Origin: Bacteroidota bacterium
GTDB lineage: Bacteria; Bacteroidota; Ignavibacteria; Ignavibacteriales; Ignavibacteriaceae
Direction of reading: 5' to 3'
Length of the DNA stretch: 64,000 nucleotides
NCBI GenBank assembly: GCA_021824565.1
Contig: JAKAKL010000067.1
Coordinates: 1 to 64,000 of the forward strand
Under the pieces are notes generated by a model. The model did not search any database. It was not told the origin of the DNA and was given only the letters and a program-made list of their open reading frames with translations. Within the stretch, counting starts at the first letter, position 1. Each line of letters begins with the position of its first letter. Positions 1-64,000 of this stretch are shown in pieces. The position numbers and the translations under genes were made by a program.

Positions 1-329
1 ATCTCGCCGTACGCATTAATATTGCTCGTAGTAAAGTTTACAAATATTTTGGCGCTTTTAAGATCGGTATCTTTATATTTTAAATCGCTCTTTCCAAACA
101 GCGACATTTTTTTTTGGTTGACATAAAAGAAAAGTGAATCGGAAGAACTTGAGTAAATTACGGAATCTACATCGAAGCCCTTCTTTTTAGCAGTATCTTT
201 TTGGACAAGTGAATCTTTATCAGTTGTGTTTACGGTATCCTTCAAAAAATAAAGTACCTCGATGCGGGATGATGCAAATCCACTAATAAAAAATATAAGA
301 GATATTAAAATTGAAAGAATAAATTTCAT
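1..329 (-). CDS. LptD/OstA-like protein, N-terminal part (runs off window start)
   Basis: Manual translation from ATG at 329 (minus): signal peptide MKFILSILISLIFFISGFASS, then 'DSVIYSSSSDSLFFYVNQKKMSLFGKSDLKYKDTDLKSAKIFVNF', an OstA-like N-domain pattern; no stop before base 1. Confidence 0.6.
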   Translation of the reverse strand, partial: MKFILSILISLIFFISGFASSRIEVLYFLKDTVNTTDKDSLVQKDTAKKKGFDVDSVIYSSSSDSLFFYVNQKKMSLFGKSDLKYKDTDLKSAKIFVNFTTSNINAYGE

Positions 330-368
330 ACAGTGAAAAATTCATTGCGTCAAAAATTGGAAATAAAT

Positions 369-1328
369 TTATTTATAAAAAGCCAAAGCAGAAGCGCCTT
401 TTATTCCTGCATCGTTCTTTAGTTTAGCGGGGATTACTTTTATTCTCTTCCGCAGCGGTTTTAATACTCTTTCAGAAATTGTCTCTTCAACACTATGAAA
501 AAGCGGAAGCCCAAATCCTGCCACCCCGCCTCCAATAATAAAAGTTCCAATGTCCAAACAATTTCCAACAGAGGCTAAAGCTACACCTAAATATTTCCCG
601 AGATTTAATACAACTTCTTTAGCATAGTCATCGCCTTGCTCAAGAGCTGCCTGAATGATTTTCGGTGTTATAAGAGCCATGTTATTATTTACAAGCCCTA
701 AGATTTTTGATGAATGATTTTCTTCAAGTTCGGTTTGTACTTTTTTGATTATATATTGGTTACCGAGATACGCCTCCACGCAACCATAAGAACCGCAGTT
801 ACAACGTGGTCCATTTAAATCTATGGATATATGTCCGATTTCTCCGGCAGCACCAAATTCGCCGCGGAATAGTTTCTTATTAAAAATAATTCCTCCGCCT
901 GCTCCGGTGCCTAACGTTACCATCACAAACGAATCATACTTTACACCGGCGCCAAAAATCATCTCACCGATAGCAGCGGCGTTTGCATCGTTTTCTACTT
1001 TCACCTTAATCTGAAATTCTTTTTCAATAATTTTACCTAGATTTACTTTTTCCCATCCCGGCAGGTTTGGGGGATTCTCTACTGTTCCCTTCTTAGTTGA
1101 AACAGTACCCGGAGCGCCAATGCCTATCCCGTGAATATTTAATTTATTTTTATATAGAACTTCATTTATTCCTTTTCTAATCTGGCTTACAACTTCCCTT
1201 GGACCTCCATCTGCGTTGGTGCTCAAGCTTGTTTTCTTTACTATCTTACCGCCGCGCGAAACTATTCCTACCTTTATATTCGTTCCACCGAGATCAACAC
1301 CAACCGCATATTTTTCTTTTTGCGACAT
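369..1328 (-). CDS. ROK family protein / glucokinase-like sugar kinase
   Basis: N-term 'AVGVDLGGTNIKVGIV', 'GTGAGGGII', 'GHISIDLNGPRCNCGSYGCVEAYLG' ROK zinc signature. Confidence 0.93.
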   Translation of the reverse strand: MSQKEKYAVGVDLGGTNIKVGIVSRGGKIVKKTSLSTNADGGPREVVSQIRKGINEVLYKNKLNIHGIGIGAPGTVSTKKGTVENPPNLPGWEKVNLGKIIEKEFQIKVKVENDANAAAIGEMIFGAGVKYDSFVMVTLGTGAGGGIIFNKKLFRGEFGAAGEIGHISIDLNGPRCNCGSYGCVEAYLGNQYIIKKVQTELEENHSSKILGLVNNNMALITPKIIQAALEQGDDYAKEVVLNLGKYLGVALASVGNCLDIGTFIIGGGVAGFGLPLFHSVEETISERVLKPLRKRIKVIPAKLKNDAGIKGASALAFYK

Positions 1329-1366
1329 AAAATATTCCTTATTGGTTTCTTAATTTCAATTAAAAA

Positions 1367-1978
1367 TTAATTGGTAAAATTCATTCCGACAATTTTAAGC
1401 TGCCCTGGATATGTTATATCGCCTATAGGAGTTGTTACTGTCGGCTGAGCATATAAAACAAGTTTTGCAGAAGTACCTTTAGTTCGGTTTATCGCTAAAG
1501 CAAGATTTACTAAATCCTCGTATTCTTTGTCTCTAAAAAATTTAAACAAATCCACATCCGCCCTAATAGGTATTTTTACGGTCTCATCCGTGCCTGGAAT
1601 AACCACAGGTTTTTCAATGTTACCAGAAACAGTTTCTTTGTCATCGATATATAATTTCCATGGAAAAGATTTTAAAGTTATATCGGTTCGCGGGTAACCA
1701 CCGGTTCCATCGTTAGGATTAATTGCTTCTACATTTAATATAAAAGTAAGAGGCATAGATCTTCTCGCAACCGAAGCAGTTAATTTTATGACCTCTATTG
1801 AATTAAAATCCGACAACGATTTTTTGTTATCAAGCTTAACATCGCTGAGTTCAATATTCTCAACACTGCCGAGTTTAAATTTAAGTCTTGAGACATTTAC
1901 AATAGTCTTATAAACGCTGCAGCTAAGATTAGAAAGAGCCAGAAGTAAAATAAAAGACAAGACGGCAAAATTTTTCAT
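1367..1978 (-). CDS. LEA14/WHy-domain-like lipoprotein
   Basis: Lipobox-like 'LLALSNLSCS'; LEA14-like beta pattern 'LKSFPWKLYIDDKETVSGNIEKPVVIPGTDETVKIPIRADVDL'. Confidence 0.55.
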   Translation of the reverse strand: MKNFAVLSFILLLALSNLSCSVYKTIVNVSRLKFKLGSVENIELSDVKLDNKKSLSDFNSIEVIKLTASVARRSMPLTFILNVEAINPNDGTGGYPRTDITLKSFPWKLYIDDKETVSGNIEKPVVIPGTDETVKIPIRADVDLFKFFRDKEYEDLVNLALAINRTKGTSAKLVLYAQPTVTTPIGDITYPGQLKIVGMNFTN

Positions 1979-2970
1979 TTTATTAATTTCAATGATTCTT
2001 CAATCTTCTGCATAATTATTTCGGCAACCTTTAGGGCGCGCAGCCCATCTTCCCCGGAAACCTTTGGCTTTTCTTTTTGCAAAACAGAATTTACAAATAG
2101 CTCAAGCTCGTATTTTAAAGCGTTAATTTCCTTTATCTCAGGCTGTTCATAAACAATTCTTTTTTTCTTATCGCCAACGCCAATTTCACCAAATGATATT
2201 AATGTGGAATCAACTTTTTCGTCAACAGGCATTAAACGAAATACTTCAGATACGCCGGTAATAAAATCCAGAGACAAATAATTATCTCTCTGAAAGATTC
2301 TCATCTTTCTCATCTTTTTTTGCGATATTCTGCTCGCGGTTACATTTGCAACAGCTCCGTTATCAAATTGAAGCCGGGCATTCGCAATGTCAATCGTATC
2401 TGAAACTACCGCTACTCCGCTTGCATCAACATGTTTGACATTGCTGTTAACAAGGCTGAGGATTATATCTATATCGTGAATCATTAAATCCAATACAACT
2501 GCTACATCAGTTCCGCGCGGATTAAATTGAGCAAGTCTATCAGTCTGAATAAACATCGGTTCTAAAATATATTTGTCCAAAGAAATCAGAGCGGGATTAA
2601 ATCTTTCGATATGTCCAACTTGTAAGTTTAGCTTTTTAGCTTCAGCTAGTTTTACAATTTCTTCCGCCTCCGTAATAGTTGCGGTTATAGGTTTTTCAAC
2701 AAATACATGCTTGGAATTAAGCAGCGATTTTTTTACTAACTCATAGTGCGCGCTTGTAGTCGCAGCAACCGATACAGCATCAACGGAAGTTAAAAGGTCG
2801 TCAATATTATTAAATATTTTCGTATCAAACTCTTTCCCAACAGTTTCAGCTTGAGAAGTGTTCGAATCATAAATCCCGATAAGTTCACAATTAGCGATCT
2901 CACAGAACATCTTTGTATGAAGCTTGCCAAGATGACCGGTGCCGATAACTCCAATTTTTAGTTTTTCCAT
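1975..2970 (-). CDS. Gfo/Idh/MocA family oxidoreductase
   Basis: 'KIGVIGTGHLGKLHTKMF' Rossmann start, 'HVFVEKPITAT' EKP motif; overlaps next gene by 4 bp. Confidence 0.92.
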   Translation of the reverse strand: MEKLKIGVIGTGHLGKLHTKMFCEIANCELIGIYDSNTSQAETVGKEFDTKIFNNIDDLLTSVDAVSVAATTSAHYELVKKSLLNSKHVFVEKPITATITEAEEIVKLAEAKKLNLQVGHIERFNPALISLDKYILEPMFIQTDRLAQFNPRGTDVAVVLDLMIHDIDIILSLVNSNVKHVDASGVAVVSDTIDIANARLQFDNGAVANVTASRISQKKMRKMRIFQRDNYLSLDFITGVSEVFRLMPVDEKVDSTLISFGEIGVGDKKKRIVYEQPEIKEINALKYELELFVNSVLQKEKPKVSGEDGLRALKVAEIIMQKIEESLKLIK

Positions 2971-2981
2971 TTTAGTCTCGA

Positions 2982-3221
2982 TCAGATATTAAATATTTCC
3001 ACGCATTTGACTGAAGAAAAAGGGACGAATATTTTAATATGTTCCTTTTCTCTAACCGCATCTAATAATAAACCATCATCAAATGCTTGTTCGAGCTTGC
3101 CGGTTTTAAAAACTATTTCATAAATGGTAGTGTCTGTTTTCTTATCAAGCGTTAAACCGTAGTTTTCGTGCATGGTAATATTCAACGTCTGTCCTAAATA
3201 TTTTTGCCAATCGATTTTCAT
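2982..3221 (-). CDS. hypothetical protein
   Basis: 79-aa ORF between co-oriented genes with short spacing. Confidence 0.6.
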   Translation of the reverse strand: MKIDWQKYLGQTLNITMHENYGLTLDKKTDTTIYEIVFKTGKLEQAFDDGLLLDAVREKEHIKIFVPFSSVKCVEIFNI

Positions 3222-3222
3222 A

Positions 3223-3945
3223 TTATTTCTCTTTTAATATTTTATTTAAATTTTGTTCAAAACTCTCTGCATCATTGCAGAGGTAATATTCCCTTATAAA
3301 CTGTCTTGCTAAAATTTTATCGCCGGAGTGAAAATAATTAATATAGCCAGATGCTATTGCTGCTTTAATTTTTCTAGTTGAACTGCAATCCTTTTTATTG
3401 GATAAGTAAAAATTATCGAGATAGTCGATTATGTTGTCGTTCTCCGTTATGAATATTTTATAAAGATCATCGTTGATTAAGAAAAGCTGACCATTATCAT
3501 ATTTCCAGCAGTTAACCGGCAGAAAAATATTATCGCTGTCGTTATTAAGAGAATCTATGCATGGATTGCCTGAAACAATTATTGTCCCTTTTGCTTCATC
3601 GGATTTAGTTTCGTACGGTTCTATCAGCCCGGAAAATATTGAGTCAGCTAAATACAAAGAATCAACAGTATTGAAAATGTAAAGTGTATAATAAGTTTTC
3701 CCGGAATCAGTATATGAATCATTCACTAAGAGTTCGTCGATGCCATCGCCGTCTAAATCCACAGCGAAATCCTGCGGGGAATTGAAGTCTCTTGTGTAAA
3801 TGATTTTATTATTCCTGTCATACTCATTTAATTTAGTATTAACAAGCTTAACGGAAAAAGTATCGTAGTGAAATACTTTGCTTTGAGCAAAATTACTCAC
3901 AGCAGAAATCGAAGTTAATATCAACAGCAGAAAAAAAGTTCGCAT
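3223..3945 (-). CDS. hypothetical secreted protein
   Basis: Signal peptide MRTFFLLLILTSISAVSNFAQS; 'DLDGDGIDELLV' FG-GAP/dockerin-like Ca loop. Confidence 0.65.
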   Translation of the reverse strand: MRTFFLLLILTSISAVSNFAQSKVFHYDTFSVKLVNTKLNEYDRNNKIIYTRDFNSPQDFAVDLDGDGIDELLVNDSYTDSGKTYYTLYIFNTVDSLYLADSIFSGLIEPYETKSDEAKGTIIVSGNPCIDSLNNDSDNIFLPVNCWKYDNGQLFLINDDLYKIFITENDNIIDYLDNFYLSNKKDCSSTRKIKAAIASGYINYFHSGDKILARQFIREYYLCNDAESFEQNLNKILKEK

Positions 3946-4023
3946 CTAAAAAAACTTACCCAAAGTTATATTGTAATATAGCCTATTCCGTTTAATTTTT
4001 CACTAAATATAATCTACAATAAA

Positions 4024-5088
4024 TTATAATGCCGGCTGCTCATGAGTAAGACAATGCAGCGTTCCAAGCCCCCATACTAAATCAATAGAATGAATACCGA
4101 CAACCGGTCTATCCTTAAATAGCTCAGACAAAATTCCAAGCGCAGTTTTATCGTTTTTATCATTAAATGTCGGAACAAGCACTGCCGAATTAGAAATATA
4201 AAAATTAGCATAGCTCGCCGGTAATCTTTGTCCTTTAAAAATTACGGGAGAAGGCATAGGCATCTCAACTACATTCAGCCTGGAACCGTTTTCAAGTTTC
4301 ATTGATTGTAGTCTCTCTTTGTTTTCGTTAAGTAATTTATAATTTTCGTCGGCTGGATTTTTTTCTTGAACCACAATGACCGTATCTTCATTGATAAATC
4401 TGCAAAGGTCGTCAACATGACCATGTGTATCGTCGCCGGCAATGCCTTTACCGAGCCACAGTACTTTTTTTATTCCGAGGTAAGTGCTAAATATTTCTTC
4501 GTAATCTTTTTTGTCGAAACCTGGATTTCTTACCTGCACTTTAGGATCAAGAAGACATTCTTCAGTGGTTATTAACGTCCCTCTTCCGTTTATGTCAATA
4601 CTTCCTCCTTCAAGCACTACGTGACTTTTTTTATGAGAAGGAATAATTTTTCTTATCGACAATTTTTTAGAAATAAACGGAGAAAGTTTTTCGTCTTTTT
4701 TGTAGTTAGAATATTTTGCCCAAGCATTAAATCTAAAATTTATAAGTGCAATTTCGCTTTTATTTTTGACGAACGCGGGTCCGGAATCACGCATCCAGCC
4801 TCTATCTGTCGGAAGAATAAAAAATTCGACCTTATCTTCGCTAACTCCAACAGAATTTAGAACTTTGACTGCCTTTTCTTTATGCGATACAGACTCAACA
4901 ACAATTCTTACTATTTCTCCTTCACAAATCTTTCTAACAATTTCAGAATATACCCACGGAATAGGAGTCATTTTACCCGGCCAGTCATTTTTATTATGAG
5001 GCCAGCCGATCCAGGTAGCTTCATGCTTTTCCCATTCAGCGGGCAAAAAATAATCTGACGAAGAATTTGATACTTTAATTTCCCGCAT
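4024..5088 (-). CDS. aguA: agmatine deiminase family protein
   Basis: 'LPAEWEKHEATWIGWPHNKNDWPGK', 'RDSGPAFV', 'GDDTHGHVDDLCRF', C-terminal 'GTLHCLTHEQPA' catalytic Cys region. Confidence 0.95.
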   Translation of the reverse strand: MREIKVSNSSSDYFLPAEWEKHEATWIGWPHNKNDWPGKMTPIPWVYSEIVRKICEGEIVRIVVESVSHKEKAVKVLNSVGVSEDKVEFFILPTDRGWMRDSGPAFVKNKSEIALINFRFNAWAKYSNYKKDEKLSPFISKKLSIRKIIPSHKKSHVVLEGGSIDINGRGTLITTEECLLDPKVQVRNPGFDKKDYEEIFSTYLGIKKVLWLGKGIAGDDTHGHVDDLCRFINEDTVIVVQEKNPADENYKLLNENKERLQSMKLENGSRLNVVEMPMPSPVIFKGQRLPASYANFYISNSAVLVPTFNDKNDKTALGILSELFKDRPVVGIHSIDLVWGLGTLHCLTHEQPAL

Positions 5089-5090
5089 AT

Positions 5091-5996
5091 TTATTTTTCA
5101 TCCAGAAATCTTTTCGTAATCCCATCATAAGCGTCAATTCTTCTGTCACGTAAGAAAGGCCAGTTCTGTCTTATATATTCAATCTTAGTTAAATCAATAT
5201 CGGCGAAGATTATTTCTTCCTTGTCTGAAGAAGCCTGCGCGATGATTTTACCTTGAGGATCGGCAATAAAAGATGAACCCCAAAACTCAATGCCGGCTGA
5301 GTTTTGTTCCATTTTTTCTAAACCAACGCGGTTAACAGAAGCAACATAAACTCCATTAGCTACAGCGTGTCCTCTTTGAATTGTCTGCCAAGATTCAAAT
5401 TGCGCCTTACCGTGTTTTGCCTTTTCGTGAGGATGCCAGCCGATTGCAGTCGGGTAGAATAAAATGTCTGCGCCCATTAACGACGTTATGCGCGCGGCTT
5501 CAGGAAACCACTGGTCCCAGCAAATTAATGTACCCAAATTCCCTGCTGATGTGTTGAAAGATTTAAATCCCAAATCTCCTGGAGTGAAATAATATTTTTC
5601 ATAATAAGCTGGATCATCAGGGATGTGCATTTTCCTATAATGACCGCAGATCTCGCCGTCTTCATTTATAATAACAAGGCTGTTATGGTAAATTCCTGCT
5701 GCACGTTTCTCAAACAAAGGCGCAACAATTATGATTTTTCTTTTCTTAGCGATTTTGCCTAACGCACCGGTCGTCGGACCAGAGATATTTTCAGCCAATT
5801 CAAAATATTTAAGATCTTCCTTCTGGCAGAAATATCTTGAACGAAATAGCTCGGGCAGGCAAATCACTTCCCCGCCTTGATTAGCCGCCTTCTCGATCAT
5901 CTCAACGGCTTTTTCCAGATTTGAATTTCTGTCTTCCGACATTGCCATCTGTATTAATGCAACTTTAAATTTCTCATGTCTATTTTTTGTCGTCAT
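5091..5996 (-). CDS. aguB: N-carbamoylputrescine amidase (nitrilase superfamily)
   Basis: 'CLPELFRSRYFCQ' Glu, 'HYRKMHIPDDPAYYEKYYFTPGD' Lys, 'LICWDQWFPEAAR' Cys; immediately upstream of aguA. Confidence 0.95.
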   Translation of the reverse strand: MTTKNRHEKFKVALIQMAMSEDRNSNLEKAVEMIEKAANQGGEVICLPELFRSRYFCQKEDLKYFELAENISGPTTGALGKIAKKRKIIIVAPLFEKRAAGIYHNSLVIINEDGEICGHYRKMHIPDDPAYYEKYYFTPGDLGFKSFNTSAGNLGTLICWDQWFPEAARITSLMGADILFYPTAIGWHPHEKAKHGKAQFESWQTIQRGHAVANGVYVASVNRVGLEKMEQNSAGIEFWGSSFIADPQGKIIAQASSDKEEIIFADIDLTKIEYIRQNWPFLRDRRIDAYDGITKRFLDEK

Positions 5997-6029
5997 AGTA
6001 TTCTTTCAAAAAGATAAATTTTCTTGAAA

Positions 6030-7352
6030 TTATTTATTTGAAATAAGATTTCCTTTTTCGTCGTATTCTTTCGTGCTTTGAAGCTTACCGGCAATGTAGT
6101 ATTCTTCTTTCATCAGCTTCCCATTAGCAAAATATGATCTCGAATATCCGTCCAGCTTACCATCCCAATAGTTTTCAACTTGTTTCAGCGAACCGTAACG
6201 GTAATAGGTTTTCCTGGGTCCGGCAATCTTACCGTCTTTGTACAGCACTTCCGAAAGAAGAGTACCATTATCATAAAAAGTTTTATAAACGCTGTCAATC
6301 TTACCCCACTTAGTAAAATATTCAGATTCCATTTGACTGTTAGGATAATACGTTATTACAATGCCGTTCTGCTGATTTGAATCGTAATTCTCTTCAGACT
6401 TCAGCGCGCCGTTTTCATAATAGCTTCTTACAATGCCCTGCTTAACGCCGTTAATATAATCGACCGAAGATTTGATTATACCGCCTTCATAAAAAGTATA
6501 AGAGTTTCCCCAAAGGCTGTCATTCTTGTATCGCCATTCATCTTTCAAGAAGCCGGAATCATAGTAATCGCTAGAAACTCCTTCGCGCTTTCCGTCTTTA
6601 AACATAATTTTTTCTTTAAGCGTTCCGTTTGGATAATAATCGATAATATTATTTTCAGTTGATTGCAGCTTGCCCATAATATCGTATTTCACTCGGTGAA
6701 CCAGTTCTCCGTTCACATAATTATCTTTAACTCTAAGATTTCCAGCAAGATCATACATCTTAACCTCACCTTCAAGATGATCATCTTTATAGTTTGCCGT
6801 CAGAGAAACGGCGCCGTTATCGAAATATAAAATTGTCGGACCCTCACGCAAGCCGTTTGCATAAGTTTTTTCAACTTCTACCTTGCCGTTTTTAAAATAT
6901 GTCTTACAAATTCCGTCAAGCTCGTTGTTAACATAATTCCAGTCGCCTTCCAACTCGCCTGTTTTGTAATAAGTATGAGTTACGCCTTCCAATTTACCGT
7001 GAACATAATTTTGCACCGACCATAATTCTCCGGTTTCATAGTACCATTTTGAAGTATCTTCTTTAAGACCGCCGCGATAGTTCCATTCTATGCTTAAAAT
7101 ACCGTTCTCGAAATACCAGTACTGCGCTCCTTCCTCTTTGCCGTTAACAAAATTCCATTTCTTCCAGAGATGACCGTCGGGGTAATACTCAATGTATTCG
7201 CCGCTCAACACTCCGTTTACATAATTGCCTTGTGTTTTAAGTGTACCGTCTGGATAAAATGTTTTTTTTACTTCCGGGTTCGCTAAAGTTTGTGCAAATA
7301 AATTACCGCAGGTTAGCAATAAGAATAAAATTAAAATATATTTGTACATCAA
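6030..7352 (-). CDS. MORN-variant repeat (YwqK-like) secreted protein
   Basis: Signal peptide then many '[YF]YxNGxLxxExxYxxGxxxG' repeats. Confidence 0.88.
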   Translation of the reverse strand: MMYKYILILFLLLTCGNLFAQTLANPEVKKTFYPDGTLKTQGNYVNGVLSGEYIEYYPDGHLWKKWNFVNGKEEGAQYWYFENGILSIEWNYRGGLKEDTSKWYYETGELWSVQNYVHGKLEGVTHTYYKTGELEGDWNYVNNELDGICKTYFKNGKVEVEKTYANGLREGPTILYFDNGAVSLTANYKDDHLEGEVKMYDLAGNLRVKDNYVNGELVHRVKYDIMGKLQSTENNIIDYYPNGTLKEKIMFKDGKREGVSSDYYDSGFLKDEWRYKNDSLWGNSYTFYEGGIIKSSVDYINGVKQGIVRSYYENGALKSEENYDSNQQNGIVITYYPNSQMESEYFTKWGKIDSVYKTFYDNGTLLSEVLYKDGKIAGPRKTYYRYGSLKQVENYWDGKLDGYSRSYFANGKLMKEEYYIAGKLQSTKEYDEKGNLISNK

Positions 7353-7504
7353 TATAATATAACGGAATAATTTCTAAATTATTTTCAAAAATTTCATTGC
7401 AAAGTTAAAACATATTTTACTTCTATGAAATCGGATTCAACAAATTGAATGGATGTTTTTCCATAATACCGAGCAACAAACTAATTAGAAGAAATTGATC
7501 TAAT

Positions 7505-8404
7505 ATGCCGCATCATCATCATTCCAATACGGGTATCCAAAAGAATCTCACAATATCAATCATACTAAATTTTTTAATTTCAGTAATTGAGTTTGCAGCA
7601 GGAATCTTCAGCAATAGTTTAGCGCTTGTTTCGGATGCACTGCATAATTTCGGCGATATGCTTTCACTTGTACTTAGCCTCGCGGCAGTACGTATATCAA
7701 AGTGGAAAGCAAACCCTGTAAAAACATACGGGTATATTCGAGCCGAAATAATTGCGGCATTTATAAATTCCATTGCGCTTGTAGTGATCGGGATATATAT
7801 CTTTTACGAAGCAGCGCATAAAATGTTAGTACCGGAGAAAGTTGAGGGAAAAACAATTATTATAGCGGCGTCATTTGCATTTGCCGCGAATATAATTTCA
7901 ACATTTCTGCTTCATAAGAATTCCAAAGAGGATCTTAATGCAAAAAGCGCCTACCTGCATTTGCTTTATGATTGTTTGAATTCTCTTCTCGTTGTAATCG
8001 CCGGAGTATTGATCCTGCTTTTTAACTGGACGATACTCGATCCAATATTTTCTATCGTAATCGGAATATTTATTATTAAGGGCGGATGGAATCTTGTGCT
8101 TGAAGCGGTAAATATTTTAAGCGAAGGGACTCCAAAGGAAATCAATTCGGAAGAGGTGACAAAGTTTATTGCGCAATTCCCCGATGTAAAAGACGTACAC
8201 CATGTGCATATCTGGAGCTTATCTTCAACATTTATTGCTATGTCAGCGCACGTTGTAGTGGAAGATCAGTTATTAAGCAAAGGATATTTAATAACGCACC
8301 GTCTTGAAAAAGCTCTTGAAGAAAAATTCGGGATCGGTCATCCTACGATACAATTGGAAGCTTTTATAAACAACGATCAAAAAGATACTATTAATATTTC
8401 ATAA
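7505..8404 (+). CDS. cation diffusion facilitator family transporter
   Basis: 'ALVSDALHNFGDMLSLVLSL' HxxxD motif, N-terminal His-rich MPHHHHSN, C-terminal 'VHHVHIWSL' domain. Confidence 0.95.
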   Translation: MPHHHHSNTGIQKNLTISIILNFLISVIEFAAGIFSNSLALVSDALHNFGDMLSLVLSLAAVRISKWKANPVKTYGYIRAEIIAAFINSIALVVIGIYIFYEAAHKMLVPEKVEGKTIIIAASFAFAANIISTFLLHKNSKEDLNAKSAYLHLLYDCLNSLLVVIAGVLILLFNWTILDPIFSIVIGIFIIKGGWNLVLEAVNILSEGTPKEINSEEVTKFIAQFPDVKDVHHVHIWSLSSTFIAMSAHVVVEDQLLSKGYLITHRLEKALEEKFGIGHPTIQLEAFINNDQKDTINIS

Positions 8405-8724
8405 GAATTTTTCCAAAAAATTTATTTCATATAGAAGGAAAAACTCTTTAAAGCAATTGAAATAAATTTCAAAGAAGCTGAATTTACTTTTACACCACAG
8501 AATTATGTTTATCAAGAGCATATCTTAATTATCCGGCATCAAAAATCTCCTACTTTGTTTAAGTAAACAATATTATGAAACGGAAGTTTTTTTAATTGAA
8601 GGCGAAGTTTATTTTTAAGCGAAAGAAAATTGCCGCAAGCTTTGAGAGATCAATTAAGTGTTAGATGAATTCTGCTTACGGTTAAGAGAAGTATTCTCCC
8701 AGTAGGAAAAAGCTAATTCCCGGT

Positions 8725-9250
8725 GTGCAGAAGTCTCCTCCTAGTAAGCGAAGGTCTTCCAATGAGTGACAGATGTTTCTTCCCAGTACGCGAAAGTCTC
8801 CTCCCAGTAGACGAAAGTCTCTTCCCAGTAAGCAGAAATCTCCTCCCAGTAAGCGAAAGTCTCCTCCCAGTGTGCAGAAGTCTCCTCCCAGTAAACGAAA
8901 GTCTCTTCCCAGTAAGCAGAAATCTCCTCCCAGTAAGCGAAAGTCTCCTCCCAGTGCGCGAAAGTCTCCTCCCAGTAGACGAAAGTCTCTTCCCAGTAAG
9001 CAGAAATCTCCTCCCAGTAAGCGAAAGTCTGTTCCCAGTGTGCAGAAGTCTCCTCCCAGTAGACGAAAGTCTCTTCCCAGTAAGCAGAAATCTCCTCCCA
9101 GTAAACGAAAGTCTCTTCCCAGTAAGCAGAAATCTCCTCCCAGTGCGCGAAAGTCTGTTCCCAGTAAGCAGAAGTCTCCTCCAAGTACGCGAAAGTCTGT
9201 TCCCAGTAAGCAGAAATCTCCTCCCAGTAGGCGAAAATCTGCTTACCGGA
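8725..9250 (+). repeat. 21-bp-period degenerate tandem array (~23 units)
   Basis: Units of form TCTCCTCCCAGTAAGCGAAAG / TCTCTTCCCAGTAAGCAGAAA / ..CAGTGTGCAGAAG / ..CAGTAGACGAAAG; read directly from the sequence. Confidence 0.97.
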
Positions 9251-9485
9251 AGAAGATGTTTATTGCAAGTGAAGAAAAAGGCATTTTTAGGCAGAAATTA
9301 GTTGCTAAAAGTAAATAGATTTCATAAAAAGTAAAAAAATATTTGGTTCTTATTTTTTAATTATATATTTTTTGTACATAGAAGGCAGGAATTGTGGGAA
9401 ATCTGTAGATTTTGCAATTCTATTTTACTTCTAATTCTTACTTTTATTGATCGTGTTTATTCCTGTTAAGTGAACATAAATTAGT

Positions 9486-9504
9486 TATGCTGGGGAACAG
9501 CATA
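9486..9504. other. short inverted repeat upstream of 9540 ORF
   Basis: TATGCTG-GGGAA-CAGCATA, 7-bp perfect arms, followed by AT-rich quasi-palindrome. Confidence 0.55.
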
Positions 9505-9539
9505 TATTTTTTTAAAAATATATAAAAAAGGAAAAAGCC

Positions 9540-10256
9540 ATGAAAGAAGAAACATCCTCCACACTACCAGTCTCTCAAGAAGAGTTGTTAGAAAAAGCTA
9601 ACGAATGGGATGAAAAAGCCAAGACCCACCCGGAACTTGAAGAATATGGAATAAATCAAGAATTCATTACCGGGTTCGAGGGTGAGATAACAGACGCCGC
9701 CGGATATAAAACAGCAAAAGAGGTTGATAAAGAAACAGCGGTACTGACTGCCAAGAAGGAAAGCAAGAAAAAAGAATGCTACAAATGGATCAAGACATCT
9801 CTTGTGCATTATGAAAAAGTTTATCCGAATAAAAACTCGGCGGAAAGAAAATTATTTCCGGAGGATTACTCTAAAGCAAGAACCGATGATACTCACACTG
9901 TTTTTATCATGCCGACAATAATTAATCTGCTTACAAATAACAAGGACAAGCTAATTGCAAAAGGTATGAAGGCGGAGTTTATCGACAAAGGCGCTGCTCT
10001 TCTTGCAGAGCTTAACAGCGCAAAGTTAGATCAGAAGAATAAACTTGAGGAGGACGAATTATATACTATTCAAAGAAGGATTGCATTAAACAAAGTGTAT
10101 AACAGTATAAACGATATTTCTAAAGCCGGTCAGCTTGCACATGAAGACGATAAGGAAATAGGAAATTATTTTGATTCGCCCTGGCAATACGCGTCAAAGA
10201 AAACGGCTGAGGCAAATTCAACGACTGCAACCGGGACAACAACACCGGCAAAATAA
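9540..10256 (+). CDS. hypothetical protein, predicted helical, no recognised domain
   Basis: 238-aa ORF, ATG preceded by AAAAAAGGAAAAAGCC. Confidence 0.75.
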   Translation: MKEETSSTLPVSQEELLEKANEWDEKAKTHPELEEYGINQEFITGFEGEITDAAGYKTAKEVDKETAVLTAKKESKKKECYKWIKTSLVHYEKVYPNKNSAERKLFPEDYSKARTDDTHTVFIMPTIINLLTNNKDKLIAKGMKAEFIDKGAALLAELNSAKLDQKNKLEEDELYTIQRRIALNKVYNSINDISKAGQLAHEDDKEIGNYFDSPWQYASKKTAEANSTTATGTTTPAK

Positions 10257-10267
10257 TAAGGATCGAC

Positions 10268-10342
10268 AACCTTCGAGGTTACGAAATTAGAATTGAAATA
10301 ATTATATGATGTCGGATTTATATTAGCAACCTCGAAGGTTAC
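10268..10342. repeat. pair of inverted copies of a 15-bp near-palindrome
   Basis: AACCTTCGAGGTTAC (10268-10282) and AACCTCGAAGGTTAC (10328-10342); related words at 10548-10563 and 10571-10580. Confidence 0.6.
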
Positions 10343-10371
10343 ATTTGAATCGAATAAAAAACGATGATAGA

Positions 10372-10401
10372 TTTTTTGCTGGTCACCCTTACAGCAAAAA
10401 A
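10372..10401. other. hairpin 1 (10-bp perfect stem)
   Basis: TTTTTTGCTG - GTCACCCTTA - CAGCAAAAAA. Confidence 0.85.
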
Positions 10402-10407
10402 CAAAAA

Positions 10408-10451
10408 AATATTCTGCTTCCCTGCCCCGCTATACTAATAAGCAGAATATT
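10408..10451. other. hairpin 2 (12-bp perfect stem)
   Basis: AATATTCTGCTT - CCCTGCCCCGCTATACTAAT - AAGCAGAATATT. Confidence 0.85.
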
Positions 10452-10458
10452 AGTTCTA

Positions 10459-10500
10459 TAAATCTGCGACAGGTCCACACCCTAACCTGCCGCAGATTTA
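10459..10500. other. hairpin 3 (16-bp stem, one A.C mismatch)
   Basis: TAAATCTGCGACAGGT - CCACACCCTA - ACCTGCCGCAGATTTA. Confidence 0.88.
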
Positions 10501-10670
10501 ATTATAATTTTGAAGACTTAACCCAACCTTGAATATCCGTTTCCCAAGACCTTCAAAGGTTACACTCGATTTCGAAGGTTTAATTAAAGATTTTATCCGC
10601 ACATTACGTTTTGAAAATTGACAGCTATTCGCTTAATTTGAAACCGAAGTAAATCAACTTTAAGGTTACC

Positions 10671-13442
10671 ATGAAGAATAAAAAGTTCGTCATAATTGAT
10701 GCGATGGCTATTGCATACAGGGCTTATTTCGCTTTTATAATGAGACCGTTAATAAGTTCCAAAGGAGAGCCGACTTCTGCTGTGTACGGTTTTATCAACC
10801 AGCTTATAAAAATTCTTGAGGATACAAAACCGGATTATATCGCAGTCGCTTTCGATTCTAAGGAAAAGACTTTTAGACATGAGAAGTACGCGAACTATAA
10901 ATCATCGCGCGAGGCAATGCCCGAAGATATGATCCCGCAGATTGCGCGCATTAAAGAAATTATCGAGGCGCTGAATATTCCTCTTTATATAATGCCGAGA
11001 TATGAGGCTGATGATATTATCGGAACCGCGGTAAAGAAGGCTGAAAAGAAAGGGCTGGAATCTTTTGTCATTACTCCCGATAAAGATTACAACCAGATGG
11101 TAACTGAAAGAGTAAAAGTTATAAAGCCAGGAAAGACGGCAGAGGAAAATGTTTTATACGATATTGCAAAAATAAAAGAAGAGTTCGGCTTTGAGCCGAA
11201 GCAGATGATCGACTATCTTGCGCTTATCGGCGATTCATCCGATGATATCCCGGGTGTAAAAGGCATCGGACCTAAAGGCGCTGTACCGCTTATCCAGAAA
11301 TACGGCTCGGTCGAAGAAATATATAAGCACATTGATGAAATCGACAAAGCCGGGCTCAAAACAAAATTGATGGAGGGAAAAGAAGACGCGATCATGTCTA
11401 AAGATCTTGCGACTATTCATTGCGAAGTTCCTATCGAAATTAATTTTGACGACGCAAAGTTTGAAAAGCCGGACTTCGACAAGCTTAGGAAAATATTTAT
11501 CGATCTCGAATTTAAAACGCTGTACAGCCGTCTATTGAATATTTACGGCGGCATTGAAGAGCAAGAAAAAAATATAGAGTTGCCTGAGGAAAAGGAGACA
11601 ACTAAGTTTGACAGCACAAAAACAAAATATAAATTAGTCAAGGATGCTAAATCCGCTAAGGAACTATTTGAAAAACTTAAAAAGTCTAAGTTGTTTGTAT
11701 TTGACACAGAAACAGATTCTCTAAACACGCTTGATCTTCATTTAGCCGGAGTGTCTTTCTCGACTAAAAGCGGCGAGGGATATTTTATAGCAATAAATCC
11801 GTTTAAAGACAAAAAAGATTTGTTCAGCAAAGATTTGAATGACCGGCTCGGGATAGACGAGTTTATAAAACTTTTTAAGCCGTTGTTTGCAGATAAGTTA
11901 ATTAAGAAAGTCTGCCAGAACGGAAAATACGACATCGGCGTACTAAGGAGCTATGGAGTTGAAGTAAGTAATTTTTATTTTGATACTATGCTTGCAAGTT
12001 ATGTGATCGACCCGGATCAGAAGCACGGCATGGATGAGCTTTCTCAAAAATATCTTAATTATACGCCGATACCTCTTTCCGATTTGATCGGAGCTAAGAA
12101 AGACCCGTCAAAAATATTTGATGTCGAGCCGGCTGATCTTTGTAATTATTCCGCCGAAGACGCTGACGTTACTTTTCGACTTTATGAAATATTAAGCAAA
12201 GAAGTTGAAAAGAATAATTTAACAAAGCTCGCTTACGAAGTTGAATTTCCACTTGTGCATGTTCTTGAAGATATGGAGCGTGAAGGCATAAGAGCGGATA
12301 AATTAGTGCTCAATACTTTAAGCAAAGACCTGCAAATATTGATGGACAATTACACTAAAAAGATTTATGATCTAGCGGAAGAAGAATTTAATATCAACTC
12401 ACCGATTCAACTTCAAAAGATATTGTTTGATAAACTCGGATTACAAAAAGGGAAAAAAACTAAAACGGGTTTTTCTACAGATGCACGTTCGCTTGAAAAT
12501 TTAAGAGGCGAGCACGAAATAATAGACGTAATTTTGGATTACAGGCAAGCGACAAAATTAAAATCGACTTATACAGATTCTTTGCCGGGACTGATCAGTC
12601 CTATTACGGGAAGAATTCACACTGACTTTAATCAAACAGTTGCCGCAACAGGAAGATTATCAAGCAACAATCCTAATCTTCAAAATATTCCCGTAAGGAC
12701 TGAGATGGGAAAAGAGATTAGGAAAGCGTTTATTCCGCGGGATAAGAATCATGTTATACTAAGCGCTGATTACAGCCAGATAGAGTTAAGAATTTTAGCG
12801 AGCATTTGCGGCGACGAAGGCTTAACAAAGGCGTTTAAGAACGGCGAAGACATTCACAGAAGCACAGCGGCACTTGTATTTATGGTTAAACCTTCCGAAG
12901 TCACTCCGGATATGAGACGCAAAGCGAAAGAAGTAAACTTCGGAATTTTATACGGCATCGGACCGTTCGGTCTTAAAACAAGGCTTGGAGTAACACAGAC
13001 TCACGCAAAAGAAATTATTGAAACATACTTTAATACTTTTAAGCGCGTAAAGAATTTTATGGATGATTCAGTGTTGAAAGCAAGAGAAAAAGGTTATGCG
13101 GAAACGCTGCTTGGCAGAAGAAGATTTTTAAGAAACATAAACAGCAATAACCGGGTAGTGCGCCAGTTTGAAGAACGCGTCGCTATTAATATGCCGATCC
13201 AGGGCACAGCCGCCGACATGATAAAGCTGGCAATGATCGATATTCACAATGAGCTAAAAAAGAGAAAAGCAAAAACAAAGATGGTTCTGCAGGTGCATGA
13301 TGAGCTTTTGTTCGATGCGCATAAAGATGAAGTTGAAGAATTGACACCGATAATAAAAAAATTAATGGAGAACTCGCTGCCGATGGAAGTCCCGATTTTA
13401 GTCGAGACCGGAACCGGCGATAATTGGCTTGACGCGCACTAA
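10671..13442 (+). CDS. polA: DNA polymerase I
   Basis: 5'-3' exonuclease N-domain, 3'-5' exo 'VFDTETDSLN', polA motifs 'DYSQIELRILA', 'VNFGILYGIGPFGL', 'QVHDELLFD'. Confidence 0.98.
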   Translation: MKNKKFVIIDAMAIAYRAYFAFIMRPLISSKGEPTSAVYGFINQLIKILEDTKPDYIAVAFDSKEKTFRHEKYANYKSSREAMPEDMIPQIARIKEIIEALNIPLYIMPRYEADDIIGTAVKKAEKKGLESFVITPDKDYNQMVTERVKVIKPGKTAEENVLYDIAKIKEEFGFEPKQMIDYLALIGDSSDDIPGVKGIGPKGAVPLIQKYGSVEEIYKHIDEIDKAGLKTKLMEGKEDAIMSKDLATIHCEVPIEINFDDAKFEKPDFDKLRKIFIDLEFKTLYSRLLNIYGGIEEQEKNIELPEEKETTKFDSTKTKYKLVKDAKSAKELFEKLKKSKLFVFDTETDSLNTLDLHLAGVSFSTKSGEGYFIAINPFKDKKDLFSKDLNDRLGIDEFIKLFKPLFADKLIKKVCQNGKYDIGVLRSYGVEVSNFYFDTMLASYVIDPDQKHGMDELSQKYLNYTPIPLSDLIGAKKDPSKIFDVEPADLCNYSAEDADVTFRLYEILSKEVEKNNLTKLAYEVEFPLVHVLEDMEREGIRADKLVLNTLSKDLQILMDNYTKKIYDLAEEEFNINSPIQLQKILFDKLGLQKGKKTKTGFSTDARSLENLRGEHEIIDVILDYRQATKLKSTYTDSLPGLISPITGRIHTDFNQTVAATGRLSSNNPNLQNIPVRTEMGKEIRKAFIPRDKNHVILSADYSQIELRILASICGDEGLTKAFKNGEDIHRSTAALVFMVKPSEVTPDMRRKAKEVNFGILYGIGPFGLKTRLGVTQTHAKEIIETYFNTFKRVKNFMDDSVLKAREKGYAETLLGRRRFLRNINSNNRVVRQFEERVAINMPIQGTAADMIKLAMIDIHNELKKRKAKTKMVLQVHDELLFDAHKDEVEELTPIIKKLMENSLPMEVPILVETGTGDNWLDAH

Positions 13443-13443
13443 A

Positions 13444-13490
13444 AAGTTCAAGTTCAAGTTCAAGAGTAAGTTTAAGTTAGGTTTAAGATT
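13444..13490 (+). repeat. degenerate hexanucleotide repeat at polA 3' end
   Basis: AAGTTC AAGTTC AAGTTC AAGAGT AAGTTT AAGTTA GGTTTA. Confidence 0.7.
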
Positions 13491-13512
13491 ATGAGATTTA
13501 TTTAAAGAGATA

Positions 13513-14553
13513 ATGGCAGTAATAAATAAAGATGAAATAAAAAAAATATTGTGCATTAAACCACGAGGAATTGGCGATATTGTTTTGTCGACAATCATTC
13601 TGGATAATTTATCTGCATACTTCCCTTCTGCAAAGATTGATTATCTTGTTGAAAGCTTTGCGAAGGAATCTCTTGAAAATAATCCGTTGGTAAATAAAAT
13701 ACTTACAATGGAGGATAAAGAATTTTCATTGAAGACGGCTTCAAGATTACGAAAAGAAAAATATGATTTAATTTTCGATTTATGGTCCAATCCGCGAAGC
13801 GCACAAATAACTTTCTTTTCTGGAGCAAAATACAGAGTCGGCTACGCATACCGCGGACGAAAATATGCGTACAACTTTTTAGCGCCGTCAAGCCGCGGCG
13901 ATCATCATTCTGCTGAACACAATCTTGAATTGCTTAAGGCAATAGACACCCCGGTTATTTCTAAAAAAATTCATTATTATGTTTCCGAAAAATCCGACGA
14001 AGCAGCTAAATCATTTATTAAAGAAAATTTCAGCGAGGAAGATTTTATTATTGGAATAATTCCTTCCGGCGGATGGGCTTCAAAAAGATGCGATGCAAGT
14101 ATATGGGTAAACATTTGTGAAAGCATTTTTACATCATACAAGAAAATAAAATATTTAATATTATGGGGACCGGGAGACGAGAAGGACGCCGGATTTATAA
14201 AAGAGCATTTAGGAAAGAAATCAGTTTTAGCGCCGCAAACGGATGTTTCTTCTTTATCGGGCTTAATAAATAATTGCAAGATTATTATAGCAAACGACAG
14301 CGGTCCGATGCATATTTCAGCCGCGCTTGGAATACCTACACTCGGTTTGTTTGGTCCTACTAATCCTAAAATGCACGGTCCGTATTCTTTAAAATCGGAT
14401 TACATTTCTAAAGAAGACTTATTTTGTATCATTTGCAATTTGCAGCAATGCCGCTATAAACATGAATGTTTCGTTGATCTGCCTGTTGAATCTGTATTAT
14501 CCAAGATTGGTTCATTGATCTCAAAGAATAATCTCCCGGTGACGAAGAAATGA
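13513..14553 (+). CDS. glycosyltransferase family 9 (heptosyltransferase-like)
   Basis: 'IKPRGIGDIVLSTIILDNL', 'IIANDSGPMHISAALGIPTLGLFGPTNP'. Confidence 0.93.
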   Translation: MAVINKDEIKKILCIKPRGIGDIVLSTIILDNLSAYFPSAKIDYLVESFAKESLENNPLVNKILTMEDKEFSLKTASRLRKEKYDLIFDLWSNPRSAQITFFSGAKYRVGYAYRGRKYAYNFLAPSSRGDHHSAEHNLELLKAIDTPVISKKIHYYVSEKSDEAAKSFIKENFSEEDFIIGIIPSGGWASKRCDASIWVNICESIFTSYKKIKYLILWGPGDEKDAGFIKEHLGKKSVLAPQTDVSSLSGLINNCKIIIANDSGPMHISAALGIPTLGLFGPTNPKMHGPYSLKSDYISKEDLFCIICNLQQCRYKHECFVDLPVESVLSKIGSLISKNNLPVTKK

Positions 14554-15617
14554 AAAGAATGGAAATATTTTTTCGCAGGCTGCTGATTAATATTTTACTG
14601 AGTTTCCGTTTTGCGCCCAAGCCTCTTGAGGAAGATTATAAAGCGGGAAATTCTAAAATTTTATTTATCAGGTTAAATAGAATCGGCGACGCACTTGTTA
14701 TAACGCCGCTGCTTCATGAAATGCGGAAACAAACCAGCAGCAAAATATATTTATTAGCAGATAAAAAAAATTATTTTGTCTTTGAAAATAATAATGATAT
14801 TGACGACGTAATAATTTTCGAGAGAGGTATAAAAGGAATTTTCAGAGTTTTAAATTTTATTAAAGAAAATAAAATAAACACAATCGTAGATTTACACGAC
14901 GATGTTTCGACCACAGTATCTTTTTTAATTGCATTTGCGAAGGCATCAAATAAATTCGGATTAAAAAAAGTAAACAATAAAATATACTCTGCGACCGCGC
15001 CTCGTCTTGATCCAAAGATATTTCATGTTGTTGAAAGGATAATGGAAATAGGAAAGCTTTTTCATTTGCAATTTTCTAAAGAAGATATAAATATCAATTA
15101 CAGACCAAGATTAGAATCAGAAAAGAATGTTCAATGTTTCTTAAATGAAAGCAACTTAAATGATAAGTTTCTTGTCGGCATAAATATTTCTGCCGGAAGC
15201 CATGCTCGTTTTTGGGGCATCGATAATTATAAAAAGTTATTGAATCTTTTTTCCTCTATGAATTTAAATTTTGTGCTACTGACTTCTCCGGCAGATTTAA
15301 AGCTTGCAAAGGAAATATCCAAAATAAATATTTTTTATTCCGAAAGCTTTGATGAATTCGCCGCGGCTATTTCCAAACTGGATTTCTTGTTTACGCCGGA
15401 TACAGCCGCAGTCCATTTAGCTTCTGCTTTTAAGATCCCAATGTTTGGTCTTTACGTAAAATATAAAACAAATGATATGATCTGGTCTCCATACTGCTCT
15501 CAGTTTGAGTATGTCATTACTGAAGAACCTAACTTGGATAACGTTAGATTCGAAGATGTAAAAAATAAATTAGAGCCATTTATTAAAAATATTCTTTTAC
15601 AAAATGTTCATCACTAA
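14550..15617 (+). CDS. glycosyltransferase family 9 (heptosyltransferase-like)
   Basis: 'ILFIRLNRIGDALVITPLLHEM', 'FTPDTAAVHLASAFKIPMFGLYV'; 4-bp overlap with previous gene. Confidence 0.92.
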   Translation: MKRMEIFFRRLLINILLSFRFAPKPLEEDYKAGNSKILFIRLNRIGDALVITPLLHEMRKQTSSKIYLLADKKNYFVFENNNDIDDVIIFERGIKGIFRVLNFIKENKINTIVDLHDDVSTTVSFLIAFAKASNKFGLKKVNNKIYSATAPRLDPKIFHVVERIMEIGKLFHLQFSKEDININYRPRLESEKNVQCFLNESNLNDKFLVGINISAGSHARFWGIDNYKKLLNLFSSMNLNFVLLTSPADLKLAKEISKINIFYSESFDEFAAAISKLDFLFTPDTAAVHLASAFKIPMFGLYVKYKTNDMIWSPYCSQFEYVITEEPNLDNVRFEDVKNKLEPFIKNILLQNVHH

Positions 15618-16494
15618 ATCCATAAATCCATTTTCATTAGCTAGGAGAATAAATCGTCCTTTAATTTTAGACGGAGCTATGGGTAGCATGCTTCAAAAAA
15701 AAGGGTTAAAAAGCAAAGGCTCAATGTGGCTGTCAATGGCGAATATAACCGACAGTGATGTTGTCTATGGTATTCATAAAGAATACATCTCGGCAGGCGC
15801 CGACATAATTACAACAAACACTTTTAGAACAAACCCCGAAGCAGTAGAAAATTTTGGAAGTAAATTGAGCATAAATAAATTAGTTAATAATTCTGTTAGA
15901 TTAGCTCTAAGTGCTGCAAAGGATTTGCCGGTAATGATAGCGGGTTCAAACGCTCCGGCAGAAGACTGCTATCAGAGAGAAAGAAAACTTCCGCTCGATA
16001 AATTAAAATATAATCATCATAAGCATATTGAATTGCTTATGGAAAGCGGATGTCATTTTATCCTGAACGAAACACAAAGCCATCTTGATGAAATAAAAGT
16101 GATATGCAAATACTGTTCACAAAAAAATATTCCATATGTAATAAGTATTTTTGTTGATGAGAATTTAAATTTACTTTCTGGAGAAAATTTATTTGAAGCT
16201 ACTAAAATAATTCTTGATTATTCCCCGCTCGCGTTGAGCATTAACTGCGTAAAACCGGGAGTTTTTTTTAAATTCTATAAAAAGAGCAATCTCAACTTTA
16301 ACTGGGGAGCATATTTAAATGCAGGCAGCGGCTCATTTTCAGATGAAAAAATATTAACAGGGATAACTCCTGAAGATTATTCTGCGGCAATAAAAAAAGC
16401 TTTGAAAAAATCGCCGTCATTTGTCGGCGGATGCTGCGGCACGACGCCTGCACATATCAGAGCAATTAAGAAAGTGATAGATGGAAAAAATTGA
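15604..16494 (+). CDS. homocysteine S-methyltransferase family protein
   Basis: 'LILDGAMGSMLQ', 'ITTNTFRTNP', C-terminal Zn motif 'VGGCCGTTPAHI'. Confidence 0.93.
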   Translation: MFITKSINPFSLARRINRPLILDGAMGSMLQKKGLKSKGSMWLSMANITDSDVVYGIHKEYISAGADIITTNTFRTNPEAVENFGSKLSINKLVNNSVRLALSAAKDLPVMIAGSNAPAEDCYQRERKLPLDKLKYNHHKHIELLMESGCHFILNETQSHLDEIKVICKYCSQKNIPYVISIFVDENLNLLSGENLFEATKIILDYSPLALSINCVKPGVFFKFYKKSNLNFNWGAYLNAGSGSFSDEKILTGITPEDYSAAIKKALKKSPSFVGGCCGTTPAHIRAIKKVIDGKN

Positions 16495-17311
16495 AATTAA
16501 CTCGCCAGCAAAAATTAACTTCGGCTTAAACGTTGTTGAAAGAAGGCAGGACGGGTACCACAATATCGAAACTATTTTTTATCCGGTTAAACTTTGTGAC
16601 AAGATAATATTTCGTAAATCAGACGTAGATTCATTTTCATGCAGCGATAATATTCTTGCCTTGGAAAAAGATAATATAATTTTGAAAGCTAAGAGCCTTA
16701 TCGAAAAACATTTTAACAGGAAATTTTATCTCGATATAAATTTAGTTAAGAATGTCCCGACAGGCGCTGGAATGGGCGGCGGCAGTTCAGACGCTGCATC
16801 GACTTTGCACGCTATGAATTTATTGTTCAATCTCGATCTATCCAAAAATGATTTAAATAATTTTGCTCTGCTGCTTGGTTCTGATGTGCCTTTTTTTCTT
16901 GATCCGAGACCAAGTTTCGCAACCGGGCGAGGAGAAAAATTAACTCTAATAGATTTTTCAATCGATCTGCCGATGCTGATTGTAAATCCCGGAATTCACA
17001 TTGCTACTAAATGGGCATATTCTAATATTCGTGCAAAAGCTTCAGCAAATCAATTATATAATGTTATAAACTCTAAAAGTGATTTCGATAAATTCAAGCA
17101 ATTCGTTACCAATGATTTTGAACTTCCTGTGTTTAAGAAATTCCCGGATGTGAAATTGATTAAAGAAAACATGTATGACTTCGGCGCCGTTTTTTCTTTA
17201 ATGACCGGAAGCGGTTCGACTGTATTTGGAATTTTCGAAGATGAAGAAAAAGCAAGAACAGCAAATAATTTTTTCAGTAAAAATTATTTTACTTTTTTAA
17301 ATCCCAAGTAG
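16481..17311 (+). CDS. ispE: 4-(cytidine 5'-diphospho)-2-C-methyl-D-erythritol kinase
   Basis: 'SPAKINFGLNVVERRQDGYHNIETIFYPV', GHMP 'VPTGAGMGGGSSDAAS', 'MTGSGSTVFGIF'. Confidence 0.97.
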   Translation: MEKIEINSPAKINFGLNVVERRQDGYHNIETIFYPVKLCDKIIFRKSDVDSFSCSDNILALEKDNIILKAKSLIEKHFNRKFYLDINLVKNVPTGAGMGGGSSDAASTLHAMNLLFNLDLSKNDLNNFALLLGSDVPFFLDPRPSFATGRGEKLTLIDFSIDLPMLIVNPGIHIATKWAYSNIRAKASANQLYNVINSKSDFDKFKQFVTNDFELPVFKKFPDVKLIKENMYDFGAVFSLMTGSGSTVFGIFEDEEKARTANNFFSKNYFTFLNPK

Positions 17312-17357
17312 CTGAAAAAAAATTATAAATTCTAAAACCCTAATTTTGTCCTGGCAA

Positions 17358-18305
17358 TTATTTAACTGCGGGTTCCATGTATTCAATAATATTTCTACTT
17401 GCATTAACACGAACATTAATTCCAAGGGGAACAGTTATATTATCTTTTATATGCCCGTGTCTGAAATTATAAATTACCGGAGCTTTTAGCTTAGAAAAAT
17501 AGTCTTCGATCACTTCCCCTAAAGTTAAACTGCTTTTGGTCGGATCTTTTTCATTGCAATCGATAAAAGCGCCGAGAACCGCGCCGCTGATTTCACCCAG
17601 TACTTTAGAAAGCTTTAGTTGATTTAGCATTCTGTCAATTCTGTAAGGAGCTTCGCCTACTTCTTCTAATAATAAAATTTTACCTTTCATATCGGGCATA
17701 AACTTAGTTCCGATTAATGAAGTAAGCACAGATAAATTTCCACCGATAATTCTTCCCTTTTTATCTCCTTTATTTAATTGAAATAATTTTTCCTCATGCG
17801 GCATCCTAATTTTTCCCAAACTCTTAGACGAAGTAACAGCAGCCCAAAAATATTCTTCTAACGAAGAATCCACGCCATTATGAAAATCAACCGCTACCAT
17901 TGGACCTGCAAAAGTAACCAGACCGACTTTATTAAATATAGCAAGTTGTAACGCAGTAATATCGCTATAACCCACAAATATTTTAGGATTTTTCCCGATT
18001 AGGTTATAATCAATTTTATCCAAAAGCCGAGCTGAGCCGTAACCTCCTCTAACTGTAAAAATTGCTTTAACATTTTTTTTCTTAAACATATAATGAAGAT
18101 CGTCAAGTCTTTCATCGTTGCTTCCGGCTAAATAGCCGTGAAGCTTTCCGACATTTTTTCCAACTTCAACTCTATAGCCAAGTCTTTCAAAATATTTTAC
18201 GCCGGCTTCAACTTTAGAAAGATCATCAGAAGATGATGCGGGAGAAATAATTCCTATTAAATCTCCCTTTAATAGTTTTTTAGGCTTTAAGATTTTCATA
18301 ACCAC
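17358..18305 (-). CDS. LD-carboxypeptidase (peptidase S66)
   Basis: 'GDLIGIISPASSS', 'VRGGYGSARLLDKIDY', 'GYSDITALQLAI'. Confidence 0.95.
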   Translation of the reverse strand: MVMKILKPKKLLKGDLIGIISPASSSDDLSKVEAGVKYFERLGYRVEVGKNVGKLHGYLAGSNDERLDDLHYMFKKKNVKAIFTVRGGYGSARLLDKIDYNLIGKNPKIFVGYSDITALQLAIFNKVGLVTFAGPMVAVDFHNGVDSSLEEYFWAAVTSSKSLGKIRMPHEEKLFQLNKGDKKGRIIGGNLSVLTSLIGTKFMPDMKGKILLLEEVGEAPYRIDRMLNQLKLSKVLGEISGAVLGAFIDCNEKDPTKSSLTLGEVIEDYFSKLKAPVIYNFRHGHIKDNITVPLGINVRVNASRNIIEYMEPAVK

Positions 18306-18401
18306 AGACCTTTGTTTTTGTTCGACAATTTAAATTAAGAAATGCTATATTAGTAAACAATATTTTGAAGCTATAAATTTATAAAATTTAACAGGTTAGC
18401 A

Positions 18402-18905
18402 ATGACAATTAAGGAATTAGCAAAAAAAGCGTCAAAAATAAAGCTAGTTTTAAGTGATAACGACGGCGTTCTGACAGATACCGGCGTTTACTATTCCGCA
18501 AATGGCGAAGTATTAAAAAGATTTTCAATAAGAGACGGAATGGGAGTTGAAAGACTAAGAGAATTGGTTAACATTCCAACAGGAATTATAACCGGCGAAC
18601 TTTCCGGCACAGTGAAAAAAAGGGCAGAAAAACTCCAGATAACGGAATTATATCTTGGAATTAAAGAAAAACATAGAATATTTAAAGATATTCTTAGAAA
18701 AAATAATTTGAAGCCGGAAAATATAGCATTTATCGGCGACGACATGAATGATTTTGAACTATTAAAGCTCGTCGGTTTGTCTGCTTCGCCGTCGGATGCA
18801 ATTGAGGAAATAAAAAAAATTGTCGACTATGTCTGCAAAAATAAAGGCGGCAACGGCGCCTTTCGAGAATTTGCAGAATTGATTATAAAACACAATTTAA
18901 AATGA
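18402..18905 (+). CDS. KdsC-like HAD-IIIA phosphatase
   Basis: 'LVLSDNDGVLTDTGVYYSANGEVLKRFSIRDGMGVERL', 'ITGELSGTVKKRAEKL', 'IAFIGDDMNDFELL'. Confidence 0.93.
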   Translation: MTIKELAKKASKIKLVLSDNDGVLTDTGVYYSANGEVLKRFSIRDGMGVERLRELVNIPTGIITGELSGTVKKRAEKLQITELYLGIKEKHRIFKDILRKNNLKPENIAFIGDDMNDFELLKLVGLSASPSDAIEEIKKIVDYVCKNKGGNGAFREFAELIIKHNLK

Positions 18906-19000
18906 AGTCACTTTCTCATGGCTAAAGTTCTTGCATAATAATACCTATTAAAGCATATAATTGTCCTATCTCACTGTATTATCAAATATTTTAAGAATAC

Positions 19001-19018
19001 ATTGCATCAATATTCATT
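19001..19018 (+). promoter_or_regulatory. candidate ArgR operator (ARG box)
   Basis: ATTGCATCAATATTCATT vs consensus wnTGAATwwwwATTCAnw; core TGCAT-CAAT-ATTCA, one arm mismatch. Confidence 0.5.
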
Positions 19019-19024
19019 TTTCTG

Positions 19025-19055
19025 TTGACAGAAATCTTTCAGTTTAATACATTTG
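19025..19055 (+). promoter_or_regulatory. candidate argC promoter
   Basis: TTGACA (19025-19030), 17-bp spacer, TACATTTG (19048-19055), matching Bacteroidetes -7 consensus TAnnTTTG. Confidence 0.5.
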
Positions 19056-19101
19056 TCCCTAAAATTTTAAAAAAGAATATATATACAAAGGTAATTTTTT
19101 A

Positions 19102-20133
19102 ATGATTTCAGTCGGCATTATTGGAGGCAGCGGGTATACAGGCAAGAAACTTATTGAGTTTTGCAATTTGCACCCTGAAATAGATGATTTTAAAATTTAC
19201 GGTAATTCGTCTTCTGGCAGAAAAATTTTGGACCTCTTCCCGGAATTCAGTAATATTATTCATAACGATGAAATTGCCAGCATTGATTATCTCAGTAATC
19301 ATGATTTATATTTTATCGCTCTCCCTCATGGAGAAGCTTTAAATTACGTGCCTCAACTTATTGCAGATGGGAAAAAAGTTATCGATCTCGGAGGAGATTA
19401 TCGGCTCGATTCGCAGGCAGAATATGAAACTTGGTATAGTAAAAAACATACTTCTCCTCAATTGTTAGCTACAAAAATTTACGGACTTGCAGACTACCAG
19501 GCTCAAGACTATTCCGCATCCAATTTAATCGCAAATCCCGGATGCTACCCGACAGCAACTCTTCTCTCTCTTCTTCCTCTTGCTGATTCTTTTGCCGATG
19601 AAATCCTTACTGCCAGCACGGTTGCTTATTCCGGAACCAGCGGCGCAGGCAAAACTCCAAAACAAGAATTACTTCTTTCCGAAATGGACGGAAATGTTTC
19701 AGCATATAATTTAAATAAACACAGACATCAGCCCGAAATCTTACAAATGCTTAATAAATTTGGCTTTGATTCTCCGTTTTCATTTTCAACACATCTGCTT
19801 CCTGTAGCGGTGGGTATTTATGCAACTACTTCGGTCCATCTAAAAAGTGAAATCCCTAATGAGGATATTATTGCGAAGTATAAATCATTTTATTCTAATT
19901 CTCCGTTTGTAAGATTAAGAGAAGTGCCGCCGCAATTAAACTGGGTTGTTGGTACTAACTTCTGCGATATAAATATTTCTGTAAAGAATAAAGTTATGAT
20001 CATTACTTCTGCTATCGATAACCTTGTTAAAGGCGCATCCGGTCAGGCAATTCAAAATATGAATATCCTTTTCGGCTGGAATGAGACAACGAGTTTGCTA
20101 AACTATGGAGTTAAAAATGTTCCAGCTTATTGA
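19102..20133 (+). CDS. argC: N-acetyl-gamma-glutamyl-phosphate reductase
   Basis: 'VGIIGGSGYTGKKLI', 'NPGCYPTATLLSLLPL', 'SGTSGAGKTPKQELL'. Confidence 0.96.
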   Translation: MISVGIIGGSGYTGKKLIEFCNLHPEIDDFKIYGNSSSGRKILDLFPEFSNIIHNDEIASIDYLSNHDLYFIALPHGEALNYVPQLIADGKKVIDLGGDYRLDSQAEYETWYSKKHTSPQLLATKIYGLADYQAQDYSASNLIANPGCYPTATLLSLLPLADSFADEILTASTVAYSGTSGAGKTPKQELLLSEMDGNVSAYNLNKHRHQPEILQMLNKFGFDSPFSFSTHLLPVAVGIYATTSVHLKSEIPNEDIIAKYKSFYSNSPFVRLREVPPQLNWVVGTNFCDINISVKNKVMIITSAIDNLVKGASGQAIQNMNILFGWNETTSLLNYGVKNVPAY

Positions 20134-21322
20134 AAACGGCTCTGTTACATCTGTTCAAGGCTTTAAAGCGGCAGGTATTTTTTGCGGTATAAAAAAACGG
20201 AAAAAAGATTTGGCATTAATTTTTTCCGAAGAAGCTTGCACCGTCGCCGGAACTTTTACTTTAAACAAAGTTAAAGCCGCTCCATTAATTATTTCTCAGA
20301 ACGTAATAAAGCTCGGTAAAAAAGCAAAAGCAGTTCTTGTTAATTCCGGCAATGCTAATGCGTGCACCGGCGAAACCGGTTATGACGATGCTTTGAAAAT
20401 GCAAAGATGGTGCGCAGAAAAATTAAATATTCTCCCCGCAGAAGTTTTAATAAGTTCCACCGGAGTTATTGGACAAAAATTGCCGGTAGAAAAAATTGAA
20501 TCCGGATTGAATGAAATTATTCCTCAGCTTTCTACCGACGGCGGTCTTGAAGCTGCTGAAGCCATTATGACTACAGATACTAAAATCAAATCTTTAGCGG
20601 TGAAAATAAATCTGAAAAAAGGAGAGATTTCCATCGGCGGAATTGCAAAAGGCAGCGGAATGATAATGCCGAACATGGCTACGATGTTAGGATTTATTTC
20701 TACCGATGCATCTGTTGAAAAAAATCTTTTGCAAGAAACATTAAGAGAAGCTGTCAATTCTTCTTTCAATAAAATTTCTGTCGACGGCGAAACGAGCACT
20801 AATGATATGGTCGTTCTCATGGCTAATGGTCTTTCCGGAATTTCTATCGACAAAGATTCTGAAGATTATTTGGAATTTCTTTCCGCACTCAAATTTATCA
20901 CGACCGAAATGGCTAAGTCTATTGTTTCCGACGGCGAAGGCGCGACTAAATTAGTTACGATAAATGTGAAGGGAGCAAAAACAAAAGATGACGCCGATCT
21001 TGTAGGAAAGTCGATTGCAAACTCTTCCCTTGTTAAAACTGCAATACACGGCGCCGACGCAAACTGGGGCAGAATTTTAAGCGCCGCCGGACAAAGCGGT
21101 GCAGACTTTGATCCTGCCAATGTATCAATTAGTTTTAACAATCTCCCAATTCTTCTCCCAAATTATACTCTAACTTTAGATGAAGAACTTGCTTCAGCAA
21201 TTTTATCTCAAAAAGAATTTGAAATTAATATTGACCTTGGCTCCGGCAAACAGGAAACTACATGGTGGACTTGCGATCTTACCGAAGAATATGTAAAAAT
21301 TAATGCAGATTATAGAACTTAA
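20117..21322 (+). CDS. argJ: bifunctional glutamate N-acetyltransferase/amino-acid acetyltransferase
   Basis: 'GFKAAGIFCGIKKRKKDLALI', 'GGIAKGSGMIMPNMATMLGFISTDA' autoprocessing site, 'HGADANWGRILSAAGQSG'; likely start at 20117 rather than 20105. Confidence 0.97.
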   Translation: MFQLIENGSVTSVQGFKAAGIFCGIKKRKKDLALIFSEEACTVAGTFTLNKVKAAPLIISQNVIKLGKKAKAVLVNSGNANACTGETGYDDALKMQRWCAEKLNILPAEVLISSTGVIGQKLPVEKIESGLNEIIPQLSTDGGLEAAEAIMTTDTKIKSLAVKINLKKGEISIGGIAKGSGMIMPNMATMLGFISTDASVEKNLLQETLREAVNSSFNKISVDGETSTNDMVVLMANGLSGISIDKDSEDYLEFLSALKFITTEMAKSIVSDGEGATKLVTINVKGAKTKDDADLVGKSIANSSLVKTAIHGADANWGRILSAAGQSGADFDPANVSISFNNLPILLPNYTLTLDEELASAILSQKEFEINIDLGSGKQETTWWTCDLTEEYVKINADYRT

Positions 21323-21336
21323 TTAGGATGATCTTT

Positions 21337-22125
21337 ATGAAAATAGCTGTATTAAAAATTAGCGGTAAAACAATTTCTGAATTTATATCGTCAGAAATAT
21401 GGATTGATGCGATCAAAAATCTTTATAAAGATTTCCAGGGTATTATTATTGTCCACGGTGCCGGTAAGAATATTTCAGAATGGTCGGAAAAACTCGGACA
21501 TCAAAATGAATTTATTAATGGTCAGCGTGTTACTTCCGCGGGGCAAATGGAAGTAGTTGCGGCTGTTCAAGCCGGCTTAATTAATTCTCAATTATTAGCT
21601 AAGTTGAATTCTTCAGACTTTGAAGCTGTCGGCTTATCCGGGATCGACAGAGGAACATTTGTTGCAAGTTATTTCGATAAAAATCTCGGCTATGTCGGAA
21701 AGCCTGAACTTGTCGGGTCTGCAAAATGGATTAATCAACTTTTGAAAGAAAGAATCATCCCGGTTTTCTCAAGCGTTTGCAGAGATGCAGACGGAAATTT
21801 AATGAATGTTAATGCGGATATTTTTGCCGAATCACTTTCGCTTGCCGTAAAAGCCGACTCTGTTTTTTTCGTCTCGGATGTTGACGGCGTTAAACTCAAC
21901 GGCAACGTAGTAAATTCACTTAGTGAAGATGAAATCATAAAAGGTATTGTAGCTGGAGAAATCACAGACGGCATGATACCAAAATTAAAGAGCTGCATTG
22001 AGCTTTTAAAAATGGGAATAAACAAAATCTGGATCGGATCTAAAGTCACTGGCATAAACGAAATCAACGGAACTTGGATCATCACTAAAACTGAAAGCGG
22101 ATATGGAAAAGTCGGCATTGCTTAA
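21337..22125 (+). CDS. argB: acetylglutamate kinase
   Basis: Amino-acid kinase fold: 'IIIVHGAGKNISEWSEKLGHQNEFINGQRVTSAGQMEVV', 'VNADIFAESLSLAVKADSVFFVSDVDGVKLNG'; within arg operon. Confidence 0.93.
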   Translation: MKIAVLKISGKTISEFISSEIWIDAIKNLYKDFQGIIIVHGAGKNISEWSEKLGHQNEFINGQRVTSAGQMEVVAAVQAGLINSQLLAKLNSSDFEAVGLSGIDRGTFVASYFDKNLGYVGKPELVGSAKWINQLLKERIIPVFSSVCRDADGNLMNVNADIFAESLSLAVKADSVFFVSDVDGVKLNGNVVNSLSEDEIIKGIVAGEITDGMIPKLKSCIELLKMGINKIWIGSKVTGINEINGTWIITKTESGYGKVGIA

Positions 22126-23269
22126 AAACTACAATAGATTCACTGTTGAATTTGATCATGGAAATGGATTTTTTCTCTACGATAAAAATGGGAAAGAATA
22201 TATTGATTTTTACTGCGGTATAGCTGTTACCAGCTTTGGTCATAATAATTCGATTCTTAAGGCTGCTGCTATTGAACAAATAAATAAACTGTGGCACACT
22301 TCAAATTTATTCACCTCTTCGCTCCAGGAAAGTCTTGCGAATAAGCTTTCTGAAAAATCCGGAATGGATTATGTTTTCTTCTGTAACTCCGGAACGGAAG
22401 CCGTTGAAGCGGCGATAAAGTTTGCGCGAAAGTGGGGCGCGGGAAGAAATAATATTATAGCCGCGCACGGCAGCTTTCATGGAAGAAGCTACGGCGCATT
22501 ATCCGCTACCGGTCAATTTAAATTTTGGAATGGCTTTGAACCTCTGGTACCTGGCTTTTCTCATGTTCCATTCGGAAGCATTTCTGCTGTTGTTAATGCA
22601 ATTAATGATAATACCGCCGCTGTAATGGTTGAAACAATTCAAGGCGAAGGCGGCGTTAATGTTCCGCCGGATGATTATTTGATTGGTCTAAGAGAACTTT
22701 GCTCTGAAAAAAATATTCTGCTTATTGTTGATGAAATTCAAACCGGCATAGGAAGAACTGGAAAATTTTATTCTTACCAGCATGAAAATATAATTCCGGA
22801 TATAGTTACATCCGCCAAAGGACTCGCAAATGGAATTCCCCTAGGTGCGACACTTTGTTCCAAAGAAGTTGCGGAATGTATTAAACCCGGAGATCATGGC
22901 TCCACTTTCGGCGGCAATCCAATTGCCGTAGCAGTCGCAAATAAAGTTGTCGATCTTCTTGATGAAAATTTTCTCGGCGAAATTGAAAAGATCGGAACTA
23001 TTTTATTAAACGGACTTCACGGATTACATCATTCTTCTATCAAAAATATAAGAGGCAAAGGTCTTATCATTGGTGTTGAGTTCTCTCCGGAAGTCTCTGC
23101 TAAAAAAGTTTCTTCGCGTATGCTTGAAGAAGGCTTTGTTGTTGGTACCGCCGGTGATTATGTTTTGAGAATCCTTCCACCGTTCATTGTTACTCAAAAT
23201 GAAATAGCAAAATTTCTTTTAACGCTTAAAAAAATCATAGACGAATTATCAGATAATAATAACAAGTAG
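22103..23269 (+). CDS. argD: acetylornithine aminotransferase (class III)
   Basis: 'FCNSGTEAVEAAIKFARKW', 'GSFHGRSYGALSATGQ', 'LLIVDEIQTGIGRTGKFYSYQHENIIPDIVTSAKGLANGIPLGA'. Confidence 0.95.
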   Translation: MEKSALLKNYNRFTVEFDHGNGFFLYDKNGKEYIDFYCGIAVTSFGHNNSILKAAAIEQINKLWHTSNLFTSSLQESLANKLSEKSGMDYVFFCNSGTEAVEAAIKFARKWGAGRNNIIAAHGSFHGRSYGALSATGQFKFWNGFEPLVPGFSHVPFGSISAVVNAINDNTAAVMVETIQGEGGVNVPPDDYLIGLRELCSEKNILLIVDEIQTGIGRTGKFYSYQHENIIPDIVTSAKGLANGIPLGATLCSKEVAECIKPGDHGSTFGGNPIAVAVANKVVDLLDENFLGEIEKIGTILLNGLHGLHHSSIKNIRGKGLIIGVEFSPEVSAKKVSSRMLEEGFVVGTAGDYVLRILPPFIVTQNEIAKFLLTLKKIIDELSDNNNK

Positions 23270-23277
23270 AAAATATT

Positions 23278-23733
23278 ATGTCGGCAAAATTAAGAAGACT
23301 AAACAGGATTAAAGAACTGCTTAACAACAGGTTTATTTCATCGCACGAAAACTTAGTAAAAATACTGGATGCGGAAGGAATTGAAGTTACACAAGCTACC
23401 CTGAGCCGCGATTTTGCAGAACTCGGCGTTATACGCGCTATTACTGAAAAAGGTGCGCGTTATATTCTTGATTCGCATGAATCCGGAAAACAAATAGCGA
23501 AGCTCATAGGTTTTGAAATTCTCAGCGTTCATAATAACGAATCTCTTATCGTGGTTAGAACGCTTGCCGGGCGCGCTCAAGGCATTGCACATTTTATCGA
23601 CCGTTTAAATAGTTCGGAAATCCTTGGTACGGTTGCCGGCGACGACACCGTGCTTGTTATTCCAAGTTCTCACAATCATATTCAAAATATTGTTTCATTA
23701 GTAAAAAAAATGATGACCGAGCATGTCGGTTAA
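23278..23733 (+). CDS. argR: arginine repressor
   Basis: 'RRLNRIKELLNNRFISSHENLVKILDAEGIEVTQATLSRDFAELGVIR' wHTH; 'GTVAGDDTVLVIP' C-domain. Confidence 0.97.
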   Translation: MSAKLRRLNRIKELLNNRFISSHENLVKILDAEGIEVTQATLSRDFAELGVIRAITEKGARYILDSHESGKQIAKLIGFEILSVHNNESLIVVRTLAGRAQGIAHFIDRLNSSEILGTVAGDDTVLVIPSSHNHIQNIVSLVKKMMTEHVG

Positions 23734-23756
23734 TTAAAAGTTAGAAGGAGTTAATT

Positions 23757-24977
23757 ATGTCTAAGAAAAAAATTGTTGTTGCTTATTCCGGCGGATTAGA
23801 TACTTCTGTAATGGTAAAGTGGTTAAGTGAAAAATATGACGCTGAAATTGTTACCGCTACAGGTTTTCTCGGTCAGGTAAAGGAGATTGAAGGTGTAAAG
23901 GAGAAAGCGGCTAAGACAGGCGCGGTTAAATCTTACGTCTTCGATCTAAGAGAAGAATTTTTAACGCAGTATGCATGGAAGGCACTGAAAGCAGGCGCTC
24001 TCTACGAAGGCAACTATCCGATGGCTACTGCTATCGGCAGACCGCTGCTTGCAAAAATGCTTGTCGACGTTGCAATGCAGGAAGATGCAGACGCTGTTTC
24101 TCACGGCTGCACCGGCAAAGGAAATGACCAGGTAAGATTTGAAGTGGGAGTTCAAACTCTTGCGCCTTCTCTTGAAATAATCGCGCCTTTAAGACTGTGG
24201 GAATTTAAGAGCCGCGAAGAAGAAATGGATTACGCGCTTCAGCATAAGATTCCGATTAAAGCGACTAAAGATAATCCATATTCAATTGACGAAAACCTTT
24301 GGGGCATCGCAATTGAATGCGGTGTTCTCGAAGACCCGGAAGCTGCGCCGCCTGAAGATGCCTATCAAATTACAACCAGCCCCAAAAATGCGCCGAATAC
24401 TCCTGAAGAGGTTACCATTGGATTTGAAAAAGGAATTCCTGTAAGTTTGAACGGTATCTCAATGAACGCTGTTGACCTTGTAACAAGGCTGAAAGAAATC
24501 GGCGCTGCTAACGGCGTCGGTAGATTAGACCTTATTGAGAACAGAGTTGTCGGAATTAAATCAAGAGAAGTTTATGAAGCGCCTGCGGCTCTTATTCTTC
24601 ATCATGCGCATTTTGAGCTGGAGAAATTAATTTTGGATAAAGAAACTTTTAGATACAAACAAAACGTTTCTAATAAAATTGCGAACCTTATTTACGACGG
24701 CTTGTGGTACTCCCCTCTTTTCAAATCTTTGATGGCTTTTGTTGATTCCACACAGGAAAATATCACCGGCGAAATTAAATTGGAATTATACAAAGGCTCA
24801 ATTAAAACTCTGTCGAGGAGCTCGGTTTACAGCCTCTATAATAAAAACCTTGCTACTTATACTTCCGAAGATACTTTTGATCACAAAGCTTCGGACGGAT
24901 TTATTAAAATATACGGGCTTCCATACAAAACCATTACCCAGGTGCAAAATTCAGTTAATCTTGAGGTAACGGTATAA
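23757..24977 (+). CDS. argG: argininosuccinate synthase
   Basis: '[19 protein letters not shown]', '[14 protein letters not shown]'; strong SD AGAAGGAG. Confidence 0.98.
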
Positions 24978-26347
24978 TGCTTTGGGGCGGACGTTTTAAG
25001 GAAAGCCTAAATTTAAAAGCTCTGAAGTTTTCTTCATCCTTAAACGTAGATATTAACTTAATCGAAGAAGATATTGAAGGAAGCATTGCTCACGCTGCAA
25101 TGCTTTCCAAAACCGGAATTATTTCACCGGAAGAATCGGAAAAAATAATTAATGGGCTTCTTCAAATTAAAAATGAATGGGAAAACAATTCTTGGAAACC
25201 TGATGAGAATGAGTTTGAAGATATTCATTCTGCGGTTGAAACAAAATTGTTCAATATCATCGGCGATTCTGCTGGCAAGCTTCATACCGGCAGAAGCCGG
25301 AATGATCAGGTTGCGACAGACTTAATTTTGTGGACTAAAAATGCTTGCACTCTGTTAGAACAAACGCTAACTAATATTCAGAAGACATTCATTGACATTT
25401 CTTCTAATCATACGGAAACAATAATTACAGGCTATACTCATCTGCAAAGGGCACAGCCAATTTCCCTTGCCTTCCATCTGCTTGCTTATGTTGAAATGTT
25501 CCAGCGTGATAAAAAAAGATTTAACATTTTAAAAGTATCATTAAATGAATCTCCTCTTGGTTCCGGTGCGCTTGCCGGATCTACTTTGCCGCTCGATAGA
25601 AATTTCACTACAGAAAAACTTGGATTTGATTCCCCATCCGCTAATGCTCTTGATTCGGTTTCAAACAGAGATTTTATTCTGGACTTTCTTAACGCGTCTT
25701 CAATAGGCATGATGCATCTTAGCAGACTTTCGGAAGAAATAATTATTTGGTCAACTTCGGAATTTAATTTTATTAAGCTCGCAGACAATTATTCCACCGG
25801 CTCATCCTTAATGCCTCAGAAAAAAAATCCCGACCTTGCCGAACTTATCCGCGGCAGAACAGGAAAAATTTACGGAAATTATATCTCCTTTGCGTCAACG
25901 ATGAAAGGACTTCCGCTTAGCTATAACCGCGATCTCCAGGAAGACAAAGAACCTTTATTCAGTTCCTTTTTTACTTATGTCGATTCGCTTGAAATAATGA
26001 ACGAAATGATCTCATCGGCAAAGTTTAATGCCGGTAAATTTATTAACGAGCTTAAAGGAGATTTTTCACTGGCTACCGATCTCGCTGACTGGCTTGTTCT
26101 AAAAGGTATACCGTTTAGGAAGGCTCATGAAATTGTCGGCGAAGTTGTAAAGCGGCTTGAAGAAAAAAATCAAAACTTCACCGGCGCAGATTTAGCCTTC
26201 TTAAAAAAAATTAATCCCATTTTCGACGAGACTGCTATCGAATGTCTAAATATTTCTACATCGCTTGAGAGAAAAAAAACTTACGGTTCGCCTAATCCTT
26301 ACTTCATTAAAGAACAAATCAGCCGCTGGCAGAAATTGCTTTCGTAA
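24977..26347 (+). CDS. argH: argininosuccinate lyase
   Basis: 'LWGGRFKE', 'HTGRSRNDQVATD', 'GSSLMPQKKNPD'. Confidence 0.98.
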   Translation: MLWGGRFKESLNLKALKFSSSLNVDINLIEEDIEGSIAHAAMLSKTGIISPEESEKIINGLLQIKNEWENNSWKPDENEFEDIHSAVETKLFNIIGDSAGKLHTGRSRNDQVATDLILWTKNACTLLEQTLTNIQKTFIDISSNHTETIITGYTHLQRAQPISLAFHLLAYVEMFQRDKKRFNILKVSLNESPLGSGALAGSTLPLDRNFTTEKLGFDSPSANALDSVSNRDFILDFLNASSIGMMHLSRLSEEIIIWSTSEFNFIKLADNYSTGSSLMPQKKNPDLAELIRGRTGKIYGNYISFASTMKGLPLSYNRDLQEDKEPLFSSFFTYVDSLEIMNEMISSAKFNAGKFINELKGDFSLATDLADWLVLKGIPFRKAHEIVGEVVKRLEEKNQNFTGADLAFLKKINPIFDETAIECLNISTSLERKKTYGSPNPYFIKEQISRWQKLLS

Positions 26348-26358
26348 TTTTCTTAGGC

Positions 26359-28917
26359 TTATTTCAGCAGCATAATCTTAGTAGAGGTCATTTGATCTTC
26401 GACTCTCAAGTTAGTTATATAAACTCCGCTCGAAACACTTACGCCTTTATCGTTCTTCCCGTCCCACCTGTACAAATAATTTCCTGAAGAAAGATTTTTG
26501 TTTATTATTCTTTTTATCAGCCTGCCTTGAATATCATATATCGAAAGCTGGACTAAAGTATTTGTGTATTTCTCCGGGATATTAACGCTTAATATCGTTG
26601 AAGGATTAAAAGGATTCGGATAAGCTTTTACTGTCAAATAACTGTCCGGAATATTTTTCTGATCATCGTTTCCATTTATGCCTGTTATTAAACCGGCTCC
26701 CGGACCTCTGCTGGCGCCGCTGTTATCTGCTAAATATGCGTTTACCCACGATGGACGAAGTGCTGAAGACAATGCTGAGTCTCTCCATTCCTGATCTGTA
26801 AGTCTTACAAAATTAGATGATGTATAATCATAATAACTTGAGACCGGTCCGATAAAAGCTGTTAGTTGTTTATCAGGTAAAGGAGCTATGAACACGCCTA
26901 AATTCACTTTGCCTGTTCCAACATGCTTTACCCATCCTAATGGGAATCCGCTGCAGTCCGTAGGCACTGTATGAATATCGGCTACTACATAGTTGCTGTC
27001 GTACATATTTGTATCCCAGTAATACAAAGTGTTATACCAGCCAGTAAAGCCTAATGCACCGCCGCAGCCGGAAGGCGGATTATATGTATGCTGAAGAAAA
27101 TTAATTTCATTAGAAGTAAATGGAGTCGAGCTTAATTCCTTTTGAGTTATTGTATATAAAGTATCTGCAACCTTTCCAAGATTACTAAAATAATAATTGA
27201 CTGGCAGCATACCATTTACATTCGAAATGTTCAAAGCTGAAAAATCCTTTTGCGCGTTTTCTGCTAAAGTTTTTAAGTTTAGATAAAATTCCGGGATTGG
27301 TTCTATATAGGTATAAGGAAACGAACATGTAATACCGCCGGTATAGGATTGTTTAGTATATAATAAATTATCATGCCGCAACTCTGCCCATGAAGCAAGC
27401 TGCGTATTTAATTTTTCTTGCCAGAAGCCAGCCGTCTTCATGAATGCCGGAAGTGAAGTTCTATCTGCCGGAGGATTTAAAGCCCGGATTGAATTCACCC
27501 ACATATTATAAAAGCTCTGCTGCCAGAAATCAGTTCCGTAAGAATCTATCAAATATCTTAACGCGGCAAGATTACTTCCGTAATTATAATTTGTAATTTC
27601 ATCCTGGAGCAATTGTCCCGCAGCGCTGTTGCCGAGCGCGAACATAACATCCAGAGACGACGGCAAGAGCCTGCATGACTTTGTCCTGTCCCAGACTACG
27701 TTTGAGGTCACATAAGAGTCGATAATAAATCTTTGTCCGAATAATAAAAATGAAGACGCCGGTATTATACTGTCGGGCTTAAAAGGATCATGATATAATA
27801 TCTGCGATAATATCGCTTGATACGCAAAAGATTGGTTCTTCAAAGTGTCCTGGAATTCCACAAGCTTTAAGCTGTCTAACAGATCGCTTGCTTTATTTAA
27901 GCTGACCGCATTCTTCATGTACGCGAGATTATCTATCGTTACATTATCCTGGTCTCCGACAAAGAATTTCAATATGCTTTCAATCGTATTGTAAGTTGAG
28001 TTCACTCCCGCGGCATCGTAAAGCTCGCGTATCAGCATTGCATCGATAGTCTGTCGTTTAACAGAGTTATAAATTGCTATTGAGTCCCTCGTATTATATG
28101 CTCTTGGCGGCAGCAAATAAATTTCTATTCTGCCAAGCCACATCATAGCTCGAAAATAATTCGCAAGGATAGGATAAATTGGATCGTCATAATGCCCGCG
28201 CGGCTTAAACTGGCTCCAATCATATGCAACAGGGAGAGAAGAAAATAAAGTATCATTGCTCATTCCGCTTGCCGCCATTATTTCCGTCATTACATTGCTG
28301 ATCTTAGCCGCGTTGCTCGAATAAACCGGAGTTGTTTGTACACCGATCAAATCTAAAGGCACCGTAAGATAAAAATCCGCATCCATTAATGACTGCGTCA
28401 TTGCAGGATTGTTTGAATATGCAGAAGCGAGACCTGGAATTCCATCATGCATTTTTATCAACATACTCTTCAATGTATCAATTATAACGTTCCGTTCAAC
28501 ATCTTTTAATATACTATCATAAGATTTATGCAGCGCATGAAGTATCGCATCGGTGGAAATATACACCGGCAGATCTTTCTGATAAATATCTTGAAGAGCT
28601 TCGCCGTACTCCTGGTAGCTGAGCCTTTCGCTTACCATAAAGCCGTTCTGCTTTAACAAAGATTTTTCATAATCCGTTAATTTATATTTTGCGTCTATAC
28701 TGTCGAAGTAAACGGCGGAATTATAATCTTGCTGAATATTGCCGGCAAACTTGCCCGCGTCGTATAATTGCAGCAGCGCCTGCGTTGAAATATTCTGGTG
28801 TGTTTGAAGAAATAGTTTGTATGCTTCTAAATTAAAGTTAGAAGTTTGTGCTTTGACGTTTGTCAAGTAAATGAACAAGAGAAAAAGAACCGTAGAAAAC
28901 TTATAAATGTTTTTCAT
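26359..28917 (-). CDS. DUF3160-like secreted protein with type-A T9SS sorting domain
   Basis: 'YQEYGEALQDIYQKDLPVYISTDAILHALHKSYDSIL'; C-terminal 'AYPNPFNPSTILSVNIP...SSGVYITNLRVE'; likely start at MKNIYKF (28917). Confidence 0.85.
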   Translation of the reverse strand: MKNIYKFSTVLFLLFIYLTNVKAQTSNFNLEAYKLFLQTHQNISTQALLQLYDAGKFAGNIQQDYNSAVYFDSIDAKYKLTDYEKSLLKQNGFMVSERLSYQEYGEALQDIYQKDLPVYISTDAILHALHKSYDSILKDVERNVIIDTLKSMLIKMHDGIPGLASAYSNNPAMTQSLMDADFYLTVPLDLIGVQTTPVYSSNAAKISNVMTEIMAASGMSNDTLFSSLPVAYDWSQFKPRGHYDDPIYPILANYFRAMMWLGRIEIYLLPPRAYNTRDSIAIYNSVKRQTIDAMLIRELYDAAGVNSTYNTIESILKFFVGDQDNVTIDNLAYMKNAVSLNKASDLLDSLKLVEFQDTLKNQSFAYQAILSQILYHDPFKPDSIIPASSFLLFGQRFIIDSYVTSNVVWDRTKSCRLLPSSLDVMFALGNSAAGQLLQDEITNYNYGSNLAALRYLIDSYGTDFWQQSFYNMWVNSIRALNPPADRTSLPAFMKTAGFWQEKLNTQLASWAELRHDNLLYTKQSYTGGITCSFPYTYIEPIPEFYLNLKTLAENAQKDFSALNISNVNGMLPVNYYFSNLGKVADTLYTITQKELSSTPFTSNEINFLQHTYNPPSGCGGALGFTGWYNTLYYWDTNMYDSNYVVADIHTVPTDCSGFPLGWVKHVGTGKVNLGVFIAPLPDKQLTAFIGPVSSYYDYTSSNFVRLTDQEWRDSALSSALRPSWVNAYLADNSGASRGPGAGLITGINGNDDQKNIPDSYLTVKAYPNPFNPSTILSVNIPEKYTNTLVQLSIYDIQGRLIKRIINKNLSSGNYLYRWDGKNDKGVSVSSGVYITNLRVEDQMTSTKIMLLK

Positions 28918-29283
28918 GTCTACTCCCGTTAAAATAGTCGATGTTATATTAAAAAAATTTCGTGAATAAATCAATTTATCGCTTTACCGTTTGATACTAA
29001 CAATATGCCAGACAGTTTTAATTTGTTGATTGTTTTCCCGTAACTAATTTTTGCAGCTTTGACCTATAGACGTCTTCTGCATTTAAAATAATTACTCATC
29101 AATCGGTTTCATTAAGCTAAGCGGGCAAGAAAATAAGAGCTAGTTTTTAATTTATAAGCCTGCTTAAAAAAATTAACAGCCTGCCGGCAAGTAAATTATG
29201 CTGCAAGCTCGTGAAATAGTTCGTAAATAGAAGTTTTTACAATAAAAAATTAAGTTCAGAAGCCATTGGGGGAATTTCACCGC

Positions 29284-29602
29284 GCTTCGCGGAAAGTGCA
29301 CGGGACATTTCAAGGTTGACATTTCTCAATAATGGGATGTAATTTGACTTCGCGCAAAGTACACGGGGCTTCGCGAGAAATACAGGAGGCTTCGTTTAAA
29401 GTACACGAAGCTTCGTGGAAAGTGCAAGGGGCATTTCAAAGCTGACATTTCTCAATAATGGGATGTAATTTGACTTCGCGCAAAGTACACGAGGCTTCGT
29501 TTAAAGTGCACGGGGCTTCGCGAAGAGTACAGGAGGCTTCGTTTAAAGTACACAGAGCCTCGGGAAAAGTGCACGGGGCATTTCTTGACTGATAAATGCC
29601 TT
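29284..29602. repeat. 21-bp-register tandem array with interspersed 42-bp module
   Basis: CTTCGCGCAAAGTACACGGGG-type units; 42-bp CATTTCAARGYTGACATTTCTCAATAATGGGATGTAATTTGA at 29306 and 29432 (offset 126), third CATTTC at 29579 (offset 147). Confidence 0.9.
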
Positions 29603-29637
29603 TACGCTGAATGCACATGACTTTTCGTAGGAGAAAT

Positions 29638-29686
29638 TAGTCATTTGCCATCCGTCTTTAGTCACCGGACATTCGTTATTGTCAAT
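29638..29686. repeat. heptamer-phased degenerate repeat
   Basis: TTAGTCA TTTGCCA TCCGTCT TTAGTCA CCGGACA TTCGTTA TTGTCAA. Confidence 0.4.
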
Positions 29687-29767
29687 AAAAGAATGTACTT
29701 TACATAATTTTCAATTGCTTCTTACAATAATTTTTCAAAGAACTATGTGGTAATTGCAGAGCATGAT

Positions 29768-30649
29768 TTATTTTATCAGCATCATCTTCTTAATTGAACT
29801 GTATTCCTTCGGCGATCCGTTAATGCTCTGCGCCGTCAGCCTGTATATGTATATTCCACTCGACAATCTCTCCCCGTTGAAATTATTCTCATAATATCCC
29901 GCTTTCATCTCGCGGTTATTTACCAATGCTGCTGCTTCTCTTCCTAATATGTCGTATATTTTTATCGTTACTCTGCTGTCCACAGGAAGCTGGTAGCTTA
30001 TCTTAGTCGCCGGGTTGAACGGGTTTGGATAATTCTGATAAAGTTCATACTTATCCGGCAAATAATCACTTTTACTTTTTACATTAGTAATTGTCCGGGT
30101 TTTCTGTAATCGAACAAGATCAAATAATACACTGCCGTTTGCTAATTCAGTTATTCCCGCAGAGAGTTTAACAGCTATCGTATCTTGCGGCTGCAGCGAC
30201 AATGTGTCGGTTATCGAATACTCGGTCCAATCGGTCGTATCGAAATAAGTCCTCTTAAAACAGACCCACGTATTATTAGACCGGATACCAAATTCAAAAT
30301 TACCTGCCCAATGATTAATACTCTTGCACCAGACCGACATTTCATAAATGCCTAAACCTGATTGCCCTGTTATATAAGTCATTGCATATCCTTCCTGCGG
30401 AACCCAGCCGGGCATTATTTGCAGTGACCATGAGCCTCCGTTTAAGGGCGCGCCTTGAACAATCTTTGCCAATGATGTATCCGCAGTCCACGACGCAAGT
30501 GTTGGCTGTCCGTTAATTTCAAAGCTCGAATTTTGTATTAAGTTTGTTGAATCGCTAAGTGATGATGGGATTGCGGAAGAAGTGTAAAGAGCCGTAAACA
30601 TAAAAATCATAATAATAAATTCGCGAAAAAGAAATCTATTATTTTTCAT
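29768..30649 (-). CDS. secreted protein with type-A T9SS sorting domain, carbohydrate-binding-like N-region
   Basis: 'NLIQNSSFEINGQPTLASWTAD' CBM-like start; 'YELYQNYPNPFNPATKISYQLP...LSSGIYIYRL'. Confidence 0.8.
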   Translation of the reverse strand: MKNNRFLFREFIIMIFMFTALYTSSAIPSSLSDSTNLIQNSSFEINGQPTLASWTADTSLAKIVQGAPLNGGSWSLQIMPGWVPQEGYAMTYITGQSGLGIYEMSVWCKSINHWAGNFEFGIRSNNTWVCFKRTYFDTTDWTEYSITDTLSLQPQDTIAVKLSAGITELANGSVLFDLVRLQKTRTITNVKSKSDYLPDKYELYQNYPNPFNPATKISYQLPVDSRVTIKIYDILGREAAALVNNREMKAGYYENNFNGERLSSGIYIYRLTAQSINGSPKEYSSIKKMMLIK

Positions 30650-30803
30650 ATTAACTCCTTAAATAAATACCCGTATAATCAGTTGTACGATTTAAGAAAT
30701 ATTATAATTGATATTACACATTTATATAAAAAAGTTCTACATCTGTAAAACACCCCAATCAATATTATTTATTTTTGCTTCTTAAAATATTAACCGGTTA
30801 ATA

Positions 30804-31937
30804 TCAAATCCAGTCGCCGGCAACGGCATCCATAACCCGTCTGATCAATTCTTTATTGTGACGATTAATTTCATCCTTTCTTGGAATGGGCTCAAATGCC
30901 GGAAGCAAATCATAAAAGCTTTCCGGTATCTTTTTTCCAATTTTTGCTTCCCACTTTGCTCTCCATTCCTCCGGAATTTTTTCAGGTATATCAAATCCTA
31001 ATAGCGTCATATATAATATCGACCATATCCTTGAAGCTGCCGTAATAGAATAACCTCCGCCGAGCGTGAATAATGCGCGACCATTACAGTATTCATCAAC
31101 TATTTGAATTATAGTCTTAAAGATTATTTCAAAGTCTTGAGTCGTCAACATTAGATCGGCTAACGGATCTGAGAAATGCGCGTCGGCGCCCGCTTGAATT
31201 ACAACCGCATCCGGCTTGAACCATTTAAGCGCGGGCTCTGCGATACCTTTTAACACTTCAATATAAGATTCTCCTTCTGTAAAAGGCTCTAACGGAACAT
31301 TTAATTTTAATGATCGTCCCATTCCTTTACCAAGCTCATGAATCCAGCCTGTGCCAGGAAATAAATATTCTCCCGATTCATGAAAAGAAATACACATTAC
31401 ATTCTCATCGGAATAAAAAGCTTCATGAACGCCATCTCCATGATGGACATCGATATCAAGATAAGCGACATGCCAGCCTGCGCCTGTCATTTTCTTTATT
31501 GCAGCCGCAAGATCATTATAAAGACAAAAGCCGGCGGCTAAGTTTTTATGCGCATGATGAAAGCCTCCGCCAAGCTGCAATACTTTTTTCGCTTTATTCT
31601 CCAAAAGAATCTGCGCGCCTAATATTGTTCCGCCGGTTTGATAGCGGGCGCCTTCAGCCATTCCCTCTACGACAGGATTATCAAAAGTTCCAAGCCCGAA
31701 TTTTTCCAGATCATTTACCTGCTTGCCGAGGCTTGCATCTTCAACAGCACTTACGTAATCATTTCCATGTATCGTTAATATCTCATCGATAGAGGCTATA
31801 TCCGGTACAATCATTTCTTTTAAATATCCGAGTTCTTTCATCAAGTCAATTACCATTTCAACTCTCGCATGATCGAAAGGATGATTTGCCCCTAAATTGT
31901 ATTTTTTATATTGAGGATTATATATTATTTGACACAT
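30804..31937 (-). CDS. acuC: AcuC-like histone deacetylase family protein
   Basis: 'GGGFHHAHKNLAAGFCLYNDLAAAI', 'VAYLDIDVHHGDGVHEAFY', 'VIQAGADAHFSDPLADL'. Confidence 0.93.
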   Translation of the reverse strand: MCQIIYNPQYKKYNLGANHPFDHARVEMVIDLMKELGYLKEMIVPDIASIDEILTIHGNDYVSAVEDASLGKQVNDLEKFGLGTFDNPVVEGMAEGARYQTGGTILGAQILLENKAKKVLQLGGGFHHAHKNLAAGFCLYNDLAAAIKKMTGAGWHVAYLDIDVHHGDGVHEAFYSDENVMCISFHESGEYLFPGTGWIHELGKGMGRSLKLNVPLEPFTEGESYIEVLKGIAEPALKWFKPDAVVIQAGADAHFSDPLADLMLTTQDFEIIFKTIIQIVDEYCNGRALFTLGGGYSITAASRIWSILYMTLLGFDIPEKIPEEWRAKWEAKIGKKIPESFYDLLPAFEPIPRKDEINRHNKELIRRVMDAVAGDWI

Positions 31938-32554
31938 GCTATATGAGGCGGCCAGATTACTTGAAAACCAGCATTACAGATTTCCTGGGCTATAAATTTT
32001 ATTTCTATTGTATCTATTCTTAAAACTAATCTAACGTTTCTTTCATTGTCAGGATAAGTAAGTATTGAATGAATATTTATTTTGTGTCCTGCAAGCAGCG
32101 ATGCAAGCCTCGCCAATTCGCCGGAGCGATTCGGTAATCTAATGTCAAGTCTTCCGGACGGTTGATGAACTCCCGTAAGCAATAACAAAGCATCTAAAAG
32201 GTCCGAGGTAGTAACCATTCCTACCAGTTTTGATTCTTCAAGTACAGGCATGCATCCTATCTTCAGCTCTCTCATAAGCCGTGTGGCTAATTCTATCGGG
32301 TCGGACGGATGGGCTGTGCGTACCGGGTATTTCATTATTTTTCTTACCTGTATTTCGGGATCAAAAGGCTGTTCCGATAGTTTGCTCGTCGCAAGCCTCA
32401 GGTCTCTATCAGTTACAACTCCAATAAGATTTTCATCTTCAACTACCGGAAGATGTCTTATTTTTCTGCCGAGCATCAATGCGTACGCATCGTTTAATTT
32501 TGTTTCGGGACTGATTATTGTCAAATCAGTTTTCATCACTTCACGAATTAACAT
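31925..32554 (-). CDS. acuB: CBS-CBS(-ACT) domain protein, AcuB-like
   Basis: Two CBS repeats 'MKTDLTIISPETKLNDAYALM...GVVTDRDLR', 'MKYPVRTAHPSDPIELATRLM...GMVTTSDLL', C-terminal ACT-like; overlaps acuC. Confidence 0.88.
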   Translation of the reverse strand: MLIREVMKTDLTIISPETKLNDAYALMLGRKIRHLPVVEDENLIGVVTDRDLRLATSKLSEQPFDPEIQVRKIMKYPVRTAHPSDPIELATRLMRELKIGCMPVLEESKLVGMVTTSDLLDALLLLTGVHQPSGRLDIRLPNRSGELARLASLLAGHKINIHSILTYPDNERNVRLVLRIDTIEIKFIAQEICNAGFQVIWPPHIACVK

Positions 32555-32576
32555 TTTTCACCTTCCCGTTTCTATC

Positions 32577-34994
32577 TTAATATGACGGTCTCTTAGCGCC
32601 GCCGGATTTAATTGTCATTTTTATATTCGAAATCTTTAATGGGTCTGCAAAAGACACTATTTGTAATTCAAGTTCCCAGAGCCATGGAATTTCCTCGATA
32701 AGCTGGGATATTCTTCCAAGAAGCTGTTCAATCTTGCTTCTTAATTCAGTCGGGAATTCATGCAATACTTCTTCCAGGTCCCTGTCAGTCAACGGTGTTA
32801 TCCTAACTACAGAACGAACTCCGGGAAAATTTAGCTTTATTACAGGACCAAACAGATTATCCGGCTTTACAATTAAATATATATCGCCGGTTTGTTTGCC
32901 GCTATCTTTATCCGTTTCAATTCCAAAATATTCCAGCAGAAGTACAGCCTGATCATATTCAATATTTATTACAGCGTCTGAAGCAGTTTCATTTCTTAAA
33001 ATATTCTGGACTAAATTTCTCGCCTTTTCTGCCAATACATCTTCGTACCAGACAAGTTTTCCGAGCGGCTGTTTTTTGAACTCAACATACCTGACAATTC
33101 TCCCTAATGCATTTACGGCAAGTTCAGGAAATCTAAATGCCGGGAACTTCCTCATACCGTTTCGGTTTTTATCGTCCTCAAGGAATGTAATTGTTCCAGC
33201 CGCGCCCATCAGACAAAGAAGAATAGGCTTTTCTATCCCGGTATGCGCTTCGGCGGTTTTAACAGCCTTCTTTATAGAAGCAATTACCGCTTCAGTATCG
33301 CAGTTGCCTACACACGCAAAGCCGATTAGTAATGAATCAACGTTTTCATTTATTAAAGATTCTCTAACTGCAACTTCATAAGCGTCGGGAGAAGTAAACG
33401 CGCCCAAATCTATTACTCCGGATTCTCCTAAAACTAGATTATTCATCTCGCAAGCGTCTGCAAATAATGTTGCCATACCTGAAGAGTTTGCAATTATACT
33501 AACGCGGTTTCCTTTCGGCAAAGGCTGGTTTGCTAATACAAGCGCAACGTCAAAAAGATCCTCGAGATTAGGGGCAAGAATAATTCCCGTTTGCATAAAC
33601 AAAGCTTCTACTTCAGATTCACCGCCGGAATCAACGCCGCTCTTTGATTGAACTGCTCTCTTTCCGGCAACGCTTCGCGCGCTCTTAACGCAAAGTATAG
33701 GTTTCTTGTATGTCATTCTTCTCGCGATACGAACAAAGCGGCGCGGGTTGCCGAATGTTTCGAGATAAAGTATTGCCATTGTAGTTTTAGGGTCTTCCTC
33801 CCAATATTCCAGAAGATCATTGCCGGAAACATCAGCGCGGTTTCCTGCAGATACAAACGTTGTGAACTCTATTCCTTTCTCTTTAGCGTATTCCAGTATA
33901 ACCAAACCTAACGCAGCCGAATGAGAAAAAAAACCTGCTTTACCGGGAGTCATAATTGTCGGAGCAAGGCTTGCATTCAACCTTATGTCCGGATCGGTAT
34001 TCATTAATCCAAGACAACTTGGTCCTAGAAGTCTAACGCCGTTAGCTCGCACGAGTTCAACAAGTTTTCTTTGTCTATCTTTCCCTGCAGTACCGGCGTC
34101 TGCAAAACCAGCCGATACAACTACAATACCTTTTGCGCCTGCATGAATTATTTCCTCAGATAACTGCAATACATTTTCCGCAGGAACAGCTATCACTGCA
34201 AGATCGATTTTTTCGGGAACATCTTTCACTGATGAATACGTTTTGATACCGTAAATTGATGCGGCGTTAAAATTTATCGGATAGATTGTGCCGTTAAAAT
34301 CTGCGTTCAAAATATTTTTAAAAATTATATTACCGACTGATTTTGGATCTCTCGAAGCGCCGACAACTGCAACTACTTTAGGTCGAAGCAGCGGAAGCAG
34401 CGAGTTAGCGACTGATATTCTTTCACGCAAATCGGCTATCTCCCACAACGATGCTGCTCCATTAACCGGAAGCTCAATATGAACGGTATCGGAATTCCAT
34501 ACTTTATGCTTCTGAAAGCCGGAACTGTTAAACACATTTATCATCGGCTGATTATCAGGCAGCACTTCAGCTTCAAGTTCAATAAAACCGTTTGCCGCTG
34601 CAAACCCGGCTAGTCTTTCGAGAAGCAGTGTGCCTATTCCTTTGCCTTGATATTTGTCCTCAACAAGCAAAGCTACTTCAGCCGTATGACCATTTCCTAC
34701 GGCGATATAATTGCCGATGCCAACAACTTTTCTTTCTTCAACATCGCCGGTGAGAGCCAATATTGAGCCGGACTGCTTGAAGTCGCCTTCACAAAGTCCT
34801 TGAATAATATTTTTAGACACTTCAGATACTGAAGCCATGAAACGCATCCGCAGGCTTTCTTGCGACAAGCGTTTCATAAAAGATTCAACGAGTGAAAAAT
34901 CTTCATGCGCAGCCGGTTTAAAATAGAGTCCCTGCCCGTCCTTCAACAGAACGTTTTCCTTATATGCTGTTCCTTCCGGGATGATTCGAAACAT
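32577..34994 (-). CDS. N-terminal GNAT fused to NDP-forming acyl-CoA synthetase-like domains (Pat-like protein acetyltransferase)
   Basis: GNAT 'EVALLVEDKYQGKGIGTLLLERLAGFAAANGFIELEAEVLPDNQPMINVFNSSGF'; CoA-binding 'VAVVGASRDPKSVGNIIFKNIL'; 'GPSCLGLMNTDP'; short C-terminal ATP-grasp-like tail. Confidence 0.87.
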   Translation of the reverse strand: MFRIIPEGTAYKENVLLKDGQGLYFKPAAHEDFSLVESFMKRLSQESLRMRFMASVSEVSKNIIQGLCEGDFKQSGSILALTGDVEERKVVGIGNYIAVGNGHTAEVALLVEDKYQGKGIGTLLLERLAGFAAANGFIELEAEVLPDNQPMINVFNSSGFQKHKVWNSDTVHIELPVNGAASLWEIADLRERISVANSLLPLLRPKVVAVVGASRDPKSVGNIIFKNILNADFNGTIYPINFNAASIYGIKTYSSVKDVPEKIDLAVIAVPAENVLQLSEEIIHAGAKGIVVVSAGFADAGTAGKDRQRKLVELVRANGVRLLGPSCLGLMNTDPDIRLNASLAPTIMTPGKAGFFSHSAALGLVILEYAKEKGIEFTTFVSAGNRADVSGNDLLEYWEEDPKTTMAILYLETFGNPRRFVRIARRMTYKKPILCVKSARSVAGKRAVQSKSGVDSGGESEVEALFMQTGIILAPNLEDLFDVALVLANQPLPKGNRVSIIANSSGMATLFADACEMNNLVLGESGVIDLGAFTSPDAYEVAVRESLINENVDSLLIGFACVGNCDTEAVIASIKKAVKTAEAHTGIEKPILLCLMGAAGTITFLEDDKNRNGMRKFPAFRFPELAVNALGRIVRYVEFKKQPLGKLVWYEDVLAEKARNLVQNILRNETASDAVINIEYDQAVLLLEYFGIETDKDSGKQTGDIYLIVKPDNLFGPVIKLNFPGVRSVVRITPLTDRDLEEVLHEFPTELRSKIEQLLGRISQLIEEIPWLWELELQIVSFADPLKISNIKMTIKSGGAKRPSY

Positions 34995-35030
34995 AATACT
35001 ATCGCCTATTATTTACCTGTTGGAATTATA

Positions 35031-35072
35031 TATAAAAAAAATGGAGGTTCCAAATTTTTTTTGAAACCTCCT
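35031..35072 (-). terminator. rho-independent terminator of acs
   Basis: Minus strand GGAGGTTTCAAA-AAAAA-TTTGGAACCTCC followed by ATTTTTTTT. Confidence 0.85.
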
Positions 35073-35117
35073 TAAGCTTATAACTTTTTGTTAAATTATT
35101 TTAGAGACAAAGTATGA

Positions 35118-37148
35118 TCAAGACATTTTCTGAATTTCTTCCACAACCTGCGGATTTGCTAAAGTAGTAATGTCTCCTACGTCCTGCTTATTAGCAATTG
35201 CAGATAAGACTCTGCGCATAATTTTTCCTGATCTTGTTTTTGGCATATCAGGAACAATCCAGACTTTGCCGGGTTTTGCAATCGGTCCTATCTCATTTGC
35301 AAGTGCGTTAGTAACTTTCTTTTCAATTTCAGCATTAGCCTCATAACCGGGTTTTAACGAAACAAAAATATGAGGCACTTTCCCTTTTATAGGATCGGCA
35401 ACGGGGACTACTGCAGCCTCGCCAATTTCAACAACCATCAAAGCCGCGGACTCAAGTTCTTTAGTTCCTAATCGATGTCCTGCGACATTTATAACGTCAT
35501 CAATTCTTCCGAGAATTCTGTAATACCCGTCAGGAGCTTCTACTGCGCCGTCTCCGGCGAAGTAAGGCCAGTCTTCCCAGTTCTTGCTTTTAGGATCTTT
35601 ATTATATCTCTGGTAATATTGTCGAACAAATCTCTCGTCGTCACCCCAGATAGTAAGCATTCTTCCGGGCCATGGATTACGGATGCAAATATTTCCAGCT
35701 TTACCGCTTCCTTTAGGCAATGGGTTACCTTCTTCATCGAAAATGACAGGATAGATTCCGGGCGCCGCAGGTCCGGCGCTGCCGGGTTTCATATTATGAA
35801 TTCCTGGAATAGTTGAGCATAAGAAGCCGCCGGTTTCTGTTTGCCACCACGTGTCAACAATGGATGCTTCTTTTTTTCCGACTGAATTATAATACCATCT
35901 CCATACTTCAGGCTCAATCGGCTCGCCGACAGTTGTCATGTGTTTAAATTTAAAATTATATTTTTGCGGAAGGTCCGGTCCCACCCGGCGCAGCGCTCTA
36001 ATTGCGGTAGGAGAGGTATGGAATATATTAACAGCTAATTCTTCTGCAACACGCCACGGTCTAGCGGCATCGGGATAGGTAGGAACGCCTTCATATATTA
36101 CCGTCGAAGCTGCAAGAGCAAGCGGTCCGTAAACAATATATGAATGACCGGTGATCCATCCAATATCAGCCATGCACCAGTAAACGTCTTCCGGTTTTAG
36201 ATCTTGAATATATTTTGAAGTACCGGTAACATAAGCTAAGTATCCGCCGATGGAATGCTGTGCGCCTTTAGGCTTGCCGGTAGTTCCCGAAGTGTACATT
36301 AAAAATAAAGTTCCATCTGCAGGAAGCTGCTCGGGCTCAACCGTTCTATGATAATAATTTTTAATGATGTCGTTGACAATAAAATCTCTTCCTTCGACAA
36401 GAGGAGTTTTAGCGGAATATTTTCCCGGATAACGTTCCCAGATTAAAATCTTTTCAATTTTCTGTCCTTCTTTTAACGCTTCATCATAAGCAATATCCGC
36501 TTTTTCTTTATGATCTATTAAAGTCCCGCCGCGGTAATAAGCGTCAGCAGTAATTAAAACTTTGCTTCTTGCATCGACAACTCTATCCGCGCAAGCTTTG
36601 CCTGAGAATCCGGAGAAGACCTGCGAATGTATTACGCCAAGTCTTGCACATGCAAGCATTACAATTGGAAGCTCCGGTATCATCGGCATATGAAGAGTAA
36701 CAGTGTCGCCTGCTTTGAGACCGCAAAAATCTCTAAGCAGAGCGGCAAACTCATTCACCTTTACATACAACTCTTGAAAAGTCATATGCTGAATGGGTTC
36801 ATCTTCAGGTTCGGGGACAAAGTGAAGCGCAGTTTTATTTTTATATTTTGGTAAATGCCGGTCTACACAGTTGTAGCAAGCATTAAGTTTCCCGCCAACA
36901 TACCATTTATAAAACGGAGGATTACTTGAATCTAAAATCCTATCGTAGGATTTATACCAATCAAGCATGTCGGCATATTCTTTATAACAATCGGGGAAAT
37001 TTTTTATGTCGAAGCGTTCAAAAATTTTATCATCTCGCACATTAGCCTGAGCTGTAAATTCCGGAACAGGCTTAAAATAATCCTCCTCCTTCCAGTGTAC
37101 CGCTATTTGAGATTCTGAAACTTCTTCTTCACTTTTCTTTTTGTCCAT
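35118..37148 (-). CDS. acs: acetyl-CoA synthetase (AMP-forming)
   Basis: 'MYTSGTTGKPKGAQHS', 'DTWWQTETGGFL', 'PKTRSGKIMRRVL' with the conserved Pat-target lysine motif. Confidence 0.97.
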   Translation of the reverse strand: MDKKKSEEEVSESQIAVHWKEEDYFKPVPEFTAQANVRDDKIFERFDIKNFPDCYKEYADMLDWYKSYDRILDSSNPPFYKWYVGGKLNACYNCVDRHLPKYKNKTALHFVPEPEDEPIQHMTFQELYVKVNEFAALLRDFCGLKAGDTVTLHMPMIPELPIVMLACARLGVIHSQVFSGFSGKACADRVVDARSKVLITADAYYRGGTLIDHKEKADIAYDEALKEGQKIEKILIWERYPGKYSAKTPLVEGRDFIVNDIIKNYYHRTVEPEQLPADGTLFLMYTSGTTGKPKGAQHSIGGYLAYVTGTSKYIQDLKPEDVYWCMADIGWITGHSYIVYGPLALAASTVIYEGVPTYPDAARPWRVAEELAVNIFHTSPTAIRALRRVGPDLPQKYNFKFKHMTTVGEPIEPEVWRWYYNSVGKKEASIVDTWWQTETGGFLCSTIPGIHNMKPGSAGPAAPGIYPVIFDEEGNPLPKGSGKAGNICIRNPWPGRMLTIWGDDERFVRQYYQRYNKDPKSKNWEDWPYFAGDGAVEAPDGYYRILGRIDDVINVAGHRLGTKELESAALMVVEIGEAAVVPVADPIKGKVPHIFVSLKPGYEANAEIEKKVTNALANEIGPIAKPGKVWIVPDMPKTRSGKIMRRVLSAIANKQDVGDITTLANPQVVEEIQKMS

Positions 37149-37420
37149 TGATTAACTCCTAATCTTTAAAAAAAGAATAAATAATTATGATTTAGAAATG
37201 TTAATTAGGCTCCATACCAAAGAGCGAATTGAACACAAACTCTAACTAAAATAATTAAAGAATTAAATCCGCTTCGTGAGGCTGCAATCTACCAAACAAC
37301 TTTCAAAAAGTAAATAATTATTTTTACTTTTTTTTCTTTGAAATAACAGATGGGAGTATAGCTTCGCGCCAGGCTTGGCTATACAGATATGATTTGGAAT
37401 AGAAAATTTCTAAATTATTG

Positions 37421-37720
37421 TTAAATAACTTTTTCTAAAGGAACCTGGAACAATCTTATTTTGTCGTCTTCGCGAATAACATCTTTATTCAAGAGAATGA
37501 TTTTTTCGCTCAATGACGTTAAAATTTTCTCTTCCTGGATAGCGAGCATTCTAACAGAGTTGTAGCCGGGGAAAGTTCTTGTACCGAGATGCGGTTCTGT
37601 TTGATGACCTTTACCTTTAACGTTTTCCCATTCGGTGTAATAATCGATCTTAAGTTCATTAAGCATTGCATCGATTCTATCTTCTAAAATATCATGATAG
37701 ACGATAAAAACTATTTTCAT
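37421..37720 (-). CDS. PG0541-like transporter-associated (PII-like) small protein
   Basis: 99-aa 'MKIVFIVYHDILEDRIDAMLNELKIDYYTEWENVKGKGHQTEPHLGTRTFPGYNSV', located after RND permease. Confidence 0.75.
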   Translation of the reverse strand: MKIVFIVYHDILEDRIDAMLNELKIDYYTEWENVKGKGHQTEPHLGTRTFPGYNSVRMLAIQEEKILTSLSEKIILLNKDVIREDDKIRLFQVPLEKVI

Positions 37721-37742
37721 TGCAGCCTCCTAAAAAATTATG

Positions 37743-40700
37743 TTATTTCTTTTTAAAGAAGATCAGTCTTGTAAAGAGCATTTTTAAGTTTGCAAAAGTT
37801 ATGTCGTCAAGTATAGAATAAACTACAGGCACTATAAATAAAGTTAACAAGGTCGACGTAATCAATCCACCTATAACAGCCTGCCCCATCGGAGATCTGA
37901 ACTCTGCGCCTTCGCCTAAGCCCAATGCAACCGGCATCATACCGAAGATCATCGCAAAAGTTGTCATTAAAATAGGTCTAAGTCTTGTTGGTCCGGCTTT
38001 TAATAATGCATCTGTTCTTGTTAGACCTCTGCCCCTGAGAACATTGGTAAAGTCAACAAGAAGGATTCCATTTTTAGTTACCAGTCCCATCAGCATGATA
38101 ATTCCGATTAATGAAATGACAGATATAGAACTGCCGACAATCAGAAGCATTATCACCGCGCCGATAATTGACATCGGCAGCGCAAGCATTATTGAAAATG
38201 GATGAACAAAGCTGTCGAATTGTGCGGCAAGAACTATATACACGAAAATAACCGCTAAAGCCAGCGAGAGCATAATATTTCCGAAAGCTTCTTCCTGCTG
38301 CTGCCCTTCTCCAACAACACTAACGGAATAACCCGGCTCGAATTTAATATCTTTAGTCTTCTTCATAATATCATTTAAAACATCTCCTAAAAATCTTCCC
38401 GTAATGTTTGCGTCAACACGAATTTCTTTTTGCCGTGCATACCGGTTTATCTGTGAAGGACCAACACCTTGATCAATCTTTGCAATATCCGATACCGGAA
38501 CGATTATAGGACTTCCATCAGAATAATTTTTAGTGCTTTTTAAAGTTAAGTCATATAGATTCTCAACTTTCATCCGATCATCTTTTTTCAATCTAACCCT
38601 AACGTCATACTGTTCGTCGCCTTCTTGATATTGGGTTGCCACGTAGCCGTCCACCATTGCGCGCACCGAAGACGCAAGCAAATACGGGTTAATCCCGAGA
38701 TCAGATGCTTTTTCTCTATCGATGACGAGGCGTATTTCAGGCTTCGAAGTCTCCAAACTATTTTCGACATCGACCGTTCCGCGAGTATTTTTTACAATGT
38801 CTTCAACTTGATCAGCGTATTTAGAAAGCTTTGCTATATCCTCACCTCGGATGCTTAGAGTAATAGGCTTTGCGCTGCCGCCTGGTCCGCCAGGCATAAG
38901 AAAGCTAACGTCTGCGCCTGGAATTAACTGCACTTTCTTCCTAAGCTCTGTAATGATTTGCTTATCACTTTTAGATCTATCTTTCTTATTAACAAGCTTG
39001 ACAAGAATGTTTGCCTTAGTTACCGGATCATTGGAGGAACCTATCGTTGTTAAGATTGTTGTAACCTCCGGATAATTGTTTAACATCGTTTCAATCTGCT
39101 GACAGATATTGCTTGTTTGTTCTATTGAACTGCCGGGCGCAGCGTTAACAACAATGTTAAATTCATTTTCATCGCTGTCCGGGAAGAATTGACTTCCCAT
39201 ACTACCCATCAGCATAAAGCTTATTATAAAAACTACGAACGAAGATGTAACGACTATTTTTCTATGAGACAGCGCCCATTTAAGAGCGGTTTGATATTTA
39301 ATACTGAGGACTTCAAAAAAGTGGTTGAAGTAAAAGAGGATTTTATTTTTAATATTGCCTTGTTTAGAAAGAGCTTCATCTTCTCTTTTCAGCCATCTCG
39401 AAGACAGCATAGGTGTTAAAGTAAAAGCGACAAACAATGAAACAAGAACTGCCACAGAAATAGTAATTCCGAACTGATAAAAAAATCTTCCCACAATACC
39501 AGGCATAAAAGCTACAGGAATAAAAACGGCAACGATTGTAAAGGTTGTAGCCATAACAGCAAGCCCTATTTCATCAGATGCTGATTTAGCAGCCTCCAGA
39601 GGCGTTTCTCCTTGACTCATGTGGCGGTAGATATTTTCAATCACTACAATTGCATCGTCGATTAAAAGTCCAACAGCTAACGATAGTGCAAGAAGCGACA
39701 TCATATTTAAAGTAAAATTTAAAGCGTACATTATAATAAAGCTTGCAATAATCGAGGAAGGAAGTGCAAAGGCGCTAATTACCGTCGCTCTAAAATTTGA
39801 GAGGAAAAGATAAATTACAATAACTGCGAGCAGACCGCCGTAGAATATATCAAACAAAACATCATTGATTGAATCTCTAATAAAAACGCTATTGTCCTGC
39901 GCGAGCGAAATATGAATATCCGGAGGAAGCTCCGCTCTTATTTTATCTAACTGCTTTTTGACATCGGAGGCTACTTTAACCGTGTTGCTGCCTGACTGCT
40001 TAATTATGTTTAGCCCCGCCGCAATGCTCCCGTTGACGCGTGTAACGCTTACCTGTTCTTTCGTACCATCCACAACATCGGCAACATCAGACAGATAGAC
40101 CGGTTTGCCTTCATGCCTCGCTACTATAACACTGTTAAAATCATTGACGTTTTTATATTTTCCCATTGTTCTGAGAAGCAGCTGCTGAGGACCATTGATT
40201 AAATTTCCTCCCGGGATTTCAACATTAGAAGCGCCGACGTTCTGGATTATATCATTTATCGAAATTCCATAAGCTTTCAGTTTTTCAGCGTCAACTTCAA
40301 CTTGAATCTCTCTTTCTGCGCCGCCAACTAAATCTACCGAACCTACACCCGGAATATTTTCCAATCTCTTCTTGACAATATTTTTTGTTATTGTAGTTAT
40401 TTCTTTTGCCGATCTGCCTCCTGATACTGTTAATGACATTATAGGCAGGCTTGCCGGATCATACCGCTGGATAATTGGTTCCTTCATATCGGTTGGCATA
40501 TCTGATCTTATTGCCGCAAGCTTTTCGCGGACATCCTGTGCGGCTACTTTTCCATCAACCTCAAGTTTGAAAGCTATAACAACAATTGAAACTCCTTCTC
40601 TTGAATATGATTGGATCCAATCAACTCCTGAAATCGGATTAACCGCATCTTCAATTTTTTTGGTAACGTCTGTTTCGATTTGCTCTGGACCTGCGCCGGG

Positions 40701-40853
40701 TAGAACCGTTGTGATAATAACATAAGGTATATCAACATCAGGATAAAGATCAACATTTAGTTTGATATAGGAAAAAAGTCCTAAAACAATAAGCGCCATA
40801 ATCATCATCGTTGCGAAAACCGGGCGCCGGATCGATACGTCAGCTAATTTCAT
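37743..40853 (-). CDS. efflux RND transporter permease
   Basis: 1036 aa; 'SIRRPVFATMMIMALIVLGLFSYIKL', 'SLAVGLLIDDAIVVIENIYRH', 'MLMGLVTKNGILLVDF'. Confidence 0.97.
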   Translation of the reverse strand: MKLADVSIRRPVFATMMIMALIVLGLFSYIKLNVDLYPDVDIPYVIITTVLPGAGPEQIETDVTKKIEDAVNPISGVDWIQSYSREGVSIVVIAFKLEVDGKVAAQDVREKLAAIRSDMPTDMKEPIIQRYDPASLPIMSLTVSGGRSAKEITTITKNIVKKRLENIPGVGSVDLVGGAEREIQVEVDAEKLKAYGISINDIIQNVGASNVEIPGGNLINGPQQLLLRTMGKYKNVNDFNSVIVARHEGKPVYLSDVADVVDGTKEQVSVTRVNGSIAAGLNIIKQSGSNTVKVASDVKKQLDKIRAELPPDIHISLAQDNSVFIRDSINDVLFDIFYGGLLAVIVIYLFLSNFRATVISAFALPSSIIASFIIMYALNFTLNMMSLLALSLAVGLLIDDAIVVIENIYRHMSQGETPLEAAKSASDEIGLAVMATTFTIVAVFIPVAFMPGIVGRFFYQFGITISVAVLVSLFVAFTLTPMLSSRWLKREDEALSKQGNIKNKILFYFNHFFEVLSIKYQTALKWALSHRKIVVTSSFVVFIISFMLMGSMGSQFFPDSDENEFNIVVNAAPGSSIEQTSNICQQIETMLNNYPEVTTILTTIGSSNDPVTKANILVKLVNKKDRSKSDKQIITELRKKVQLIPGADVSFLMPGGPGGSAKPITLSIRGEDIAKLSKYADQVEDIVKNTRGTVDVENSLETSKPEIRLVIDREKASDLGINPYLLASSVRAMVDGYVATQYQEGDEQYDVRVRLKKDDRMKVENLYDLTLKSTKNYSDGSPIIVPVSDIAKIDQGVGPSQINRYARQKEIRVDANITGRFLGDVLNDIMKKTKDIKFEPGYSVSVVGEGQQQEEAFGNIMLSLALAVIFVYIVLAAQFDSFVHPFSIMLALPMSIIGAVIMLLIVGSSISVISLIGIIMLMGLVTKNGILLVDFTNVLRGRGLTRTDALLKAGPTRLRPILMTTFAMIFGMMPVALGLGEGAEFRSPMGQAVIGGLITSTLLTLFIVPVVYSILDDITFANLKMLFTRLIFFKKK

Positions 40854-40876
40854 TCTACACCTTTTAAATTATTTTT

Positions 40877-40903
40877 ATTGAATAACGAATATCGAACAAG
40901 GAA
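40877..40903 (+). repeat. left inverted repeat of S23/four-helix-bundle cassette
   Basis: ATTGAATAACGAATATCGAACAAGGAA; 22/27 to reverse complement of 41316-41342. Confidence 0.75.
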
Positions 40904-40937
40904 TTTCGGATGTTGAAAAAATATAAATATCGAAGAA

Positions 40938-41291
40938 TTATTTATTCTTTTTTGCCGTTAAAATACTCTTTACAAAAATCGCTATTAGCTCATTATTTTC
41001 ATTTAATGCTGATACTAATAATTCTTTCTGTTTCAAGAAATTTTTATAATTAATTATTTTAAGAGCCGCAAAATTCTCTCTTAATTCTTTCAGACAAATT
41101 TTCATTTTATAAACAAAGTCATTTCTCGACTCTGCGCTCTGAGCTTCTGCATAATTTAATGCCGGTGAAGTTCTTGAACGTATTATTTGCCCGCCAAGAT
41201 AATTTGCAGCTTTTGTGTTTGGCAAAGCTTCGACAATTTCAATAACTTTAAGTGAAAAGTCTAGTAATCGTTTTTCAATATCATATTTCAT
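40938..41291 (-). CDS. four helix bundle protein (S23 / 23S rRNA-intervening-sequence-protein-like)
   Basis: 'DFSLKVIEIVEALPNTKAANYLGGQIIRSRTSPALNYAEAQSAESRNDFVYKMKICLKELRE' family pattern. Confidence 0.88.
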   Translation of the reverse strand: MKYDIEKRLLDFSLKVIEIVEALPNTKAANYLGGQIIRSRTSPALNYAEAQSAESRNDFVYKMKICLKELRENFAALKIINYKNFLKQKELLVSALNENNELIAIFVKSILTAKKNK

Positions 41292-41315
41292 TTCAAATTA
41301 TTTTTACATTTAATA

Positions 41316-41342
41316 TTCTTTATTCGAAATTGGATATTCAAT
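41316..41342 (-). repeat. right inverted repeat of S23/four-helix-bundle cassette
   Basis: TTCTTTATTCGAAATTGGATATTCAAT; inverted partner of 40877-40903. Confidence 0.75.
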
Positions 41343-41367
41343 CTTTCCAGATATCATTATCATGCAA

Positions 41368-42408
41368 TTATTCCATTATTTTAACAACGCTTCCCTCTTT
41401 TAAATTATTCATACCGAGCGTAATCACTGTTTCGCCTTCTTTCAATCCGCTCAATATTTCGGTTGATTCGTCATTTGATAATCCGGTCTTTACTATTCTG
41501 AAAGAAGCTTTATTATTTTCTTCTATAAAAACGCCTTTCTGATTATCCTGAAACACAAAAGCTTTTGTCGGTATAATGAGCGAACCTTTTGCGGAATTCA
41601 TCTGAATATTTATTCTGCAGAACATTCCTGGCTTGAACCATTTGTCGGCAGTGTTGGGAAAGTTAGCTTTCACTTCAAAAGTACGCGATTGAACGTTAGC
41701 CGATTTGGATATTTGAGATATTTTTCCTTTCCGAATTATTTCCGGTCGCTGATCAGAATAAACTTCCGCGGGCTTGCCGGCAACAATATTTGGAATGTCG
41801 TTTTCATTAACGCTAAAAGATATTTTCATATTATTTATACTGGCAACTGTAGCTATAATTTTTCCTGGAACGGATAAATCACCGATGCTGCCGTCCACAA
41901 ATGTTATTACGCCCGCAATCGGTGAAGTTAACTCCACCATGCTTTTGGCAGCTTCAAAGTTGGCTTTTGAAATATCATAAGTGGTCTGAGCACCGTCCAA
42001 CATTTGTTTGGCAATTGCGCCTACTGCATAAAGCGCATTCATCCTGTCAAGGTTTTGTTTTGCATTTTCAAAAGCGGCTTTAGCCTGAAAATATTGAGAC
42101 GATGCGCCCGATTTATCGAGCGATAAAATTAACTGACCCGGCTTTACTTTGTCGCCGACTTTAACATTGATCGACATTATTCTTTCCTGAATCTTCGCAA
42201 CAATGTTTGCTTGTTCTTCGCCTTCCAATGTCCCGGAAAAATTCTTAGTAAGATCAAAATCCTTCTTCTGGACTTTCACAACTTGGACAGGAACTTCATT
42301 TAATGCTGTTAGTTTATTTTTATTTGTCGCATCTGATTTATTCGTACAATCAACGTTCAGCAATCCAAAGATCAAAATAATAACAGAAAAATATTTTAGT
42401 TTTATCAT
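41368..42408 (-). CDS. efflux RND transporter periplasmic adaptor subunit
   Basis: 'VVKVQKKDFDLTKNFSGTLEGEEQANIVAKIQERIMSINVKVGDKVKPGQLILSLD' biotinyl-lipoyl/HlyD pattern; likely start MIKLKYF (42408). Confidence 0.94.
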   Translation of the reverse strand: MIKLKYFSVIILIFGLLNVDCTNKSDATNKNKLTALNEVPVQVVKVQKKDFDLTKNFSGTLEGEEQANIVAKIQERIMSINVKVGDKVKPGQLILSLDKSGASSQYFQAKAAFENAKQNLDRMNALYAVGAIAKQMLDGAQTTYDISKANFEAAKSMVELTSPIAGVITFVDGSIGDLSVPGKIIATVASINNMKISFSVNENDIPNIVAGKPAEVYSDQRPEIIRKGKISQISKSANVQSRTFEVKANFPNTADKWFKPGMFCRINIQMNSAKGSLIIPTKAFVFQDNQKGVFIEENNKASFRIVKTGLSNDESTEILSGLKEGETVITLGMNNLKEGSVVKIME

Positions 42409-42447
42409 GAAAAGCTCCTTCACTTTTATGCTAACGGAATTCAAATT

Positions 42448-43788
42448 TTAATTAATACTAACTGCATATTCCCATTCTGATTTAGCGATCAGGAAATCAT
42501 AAATCGCCTGATAGTAATTAGTCTGAGCCATTGTAAGTGCTGTCTCGGTATCGATTATCTCGAGCTGCGTTCCGATGCCGTTTTTATATCGGGTCTCAGC
42601 TATTTTCAGTGCAGTATCAGCTTGCGACAGGCTTTTCTCCTGAGCGTCAATTCTTTTTTTAGATTCTTCCATCTTCAGCAAAGATTGTTGAACCTGCACC
42701 TTCAAGCCTTCTTCCAATTTACTTCTGCCGATCGCGACTTTTTCTTTGTCGATGATCGCCTGCTCAACTCTTGCTCCTCTTCCAAAGCCGTCGAACAACG
42801 TGTAGCTCAATTGAAGACCCACCATGAAGCTTTTTGCCCAATTATAATTTTTCACGTTCCATGTGTTATCCTGTGACTGATATTGATATTGTCCGAAAAA
42901 AGCCAAAGTGGGAAAATAATCCGCTCTTTGAATAATAATATTTTTGTCAAGCAGAGATTCCTGAATTCTTAATTGCTGCACTAACGGATTATTATTAACA
43001 GAATTGCTTACGGCATTCACTACTTTTTCCTGCGGAACTTCATGATAGGAAAAATCGCCAACTATTTTAATTGGAGTTTTGATATCGATAGTTAGAAGAT
43101 TTTTTAAAACGCTTTTAGCAAGCTCAAGATTATTTTCAGCTTGTATTAAAGCCGGCTGAACGTTTGCCAGCTGCACTTCTGATCTGAGCAGATCAAACTG
43201 TGATGAGACGCCTTGCTTGAACAGCGCAGTAACATTTTCATAATTTGATTTAGCAGATTCATAACTTCTCTGTGTTACATTAACTATTTGTTCCGCCATC
43301 AAGATTGAATAAAACGCTCTTTTAATTGAAAGTGCAATTGATTGTTTTGTAGCTTTGCTGCCAGCTTCGGAATAGTTTGCATACTCGCCGGCAATTTTTA
43401 TAGCGGTATTTACTTTCTGACTATATAATACCTGTGTTAATCCAAGCGTCCCAGCGAAACTATTTTTAGAGCCAAGTTCAATTGTTTCTGTATTTGGAGT
43501 TGGATTAAAAGGATTGTTGGGGGGAATAAACAATACGGGTAGTAATATATTTCTAGTATAATTGCCTGTAAAGTCTATCCTGGGAAAAGCATTTGAATAA
43601 GCCTCGCTAATCTGCTCCTGCGATCTATTAATATCTTTCTGCGCTAACTGAACGTCCCAGTTATCTGCCAATGCCTTTGCAATAGCCTGTTCAAGAGTAT
43701 AGGACAGCGTATCATGTTGTGCCGATACTTTAGAGGCGCAAATAAACGACAGCGTCAAAATAGAAATAAAAATAAAAGACTTTATCAT
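42448..43788 (-). CDS. TolC family outer membrane protein
   Basis: Signal peptide; 'LSYTLEQAIAKALADNWDVQLAQKDINRSQEQISEAYSNAFPRIDFTGNYT'. Confidence 0.94.
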   Translation of the reverse strand: MIKSFIFISILTLSFICASKVSAQHDTLSYTLEQAIAKALADNWDVQLAQKDINRSQEQISEAYSNAFPRIDFTGNYTRNILLPVLFIPPNNPFNPTPNTETIELGSKNSFAGTLGLTQVLYSQKVNTAIKIAGEYANYSEAGSKATKQSIALSIKRAFYSILMAEQIVNVTQRSYESAKSNYENVTALFKQGVSSQFDLLRSEVQLANVQPALIQAENNLELAKSVLKNLLTIDIKTPIKIVGDFSYHEVPQEKVVNAVSNSVNNNPLVQQLRIQESLLDKNIIIQRADYFPTLAFFGQYQYQSQDNTWNVKNYNWAKSFMVGLQLSYTLFDGFGRGARVEQAIIDKEKVAIGRSKLEEGLKVQVQQSLLKMEESKKRIDAQEKSLSQADTALKIAETRYKNGIGTQLEIIDTETALTMAQTNYYQAIYDFLIAKSEWEYAVSIN

Positions 43789-43867
43789 AAAAGCCCCTTT
43801 GTGAAAATAAGTTAGTTATTGGTCCTGTATAAAGGATAAATTAATGCTGTTCCTTTATACTATAGAA

Positions 43868-45292
43868 TTAATTAGAACAATTAAGAAACTCATTAATAGC
43901 AGCAGCAGCTTTTCTTCCTGCGCCCATAGCAAGGATAACAGTGGCGCCGCCGGTAACTATATCTCCTCCTGCAAATACTCCTTCCTTTGAAGTCTTCATT
44001 GTATTTTCGTCTACAATAATATTTCCCCACTTTGTATATGTTAGATCCGGAGTAGTTTTTTGAATAATAGGGTTTGATCCGTTGCCTATCGCAACGACAG
44101 CCATGTCAATATCTAAAATATATTCGGAGCCTGGGATTGGAATAGGCTTCCTTCTTCCGGATGCATCCGGTTCGCCTAATTCCATTTTTTGCAGCTTCAC
44201 ACCGTTTAGCCAGCCATCGGCGGTTCCTAAAAATTCAAGCGGATTAGATAAATAAATAAATTCTATTCCTTCTTCTTTCGCATGATGAATTTCTTCTTTA
44301 CGGGCAGGCATTTCTACGTCAGACCGGCGATAAATAATATATGCGTTCTTTGCACCAAGACGTTTAGAAGTTCTAACAGCATCCATTGCCGTATTGCCTC
44401 CTCCAAATACAGCGATGTTTTTATCTTTAACATGAAACACCGGAGTATCATAGTCTGGAAATTTATACGCTTTCATTAAATTGACGCGGGTTAAAAATTC
44501 ATTCGCAGAATAAACGCCGTTATAATTCTCTCCCTTAATATTTAAAAAGTATGGAAGACCCGCTCCTACAGCGATAAAAACAGCATCATAACCATCAGAG
44601 AGCAATTCGTCAACAGTATCTGACATGCCTATCACGGTGTTCGGCTGAAAATCCACGCCAAGTTTCCTCAATGATTCAACTTCTGCTTTCACAATTTCTT
44701 TTGGAAGCCTGAATTCAGGAATTCCGTAGATCAGAACTCCGCCAAGCTCATGAAGCGCTTCAAAAACAGTAACATCGTGCCCCATCTGAACAAGGTCTCC
44801 GGCACAGCTCAAGCCCGCCGGACCGCTTCCGACAATAGCAACTCTTTTCCCGGTTTTAGATTTTAACTTTGGCTCTCTTATTCCTACATGCTGTCTTTCA
44901 AAATCGGCAACAAATCTTTCAAGCCTTCCAATTGCTACAGGCTCATTTTTTTTGCCGACGATGCATTTTACTTCGCATTGTTCTTCCTGAGGACAGACTC
45001 TTCCGCATATTGCGGGCAGCATGTTGTCTTCTTTGATTTTTTCTGCCGCCTTTAAATATTCTCCTTCAGCAACGAGTGAAATAAAATCGCCTATCTTAAC
45101 TCCAACAGGGCAGCCGGAGACGCAAGTCGGTTTCGGGCATTGAATACACCGCAAGGCTTCCATTTTTGCAAGCTCTTCGGTAAACCCAAGATTTACTTCT
45201 TCAAAATTATTTCTTCTGACAGCGCTATCCTGTTCCGGCATCGCTTGTCTTGGTATTTTCATCTTTTCTTTATTAGATAGCTTCGCCATCAA
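43868..45292 (-). CDS. GltD-like NADPH oxidoreductase; likely NfnB subunit
   Basis: 'CIQCPKPTCVSGCPVGVKIGDFI', 'CGRVCPQEEQCEVKCIVGKKNEPVAIGRLERFVADF', 'VAIVGSGPAGLSCAGDL'. Confidence 0.9.
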   Translation of the reverse strand: MMAKLSNKEKMKIPRQAMPEQDSAVRRNNFEEVNLGFTEELAKMEALRCIQCPKPTCVSGCPVGVKIGDFISLVAEGEYLKAAEKIKEDNMLPAICGRVCPQEEQCEVKCIVGKKNEPVAIGRLERFVADFERQHVGIREPKLKSKTGKRVAIVGSGPAGLSCAGDLVQMGHDVTVFEALHELGGVLIYGIPEFRLPKEIVKAEVESLRKLGVDFQPNTVIGMSDTVDELLSDGYDAVFIAVGAGLPYFLNIKGENYNGVYSANEFLTRVNLMKAYKFPDYDTPVFHVKDKNIAVFGGGNTAMDAVRTSKRLGAKNAYIIYRRSDVEMPARKEEIHHAKEEGIEFIYLSNPLEFLGTADGWLNGVKLQKMELGEPDASGRRKPIPIPGSEYILDIDMAVVAIGNGSNPIIQKTTPDLTYTKWGNIIVDENTMKTSKEGVFAGGDIVTGGATVILAMGAGRKAAAAINEFLNCSN

Positions 45293-45325
45293 TTTCTCCG
45301 GTATTTCTATTTTATTCCCAAAATA

Positions 45326-46186
45326 TTATAACTCATTTGCAGTCTTAAGTACCGCCGTTTCTGATTTGCACGTATGAGTTTCGAGGGCAAGTCTTTCATC
45401 CTCTCGGTACGTTCTGTTCCTTCGCTCGAGAGTTTCAAAATCAACTTTATGAGCATCGAACTCTGGTCCGTCAACACATACAAAAACTGTTTTGTTATCA
45501 ACAGTAGCTCTGCAGCCGCCGCACATCCCGGTACCGTCAACCATAATAGGATTCAAGCTTACTACAGTTTTAATTTTATATTTCCTTGTTACTTCAGCAA
45601 CTGCTTTCATCATTGGTATAGGACCGATGGCAAGTACGAGATCAATTTTCCTTTTTGCATCGATCAATTCTTGAAGCTTAGTCGTAACAAATCCCGGATA
45701 GCCGTAGCTTCCGTCATCGGTAGTAACAAACACTTCATCGCATACTTTATTCATTTCGTCTTCAAGTATTACGAAATCTTTTGACCGACCTCCAATTATA
45801 GAAATGGTATAATTGCCCGCTTGTTTAAGAGCTACTGCGGTAGGATAAGCAATGGCAGTTCCCACACCGCCGCCGATGCTGATTGCAGTTCCGAATTTTT
45901 CTATGTGCGAAGGCTTCCCTAGCGGACCAACGAGATCATGTATGTATTCGCCGCTTTCGAGGTCGTTTAATTCCTTTGTCGTCTTCCCTATTCCCTGAAC
46001 AATTATAGTAATTGTGCCCTCATTTATATTAGCATCTGAAATGGTCAACGGAATTCTCTCACCGTTGTCATTGACTCTAATAATTACAAACTGACCGGCT
46101 TGTCTTTTCCTTGCAATTTTTGGAGCTTCAATAATAAACTTTTTTACATTCGGAGCAATAAATTCCGCACTAACAATCTTGTACAT
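45326..46186 (-). CDS. sulfide/dihydroorotate dehydrogenase-like FAD/NAD-binding protein; likely NfnA subunit
   Basis: 'RIPLTISDA', 'GGGVGTAIAYP', [2Fe-2S] 'GTGMCGGCRATVDNKTVFVCVDGPEFDAHKVDF'; adjacent to GltD-like subunit. Confidence 0.9.
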   Translation of the reverse strand: MYKIVSAEFIAPNVKKFIIEAPKIARKRQAGQFVIIRVNDNGERIPLTISDANINEGTITIIVQGIGKTTKELNDLESGEYIHDLVGPLGKPSHIEKFGTAISIGGGVGTAIAYPTAVALKQAGNYTISIIGGRSKDFVILEDEMNKVCDEVFVTTDDGSYGYPGFVTTKLQELIDAKRKIDLVLAIGPIPMMKAVAEVTRKYKIKTVVSLNPIMVDGTGMCGGCRATVDNKTVFVCVDGPEFDAHKVDFETLERRNRTYREDERLALETHTCKSETAVLKTANEL

Positions 46187-46192
46187 TTATTT

Positions 46193-48451
46193 TCAAACCT
46201 TCAATTTATAATTAGCTTCAAGAACAGCTATAGCCGTCATATTAATTATATCATCAACTGTGGCTCCTCTTTGCAATACATGAACCGGCTTTTTCATGCC
46301 CATCAAGACGGGACCTATTACTGAAGACTCGCCGATCCTTGCCATCAGTTTGTAAGCAATATTTCCTGAATTTAAATCCGGGAAAATTAAAACATTAGCT
46401 TTTCCTTTCAACACGCTGAACGGATAATCCATATCTAAAATTTGAGGAACGACAGCGGTATCGGCTTGCATTTCGCCGTCGACCATCAAGTCCGGACGAA
46501 GTTTATGAATAATTTTTACCGCTTCACTTACTTTAACAGCTTCAGGATATTTTGAAGAGCCGAAGTTGCTGAAAGACAGCATCGCAATTTTGGGTTCAAT
46601 ATCGAAATTCTTTACAGTATCTGCCGCTGAAATTGCAATTTCCGCAAGCTCGTTTGAAGTCGGGTTAACATTCACTGTTGTATCGGCAAAAAAGAAAACA
46701 TCTTTTTTAGTTACAACTATATAAAGCCCGGAAACAACCTTGAATCCTTCTTTAATTCCCACACATTGAAGAGCAGGTTTGATGGTTGTAGGATAATTTG
46801 TTGTTAAGCCGCTGATCATCGCGTCGGCGTCTCCTTGATCAACCATCATTGATCCGAAGTAGACGGGGTTTTTCATTAATTCTTTTGCTTCTTTTAAAGT
46901 AGCGCCTTTTCTCTGGCGTTTGTTAAAAAATTCTGTTACATAAAAAGGCGTTTTCTCACAGTTTTCAGGATCAAAAATTTCAAATTCAGTTTGGTCGTAG
47001 CCAAGTTTCTGAATGTTTTCCTTAATTGCATTTTTGTTGCCTAAAAGTATCGGCTTAGAAATGTTATCGTTATAAGAAACGTGAGCAGCACGAATAATTT
47101 TTTCTTCTTCGCCTTCCGGGTAAACTACGCGTCTTGGATTCTTTTGAGCTTTATGAATTGCTACACGAATAATTTCTTTTGATAGTCCGAGTCTTTCTTT
47201 TAATTCTTCTTCATAAGCATCCCAATCTTCTATTTGGATCCTTGCAACTCCGGTTTCTATTGCAGCCTTTGCAACTGCCGGCGCTACGAACCAAAGTACG
47301 CGCGGATCAAACGGCTTTGGAATAATATATTCTTTTCCAAACTTAAAATCCGCACCGCCGTACGCGCTGATAACCATTTCGGGAACTTTCTTTTTTGCAA
47401 GCTCCGCAAGGGCACGAACGGCAGCCATCTTCATTTCTTCATTTATTGCTGAAGCGCGAACGTCAAGTGCGCCTCGGAATATAAACGGGAATCCTAATAC
47501 ATTATTAACTTGATTTGGGAAATCACTTCTCCCTGTTGCCATAATAATATCATCCCGCACGCTTACGGCTTCGTCATACATAATTTCAGGATCAGGATTT
47601 GCCATAGCAAAAACTATCGGATTATGCCCCATCGACTTTATCATTTCTTTACTTACTACGCCGCCGACAGAAAGCCCTACAAATACATCTGCGCCTTTCA
47701 TTCCTTCTGCAAGTGTCGAGCATTGTGAGTCTGTTGCAAATTCCATTTTATACTTATTTAAATCGGTACGCTTTTTATTTAGGCAGCCTTTTGAATCGTA
47801 CATTGTAATGTTTTCCCTTTTAACTCCGGCTTTCATGTACAACTTGCAGCATGAAATTGCAGCGGCGCCTGCACCGTTAACTACAATTTTAATATCCGAT
47901 AATTTCTTTCCGGCAACTTCGGCGGCATTAATTAAAGCCGCGCAAGATATAATTGCTGTTCCGTGTTGATCATCATGGAACACAGGAATATTCATTGTCG
48001 CTTTTAGAGTTTCCTCTATTTCAAAACATTCCGGGGCTTTAATATCTTCAAGATTAATTCCGCCGAATGTTGGCTCTAACAGCTGCACAGCTTTTATAAT
48101 TTCTTTTGGATCTTTGCTCTTCAGTTCAATATCAAATACATCAATATCTGCAAATCTTTTAAATAAGACTCCTTTCCCTTCCATCACTGGTTTACCGGCG
48201 GCAGGACCTATATCTCCCAATCCTAATACGGCTGTACCGTTAGAAACGACTGCAACTAAATTTCCCTTAGCAGTGTACTTGTAAACTTCATCCGGCTGCT
48301 TTGCGATTTCCCTGCATGGTTCAGCAACACCGGGTGTATAAGCTAATGATAGGTCTCTTGATGTTAAACAAGGCTTTGTGGGTGTAACTTCTATTTTACC
48401 ACGTCTTCCCTGGCTATGGTATTCAAGCGCTTCTTCAGTACGAATTTTCAT
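46193..48451 (-). CDS. maeB: NADP-dependent malic enzyme with C-terminal phosphotransacetylase domain
   Basis: '[15 protein letters not shown]', '[10 protein letters not shown]', PTA-like domain from '[16 protein letters not shown]' onward. Confidence 0.96.
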
Positions 48452-48965
48452 ATTATCTTCCTAAATAAAATCTTATAATTCAAAATTATCTGCATAAATA
48501 AAATTAATGACCGGTTTTTATAATTACTAATTTTATCTTCAAAAATTTGGATCTGAGTTTGTAAACTCGACTAAGTTCTTAACCATAAACTGTGCCATTT
48601 TTATACTTTTTATTTAATATTAAGTCATTCAGTTGCAAGCAAAAAAAAAGGTTAATTAAAGATTTATCTTAATCCTTTCCCATTTGTGAAAAATATTTTC
48701 TAAGGAATAGAAGAATTGTCACGTTGATTTTTTTCCCCAATCCCAAGATGTTACTATTATGTTATTTAGCGCCGTAATACGAATTATCTTCGTCCTATAC
48801 GAAACTTTGTATAAAAAAATTTCAATCGAATAAAATGTCATAAGATAAAAGTTCTGTTTTTAGCGCATAATGGAAACTTTTTAACACAGCGCAAAAAAAT
48901 TGAGTATGGCATTTCCGTTGAACGAACGTTCAAAAAAATTATTACTAATATTAAGGAGTTCAACA

Positions 48966-50888
48966 ATGAAAAAATTTATTCAGTTACTTTTTGTAATCCC
49001 TTTAATCGTTTTTTTCTTCTCCGTTGATCAGTATCCTCAAATGATCGTTAAAGATACTTTATCAGGACATGTTTACGCGGCAGGACAGAACGATACATCA
49101 CGTACTGCTATCGCCGGAGCAAATGTATCTCTTCATATTTTTTCTATGATGGGCGATTCTACGCTTTACCAGACAACTACTGATTCAACAGGGAGTTTTG
49201 TAATAAGCGGTATAACACCTGGTCATTATGTTTTGATATGCAGTGCTAATGGATATTCTACTGTTGTTCTGCATGATTTCAATATTGAGGATGCAAGTCA
49301 GACAATCACTCTTTTCTTGCGCGATACCACAGCTGCCGTTACGGGCGGAATAGTTTCAGGATCGGTTCGATTTGACGAATCAGATCATTTTGATTTTTCA
49401 CACATCTTTGTTCACAACGCAATTATAGAATTTATCAATACAAATAATACCTCGCCAAATATTTTTGACACTACCGATGCATTTGGATTTTATAGGACTA
49501 AAGTTCCTGCCGGGCAATATTATGTCTCATGCACAGTTGCTTTAACAGATAGTACAAATTTCCAGGAATATTATCAGAATGCCGCAACTATAGCACAAGC
49601 TAAAATGATTACTGTAAGCGACGGACAAACCACGGATGATATTGATTTCACAATTCCATCTCAGGCTGCAACTACACATACAATAACTTTTAGCGGCAGC
49701 GTTCAATCCAGCGCCTCCATGCCTCTGGATTCGGCTACAGTGAGTATTATTCTTTCTGGAGATAATGAAGATCATGGAGATTGGTCACACGGTCGTAACG
49801 GTTTGGTAGCTTCAACGAAAACTGATGCATCAGGTAATTTTACAATTACACTCGACAGTGTTTCCCAATCCTTAAACGCTTTTATTGTCGCTGCGCATAA
49901 AGCCGGATACAAGATCCAGTTCTACAATAATCAGGATACTTTTTTTAAGGCTAATATTTTGTTTGCTTTTCATGACACGACTTTTTCAAATTTGAATTTT
50001 ACTCTTTCCCCTGTTGATACAAACCGGTATTCAATCAGCGGCAATGTAAAAGACAGTTCAGGCATGGGAATAAAAAATGCTTTCGTGACTGCTTTTGATT
50101 CAGCAACCGGACATGAGCACATGGCTGTCGCTGATTCAAACGGTAATTACACTGTTAACGGCTTGGCACAAGGCAGTTATTACTTAATGTTCACGGCACA
50201 CGGTTATCAATCTCAATTCTATCCTAATGCTTCTACCTGGGAAACAGCATCTACTATTAGCGTTACTTCATCTGTAACCGGAATAAATGTTACACTTGCT
50301 CAGGATACATCAACAATGTTAACCGGCGGCGGGGATGTTACTGGCGACGTTCATTCTTCAAACGGCTCAGCTTTAGCAGGTGTTTTAGTTACACTTAAAG
50401 ATTCACAAGGTAATGTGGTTGGCACTGCGGTTACGGATGTTAACGGCTCTTACTCTATTGCTGGTATGGTTCAGGGAAATTATACTATCACCGCAAGCTT
50501 CTCTACTTATTCCAGTCAACAGCAGACTACCACTTATAATCCAAGTTCAGGCTCAACGCAGGTAAGCAACTTTACGCTGCCTCAGTCTACAACCGGAATT
50601 ACTACGCCGCCAAGCAGCATGCCATCTCATTTTTCGCTCGATAATAATTATCCAAATCCGTTTAACCCGAGCACTGTTATCGGATTCTCATTACCTTATT
50701 CCACGCACGTAACTTTAGAAGTTTATAACGTCCTTGGACAAAAGGTCGCGCAGCTTGTTAATGGCAATCTGGCAGCCGGTCATTATGCTTATTCATTTAA
50801 CGCAAACAATCTTTCTTCGGGAGTTTACCTGTACAGAATTCAAACCGATAAGTTTGTTTCTGTTAAAAAGATGCTGTATACAAAATAA
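48966..50888 (+). CDS. carboxypeptidase-regulatory-like domain protein with type-A T9SS sorting domain
   Basis: Repeats 'GSVKDSSGMGIKNAFVTAFDSATG...NGNYTVNGLAQGSYYLMF'; 'NNYPNPFNPSTVIGFSLP...LSSGVYLYRIQT'; start at MKKFIQLL. Confidence 0.85.
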   Translation: MKKFIQLLFVIPLIVFFFSVDQYPQMIVKDTLSGHVYAAGQNDTSRTAIAGANVSLHIFSMMGDSTLYQTTTDSTGSFVISGITPGHYVLICSANGYSTVVLHDFNIEDASQTITLFLRDTTAAVTGGIVSGSVRFDESDHFDFSHIFVHNAIIEFINTNNTSPNIFDTTDAFGFYRTKVPAGQYYVSCTVALTDSTNFQEYYQNAATIAQAKMITVSDGQTTDDIDFTIPSQAATTHTITFSGSVQSSASMPLDSATVSIILSGDNEDHGDWSHGRNGLVASTKTDASGNFTITLDSVSQSLNAFIVAAHKAGYKIQFYNNQDTFFKANILFAFHDTTFSNLNFTLSPVDTNRYSISGNVKDSSGMGIKNAFVTAFDSATGHEHMAVADSNGNYTVNGLAQGSYYLMFTAHGYQSQFYPNASTWETASTISVTSSVTGINVTLAQDTSTMLTGGGDVTGDVHSSNGSALAGVLVTLKDSQGNVVGTAVTDVNGSYSIAGMVQGNYTITASFSTYSSQQQTTTYNPSSGSTQVSNFTLPQSTTGITTPPSSMPSHFSLDNNYPNPFNPSTVIGFSLPYSTHVTLEVYNVLGQKVAQLVNGNLAAGHYAYSFNANNLSSGVYLYRIQTDKFVSVKKMLYTK

Positions 50889-50910
50889 TTCTATTTCATA
50901 ATATAAATAT

Positions 50911-50937
50911 AAGGCTCCCGCACGGGAGCCTTTTTTG
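50911..50937 (+). terminator. rho-independent terminator
   Basis: AAGGCTCCC-GCAC-GGGAGCCTTTTTTG. Confidence 0.95.
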
Positions 50938-51117
50938 TTTGATCTATAATTATCATTCGCCTTTCAATATATACTTCTAAGTGTATTGAAAAACGCTTGT
51001 CCCCTGGCACATTTATTTTTTCATAATTAAAGAATTATGTTATTGTTTCGACAATAGCCATAGTTGTTTGAACGTATCAAACGCACATTCATTATTCCCG
51101 TACAGGAGGTGATTCAA

Positions 51118-51354
51118 ATGACGGTTAATTCAGTCGGGTCGAGCAATATTTTTTCTGCCGGATATTTCGCTTCCAGCAGCCAAAGATATTCCAGCTCATC
51201 TGCTTCTTCTAACAAAAGCAGCAAAGACAGCGCTTCTATTTCCGGGTACGCTAAAGAACTCGCGGCTATGAAATCCGGGAAAAGTTCTCAAGAAGAAGCG
51301 ACAGAATCAATGAGCGAAAAACTCAGCGAGCAAGCGTCGGGATCAGATACTTAA
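51118..51354 (+). CDS. Ser-rich small hypothetical protein (78 aa)
   Basis: ATG at 51118 preceded by ACAGGAGGTGATTCAA (near-perfect Shine-Dalgarno), terminator downstream. Confidence 0.75.
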   Translation: MTVNSVGSSNIFSAGYFASSSQRYSSSSASSNKSSKDSASISGYAKELAAMKSGKSSQEEATESMSEKLSEQASGSDT

Positions 51355-51374
51355 GAAGGGATTTACTTAGGTAG

Positions 51375-51408
51375 AAAAGAGAAAGTCGTTTATCGCTTTC
51401 TCTTTTTC
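51375..51408. terminator. likely bidirectional terminator
   Basis: AAAAGAGAAAG - TCGTTTATCG - CTTTCTCTTTTT between convergent genes. Confidence 0.75.
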
Positions 51409-51430
51409 TATTAGTTGATACAGCAAAAAT

Positions 51431-51868
51431 CTATAAATATTTATTTTCTATTTCCGCGAAGAAAGCTGATGAGAGAAGCACAAAGCCGGCTTCATGTATT
51501 TCTATTTTTTCTCCAGCTTTATACTTTAAAATTGATTTCTCCGGATTATATTTTATTGTTTTATCAGCTGCCAGGATTTCATTATTATTCATTATTGAGT
51601 TTGCGAGCATCCGTACTTCATTTAACGGATTGCCGTCTTTTAGTTCTTTTGCCTTCGCGCGGTGCACAAAATAATTTTCCAACGACAGCACCATGTTCTT
51701 AAAAAAATGAGGTTCAAAATCTTTTATTGCATGCTCCAGATCAATATCTTCTTCCGGGGTTTGCTTCCGCGCTGCGGCAATTAAATTTAAATAAGAAGAA
51801 ACCTGAACTGCAACGCGTGACCGGCATGCATTTATATAATCCTGAGAATAATTACTTATGCTTGGCAT
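51431..51868 (-). CDS. hypothetical protein
   Basis: 145-aa ORF, convergent to the Ser-rich gene. Confidence 0.65.
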   Translation of the reverse strand: MPSISNYSQDYINACRSRVAVQVSSYLNLIAAARKQTPEEDIDLEHAIKDFEPHFFKNMVLSLENYFVHRAKAKELKDGNPLNEVRMLANSIMNNNEILAADKTIKYNPEKSILKYKAGEKIEIHEAGFVLLSSAFFAEIENKYL

Positions 51869-51966
51869 AGTGAAACCTCATATTTATAATCAGCTATAAA
51901 AATAACAAAACTTCGTTCTCGTGCAAATTATAATATATTTATGAAATGCATTTCCCCTATCCGGGT

Positions 51967-52539
51967 TTATTCTATTATAATTTCATATTTGTCTAAAAGT
52001 CCGATAACCCCAGGCAACGAAAATTTTGCCCCTCTTAATCTGTTGGCTTCAGGATCTATGATATAATTAAACGAAGTTCGAAAATCGGCTTTCTCAATCA
52101 CTGAATTTGAAAAAATAGAATTAGTTAATTCGCAGTTGGTAAAGATTGAAGAAGTAAGATCACTTCCCGTAAAATCAACCTCTACCAATTTTGAATTATC
52201 GAAAACAGTTTTACGAAGTTTTTTCTTAAAAAAAGATGAGTGGTTTAACACGCAATTATCAAAGCTGACGGCAAAGCCAAAATCATTGCAGTCCTCGAAA
52301 TGTATCCCCAGCATTTTACTGTTCCTAAACTTAACTCCATTCAGAGTTGTGTCTGTAACTTTAATCATGCTCAGCTCGCATGAAATAAAATTACAGTCTA
52401 TAAAAATTACTTCGGAAATTTCCGACTTATAAAAGTTACAATTCGTAAAACTACATCTTTCATACTCACCTTTTTCTAAATTACTATTCGTGAAATCAAC
52501 TTTATCATAATTCTTTTCTTCAAAAAAATTTCTTTCCAT
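51967..52539 (-). CDS. pentapeptide repeat protein
   Basis: 'DFTNSNLEKGEYERCSFTNCNFYKSEISEVIFIDCNFISCEL' A(D/N)LXX-like repeats. Confidence 0.88.
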   Translation of the reverse strand: MERNFFEEKNYDKVDFTNSNLEKGEYERCSFTNCNFYKSEISEVIFIDCNFISCELSMIKVTDTTLNGVKFRNSKMLGIHFEDCNDFGFAVSFDNCVLNHSSFFKKKLRKTVFDNSKLVEVDFTGSDLTSSIFTNCELTNSIFSNSVIEKADFRTSFNYIIDPEANRLRGAKFSLPGVIGLLDKYEIIIE

Positions 52540-52583
52540 TATTTTCCCGTAATTATAAAGTTATTTTATTCCTTTGTCTTAAT

Positions 52584-52784
52584 TCAATTCGTCTTGCGAT
52601 TAAGATAAATCAGCAGAGGTAATTTTCTACTGCCGGTAATTTCTTTAACAAGAGCAATATTATCCGAAATATTTTTCACGGTACGCAGTACATTTTTAGA
52701 AAGCGATACCAAAATGCCGTCGTCGATCCAGTATGTCGCTAATTCGCCTTCGTATGTTTTTCTATCTTTTGGGACATCAACCAT
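52584..52784 (-). CDS. short protein resembling the N-terminal part of STAS/SEC14-like (DUF7793-like) proteins; possibly truncated
   Basis: 66-aa 'ATYWIDDGILVSLSKNVLRTVKNISDNIALVKEITGSRKLPLLIYLNRKTN*'. Confidence 0.4.
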   Translation of the reverse strand: MVDVPKDRKTYEGELATYWIDDGILVSLSKNVLRTVKNISDNIALVKEITGSRKLPLLIYLNRKTN

Positions 52785-52836
52785 GCTTTTCTTCAGAAAC
52801 TTATATTTATAAAATCAATCCAGAGCATAATTTTTT

Positions 52837-53643
52837 TTAATATGAGTCATTGACAGGCTGGTATTTACTACGTATTAAGTAATATTGCCATACGCCAGTA
52901 TAACTATATAAATTCTTTATTAATTGAATATCGTATTCTCTAGTTTTCCCGTTTTGGAAAAACAATTTCATCTTTAAGCCTGTAACGACTTCATTGCTCG
53001 CTTTAACCTGGCTGTTTATTACCATCCATTTGTCTGCTGTCAAACCGGGCGGAATTCTAAAAGGAACATTCAGCAAATGATCCTCGGGAAAATAATTGTC
53101 AATATTAATCTGGTTGTTAATCATGTTATTTCTTTCGAGCATCATCATTTCCCCGCTCATGTTGCTTAATGCTCTCGCTGATTCTTTAGCTTGTCTCTGC
53201 CTGCTTAACTCACTTCCGATTTCGGCTCCCAATGATAGAGAACCCCAGAATAGCTGCCGGTTTATCGATTCAACATTTTTTTCCTCGCTCATAGATTTAA
53301 ACCACACATCCAGATCCTGCCCTCCGGTTATAATGATATTTCCCTGGTCGCTGTCTGCAGATGTATTGCTACTGCTGTCGGTTATTGCTGAAATCGATAT
53401 GCTGTCCACTTCAAGCCAATGGCTGGTTCTATTCTTAATAGCAAAGTCAACCATTCCAAAAAATTTTGTTGAATATTCCTGTTTAATTTCATAGCTGAGT
53501 GTTATTATATCGTTGGCTCGGGTTACTTCGGTCTGCTGTTCGGAATTGCTATTGCCTTGATCGGTGCGGCTCGCCACGTTAGATAATTGAGTGCTTGCAC
53601 AGCCTGCAAATACTAATGCTAATACTGCCAAAAAGTATTTCAT
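52837..53643 (-). CDS. hypothetical lipoprotein
   Basis: Lipobox 'LALVFAGCAS'; 268 aa. Confidence 0.75.
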   Translation of the reverse strand: MKYFLAVLALVFAGCASTQLSNVASRTDQGNSNSEQQTEVTRANDIITLSYEIKQEYSTKFFGMVDFAIKNRTSHWLEVDSISISAITDSSSNTSADSDQGNIIITGGQDLDVWFKSMSEEKNVESINRQLFWGSLSLGAEIGSELSRQRQAKESARALSNMSGEMMMLERNNMINNQINIDNYFPEDHLLNVPFRIPPGLTADKWMVINSQVKASNEVVTGLKMKLFFQNGKTREYDIQLIKNLYSYTGVWQYYLIRSKYQPVNDSY

Positions 53644-53853
53644 AATGTTACTCCTGATTATAATTATTTAATTGAACCCTCTTACAGTTTTTCAATTATC
53701 TGCAAGATTAACTGCAATATAAATTATTTATTAACTTCGACAACATAATAACTTACTTAGTTTAATCCAAAAATTTTCCAAGTAAAACAATTAGATAAAT
53801 AAGTCGTTAAACTTATTTTTAATTTGGGCGCCGTCTTTCTATCATTTAGTAAA

Positions 53854-54975
53854 TCATTTCCCTGCCGGTTCCCATAGTTCTATCTTATTATTTTCCGGAT
53901 CGAGTATATGAACAAACTTTCCATAATCGTATGTTTCTATAGAATCAACAACTGTTACTCCGTTCATCTTTAACTCTTTAACAAGATCTTCAATATTTTC
54001 AACGCGGTAGTTTATCATAAATTCTTTTGTCGACGGTTCAAAATATTTTGTTTCTTCTTTAAACGGACTCCACTGCAGATAAGTTATTTCTTCCGGCGAA
54101 TCAACGCTGCGTGATTCAAACGTTGCGCCGTATTCATTTGTCTTTAGTCCAAGGTTCTTGCTGTACCATTCTTTAAGTCTTTCCGGGTCTTTCGCTTTAA
54201 AAAAAATTCCTCCGACGCCCGTTACTTTCTTTTCCTCATTCATAACTTTCTCAGTTTTTTTTTCATGCGGATAATTATCAGATGTTAGATTTTCTTTAAT
54301 TGCTTCCTTTATTAGCTTATCCATTACTTTATAACCGTCATAAGTCGGATGAACGCCGTCTATAGTATATTTTTTATCCAGACCTTTTCTTTCATCAACC
54401 ATATTTGAATAATAATCCACGTAACGAATTTTATTCTCGCTGCAGTATGATTTGATCATAGAGTTCAGCTTAATAATTTTTTCAGCGGGCTGCAAACCAT
54501 GCCGCCATGGAAAATCATACGCAGGCAGCACCGAGCAGATAATCACCTTTATATTATTCGCTTGAGCCAGTTGCGCCATTGAAATAATATTTCCTAATAT
54601 ATCTTTTAACGCAATCGGACCGGCATTTTCGGCAATGTCATTTGTGCCCGCAAGAATAACAACTACTACCGGCTGAAGATCAATTACATCATGCCGGAAT
54701 CGAAGCAGCATTTGCGATGAAGTCTGCCCGCTTATTCCTCTGTCGATATATCCATTGTCTTTAAAAAAGCCGCTGTCAAGAACAGCCCATGATTCCGTTA
54801 TCGAGTTGCCCATAAAAACAACCCGCTTTTCGCCCGCTGCGGGCTTTCCTAAACTTTCATTAGACTTGGCGTACTTCTTCAAATTTATCCAATCATTAAT
54901 ATCGTTGACCTGGCTGTATGCAGATAACTGCAAAAGAATTACTAATAGAGATACGAAACTAAAAATGTTTTTCAT
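53854..54975 (-). CDS. secreted SGNH/GDSL hydrolase fused to C-terminal VOC (glyoxalase-like) domain
   Basis: SGNH blocks 'VVFMGNSITESW', 'RGISGQTSSQML', 'VVILAGTNDIAEN', 'DGVHPTYDGY'; then 'VTGVGGIFFKAKDPERLKEWYSKNLGLKTNEYG...HILDPENNKIELWEP'. Confidence 0.9.
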   Translation of the reverse strand: MKNIFSFVSLLVILLQLSAYSQVNDINDWINLKKYAKSNESLGKPAAGEKRVVFMGNSITESWAVLDSGFFKDNGYIDRGISGQTSSQMLLRFRHDVIDLQPVVVVILAGTNDIAENAGPIALKDILGNIISMAQLAQANNIKVIICSVLPAYDFPWRHGLQPAEKIIKLNSMIKSYCSENKIRYVDYYSNMVDERKGLDKKYTIDGVHPTYDGYKVMDKLIKEAIKENLTSDNYPHEKKTEKVMNEEKKVTGVGGIFFKAKDPERLKEWYSKNLGLKTNEYGATFESRSVDSPEEITYLQWSPFKEETKYFEPSTKEFMINYRVENIEDLVKELKMNGVTVVDSIETYDYGKFVHILDPENNKIELWEPAGK

Positions 54976-55163
54976 AACTAAATATTTTTTTGATTTTAAT
55001 TTGCATTAAGTATCAGATAAACGCAAATGACACTTATCCAATGGTTGATTTAATACATCGTGTGAATTGCAAGTTAAATATGAAAAGTTGCTAAAAGAGT
55101 TCAAAAGAATTTAGTCCTTATTAACCTAAAGAGTAAGCCTTTGCGAACACTTTACAACATTTA

Positions 55164-55258
55164 AACTCAACCCGCTCCTTCTCCAGCAAAGCGTAGAGGA
55201 GATTTTATTGTGTATTAAAAAGTCCCTCTCTTTTTAAGAGAGGGATTTAGGGTGAGTT
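55164..55258. repeat. candidate small inverted-repeat element
   Basis: AACTCAACCC ... GGGTGAGTT ends; internal hairpin TCCCTCTC-TTTTTAA-GAGAGGGA (55223-55245). Confidence 0.45.
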
Positions 55259-55311
55259 CATAACCGTTTCATGTTTTACAAGTTGATTCACACAACGAGT
55301 AAAAATATTTT

Positions 55312-55881
55312 TTAATATGCCGCTTCAAATCCTACCTGAATTGCAGCTATTGACTGCTCTCCCGGGTTTGTTAGAAATGCATTGTATAAGTTTCCTCTCA
55401 GCTCGCAGCCGAATGACGCTTCACCGACAGTAAATTCATACCCAAGCCCTACTCCAAATCCGACTTTCAATCCCGTCCCGGTGCCGATAATAACATTCAT
55501 CGACGGGACATCTAACATAGTGTAGAATCCGCTGTTCTCCCCAAGATTAAATTCAAAGCCTGAGCCTGCAGTAAATATTCCTATTGGATTTGTATTATAT
55601 GTATATGAATATCCCGGATAATACTGTTGAGTTACTTGTTTGCCTCCGAAAAAAGTCAGTTCAAGTCTGCCTAATACTCTAACGTTGTTCGACACGTTCC
55701 ACTTCGTCAGGTCTGCTACATTAAAGCCGATACCGTTATTATCCGACCAGCTTCCTATCGGAAAATCTATTCCCCCTTTAATGCCGTCTGTCTTTATATT
55801 GATCCTGGATTGCGCTGATGCATTAACGCTTAATGCAATGACAAATAGAAATGCGAAAACGAACCCGATTGATTTTTTCAT
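55312..55881 (-). CDS. outer-membrane beta-barrel-like protein
   Basis: Signal peptide MKKSIGFVFAFLFVIALSVNASAQ; alternating beta pattern, C-terminal 'QVGFEAAY'. Confidence 0.65.
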   Translation of the reverse strand: MKKSIGFVFAFLFVIALSVNASAQSRINIKTDGIKGGIDFPIGSWSDNNGIGFNVADLTKWNVSNNVRVLGRLELTFFGGKQVTQQYYPGYSYTYNTNPIGIFTAGSGFEFNLGENSGFYTMLDVPSMNVIIGTGTGLKVGFGVGLGYEFTVGEASFGCELRGNLYNAFLTNPGEQSIAAIQVGFEAAY

Positions 55882-55951
55882 CTTGTTACTCCTTTGAATT
55901 TGTTTGATGATTTTTATTTAACACAAATTATTTTAATTAATTTTCTTGTGT

Positions 55952-56021
55952 CCTTACTCGTTACTTGTCACTCGTTACTCGTAACTCGTTACTTGTCACT
56001 TGTCACTCGTTACTTGCCGCT
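55952..56021. repeat. 7-bp tandem repeat array
   Basis: CCTTACT CGTTACT TGTCACT CGTTACT CGTAACT CGTTACT TGTCACT TGTCACT CGTTACT TGCCGCT. Confidence 0.9.
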
Positions 56022-56297
56022 GTAGTCTTTCTTCGCTTCATCGTTTATATCCCATATCCCTTCCAGCGGGTATACAGTGTATTCAAAATAATTCTTAGGA
56101 GCCGTTCCGGACTTCGGCGACATCTTCACTGCATACGACAATAAATACAGCATGCCTATGTATTCTGCGAAAAATTCATCATTCGGATTGCCTGCTCCAT
56201 TTATCGAAAAGAAATTGAACGGCGGAATCTTCCTAAGCTCCGGCTTTGCCTTCGGCAAATAATATTCCTTTTCATTTTTCTTCCACTCTTGCTTCAT
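56010..56297 (-). pseudogene. GyrI-like small-molecule-binding protein, shortened; stop codon inside heptamer array
   Basis: 95-aa 'EYYLPKAKPELRKIPPFNFFSINGAGNPNDEFFAEYIGMLYLLSYAVKMSPKSGTAPKNYFEYTVYPLEGIWDINDEAKKDYSGK*' matches only the N-terminal half of the family as I know it. Confidence 0.6.
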
Positions 56298-56361
56298 TTT
56301 TTCTCTTTTAAAATATTATTAACATGCTAATTGTCGCGTTACAATAGAACGGCTTAATACA

Positions 56362-56410
56362 TCAGCCTTCATCTCTACCTCCACCTCTTCCTTTACCTCT
56401 ACCTCTCCCC
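56362..56410 (-). repeat. degenerate hexamer (GGTAGA-type) purine-rich repeat at gene 3' end
   Basis: Plus strand TCTACC TCCACC TCTTCC TTTACC TCTACC TCTCCC. Confidence 0.6.
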
Positions 56411-57678
56411 TACTTCACCAGAATCATTTTCCTTGTCTCGACAAAGCTTCCGGCTCTTAATTGATAAAAATATATCCCGCTTGCAAGCTGCTTGCGGCTT
56501 ATAGTTTGTTCCGCGTTGAACTGTATGCTGTACGTTCCAGCCGGTTTATTTTCTTTTACAAGAGTTGATACTTCATTGCCGAGAATATCGTAGACCTTTA
56601 ATGTCACGAATGACTGATGTCCAATGACAAACGATAAAGTTGTTGTCGGATTAAACGGGTTGGGGTAATTCTGGTACAATTCAAAATTATCCGGCAGCGG
56701 ATTGCCTTTGTCTTTTATGCCTGTAACGGTCGATGTAACGCTGCGGTACACAGTGCCGTTTTGAGTTCCTGCGTATAAATAACTGTTCACATCGAGCGCG
56801 AGAAAACTTACAACTGTATTAATACCAGTAATAGGAATCCACGTATCGCCGTCGTCGAGCGAGCATGAAACTCCATACGCCGAGCTTTTATAAATTACAT
56901 CGTTGCGGTTTACAATTATGTTTGATACAAGACTGTCGCCCCATACAGTGCCTTTCGCTTCCCATGTATTACCGCCGTCGGTAGATCGGAAGATATGATC
57001 ATAATTAGTGCAGCCGGCAAATACATATCCTTTAGAATTTATCGCCATCGAATAAATTATAAAGGATGTGGTAGCTCCCATTCTCGCCCATGTATTGCCG
57101 CCGTCTGTAGATCGGAATAGTCCGCTCCACGTTCCCGCGTATACATTGTGGTTTACGGTATCTATCAGAAGACATTCCGTATGTGAATCGCTTAAACTTG
57201 TATCAACCTTCGTCCATGTTGTTGCCGCTTTGCGTATATAATAAACGCCGCCGCCCGCAGTCCCGAGGAATATTGTACTGTCGGCGGGATTAACAGCGAC
57301 CGAAGTAACAGTTAATTGCGTCAGCCCGTCGTTCATTGCAGTCCAGGCTGTATCAGTGTATGATTGCTTAAAGGCGCCGCCGTTCCATACGCCCGCATAA
57401 ACATTTCCGTCAATATCCGAAGCAAGCGAAGTAACGGATTTATTCGAAGGCAGACCGGTACTTCTCGCAGTCCATGTTTTACCGCTGTCGGCAGAAACGA
57501 AAATTCCTTTATCCGTGCCGACATATATCCTTCCCTGCGGCGTTATTATCAAAGCATAAATGTAAGCGTTGACATTAATGTTTAATTGATCCCAAAACTT
57601 CGCTTGAGCCTGTATCGCTATACTTAATATAAACACAAGCAAAACAACTTTGCTTAGATTAGTAATTAACTTTTTCAT
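56410..57678 (-). CDS. BNR/propeller-like secreted protein with type-A T9SS sorting domain
   Basis: Repeated 'SxDGGxTWxxxG' motifs; 'FELYQNYPNPFNPTTTLSFVIG...LASGIYFYQLRAG'. Confidence 0.88.
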   Translation of the reverse strand: MKKLITNLSKVVLLVFILSIAIQAQAKFWDQLNINVNAYIYALIITPQGRIYVGTDKGIFVSADSGKTWTARSTGLPSNKSVTSLASDIDGNVYAGVWNGGAFKQSYTDTAWTAMNDGLTQLTVTSVAVNPADSTIFLGTAGGGVYYIRKAATTWTKVDTSLSDSHTECLLIDTVNHNVYAGTWSGLFRSTDGGNTWARMGATTSFIIYSMAINSKGYVFAGCTNYDHIFRSTDGGNTWEAKGTVWGDSLVSNIIVNRNDVIYKSSAYGVSCSLDDGDTWIPITGINTVVSFLALDVNSYLYAGTQNGTVYRSVTSTVTGIKDKGNPLPDNFELYQNYPNPFNPTTTLSFVIGHQSFVTLKVYDILGNEVSTLVKENKPAGTYSIQFNAEQTISRKQLASGIYFYQLRAGSFVETRKMILVK

Positions 57679-57765
57679 AGATAATTCTCCTTTCATTATC
57701 TTAATTAAAATAACTTACTAAAAAATTTATATTTCTAATGCCCCGCAAATATCTTTATCCTTAAT

Positions 57766-57792
57766 TGTAGAGACGACCCGCTGGGTCGTCTC
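57766..57792. repeat. REP type A palindrome
   Basis: TGTA-GAGACGACCC-GCT-GGGTCGTCTC; last base is part of the transposase stop codon. Confidence 0.88.
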
Positions 57793-58304
57793 TAACGCCT
57801 ATAATATTCATCAACCTCCCATTTTGCCGGATTATATTCTATATATTTTCTAATACTATCTAACGATCTCTCGCTCCTGATTATATGATCATAATACCTT
57901 GCCTGCCATCCGAATTCATGATCTCCATTTTCCTTTATTCTTTTTGTAACCACGGATTTATACTGTCCGACAATTGAGCCTAATGAATTGCTTAATAATT
58001 TCTTGTCATTTGGTTCTTCTTCTAATGCAGCATCTGAGTTTATTATAATTATTCCATGAATATGGTTGGGCATTATTACATATTCATCCAAATCCACATT
58101 ACTTCTAATTTGTTTTGTTTTTAACCACTCTTCTTCCGCAATTTTTCCAAAATCATTTAACTTAGATTCTGAATCCTTCACGCCGCCGAAAAAACATTTC
58201 CTCTCCTTAGTCAAAATCGTTATATAATAATATGCGCCGTTTCTATAGTCCTAGTTTTTTAATCTGGCAGTTTCGATGCGATATTTATTTCTAAACAGAA
58301 ACAT
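57792..58304 (-). pseudogene. RAYT/IS200-like (Y1) transposase with in-frame TAG at codon 18
   Basis: 'VIMPNHIHGIIII' HUH motif, 'GWQARYYDHIIRSERSLDSIRKYIEYNPAKWEVDEYY'; upstream same-frame reading MFLFRNKYRIETARLKN*DYRNGAYYYITILTKERKC with TAG at 58251-58253. Confidence 0.82.
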
Positions 58305-58316
58305 TTCAAAGTTCTT

Positions 58317-58383
58317 GAGACGTGGCACCGCCACGTCTCTACATTTATTTTTTAATTGTAGAGACGACCCGCCGGGTCGTCTC
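58317..58383. repeat. REP pair: type B (58317-58339) plus type A (58361-58383)
   Basis: GAGACGTGGC-ACC-GCCACGTCTC and GAGACGACCC-GCC-GGGTCGTCTC. Confidence 0.92.
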
Positions 58384-58447
58384 CTTCTCTATAATTCAAT
58401 AACCTCTGACTTTATCCCATAAATACTTTTTTATCATCCTAACCTGT

Positions 58448-58963
58448 TTACGAAAACAATTCCTTTATCTCTTTATTATTGTACTTAAATATTGCGACTA
58501 TAAAAAACACCGACCACGCTACCGCCCAAAAATATTGGAACAGCATTCCTGCCGTCTTTGCCGCATCCATTATGCCTGCCTGCATACTGTCTGATCCCGC
58601 AAAATTTATCTGCGGAAAGCTATAATAAGTTACTATGGGAGAAATTATCATATACAGTATCGCTAATATCAGCCCGGCTATTATTTGTCTTCTCCACACC
58701 TCTCTGTATTGAAGTACAAATACAGCAGACAAAATTATGTACCCGCTTATCAGCATCCTCCAGAAATCCAATATTAAAATAGCCGTTGCATTTAAATGAA
58801 CTGAACTTGCGATCTTTGTTGAAGCCATAATTGAATTAAGAAACGATGAAGTGAACATCCCGAACATTGCCGCAACAAATACCAATCCCGAAGCAATTAG
58901 TATTATCCACGTAAACGTCTTCACCGTTTTTTGATTCTTCACTGTAACTATATTTTCTTCCAT
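58448..58963 (-). CDS. hypothetical integral membrane protein
   Basis: 171 aa, about four hydrophobic segments. Confidence 0.75.
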   Translation of the reverse strand: MEENIVTVKNQKTVKTFTWIILIASGLVFVAAMFGMFTSSFLNSIMASTKIASSVHLNATAILILDFWRMLISGYIILSAVFVLQYREVWRRQIIAGLILAILYMIISPIVTYYSFPQINFAGSDSMQAGIMDAAKTAGMLFQYFWAVAWSVFFIVAIFKYNNKEIKELFS

Positions 58964-59024
58964 TCTTACTCCTTGTTGTTAATTGATATATATATTTTTT
59001 TCTGATTCATTACATTGACCATTT

Positions 59025-59085
59025 GAGACGCGGCACCGCCGCGTCTCTACTTTTTAATTGTAGAGACGACCCGGTGGGTCGTCTC
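59025..59085. repeat. REP pair: type B (59025-59047) plus type A (59063-59085)
   Basis: GAGACGCGGC-ACC-GCCGCGTCTC and GAGACGACCC-GGT-GGGTCGTCTC. Confidence 0.92.
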
Positions 59086-59098
59086 TTTCACTCTCATT

Positions 59099-62000
59099 TT
59101 ATTTCAACAAAATCAATTTCTTCGTTTGCATAAAATCTCCTGCTTGTATTCTATAAAAATATACTCCGCTTGATAAATTAGATGCATTAAACTGAACCTC
59201 ATAATTTCCTGCTGTCTTTTCTTCGTCTACCAAAGTCTTAATTTCCCGACCTAATAAATCAAAAATCTTAATTGTAACTTTAGTTAGTGTGGGAACACTA
59301 TATTTTATTACAGTACTTGGATTAAACGGATTAGGATAGTTCTGGTATAATGCAAAACTATTTGGTACGCCTGAACTTCCTGAATTATTACCACCGCCAG
59401 GAATACCCACAATATTATCACCATTAACCTTAAAGTATACTGTATCTTTTAATCCTCTATATTCTACTACAGCAGAAGTTTCCCCTCCTTTAAGGGCTGT
59501 AATTTTCTTAGTAAGACTGTTATAAGATAATATATCCGGATCAGCAATAGTAATATTTAATGCAGTTCCAGCATTTCCTATTTCGCCAATGAATTTATCA
59601 AAATATATAATAATATCTGGATCATAATCTTCATTATTCAGTAAGTAAACAAAAGTATCTTTTGATTTTATTTCAGTAGGATTACTATTTGGCTTAATAA
59701 AGACTGATACAGTTTTGCCGCTTACAATTGTTGTATCATTTACTGAATAGTAAGCTAAAATTGCCACCTTTTGAGTATCAATATTATTGTTACTTACAGA
59801 TAGCGTGTAATTATAGTTAGTTTGTATTGTAGTGTCTTCAATAAATTTATCCTGATAAATTATTAATATTTTCTTCAAGTTAACTGTGTCTGATAATGAA
59901 AAGGTTAAATTGAACAAACTGTCAATGTACAAGGTATCTAAATTATGCGGTGCGTATATAGTGATAAAACTTGTATCTTCAAGAATTTTTGGAGGCGCTG
60001 ATTTTGTCATAAAATTTGTACTTATTTTTTGCAAAGCTGGTAAATTACCCCAAACAGAAGAGGATATGGGAACATCTAAAAGTGCTGCGACTGAATCAGC
60101 AGAATTCATTTCAATAGAAGGACTTCCTACTGCTTGCGAATGAAAGTTTATTGTATAAGTAGTTAAACTGCTACCTATTGCCAGGCCTGAAAGTTGGCTG
60201 TTCAAAGGTACAATTAAATCTGAATTCGATATTGAATTTCCGCATAAGCTCAAGAAATCGTAATCTAAATTTTGTAAGCCAGTTGGTCCTGGATATAGTA
60301 TTGACAATAACAATCGTATATCAAGATTGATATTTAAATTTGTAAGCGTATTTACTGGCAGAGATGCTAGATTATCAGTCCCATTTATTATATCACCAAC
60401 GAATACATGTGATTTATATGATGTTGAGTTTATATTATAAGAATTCATCTTTAGGTCTTTAATAGCAGGCTGAATACCATTAATTAATAGTGCACCTCTT
60501 GTATAAAATTTATCTATTTCATTAATATCAAATAATTTCGCCACTATATCCACTGCACTCATAACAGACAATTTTGATTCTAAAATGTTTGCAAATGGAG
60601 AACCATCGTGAGGCGTATCTAAAGTTATAAATTTGTTTATAAAGCCTTTGTAGTAATTAGATTGAATAAAAAAATTATTCGGATAATAAGTTTCTGCATA
60701 TCGGAGTATTATTCCTCCCATGCTGTGCCCGACATAATAAACTTGGTTACAAGCAAACCCGGTCTTTCTAGTTTTTTCAATAACGCCAGGTATAGAAAAT
60801 GAAGCTGAAGAAAAAGGTGAAAGTATAGAATTAGCATTATCATCAAAACTTGATTGTGCGCCTATTGTGAGTATTGTGAAATTACCCTGGAATTTTGATT
60901 TGAAAGATGGATTAGCAACATAACTATCCCATGTTGAAGGAGTGCCATTAAGACCATACACGAGCACGACAGGCGGACGTTTTACTGTAATCTTTTTAAC
61001 AATTTCATTACTGGAACCATCACTGTATTTAGCTGTTATTCTTACAAACACTTCTCTTGACAGTAAATTGCTTTCTGAAGGATTGGACCCAACAAAATCA
61101 TCCGGCGCTACATACCAGCACCAGAATTCATTATTAACTTGAGGCTGACTTATTGTAACAGTGAGTTGATTAGCGTTATTAGCTTCAGTATCATAAGTAG
61201 AAATATTCATTGCCTTCATCAACTTGCCCAGGGTTCGCGTCTCATTATTATTATCGACTGAATCAAACAAAGTAAATGTAACTTGAGATATTGACTTGTT
61301 TTTATCTGAAGCTCTTATATAAAAACGGCTCGTTCCATCAGTGACCGCACCAACGGGCTCTCCATTATTTGTAGGGTATGAATAAGCCCAAAGAAAATCT
61401 GTAGTTAAATTAGAAGCACCCGCTGATAGAACTTGAATAGGAACGTTTACGGTATTACGATTATTCATATAACCGTCTCTTATTCTTATTAAATAATTTG
61501 AAGACGATACGGCAATAGTTATTAACTTGCTAAATGTTTGTAAATTGTATAGATCATCATATCCGCTAAGTGTGTCAATGACTTGCCAATTGTTACCACC
61601 ATCCGATGATATATCAATAAGAAAATTATATCCTCTTTGACTTCCTAATATTGGGTAGTTTGTTCCAGGTATAAGTTTATCTTGCCACTCAACTAAAATA
61701 GGTTCATTTACAATTGCTTTATAACCAGAGTACGGGAAAATGATATTAAAGTTAGTAACAACCACTCCTTTTACTTCAAATGATTTAGAATTAGATAAGT
61801 TCCCTGTGTTTATATCTATACAATAAATATTATAGATACCAGGTGTTGTAAAAGATAATGAATTAGTTAAATAGCCAATGTTATTTGTAGCTATTGTTAT
61901 TGTTGTGTCAAAACCATTATTGGAAGTTATTATAGCCTTTGCCTGATTGTTAATCGAAAAGTTAATTCCGGTAAATACTAACTCTCCGCCAGTTTGTACA

Positions 62001-64000
62001 GATGAAGATGATAAAAGTATGATTGGAGTTAGCGCAGCAGCACTTACATTAAAATAATATGGCAAAGAGTAATCTGTCCATGCATTATTTACTTTTGCCC
62101 TTACCTGCCAGTAATATTGCGTTCCGCTTGAAATTGTCCCTGCAGGTAAGGTGATTGAGTTATTTGTTATATTATCATTATTATATTCAAGTTGATAAGC
62201 ATTATTATTAAACAAGTACAACTGCAAACCGTAACTTGTTGCTGAAGTAATTTTATCCCAAAGGAACAAGGGAGTTAATGTTGAGATTGTGTAACCGGGT
62301 GAGGAATTGTTACCAGGCGAAATTAATGAAACTAAGGTAGGCATTGAGCATGATTGGAAAAGCCACCCATTGTTATTTCCAAGATTCTGGCTATTACCTG
62401 CGTAAAATGAAGCACCGCCTGTTACAGTTGAATTAGTTATATTTACATAGTTTAAGCATACTATACCAGATGATTTATACAGAGTACCTCCGCTTATTGA
62501 AGCCAAACTTCCTGCTGTTCCATTACAAGTAAAGGTTCCGTTAATAGTTTGTGTACCGTTGATGGTTGTTGTGCTGCTTGTTCCCAGCATCAGGTTATTA
62601 AAAGTATTATCACCAAAAATGTTACTATTATCTGCAAAGGAGACATTATGAAAAACCGTATTACCACTACATTGCAAGGATGATTGTCCGATAGTTCCAG
62701 AGAAATTAACATCATAGTAGGTTAAGTTGTTTGATACATTATTAATAAAATAACCGCCGCTATTATTAACCATATTTATTGTTGAAGTGCCTGAACTGAT
62801 ACTAAGATTGGAACCATTTACAAGCCATCCATACTGACCATTATATGGGTTACCGCCTGGGAAACTAATATTAATAATCGAAGATCCTAAAATTAAAGAA
62901 CGTATGCCATTTGCACCGCTATTAAATTGATAAATCTTTACTGTCATATTATTTGTATTGAGCGCGCCGGTGTTCAAGAAAATGCCATAACCATCTGCCA
63001 ATGTGAGACTATCTTGCAGAGTCCATTCTCCGCCAAGCCCATCAAAAGAAATTGAGGATGATAATATTTTTCCGAATGTTTGAATACTATTTCCCGGATC
63101 GTTTGACTTAAAATCGATTCCGCCCGTATATGTAACATTCATCGAAGAATTTAGAGTCAAAGAACCATATATGTTAAGTTGTTGACTTCCACTCAATGTT
63201 GGTGTATGTGTTGCACCTGTCCAGTTCATGGATTTACAATATGCTGTCTGATCTATGTTTATTGTTTGTCCTCCTCCTCCGAAAGAGTTGGCATCAAAGT
63301 AAACATTGTCAAAGGGGCTGGGAATGCAGTTAATGCTTGTACCTCCGCTAGTCAATGACCAATGAAATGCATCCGTCCAGTTACCACCATTACCTATCCA
63401 ATAAAGATTTCGTGTAGGAGGATAGTTCATACTCCAGCCGTTATTGCCGCCGAAATCTACTACATCATTCGCGGTAAAGACAGCGCCGCCTGTTGCAGTT
63501 ACACCTTGTAAACGGACATAATCTATAGTAACACTGCCGCTTGATTTTTTCAATGTACCTCCCGATAGGCTTGCTGGAACTGAACAAGTTCCATTACAAG
63601 TAAAGGTTCCGTTAATAGTTTGTGTACCGTTGATGGTTGTTGTGCTGCTTGTTCCCAGCATCAGGTTATTAAAAGTATTATCACCAAAAATGTTACTATT
63701 ATCTGCAAAGGAGACATTATGAAAAACCGTATTACCACTACATTGCAAGGATGATTGTCCGATAGTTCCAGAGAAATTAACATCATAGTAGGTTAAGTTG
63801 TTTGATACATTATTAATAAAATAACCGCCGCTATTATTAACCATATTTATTGTTGAAGTGCCTGAACTGATACTAAGATTGGAACCATTTACAAGCCATC
63901 CATACTGACCATTATATGGGTTACCGCCTGGGAAACTAATATTAATAATCGAAGATCCTAAAATTAAAGAACGTATGCCATTTGCACCGCTATTAAATTG
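59099..64000 (-). CDS. giant T9SS-secreted protein with internal alpha/beta-hydrolase (PGAP1/lipase-like) domain and repeated N-terminal region; 5' end outside window
   Basis: 'RPPVVLVYGLNGTPSTWDSYV', 'VYYVGHSMGGIILRYAETY', 'LDTPHDGSPFANIL'; C-term 'LYQNYPNPFNPSTVIKYSVP...LSSGVYFYRIQAG'; frame stays open to base 64000 so the listed Met at 63844 is internal. Confidence 0.88.
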   Translation of the reverse strand, partial: QFNSGANGIRSLILGSSIINISFPGGNPYNGQYGWLVNGSNLSISSGTSTINMVNNSGGYFINNVSNNLTYYDVNFSGTIGQSSLQCSGNTVFHNVSFADNSNIFGDNTFNNLMLGTSSTTTINGTQTINGTFTCNGTCSVPASLSGGTLKKSSGSVTIDYVRLQGVTATGGAVFTANDVVDFGGNNGWSMNYPPTRNLYWIGNGGNWTDAFHWSLTSGGTSINCIPSPFDNVYFDANSFGGGGQTINIDQTAYCKSMNWTGATHTPTLSGSQQLNIYGSLTLNSSMNVTYTGGIDFKSNDPGNSIQTFGKILSSSISFDGLGGEWTLQDSLTLADGYGIFLNTGALNTNNMTVKIYQFNSGANGIRSLILGSSIINISFPGGNPYNGQYGWLVNGSNLSISSGTSTINMVNNSGGYFINNVSNNLTYYDVNFSGTIGQSSLQCSGNTVFHNVSFADNSNIFGDNTFNNLMLGTSSTTTINGTQTINGTFTCNGTAGSLASISGGTLYKSSGIVCLNYVNITNSTVTGGASFYAGNSQNLGNNNGWLFQSCSMPTLVSLISPGNNSSPGYTISTLTPLFLWDKITSATSYGLQLYLFNNNAYQLEYNNDNITNNSITLPAGTISSGTQYYWQVRAKVNNAWTDYSLPYYFNVSAAALTPIILLSSSSVQTGGELVFTGINFSINNQAKAIITSNNGFDTTITIATNNIGYLTNSLSFTTPGIYNIYCIDINTGNLSNSKSFEVKGVVVTNFNIIFPYSGYKAIVNEPILVEWQDKLIPGTNYPILGSQRGYNFLIDISSDGGNNWQVIDTLSGYDDLYNLQTFSKLITIAVSSSNYLIRIRDGYMNNRNTVNVPIQVLSAGASNLTTDFLWAYSYPTNNGEPVGAVTDGTSRFYIRASDKNKSISQVTFTLFDSVDNNNETRTLGKLMKAMNISTYDTEANNANQLTVTISQPQVNNEFWCWYVAPDDFVGSNPSESNLLSREVFVRITAKYSDGSSNEIVKKITVKRPPVVLVYGLNGTPSTWDSYVANPSFKSKFQGNFTILTIGAQSSFDDNANSILSPFSSASFSIPGVIEKTRKTGFACNQVYYVGHSMGGIILRYAETYYPNNFFIQSNYYKGFINKFITLDTPHDGSPFANILESKLSVMSAVDIVAKLFDINEIDKFYTRGALLINGIQPAIKDLKMNSYNINSTSYKSHVFVGDIINGTDNLASLPVNTLTNLNINLDIRLLLSILYPGPTGLQNLDYDFLSLCGNSISNSDLIVPLNSQLSGLAIGSSLTTYTINFHSQAVGSPSIEMNSADSVAALLDVPISSSVWGNLPALQKISTNFMTKSAPPKILEDTSFITIYAPHNLDTLYIDSLFNLTFSLSDTVNLKKILIIYQDKFIEDTTIQTNYNYTLSVSNNNIDTQKVAILAYYSVNDTTIVSGKTVSVFIKPNSNPTEIKSKDTFVYLLNNEDYDPDIIIYFDKFIGEIGNAGTALNITIADPDILSYNSLTKKITALKGGETSAVVEYRGLKDTVYFKVNGDNIVGIPGGGNNSGSSGVPNSFALYQNYPNPFNPSTVIKYSVPTLTKVTIKIFDLLGREIKTLVDEEKTAGNYEVQFNASNLSSGVYFYRIQAGDFMQTKKLILLK

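Follow-up and report, generated by a model that had tools for sequence, protein, structure and literature searches.

Why does a gene for a small four-helix-bundle protein, enclosed by an inverted repeat, lie between the adaptor and permease genes of an RND efflux operon? The locus is part of a window of 64,000 nucleotides (that is, the whole stretch of DNA analysed), in which ORFs and Pfam/NCBIfam profiles defined a minus-strand operon comprising an OEP/TolC gene (42448-43788), an HlyD/RND periplasmic adaptor gene (41368-42444), an S23/IVP ORF (40938-41291), an AcrB-type RND permease gene (37743-40853) and a gene of the PG0541 family (37421-37720). This order matches that of the initial annotation (tolC, adaptor, four-helix-bundle gene, permease, PG0541-like gene). 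The S23 ORF encodes 117 amino acids with a net charge of +7 and is a member of the S23/IVP family by the curated cut-offs of both TIGR02436 (71.2 bits; cut-off 24) and PF05635 (43.2 bits; cut-off 33.8). Its AF2 model (pLDDT 92.7) has four helices and resembled the S23 structures 2rld and 2gsc in Foldseek (TM 0.80-0.88), whereas its similarity to Avd 4dwl and DGR RT-Avd 8ube was more distant (TM 0.74-0.83, E about 0.1); another S23 protein of the same genome matched the PHROG Avd family (E 2.7e-11). Profiles, model and structural comparison agree on the S23/IVP type and Avd-like fold that had been proposed from the letters of the DNA. No Rfam family matched within the window, and a defence system was rejected as the identity of the feature, as no PADLOC match was obtained.

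The S23 ORF is framed by two complementary arms. In the mRNA, the 5' arm (41309-41342, minus strand) starts 25 nt after the end of the adaptor gene, and the permease gene begins 23 nt past the 3' arm (40877-40921, minus strand). Within these arms, the 27-bp segments 41316-41342 and 40877-40903 are identical in inverted orientation at 22 of 27 positions, and the 22 Watson-Crick pairs plus one G-U pair described initially for the operon mRNA could be read directly from the sequence. With four mismatches and one G-U in 27 the arms are decayed; they were missed by a repeat search because this search extends from exact 9-base seeds. What the initial annotation overlooked is the heptameric nature of the arms, which are decayed tandem arrays of GAATATC-like 7-bp units (lag-7 p 0.004 for the 5' arm and 0.017 for the 3' arm). 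The 5' arm can be divided into ATT GAATATC CAATTTC GAATAAA GAATATT AAA, and the 3' arm, read on the plus strand, into ATT GAATAAC GAATATC GAACAAG GAATTTC GGATGTT GAAAAAA. The local-alignment score of the arm pairing (16.0) was reached by 3 of 5000 dinucleotide shuffles of both intergenic flanks, and the 3' flank was the best partner of its own 5' flank (rank 1 among 83 loci). RNAfold, a check suggested at the outset, predicted that the arms pair around the whole S23 gene (MFE -102.6 kcal/mol, z -2.56, none of 100 shuffles as good).

By strength of 7-bp periodicity, the two arms took the second and third places in the whole 64-kb window. The strongest stretch was an array at about 55953-56014 (minus strand; about nine units of GTAACGA/GTGACAA), which is better preserved than the S23 arms and has neither an inverted partner nor an S23 gene. 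It directly follows the stop codon of a short, seemingly truncated ORF, and its unit is similar to that of a cassette elsewhere in the same genome (L004). About 1.8 kb from this array lies an ORF (57792-58214, minus strand) for a Y1_Tnp transposase of IS200-like or REP-associated-like type (PF01797, 29.8 bits; REP_Tyr, 57 bits, under the cut-off).

The initial annotation had proposed that a cassette entered a protein-coding operon and that an empty site should be sought in relatives. In each of the 20 relatives with the operon, the adaptor-permease junction lacked an S23 gene, 19 of these junctions being empty and one containing a gene-less hairpin. Thus, the S23 copy of the window is an insertion, as had been suspected. 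This gene-less inverted hairpin, found in another genus (L018 in G019), has heptamer-like arms of CTTAGTG type. At L111 (G026:C40:66203-66526), an S23 gene lies directly upstream of an RND adaptor gene in a similar type of operon, where arms were not detected.

Presence and absence could also be followed at other sites. One Chryseobacterium junction, readable in 29 species, contained full cassettes (gap of 442-516 nt), decayed cassettes (120-311 nt), gene-less hairpins of ∼99 nt with a differing unit (GGGATTA) and near-empty sites (41-42 nt), and species that were 94-95% identical in the flanking gene had differing cassette states. Precise filled and empty pairs were found on cyanobacterial plasmids (L299 and L304 vs L300 and L306). 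The empty site reads GTTAAAAAGTAATTAACAAATAAATATG in both L300 and L306, whereas the filled site in L299 reads GTTAAAAAGTAAT-AAATCAGAATTCAG...S23...CTTCTTT-GTAATTAACAAATAAATATG. The insert in L299 is about 428 bp long and has a 5-bp duplication, GTAAT, which includes the upstream stop codon. It should be noted that a target duplication was clear at this one site only (L299/L300), further cyanobacterial sites being compatible but ambiguous. In a Nostoc plasmid operon, the X-Y junction was filled in L309, L310 and L321 and empty in L311, L319 and L320, whereas the Y-Z junction contained a differing cassette in L311 and was empty in L309, L310, L319, L320 and L321. On an Aulosira plasmid (L308, compared with L316-L318), a cassette is inserted into a coding gene at its 3' end; the final codons of this gene are replaced by a stop codon directly at the edge of the array.

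The 27-bp ends had been expected to recur around other S23 genes, which was not the case: their sequence is private to the window copy. The source genome has nine S23 genes, most of which lie between inverted heptamer arrays whose unit is private to the locus (GTAACGA in L004, GAAGACA in L005, AATTNTG in L006, GTTTGTA/G in L008, AAGTTCA in L009 and AGCGCAT in L012). The end sequence of the window copy is absent around the other genes, as the heptamer varies from locus to locus, and the feature that recurs is a mutually matching pair of inverted 7-bp arrays. Treating the lack of recurring ends as a refutation of the cassette, as proposed initially, would mislead, since the heptamer is private to each locus and the architecture is common. 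One contig (C60 of G000) carries three S23 genes in 12 kb; on this contig, a broken S23 gene (L011) is preceded at a distance of ∼330 bp by a GTCAGAA heptamer array, which seemingly lies inside an aminotransferase-like coding sequence.

This architecture was examined in 160 S23 loci, comprising 83 loci of the window's order and a named set of 77 loci obtained by scanning genomes of bacteria and archaea with a consensus-led alignment. The named set covered Bacteroidota, Acidobacteria, Nitrospirae, Planctomycetes, Chloroflexi, Clostridia, Cyanobacteria, Proteobacteria, Patescibacteria, one Methanophagales archaeon and others. For each locus, the upstream flank was aligned with the reverse-complemented downstream flank of the same locus and scored. 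For the 83 loci of the order, the own-arm median was 16.5, compared with 8.5 for mismatched loci and 9.0 for the direct orientation (p 4e-36), and self-identity was 0.38/0.37 at lag 7 and 0.37/0.34 at lag 14, compared with 0.26 further out. The 77 named loci gave similar values (own-arm median 17.5 vs 8.0 for mismatched loci, p 5e-36; lag 7 0.39/0.38). RAYT genes, used as a positive control, had strong inverted ends (15.75 vs 8.5) but no lag-7 signal in their flanks; thus, the 7-bp periodicity goes with S23. Some S23 loci (for example, L007 and L111) lacked detectable arms. The heptamer units were strand-polar, with one position at which G reached 0.91, and a position-specific heptamer consensus was only modestly better than a column-shuffled null. 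On plasmid pANA02 of Anabaena sp. 90 (L298), an S23 gene preceded by a very long heptamer-type array of AGGTGACAGGGAACAG units separates cas6 from cas4 in a type I-D CRISPR operon.

The orientation of the cassettes was biased. In the window's order, the upstream neighbour was on the S23 strand at 79 of 81 loci, and S23 genes located between two co-directional genes shared their direction by 64 to 1 (48 to 6 in the named set). The RAYT control loci also leaned towards co-directionality (29 of 36 upstream neighbours). Co-directionality supports, but does not prove, a reading at the RNA level, since ordinary operon genes are also co-directional. Relative to the first base of the upstream stop codon, the median array start was +6 nt (between -6 and +12 in 58 of 97 cases), and the median distance from the array end to the next ATG was 17.5 nt. 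We do not claim that the arrays target stop codons, because short intergenic gaps and selection could yield the same median start. Provision of in-frame stop codons was also rejected as the purpose of the 7-nt period, as many units (for example, AGGCACA) contain none.

At sites shared by orthologues, the two arms diverge in concert: the own-arm match was 15.3, compared with 12.8 for the cross match (p 0.011), and at one such site the units were AGTTGCTG in L168 and GCAAAGT in L143. In the gene-less hairpins, a 21-pair stem was kept, in which both partners had changed in four pairs and the covariation term was -0.06, which would favour pairing weakly. Similarity of the S23 proteins did not predict the heptamer sequence (Mantel r -0.03), and the idea that the protein sets the heptamer was therefore rejected. 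As regards the protein itself, dN/dS between intact Chryseobacterium copies was about 0.07, although many copies in neighbouring species had decayed; this ratio indicates purifying selection on S23 at that site, and thus the protein is of some use to the element or the host.

A known counterpart is the 23S rRNA IVS that encodes S23p in Coxiella and Leptospira (PMC4990558). The Coxiella IVS has a 28-bp terminal stem, is excised by RNase III and contains three tandem heptamers (GACAGAT) ahead of the S23 ORF (PMC4990558). In the window, likewise, an S23-family ORF is enclosed by complementary termini (27 nt) with tandem heptamers adjoining it, and the sporadic presence and absence seen in the relatives, in Chryseobacterium and on cyanobacterial plasmids is shared with 23S IVS. 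On the other hand, 23S IVS are located in rRNA helices 9, 25 or 45, whereas the window cassette sits in the RND operon and not in a 23S or 16S rRNA gene, and the other copies studied also lie between protein-coding genes; none of several conserved 23S oligonucleotides was present in the S23 loci. In addition, S23 is decaying in the Coxiella IVS, in contrast with its strong purifying selection at the Chryseobacterium site. We consider, with a probability of about 0.68, that the window feature is an IVS-like S23 insertion element of about 0.4-0.5 kb, consisting of one S23/IVP gene between two inverted degenerate-heptamer arrays that would form a stem in the operon mRNA, with the gene in the loop. 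The analysis established the insertion, its anatomy and its orientation, as well as the purifying selection on S23 and the concerted change of the arms. The mobile, IVS-like cassette of the initial annotation is supported in part, namely in its insertion, S23 type and IVS anatomy.

Several other explanations have to be weighed against this insertion element. It is highly improbable that S23 is an ordinary, vertically inherited operon gene and the inverted repeat a chance match in AT-rich intergenic DNA. S23 does persist across genera at some sites (for example, a Flavobacterium-Sphingobacterium-Aquimarina site), and its purifying selection would fit vertical inheritance; for the window copy, however, this reading is already contradicted by the 20 S23-free relatives, by the rarity of equally good arm pairing among shuffles (3 of 5000) and by the same architecture in 160 loci. 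The arrays could hardly owe their existence to a regulatory G-quadruplex role, as proposed for Xanthomonas GGGAATC, with the S23 gene being incidental. GGGAATC arrays form G4 in vitro, lie between aligned ORFs near stop codons and are transcribed, with 70-75 inverted pairs among them per Xanthomonas genome (PMC4692102); the paper explains them by G-quadruplexes and has no mention of S23. Together with Nostoc GGGGA(C/T)T (PMC4692102) and the cyanobacterial STRR, they share with the cassettes the 7-bp tandem repetition and inverted pairs, and like the heptameric repeats (PMC4692102) the cassettes are intergenic, between co-directional, aligned ORFs and close to stop codons. However, a G3 quadruplex pattern was found in only 13 of 320 arm flanks, and the window arms contain no GGG; a G-quadruplex role thus fails as a general explanation. 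The S23 cassettes differ from these repeats in that their unit is not fixed in sequence; what they have in common is the pairing and the S23 gene.

A hairpin transposon acting at the DNA level and moved in trans by an HUH/Y1 (RAYT-like) transposase, in the manner of REPINs, appears unlikely; here pairing would matter in ssDNA and not in RNA. Like REPIN/RAYT systems, the cassettes are short, hairpin-ended intergenic elements that are possibly non-autonomous, and in 59 genomes of the window's order (uncorrected for phylogeny) S23 copy number correlated with that of Y1_Tnp (rho 0.53) and of REP_Tyr transposases (rho 0.59, partial 0.55, permutation p 0.0005), whereas no correlation was observed with DDE_Tnp_1 (rho 0.03). 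Against this, RAYT genes carry REP palindromes without 7-bp periodicity and without an S23 gene, and thus RAYT and S23, whose arms are 7-periodic arrays, do not have ends in common. Furthermore, S23 was present in three genomes in which Y1 was not detected (G002, G032 and G036), and the 5-bp target duplication at L299/L300 is unusual for HUH enzymes. Very unlikely is a retro-element, in which an Avd-like S23 protein would act with a reverse transcriptase in trans and the cassette would move through RNA. The PHROG Avd match of the genome-mate protein, the resemblance of the model to 4dwl and 8ube, the four-helix-bundle fold common to S23 and DGR Avd and the co-directional insertion would be in line with it. 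However, the neighbours of the window gene are RND genes, with no adjacent reverse transcriptase or template/variable repeat, unlike in diversity-generating retroelements; S23 copy number was not correlated with RVT_1 (rho 0.07, 59 genomes), and no RVT_1 match was found in the single-contig genomes G013 (20 S23 genes), G018, G054 and G056. An RVT_1 reverse transcriptase in trans was thus rejected as a general requirement. Finally, and compatible with the IVS-like insertion element, the heptamers are tentative candidates for binding sites of an S23 pentamer (about one unit per subunit, cf. TRAP on RNA), serving autoregulation or packaging of the element. The five chains in crystals 2rld and 2gsc, which are relatives of the window protein, the regular 7-nt spacing, the strand polarity of the units and the +7 charge are consistent with such binding, whereas the modest advantage of the consensus over its null and the Mantel result speak against it; given the latter, any recognition by S23 must concern spacing or a minimal AG-like core.

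For the IVS-like insertion element, we propose the following mechanism. The heptamer is free to differ between copies, both arms of one copy remain complementary, and the elements sit in sense orientation between co-directional genes or just inside a gene end. Most likely, the arms pair in the polycistronic mRNA and loop out the S23 ORF, which would bring the neighbouring reading frames back together, and the insertion would thus be of little cost to the host. The stem formed by the arms is probably open to cleavage by RNase III, by analogy with 23S rRNA IVS, and the S23 pentamer probably binds the RNA or DNA of its own element and probably serves its spread or maintenance. The clean filled and empty pairs, such as Trichormus plasmid C compared with the Microchaete or Nostoc carneum plasmids, and likewise the series of 29 Chryseobacterium species, make this reading testable.

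We found no paper among open-access full texts that joins S23 genes, rRNA IVS and heptamer repeats. The chances seem evenly balanced that S23 cassettes are among the most widespread undescribed mobile elements in bacteria and archaea, known by their self-complementary arrays and not by an end sequence, inserting between translated genes near stop codons and folding out of the mRNA, with rRNA IVS and the STRR and GGGAATC repeats as special cases or remains. Such a view would link three old puzzles, namely the function of the S23/IVP protein, the IVS of bacterial rRNA genes and the scattered short heptamer repeats, and it poses the evolutionary question of how two arms separated by 400 bp can switch to a new repeat unit jointly and yet remain complementary. 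If it is true, many of the small S23 genes that lie in intergenic regions and are annotated as 'four helix bundle protein' would form the coding portion of an insertion element able to tolerate a location within operons.
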